Below are positions 1 through 7,316 of a DNA stretch of 7,316 bases, piece by piece (position 1 is the stretch's first letter; each line of letters starts with the position of its first letter). Origin of the DNA: a candidate division TA06 bacterium SM23_40 (lineage in GTDB: Bacteria; LJUI01; SM1-40); the NCBI GenBank assembly GCA_001303705.1, contig LJUI01000129.1, forward strand, positions 1 to 7,316, given 5' to 3'. The translations under genes were made by a program, and so were the position numbers. The notes under the pieces are model-generated. The model searched no databases. It saw nothing but the letters and a program-made list of their open reading frames with translations, and was not told the DNA's origin.

Positions 1-186
1 CAGGACGACCAACACGACGACTGTCAGCATCGGTACATATGACAGATGGTTTATTCCCCACAGCTGAGCGAACGGCGTGAGCCCCGCCACGAGTGCCACC
101 GCGATGAGGACCAGCGAGGCAATGAGGACAGAGTCCTGCCACGCCGGCCGTTTTGACTTGACTTCACCATTTCGGTGCTCCATCAT
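1..186 (-). CDS. N-terminal part of a membrane protein (runs off left edge)
   Basis: An open minus-strand frame begins with tandem ATG codons at 186-184 and 183-181 and stays open for 62 codons to the window edge. A GGAG motif at 196-193 sits 6 nt upstream of the first ATG. The product starts with a short charged stretch (MMEHRNGEVKSKRPAW). A hydrophobic segment follows at about residues 19-36 (SVLIASLVLIAVALVAGL), then a short polar turn, and a second hydrophobic stretch begins near residue 51 (VPMLTVVVLVVL). This is the pattern of a polytopic inner-membrane protein whose first helix follows a cytoplasmic N-terminus. I do not recognise the family from this fragment; a transporter subunit or a small uncharacterised membrane protein are both possible. 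It diverges from nth, and I see no convincing promoter for it. Confidence 0.6.
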   Translation of the reverse strand, partial: MMEHRNGEVKSKRPAWQDSVLIASLVLIAVALVAGLTPFAQLWGINHLSYVPMLTVVVLVVL

Positions 187-384
187 GGAGGCTCCGATGT
201 AGTAGCACTGCCACGGTGACGGGTGATTGTGCAGGTCGATCTCGACGACTGATACATTCGAGTCCCGACGGTATTGTGGGGACAACGATTGAATCTAGCA
301 CGTTGTGGGTGATTTGTCGAGCAACGAGAAGAGTGTGCGGAGGTCTCCCCCCGGACAGTTCTCCCTCACGAACGGCTCATACAC

Positions 385-388
385 AGGA
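385..388 (+). promoter_or_regulatory. Ribosome binding site that fixes the nth start
   Basis: AGGA lies 9 nt upstream of the ATG at 398. The frame is open further upstream to a GTG at 305, but no Shine-Dalgarno stands in front of that codon. The extra 31 residues it would add are not part of the endonuclease III fold as I know it. Confidence 0.5.
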
Positions 389-397
389 CTCATAGCC

Positions 398-1051
398 ATG
401 CCAGAGCGCTTCGCCGATAAGCGCGCGCGAGCGGGGAGAATCGTTCGCGCCTTGAAGCAGGCCTATCCAGACGCCCGCTGCGCGCTCCATCACTCATCTC
501 CACTCGAACTCCTTGTCGCGACGATACTCTCGGCCCAATGCACCGACGAGCGTGTCAATCAGGTGACCAGGGGGCTCTTTGCGAAGTATCGGAGCGCCTG
601 CGACTTCGTCTCTGCCGATCCGCATCAACTCGAGAACGAGATCAGGTCGACCGGGTTCTACCGGAATAAGACGAAGCACATACAGGCGGCGAGTGCAGCG
701 CTCGTCGAACGCCACCACGGAGAGGTGCCCAACACGATGGAGGCGCTCGTCGAACTTCCCGGGGTCGCGCGGAAGACCGCCAATGTCGTACTCGGGACTG
801 CGTTTGGCAAGACTGCTGGCATCGTCGTCGACACGCACGTTCACCGCCTGGCGAAACGCCTCGACCTCTCCCGAGAAAAGGATCCTGAGAAGGTGGAGCA
901 GAATCTCATGTCGCTTGTGCCAGAAGAAGACTGGATTCAGTTCTCGTACATGCTGATCGAGCACGGCCGGACCGTGTGCAAGGCACGCACCCCTCAGTGC
1001 GGAATCTGCGTCCTTTCGTCCAACTGCCCATCCGCCTCTCTCGAGGCCTGA
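398..1051 (+). CDS. nth: Endonuclease III (DNA glycosylase/AP lyase)
   Basis: Base-excision-repair enzyme that removes oxidised pyrimidines from DNA and cleaves the abasic site by beta-elimination. The 217-residue length is typical of the family. Visible landmarks (numbered from the ATG at 398): LSAQCTD near 44-50, matching LLSAQATD in E. coli Nth; the helix-hairpin-helix LPGVARKTANVVLG at 120-133 with the catalytic Lys at 126; VDTHVHR with the catalytic Asp at 145; and the 4Fe-4S cluster motif C-x6-C-x2-C-x5-C at Cys 194, 201, 204 and 210. All key residues are intact, so the enzyme should be active. An upstream GTG at 305 would add 31 residues without family support or a ribosome site; I reject it as the start. 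The gene diverges from the partial membrane protein, stands apart from the next gene, and has no obvious intrinsic terminator. Confidence 0.96.
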   Translation: MPERFADKRARAGRIVRALKQAYPDARCALHHSSPLELLVATILSAQCTDERVNQVTRGLFAKYRSACDFVSADPHQLENEIRSTGFYRNKTKHIQAASAALVERHHGEVPNTMEALVELPGVARKTANVVLGTAFGKTAGIVVDTHVHRLAKRLDLSREKDPEKVEQNLMSLVPEEDWIQFSYMLIEHGRTVCKARTPQCGICVLSSNCPSASLEA

Positions 1052-1117
1052 ATGGGGACACTACCCCCAGCCGCTGATCAAACCACTCCGCCGGGCACTC
1101 CAGCCCACCGGGAAGCC

Positions 1118-1148
1118 CCCTACCCAACGTCTGTAACACCCTACCCAA
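1118..1148. repeat. 10-bp direct repeat, 21 bp apart
   Basis: CCCTACCCAA occurs at 1118-1127 and again at 1139-1148. The start-to-start distance is 21 bp, about two helical turns, so both copies would face the same side of the DNA. This could be a binding site for a regulator acting on the downstream gene, but two short copies in GC-rich DNA may also be chance. Confidence 0.3.
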
Positions 1149-1309
1149 GTCCGGCACGATTTCCGGCTGACCGGCGCAGACAGCGCGCATGCATCATATA
1201 GATAACCTGCTCGCCCATTTACTGTTATGCGATACCGCCATCTTCCCTCAGGGCGTACTCAACTTTGGCCCGATTCTTGCGCTCCTTCAGGCTGTCTCTC
1301 TCAGAGCCG

Positions 1310-1357
1310 GTCCGAGGCGCCCATGGTCCACGCGACTGTGTCTTTGGCGCCTCGGAC
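1310..1357 (+). promoter_or_regulatory. Perfect 12-bp hairpin in the leader of the 98-residue gene
   Basis: GTCCGAGGCGCC (1310-1321) is the exact reverse complement of GGCGCCTCGGAC (1346-1357), leaving a 24-base loop. It lies 60 bases upstream of the ATG at 1418, with no T-tract after it, so it does not look like an intrinsic terminator. It may be an mRNA-stabilising or regulatory leader structure, or a DNA site for a dimeric protein. Confidence 0.55.
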
Positions 1358-1401
1358 AATTCTGGGCGTGCGAGCAGAGTTGGGACGAAGGAAGTGTGAG
1401 C

Positions 1402-1409
1402 AAAGGAGG
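1402..1409 (+). promoter_or_regulatory. Near-ideal Shine-Dalgarno for the 98-residue gene
   Basis: AAAGGAGG sits 8 nt before the ATG at 1418. It is the strongest ribosome site in the window and fixes the start of an otherwise unrecognised small gene. Confidence 0.85.
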
Positions 1410-1417
1410 CTAACGCA

Positions 1418-1714
1418 ATGGCCAAAACCCAGAAGATCGACACCCAGACCTACAACTACAACTACACGTGGAAGAAGGGTGTCTGGCCGACCATGACGAT
1501 TCAGGACATCACGACTCCGGGCTGCTACGTCGATTGGCACACTGGTCATCTGTACCGGGTCAATCCGGAGATGCTCGAAGTCGGGGGCACCATCTTCAGT
1601 TGCTTCTGCTCGACTGATCCCTGGCTGGTTGTCAAGATCAGCGATAACTACCTGTTACCGTTGGACGAGGCCAGGATCCTCGCGGCCAATGCCTCCGCGA
1701 ATGTCAATTTCTAG
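1418..1714 (+). CDS. Orphan 98-residue protein, function unknown
   Basis: I do not recognise this protein. The gene is supported by an AAAGGAGG ribosome site at ideal spacing and by a very strong terminator 53 bases after its stop. Both suggest a monocistronic, well expressed unit. The product has a Lys-rich start (MAKTQKIDTQ), then a Tyr/Asn run (TYNYNYTW, 11-18), a Gly/Tyr/Trp/His-rich middle (PGCYVDWHTGHLYRVNP, 34-50), a Cys-x-Cys pair (Cys62, Cys64) plus Cys36, a hydrophobic beta-like stretch (WLVVKI, 69-74), an Ala-rich helix-like stretch (DEARILAANASA, 83-94) and a C-terminal Phe. I see no signal peptide or membrane helix, so it is probably cytosolic. Three Cys and two His might bind metal, but their spacing matches no motif I know. 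Confidence 0.75.
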   Translation: MAKTQKIDTQTYNYNYTWKKGVWPTMTIQDITTPGCYVDWHTGHLYRVNPEMLEVGGTIFSCFCSTDPWLVVKISDNYLLPLDEARILAANASANVNF

Positions 1715-1766
1715 AGGTCGGGGCAGATTGTCCAACGCCAGCTGGTGAGTCTGCTCGCTTTTCCCA

Positions 1767-1810
1767 GAAACGACCTGCCCGTGAGACGAACCTCACGGGC
1801 AGGTCGTTTT
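1767..1810 (+). terminator. Strong Rho-independent terminator after the 98-residue gene
   Basis: ACGACCTGCCCGTGAG (1770-1785) pairs perfectly with 1792-1807 around a 6-base loop (ACGAAC). Two A-T pairs and one G-T pair extend the stem outward. The right arm ends in TTTT (1807-1810). The stem and T-run make this a textbook intrinsic terminator. The matching A-run on the left arm is short, so any reverse-direction activity would be weaker. It isolates the 98-residue gene from the Omp85 gene. Confidence 0.93.
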
Positions 1811-1871
1811 GTGCCGCCGAGGCCCCCCTGCACCGGCCTCCTCGCTCCACCGGGTACCACCAGAATCGCCC

Positions 1872-1900
1872 TTGCGCGCAGAGCGGTGGTGGTGTATAGA
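1872..1900 (+). promoter_or_regulatory. Possible promoter for the Omp85 gene
   Basis: TTGCGC (1872-1877), a 17-base spacer and TATAGA (1895-1900) form a weak sigma70-like pair (3 of 6 and 4 of 6 consensus bases). It lies after the terminator and about 75 bases before the start codon. A separate promoter is expected there because the terminator cuts off read-through. Confidence 0.3.
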
Positions 1901-1962
1901 TGTATCATCATACCTTGCCGATAACTTCCACGCAAAGTCCATGGTTCCTCCAACCGGCCCAG

Positions 1963-1973
1963 AAGGGAAGGAG
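1963..1973 (+). promoter_or_regulatory. Purine-rich ribosome binding region of the Omp85 gene
   Basis: AAGGGAAGGAG precedes two adjacent candidate starts, ATG 1977 and GTG 1980. The AAGGAG part is only 3 nt from the ATG and 6 nt from the GTG, while the AAGGG part is 9 nt from the ATG. Either start is therefore possible, and they differ by one residue. Confidence 0.5.
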
Positions 1974-1976
1974 TCG

Positions 1977-3257
1977 ATGGTGCTGGTCCACCTCATCGCA
2001 GCCTCCGCACTCGTGCTCGGCACACTCGGTGTGGACCACGGCCCCACGGGGGTGTCGCACTGGGAGGTGATCGACAGAATCATCCTGAGAGGGAATGAGA
2101 GAACGAAGGACTTCGTTATCCTCAGGGAGCTCCGCTATGAGCCCGGCGACGAACTGAGCGAAGAGATGCTCTCAGAAGGCTCCAATCACCTGCTTAACAC
2201 GGGCCTGTTCGCCGACGTCAACTACCGCCTGGTACAGAATGAAGATCCCTCGTTCGTCGCGGTCGAGCTGGAGGTTCTCGAACGCCCCTCCTGGTATCTC
2301 CTCCCCTCTCTCGACTGGGATCCTGACAGGGGAAGGGACGACTGGAGGGAGGGAATCTCTGTCGGTCTGTCTGGCAAGAACGTCAACTTCAGGGGAGAGG
2401 CCCAGACACTGGCGGGGAATGCATGCGTGGGGGCGGAAGAGGCCGTCGAACTCAGTTGGGACACGCCGTGGGTGGGGAGCACACGGACTTCGCTCTCCCT
2501 GAAAGCCGGCTGGGAAGAGACTCGGGATCCTTTCTACGCCAGGGAGGAGACCATCGCCCGGGGTGGGCTCGGGCTGACGCGGTGGATCACCGAGCATCAC
2601 TCGGTGGGACTGGACGCGGGAATCGAGGATCGCCATCGTCGGCCCAACGACGGCTCGTCTGAGGAGGAGGAAGACGCTCTGTTCTTCACTCCCTCAGTGC
2701 GCTTCGGGTACGACTCTCGCGATCTCCGTGTCTCCCCCAGTGCAGGGAGCCTCCTCGAACTCTCGGCCACACAGTCGCGCGACTGGGCCACCGGTGACTA
2801 CGCGTCTACGACGTACGCACTCGACGCCCGACACTTCAGAAGGATCTGGGGGCCTCAGACTCTGGCGATCGGCCTCCCCTCCAAACTGAGCCGCGGGACG
2901 ATGCCGGAATATCTGGAATTACGGGTAGGTGGTGTGAATACGATCCGCGGATGGCCCCAGGGGGTTTCGCAGGGAATACATTCGGTCGTCGGGACTGTCG
3001 AGTATCGCATTCCCCTCGTAGAAAAGCAGCAGCTCCCTCTGCCGTACTTTGGACTTTGCGATTTTTCAGTCGCCTCAGCCCTGTTCGCCGACGCCGGCAT
3101 GACCTGGAGCCAGAGGCCCAGTCAGGAACACTTCCTCACAGGGTTCGGACTCGGCATCCGCATCTTCGTCCCATTCGCGGACGTCATCAGACTCGACTAT
3201 GCCTGGAATAGCGAATTCGACGGGCGCTGGCAGATCGAGAAGGACGTCAAGCTTTGA
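1977..3257 (+). CDS. Short Omp85/surface-antigen outer-membrane protein with one POTRA domain
   Basis: A 426-residue outer-membrane beta-barrel protein of the BamA/TamA/FhaC superfamily, whose members fold or move proteins across the outer membrane. A hydrophobic N-terminus (VLVHLIAASALVLGTLG, 2-18) looks like a signal peptide but lacks the usual Lys/Arg. One POTRA-like domain spans about 30-102 (VIDRIILRGNERT, then LLNTGLFADVNYRL). The barrel follows from about 105, with the typical YDSRD (245-249) and the loop-6 type motif GGVNTIRGW (318-326). An acidic stretch (SSEEEED, 227-233) is probably a loop. The last residues, DVKL, do not give the aromatic end seen in many barrel proteins. With a single POTRA it is too short for BamA itself; its client is unknown. 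An ATG at 1941 would add 12 residues, including one Lys, but has no ribosome site. Confidence 0.85.
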   Translation: MVLVHLIAASALVLGTLGVDHGPTGVSHWEVIDRIILRGNERTKDFVILRELRYEPGDELSEEMLSEGSNHLLNTGLFADVNYRLVQNEDPSFVAVELEVLERPSWYLLPSLDWDPDRGRDDWREGISVGLSGKNVNFRGEAQTLAGNACVGAEEAVELSWDTPWVGSTRTSLSLKAGWEETRDPFYAREETIARGGLGLTRWITEHHSVGLDAGIEDRHRRPNDGSSEEEEDALFFTPSVRFGYDSRDLRVSPSAGSLLELSATQSRDWATGDYASTTYALDARHFRRIWGPQTLAIGLPSKLSRGTMPEYLELRVGGVNTIRGWPQGVSQGIHSVVGTVEYRIPLVEKQQLPLPYFGLCDFSVASALFADAGMTWSQRPSQEHFLTGFGLGIRIFVPFADVIRLDYAWNSEFDGRWQIEKDVKL

Positions 3258-3264
3258 CCTGTGT

Positions 3265-4626
3265 TCAGTCCTGTCGCGGACGATACAGCCGTTCGCGTGC
3301 GATCTCGAGAGAGAGGTTGAACTCACCTGCCAGCACCTGTGCGGCCAGGCAGGCGGCGAACTCGCGCGCAGTATCGATACCCATAATGCGGAGCGCCTCG
3401 CGTCCCGGCGGAGGAATGAGCCCCTCGCTGCACGATAGAGTGCCGGCCTCAACGTTTGGCAGTTCCACTCCATAGACCAATTCGTCACCCTCCACACCGG
3501 CGTAGATGCGCTCCAACGAGGAGACGAGCGGCGAGTGGGGATTCACTTTAGTCGCCTTGTACATGCCGGCGATGATCTCTCCCCCCATCCCTGTATGGTG
3601 AAACCATCCCATCTTCTCCACGCCGCTCGCATCGAGCCTCACGAACGAGAGGAGCCGCTCTGCACTGCACTCGAAGTACTTCCCGAATGAGGCAAGGGGG
3701 ACGTGGACCTCGGCGGCCGCATATCTCCCCCGCTTGTTCCGGGGGCTCGGCTTGAGATCGCCGTCATAACCCTGTGCGATCGCACTCACCTCGACCTCGA
3801 TGCTGTGCTTCCGGAGTTCTGCGTCCACAAGCTCCTTCACCGCTCCCACTGCCTGACTGATCGCCCCGTGACCCCGATAGTTGACGAAGTCCGCGGTGAA
3901 TTCGACAAACAGGAAAAAGGAATGTGGATCGTCGGCCCTGAAGAACTCGACAGTGGCAGGCTGGCCATCCCACTTCCCCAAGATCTTTCTCAGCCGGTCT
4001 TCGAGACTCCCCATCGCGCCGCCTATGACCTTGAGGGCCCGCTCCCTCTCCTCCTCCTTCCCAAAGATGAGACCGACACATCTGCTCGCGCTCGCTCGCT
4101 GCCCCACCTTGACCCTGGCCCCGCCGAACCTGTTAATCATATGGCACCCGCGGCACACACCGATCGGCCCCAGGCCCGTGCCGTACTGCAGCAGTATCTG
4201 GAACTCCCCGTCACAGTCGCCGGTCAGACGGATCGATCCCGCGAACGAGTAATAGTCCTCGGTCCCACCGACATAGTTATTCACAAGAGGAGCGTACCGC
4301 TCCGCCGAGGAGTCGGCGGGCTTCAGCGCCCCCCTACACAACGTGCATCTCTTATCGGTGTCGGCGGCATCAAGCTCGAAGGTCGTGCGATCATGCTCGC
4401 ACACATAGCGCACCTTGTAGGGGGTTTCAGGGATAGCGATGTGCCGGAACTCGATTCCGGTTCTCTTCGCGATCCACTGCCTCCTCGCCTCGGCGGCGAG
4501 GCCGAATTGTTCGGGAGGAGCGAGACCATGAACCTCGATGAGGTACCCCTCTACTTTCCAGGGCGGCATCTCCCCCGCCTCGAGCATCGCCACGGCCTCA
4601 TCGACAGCCTTCCTCGATCCTGCCAT
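3265..4626 (-). CDS. Divergent HMG-CoA reductase-like protein with zinc-ribbon insertion, probably not a standard reductase
   Basis: The 453-residue product reads like HMG-CoA reductase from end to end (numbering from the ATG at 4626). Residues 8-63 match the N-terminal helices (AVAMLEAGEMP, AEARRQWIAKRTGIEF). NNYVGG (116-121) sits where ENVIG is expected, then DGEFQIL (139-145). VCRGCHMI (157-164) sits at VNRGCKAI. DGDLKP (288-293) sits at CTDKKP. VEAGTLSCSEGL and REALRIMGI (about 392-417) sit at VGTVGGGTGL and REALELLG. VLAGEFNLSL (431-440) matches VLAGELSLL. A zinc-ribbon-like insert, Cys76-x-His78 to Cys94-x2-Cys97, splits the N-terminal part. Catalytic Glu, Lys, Asp and His positions appear as Thr150, Leu291, Asn362 and Arg451. 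It may bind a CoA compound without reducing it; that is inference. Frames antisense to it are shadows. Confidence 0.8.
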   Translation of the reverse strand: MAGSRKAVDEAVAMLEAGEMPPWKVEGYLIEVHGLAPPEQFGLAAEARRQWIAKRTGIEFRHIAIPETPYKVRYVCEHDRTTFELDAADTDKRCTLCRGALKPADSSAERYAPLVNNYVGGTEDYYSFAGSIRLTGDCDGEFQILLQYGTGLGPIGVCRGCHMINRFGGARVKVGQRASASRCVGLIFGKEEERERALKVIGGAMGSLEDRLRKILGKWDGQPATVEFFRADDPHSFFLFVEFTADFVNYRGHGAISQAVGAVKELVDAELRKHSIEVEVSAIAQGYDGDLKPSPRNKRGRYAAAEVHVPLASFGKYFECSAERLLSFVRLDASGVEKMGWFHHTGMGGEIIAGMYKATKVNPHSPLVSSLERIYAGVEGDELVYGVELPNVEAGTLSCSEGLIPPPGREALRIMGIDTAREFAACLAAQVLAGEFNLSLEIARERLYRPRQD

Positions 4627-4633
4627 CGCCATA

Positions 4634-4639
4634 CCCCCT
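4634..4639 (-). promoter_or_regulatory. Ribosome site deciding the start of the reductase-like gene
   Basis: On the minus strand AGGGGG (4639-4634) ends 7 nt before the ATG at 4626 but only 1 nt before an ATG at 4632. The 4626 start is therefore preferred; the two differ by two residues. Confidence 0.55.
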
Positions 4640-4699
4640 GTCTCTCTTCAATATCTCTCTTCAGCGCCGTGTCGGCAGCACATCCTCCGGCTGCGGAGA

Positions 4700-4727
4700 G
4701 CGGCGGTGCCCACAGGGGCTCCGCCGC
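4700..4727 (-). promoter_or_regulatory. GC-rich hairpin in the leader of the reductase-like gene
   Basis: Plus-strand GCGGCGGTGCCC (4700-4711) pairs with GGGCTCCGCCGC (4716-4727) at 11 of 12 positions, with one T-T mismatch and a 4-base loop. No T-run follows on either strand, so it is not a standard terminator. In the minus transcript it lies about 75 bases before the start codon. Confidence 0.5.
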
Positions 4728-4808
4728 CCATCCCTCGGGTATGTCGCTATTCCTCATCGCTCCACATATTCCACCATCCTTGCTCGCCACACCGTTGGCG
4801 GTTGACGG

Positions 4809-4836
4809 ATTGTACCCCGTCTGGGGAACGTGTCAA
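4809..4836 (-). promoter_or_regulatory. Near-consensus sigma70 promoter for the reductase-like gene
   Basis: Reading the minus strand, TTGACA (4836-4831) is a perfect -35 box. It is followed by a 16-base spacer and TACAAT (4814-4809), a 5-of-6 -10 box. The spacer holds the palindrome CCCC-AGAC-GGGG. The expected transcript start near 4802 gives a long leader of about 175 bases. Confidence 0.75.
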
Positions 4837-4885
4837 GGAGAAATGGAACCGTCACAAACGGAACCAGGAGGGAATGCAGTTCGTC

Positions 4886-4914
4886 TTGACAATAGACGCC
4901 CTCCTCTCTAGAAT
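4886..4914 (+). promoter_or_regulatory. Near-consensus sigma70 promoter for the ABC exporter operon
   Basis: TTGACA (4886-4891) is a perfect -35 box. A 17-base spacer and TAGAAT (4909-4914, 5 of 6) follow. Transcription should start near 4921, about 60 bases before the ATPase start codon. Confidence 0.82.
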
Positions 4915-4979
4915 GACGCAACGCAGACTGGTGTAGGCTTCCCCCTCCACACGCTGACCAGGAAAGGGGAGATCTTTCG

Positions 4980-5918
4980 ATGGCGCTCCTCGAAGTGATA
5001 GACCTGTCGAAGAGCTTCGGCGAGACAGTGGCGGTCGACGACATCAGCTTCGATGTCGAAGAAGGCGAAATCTTCGGTCTGCTCGGCCCGAACGGTGCGG
5101 GCAAATCTACGACAGTCTCGATTCTCTCCGGCATACTGACCCCCTCACGCGGGAAGGTGGTGCTTGCCGGAATGGATGTCGTCCACAGCCCACTCGCGGC
5201 CAAGGCCATGATCGGCGTCGTTCCCCAGGAGGTCGCTCTGTACGATGAACTCTCTGCGACTGAGAACCTCTCCTTTTTCGGACGGCTGCACGGCCTGAGC
5301 GGGCCCCGGCTTCGAGAGAGGATCTCCTCCATGCTTGAGACTGTCGGCCTGGGTGAGCGTGCACGCGAGCCGGTGAAGCGATATTCCGGCGGCATGAAAC
5401 GCCGGCTCAACCTCGCGATCGGACTTCTCCACCAGCCGAAGATTCTGATCCTCGACGAGCCCACCGTGGGGATCGATCCTCAGGGCCGCGTCCGCATCCT
5501 CGAGGTCGTCCGCCGCGAGGCAGAATCTGCCTCCACAACTGTCCTCTACACCACGCACTACATGGATGAAGCGGAGTCGCTCTGCGACCGGGTTGCGATC
5601 ATGGATAGGGGACAGATTTTGGTCCAAGGGACAGTGCACGATCTAAAGATGCAGGCCGGCCAGAAGGATGTCGTCAAGATCGCCGGTTCCTTCCCGGACG
5701 AGGATTTCGCGAGCACATTCTCAGATATCGCCGGGTCCAAAGTCGGCACGGTCAAGGCCGAAGAGATGCTGATCTCCGTCGATGATGCGAAGGGGGCGTT
5801 GCCCCTGATCATCGACCGGCTGACCTCGCGTGGCGCGAGCATCAGAAAGGTGGAAGTCGAGGAACCGACACTGGAGACGCTCTTCATCCACCTGACGGGA
5901 AAGGAGCTACGAGATTGA
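4980..5918 (+). CDS. ABC-2 type exporter, ATP-binding subunit
   Basis: A 312-residue cytoplasmic ATPase that should power export by the permease encoded next to it. All motifs are intact: Walker A GPNGAGKST (36-44), Q-loop Gln83 (VVPQE), signature YSGGMKRRL (135-143), Walker B ILILDEP (155-161), D-loop GIDP (164-167) and switch His193 (YTTHYMDEAE). The C-terminal extension after about residue 220 ends in EPTLETLFIHLTGKEL, the pattern seen in ATPases of ABC-2 (DrrA/NatA/YhhJ-type) drug, ion or lipid exporters. The start is supported by GGGAG (4967-4971), 8 nt upstream, and by the promoter at 4886-4914. Its stop overlaps the permease start by 4 bases, implying translational coupling. The substrate cannot be told from sequence. 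Confidence 0.95.
   Translation: MALLEVIDLSKSFGETVAVDDISFDVEEGEIFGLLGPNGAGKSTTVSILSGILTPSRGKVVLAGMDVVHSPLAAKAMIGVVPQEVALYDELSATENLSFFGRLHGLSGPRLRERISSMLETVGLGERAREPVKRYSGGMKRRLNLAIGLLHQPKILILDEPTVGIDPQGRVRILEVVRREAESASTTVLYTTHYMDEAESLCDRVAIMDRGQILVQGTVHDLKMQAGQKDVVKIAGSFPDEDFASTFSDIAGSKVGTVKAEEMLISVDDAKGALPLIIDRLTSRGASIRKVEVEEPTLETLFIHLTGKELRD
5901..5906 (+). promoter_or_regulatory. Ribosome site supporting the permease TTG start
   Basis: AAGGAG lies 8 nt upstream of the TTG at 5915, inside the end of the ATPase gene. This spacing supports a TTG start that overlaps the ATPase stop codon. Confidence 0.75.
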
Positions 5919-7168
5919 GGGGGAGCTGGCTCATCATCGTCAAGGACTTCACGCGAAGAGCACGGGATCCCTGGTCGCTCCTGCCCATCTTGCTCCTCCC
6001 CATCGTCATCGGGGGAATCATGCACCTCTCGTTCGGTGGAATCGAGAGGGGAGGAATGCCTCGCGCCGTGCTTCTCCTGGCAGATGAAGATGAGGGCCTC
6101 GGCTCTGACATCTTCAGGACGGCTCTGGAGCAGGAACAGCTGGCCGACCTGATCGAGGTGAAGGAGGTGACAGCGGCGGATGGCCGCGCGGCGATCGATA
6201 AGGGCGAGGCATCGGGATTCCTCGTCATCCCTGCGGGGTTCACTGATAGCCTCGTCGCCGGGCATCCGATCGAGCTCCGATTAGTGCGCAATCCCGCCCA
6301 GCAGTTCCTCCCTGAGATAATCGAAGAGAGCCTGGCCATCGTCGTCTTCATCGTGGCGAAAGGGGCTCTCGTCTTCGAAGAACCGCTCCAGGCGATACAC
6401 GAAGCGCAGACCGGCACCGGGACAGGCGACTTCGCCGGACAGACACAAGAGATCAGTTCTCTCATCGGGGATGTTCTCGCACAGTGCGAAGGCCTGCTCT
6501 TCCCGCCGCTGGTCACGCTCCAGATCGAAGAGCTCGCAGGCGACTCCTCACCCGACTTCCCGATCTCAGCACTCTTTTTTCCTGCACTGATACCGCTCTC
6601 TCTCTTTTTCCTTGCCGACCTCTCCGTCAGGGATACTATCCGGGAGCACAATCGCGGGACTCTGCATAGAATCATGACGACCCCTACGTCGATGCTGGCG
6701 TTTCTCACGGGGAAGCTGGCGGGGACCCTGCTCCTCGGGGTGGTCATGTTCGCAGTCCTCGCCGGCCTGGGATCGCTCGTGTTCAAGATCGGTTGGGGAG
6801 AGAATCTGCCCGAACTGCTCGTCCTCGTCATAGGCTACCTCATCGCCGCCGCAGGGATCGAACTGATGATCTACGGGTTCCTGAAGACGGAACTGAGCGC
6901 CCAGACTCTCTCGACCATCGTTGTGATGCTGATGGGCTTGGTGGGTGGAAGCATTGTGCCGCAGCAGTTCTTCCCCCCCATACTGGAAAAAGTGAAGTAC
7001 ATCAGCATTGCCGGATGGGTACTGCAGGGATTCGATAAGGTGCTCTGGAAGGGAGCGACCTTTCCCGGCATCGCTTTGGAGCTCGTTGTCCTCACGGGAT
7101 GCGGCATCGTGACTACTCTTATTGGCTCGAGAGCGATGCTCTGGAAGCTCAGGCGTCCTGCGGGCTGA
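5915..7168 (+). CDS. ABC-2 type exporter, membrane permease subunit
   Basis: A 417-residue inner-membrane subunit that forms the export path, probably as a dimer with two copies of the ATPase. Layout: a short amphipathic N-terminus (WLIIVKDFTRRARDPW), TM1 at about 21-40, then a soluble domain of about 175 residues (41-216) expected on the periplasmic side. Five more hydrophobic segments follow at about 217-235, 269-290, 299-322, 333-350 and 383-404. A large domain between TM1 and TM2 is typical of the YhhJ/NatB-like branch of ABC-2 permeases. The cytoplasmic loop after TM2 carries RDTIREHNRGTLHRIMTTP (239-257), matching the coupling-region pattern E-x-x-x-G-T-x-x-x-x-x-x-T-P. Translation starts at TTG and overlaps the ATPase stop (TTGA). 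No terminator follows; the stop abuts a tandem repeat. Confidence 0.93.
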   Translation: MRGSWLIIVKDFTRRARDPWSLLPILLLPIVIGGIMHLSFGGIERGGMPRAVLLLADEDEGLGSDIFRTALEQEQLADLIEVKEVTAADGRAAIDKGEASGFLVIPAGFTDSLVAGHPIELRLVRNPAQQFLPEIIEESLAIVVFIVAKGALVFEEPLQAIHEAQTGTGTGDFAGQTQEISSLIGDVLAQCEGLLFPPLVTLQIEELAGDSSPDFPISALFFPALIPLSLFFLADLSVRDTIREHNRGTLHRIMTTPTSMLAFLTGKLAGTLLLGVVMFAVLAGLGSLVFKIGWGENLPELLVLVIGYLIAAAGIELMIYGFLKTELSAQTLSTIVVMLMGLVGGSIVPQQFFPPILEKVKYISIAGWVLQGFDKVLWKGATFPGIALELVVLTGCGIVTTLIGSRAMLWKLRRPAG

Positions 7169-7316
7169 TACCGTTCTTCGCTCCGACGGCGTTGTTCGTT
7201 CTGATAGCCGTTGTCCGCTCTGATGGGCGTTCTTTGCTCCGATAGGCGCTCTAGGCTCTGATTGCGTTCTTCGCTCCTACAGACGTTGTTCGCTCTCATG
7301 GCGTTGGTCGCTCTGA
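7169..7316. repeat. Degenerate tandem repeat, about 19-bp unit, 8 copies to the window edge
   Basis: Eight head-to-tail units start right after the permease stop codon: 7169-7187, 7188-7205, 7206-7224, 7225-7243, 7244-7262, 7263-7280, 7281-7299 and 7300-7316 (cut by the edge). The unit consensus is about GGCGTTSTTCGCTCTGAT, with one extra base at the front in most copies. Units are 18 or 19 bp, not a multiple of three, so the array is unlikely to be selected as coding sequence. Units differ by several substitutions, so the array is old or diverging. It may continue beyond the window. Confidence 0.85.

Follow-up and report, generated by a model that had tools for sequence, protein, structure and literature searches.

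The gene at positions 3265–4626 (minus strand) of the studied window, that is the whole 7,316-nt contig LJUI01000129.1 of the candidate division TA06 bacterium SM23_40, encodes a relative of class-I HMG-CoA reductase (HMGR) with all four catalytic residues replaced. With a probability of roughly one half, we regard it as a neofunctionalised class-I HMGR descendant with a rebuilt active site, most likely catalyzing a non-NAD(P)H-reductive reaction on a CoA thioester. The gene and its surroundings in the window are:

305–1051, endonuclease III
1418–1714, plus strand, orphan ORF of 98 aa with the N-terminus TQTYNYNYTW, no match in Pfam, NCBIfam or PHROG
within 1809–3257, Omp85/POTRA protein
3265–4626 (alternative start 4632), minus strand, HMGR-superfamily protein with replaced catalytic residues, assigned via PF00368, TIGR00533, the structure 6hr7 and a 54% identical homologue in JADHWK010000038.1
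4809–4836, minus strand, sigma-70-like promoter TTGACA-16-TACAAT upstream of the HMGR-like gene, by consensus match only
4980–7168, divergent ABC-2 transporter pair
7172–7316, degenerate tandem array (19-bp unit in 7.8 copies or 37-bp unit in 3.8 copies) cut off by the end of the contig

The reading frame is open over its full length, extending from 4632 to 3265 on the minus strand (455 aa from the first ATG, P0001), and the plus strand of this interval contains stops in the corresponding frame. The second ATG, at 4626, is the better start, since the Shine-Dalgarno-like AGGGGG precedes it by approximately 7 nt, but the first ATG by just 1 nt, and Met1 of the homologue aligns with Met3 of the studied protein. 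An earlier note, made from the sequence alone, had given the interval 3265–4626 with no strand and described an uninterrupted frame with a strong promoter; the gene is real, on the minus strand and uninterrupted, and the promoter is strong in terms of consensus match only, with 11 of 12 positions matching at 4836–4809 (two sites in the region vs. 0.6 expected). We number residues from the first ATG, so that numbers in that note are smaller by two. The GC3 value (0.75) is similar to that of the neighbouring genes.

Descent of the protein from HMGR is secure, judging by sequence comparison, and the resemblance first noticed by eye is borne out by significant profile matches. Pfam HMG-CoA_red (PF00368) covers residues 159–448 (41.2 bits with the cut-off 27, E 1.4e-10; 41.5 bits for the relative), and a profile of five canonical-type bacterial HMGR homologues is aligned by hhalign over 347 columns, residues 48–449 (P 98.7%, E 3.6e-16). 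The class-I model TIGR00533 in NCBIfam yields E 4.5e-15 and 55.5 bits, far below its equivalog cut-off of 441.8; the relative scores 42 bits. Class-II (degradative) HMGR (TIGR00532) belongs to the same superfamily, but the same NCBIfam search returned no match of our protein to this model. The best match in PDB is HMGR of Methanothermococcus thermolithotrophicus, 6hr7 (E 4.5e-11, residues 115–441), which together with 6hr8 is the closest solved class-I enzyme (EC 1.1.1.34). In the N-domain, PPWKVE corresponds to PAYKLE, and ARRQ to IRRQ, in an alignment with human and plant rows. Thus, segments of the N-, L- and S-domains are all homologous, from the N-terminal helices to the C-terminal VLAGE region, as originally proposed. 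Also retained are R161, G162, G170, G171, G254, G302, P392, G436 and E437, as well as the counterparts of human D690 and K692.

The differences from class-I HMGR are concentrated in the following segments, all on the minus strand, where invariant means identical in a family of two sequences, the window protein and its relative:

4528–4602, N-domain helices with PPWKVE, Trp25 at the position where human Tyr479 stacks on the CoA adenine; alignment with human and plant N-domains, invariant in both members
4330–4404, zinc-ribbon-like insert with Cys78, Cys96 and Cys99, the three cysteines invariant in both members; absent from canonical-type HMGRs
4162–4194, YGTGxGPIGxxRG in place of TTEGxLVASxxRG, Glu559 replaced by Thr152 and Arg568 kept as Arg161; alignments
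3853–3894, DFxNxRGHGxxS in place of the NADP-binding GDAMGMNM, D653 replaced by N251 and N658 by G256; alignments
3721–3780, cis-loop IAQGYDGDLKPSPRNKRGRY, identical in both members, Lys691 replaced by Leu293 and Lys692 kept as Lys294; alignments
3529–3606, WFxxTGMGGEIIxGMYKATKxNPH, Asn755 replaced by Glu352 and Asp767 by Asn364; alignments
3412–3447, AGxxSCxEGLxP in place of GTVGGGTxLP, with a new invariant Cys401; alignments
3265–3315, shortened C-terminal tail lacking the catalytic His and the NADPH contacts N870/R871; residue-map alignment

Moreover, the ENxxG motif is changed. The insert follows the N-domain, precedes the NxxG motif and contains RYVCEHD...CTLC in one member and RYYCEKN...CSLC in the other; a weak match to the A2L_zn_ribbon profile (E 0.01) is observed in the relative only. 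Its sequence resembles a rubredoxin-type zinc ribbon with the second Cys replaced by Asp or Asn, and the insert may bind a metal.

Residues were mapped via an alignment with seven canonical-type sequences, using a human row as the ruler for position numbers; 26 out of 26 contact positions checked had the expected letter. NADPH, HMG and CoA contacts of human HMGR were listed as in PMC7503714. All four catalytic positions are changed, as the earlier note claimed: MAFFT, HMMER and hhalign place E559 at T152, K691 at L293 and D767 at N364 within nearly ungapped motifs, while the H866 column contains R453 in the window protein and, in the relative, the Pro with which its chain terminates; the tail bearing His866 is missing or altered. 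On the other hand, the suggestion that a one-residue slip could rescue the Lys is unsupported and was rejected, since DLKP and DKKP are anchored on both sides and K294 pairs with K692 in the 6hr7, hhalign and residue-map alignments.

Beyond these four positions, the protein has lost most of the NADPH contacts and several contacts to HMG. Among the former, S626 is replaced by L, R627 by G/K, F628 by K/E, D653 by N251, M655 by R253, M657 by H255, N658 by G256 and V805 by L/V, N870 and R871 are absent, and only G656 is kept; hence, one of the six NADPH contacts considered for membership in TIGR00533 (S626, R627, D653, G656, N658, R871) is retained, and none of its catalytic residues. HMG contacts are changed at S684 (A286), K735 (L333) and N755 (E352), and retained at D690 (D292), K692 (K294) and L853. 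CoA contacts are changed at S565 (G158), N567 (C/T) and K722 (E/G), and retained at R568 (R161), with W25 preserving an aromatic residue at the adenine-stacking position Y479. Canonical HMGR chemistry is very unlikely for this protein.

A search of genome contigs, viral contigs, plasmids and 386 diverse bacterial genomes identified one full-length relative (54% identity, JADHWK010000038.1), all other matches in the bacterial genomes being canonical-type HMGR homologues with TTE(G/A), (D/E)K(K/R) and GQD. The relative comes from the Black Sea MAG BS750m-G25, the sole genome of the phylum Ca. Sucudiota (PMC11382960), and the genome of the window is likewise alone in its phylum among the genomes compared. 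As GC content is 60% in the window organism and 45% in the other, these are distinct organisms. The relative carries the same active-site substitutions, so that, for one homologue, the changes are conserved. In a small tree the pair (support 100/100) has a long stem and groups neither with the human/archaeal HMGR rows nor with the FcrA-like ones, its deeper placement being beyond the scope of such a tree. Among the papers searched, none described HMGR homologues lacking the catalytic residues.

Within six residues of nine active-site landmarks, identity of the pair is 77%, vs. 48% elsewhere (Fisher p 2.7e-7), and the cis-loop is identical over 20 residues, which implies strong constraint on the pocket and argues against decay or an idle scaffold. 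Ten columns invariant in the seven canonical-type rows are changed in the pair in the same way: E to T152, D to N251, N to G256, K to L293, N to E352, G to K362, D to N364, A to H366, G to C401 and T to E403. The two genes differ at 162, 119 and 302 first, second and third codon positions, respectively, and use different codons at 155 of the 243 identical residues. This pattern indicates that the changed site is under purifying selection and not decaying, in agreement with the earlier note, which had reasoned from the open frame. As the replacements fall in the best-conserved part of the protein, it has probably turned to a different job, and its active site is likely still in use.

The gene neighbourhood differs between the two genomes. 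The relative is flanked by a small protein, read as DUF1844, and a sugar epimerase, and no neighbour genes shared by the two loci were found. By profile search of the contigs, the HMGR-like gene is the sole HMGR homologue of its own genome, which contains the MEP-pathway genes DXR and a GHMP kinase read as IspE, and no mevalonate kinase above the cut-off; absences are provisional, as the bin is 90% complete. One weak mevalonate-kinase match (in G001) is a GHMP-kinase C-terminus cut by a contig end beside sugar-metabolism genes, probably a galactokinase. Given the MEP genes, the lack of a second HMGR and of a mevalonate kinase above the cut-off, we rejected isoprenoid supply as the likeliest role of the protein. 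HMG-CoA may well be present in the cell, as the genome encodes an HMG-CoA synthase of the archaeal type (TIGR00748, 561 bits) together with a thiolase and a zinc-ribbon/OB-fold (DUF35-like) protein; genes for a carboxylase, a hydratase and a biotin carboxylase stand in the same row, on a contig other than that of the HMGR-like gene. From gene content, this cluster reads as leucine/isovalerate-type acyl-CoA metabolism, and a direct link of the HMGR-like protein to HMG-CoA would be a lead only.

The cluster itself (L015, C182:14000–32000) spans positions 7228–14293 and comprises HMG-CoA synthase, thiolase, ChsH2-type zinc-ribbon/OB-fold protein, carboxyltransferase, enoyl-CoA hydratase and biotin carboxylase. 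The bacterium has MEP genes, and the synthase perhaps runs in reverse for leucine breakdown. At another locus of the genome (L020, C164:10000–20000, positions 764–2882), a gene of the PcrB/GGGP-synthase family adjoins that of a geranylgeranyl reductase, these being archaeal-type ether-lipid genes, reported also for MAGs of the FCB group (PMC7852524).

The fold is probably that of HMGR, and pocket positions follow the sequence alignment rather than a reliable structure. AlphaFold2 with the two-sequence alignment produced a model with mean pLDDT 37 and no HMGR match in Foldseek. Addition of a third, canonical HMGR row, which biases the model, raised mean pLDDT to 47; the first 50 Foldseek hits were then all HMGRs, starting with 6hr7 (E 3.9e-14), with TM of only 0.32. 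Extra HMGR rows for modelling were sought in viral contigs, yielding one fragment only. A class-I HMGR fragment is fused in frame with an apparent phage structural protein in a 779-aa ORF of IMGVR_UViG_3300028327_000106 (L021, 186–2525, minus strand), probably an assembly chimera.

The closest parallel is FcrA, a fatty acyl-CoA reductase related to class-I HMGR that retains all four catalytic residues, occurs in organisms without the mevalonate pathway, and may bear an N-terminal Lad or ACP domain (PMC11948995). It provides a precedent for changed substrate among HMGR descendants outside this pathway, and the window protein is likewise an HMGR descendant, with a probable new role, in an organism apparently lacking it. 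However, it has neither the four catalytic residues nor the Lad/ACP domain; Ser684 and Leu862 correspond to Glu and a bulky residue (Trp) in FcrA, and to Ala286 and Leu449 in the window protein, the last assigned by counting back from the H866 column.

Next to HMGR and FcrA, the protein probably forms a third lineage within the class-I HMGR superfamily, with a CoA thioester as its probable substrate or sensed ligand. At its CoA end, the cleft would still accept a CoA-type ligand via Arg161, Trp25, Asp292 and Lys294, and the acyl end would be lined by the new invariant Thr152, Asp290, Glu352, Lys362, Asn364, His366 and Cys401. With the CoA end kept and the acyl end carrying new residues, the reaction would most likely be other than the two-step NAD(P)H reduction to alcohol, e.g., acyl transfer, hydrolysis or addition/elimination. 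Such non-reductive chemistry is a moderate bet as the best single mechanism; against it are the loss of S565, N567 and K722 of the CoA site, the availability of just two sequences, and the differing gene neighbourhoods. A more specific version, a functional branch of deep-branching phyla with the acid/base/nucleophile set Glu352/Lys294/Cys401, no nicotinamide cofactor and a zinc-ribbon-like insert, is put forward tentatively.

The earlier note had offered a pseudoenzyme or different chemistry on a CoA-type ligand; both are compatible with all findings, and the rebuilt, probably used pocket leans to the second. As a pseudoenzyme, the HMGR fold would serve as a sensor or scaffold binding a CoA ester or another metabolite without turnover, with the insert as a partner contact surface. 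Loss of the catalytic positions and most NADPH contacts, and the Cys-rich insert absent from HMGR, fit this explanation, and pocket conservation is also compatible with a binding site. However, in pure scaffolds the ancestral active site is usually free to diverge; in the present pair this region is conserved best of all and has many newly fixed charged and Cys residues, and no partner gene is common to the two neighbourhoods. We consider this explanation somewhat doubtful.

It is unlikely that the protein is still an acyl-CoA or aldehyde reductase with moved catalytic residues (e.g., Lys294, Glu352, His366) and a changed cofactor or binding mode. To our knowledge, the known members of the HMGR superfamily are reductases. 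FcrA is among them (PMC11948995), the S-domain is present with its own conserved motif FTADFxNxRGHGxxS, and Lys294 adjoins the lost Lys; but the NADPH contacts R627, D653, N658, N870 and R871 are all lost, and retained reductases such as FcrA keep the four catalytic residues (PMC11948995). Finally, it is highly improbable that the gene is decaying or that it results from a chimera or from errors in sequencing or assembly. The window does make up an entire 7.3-kb contig from a metagenome bin, but its tetranucleotide profile matches those of two other contigs of the bin (r 0.87–0.89), the independent homologue is full-length and open in a 45% GC genome, and synonymous changes dominate.

HMGR, the target of statins in people, ranks with the most thoroughly studied enzymes and is of major importance as a drug target. 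Its superfamily was previously credited with a single kind of chemistry, which FcrA recently extended to long-chain acyl-CoAs while using the same catalytic residues. A protein with these residues replaced is present in two otherwise unknown phyla and probably has a different job there. Annotation pipelines would label it HMG-CoA reductase, crediting such genomes with a mevalonate pathway apparently missing there. A conserved branch in which the four catalytic residues are gone, little of the cofactor site is left and the pocket is nonetheless tightly constrained would offer a natural experiment on the conversion of a reductase scaffold to another function.
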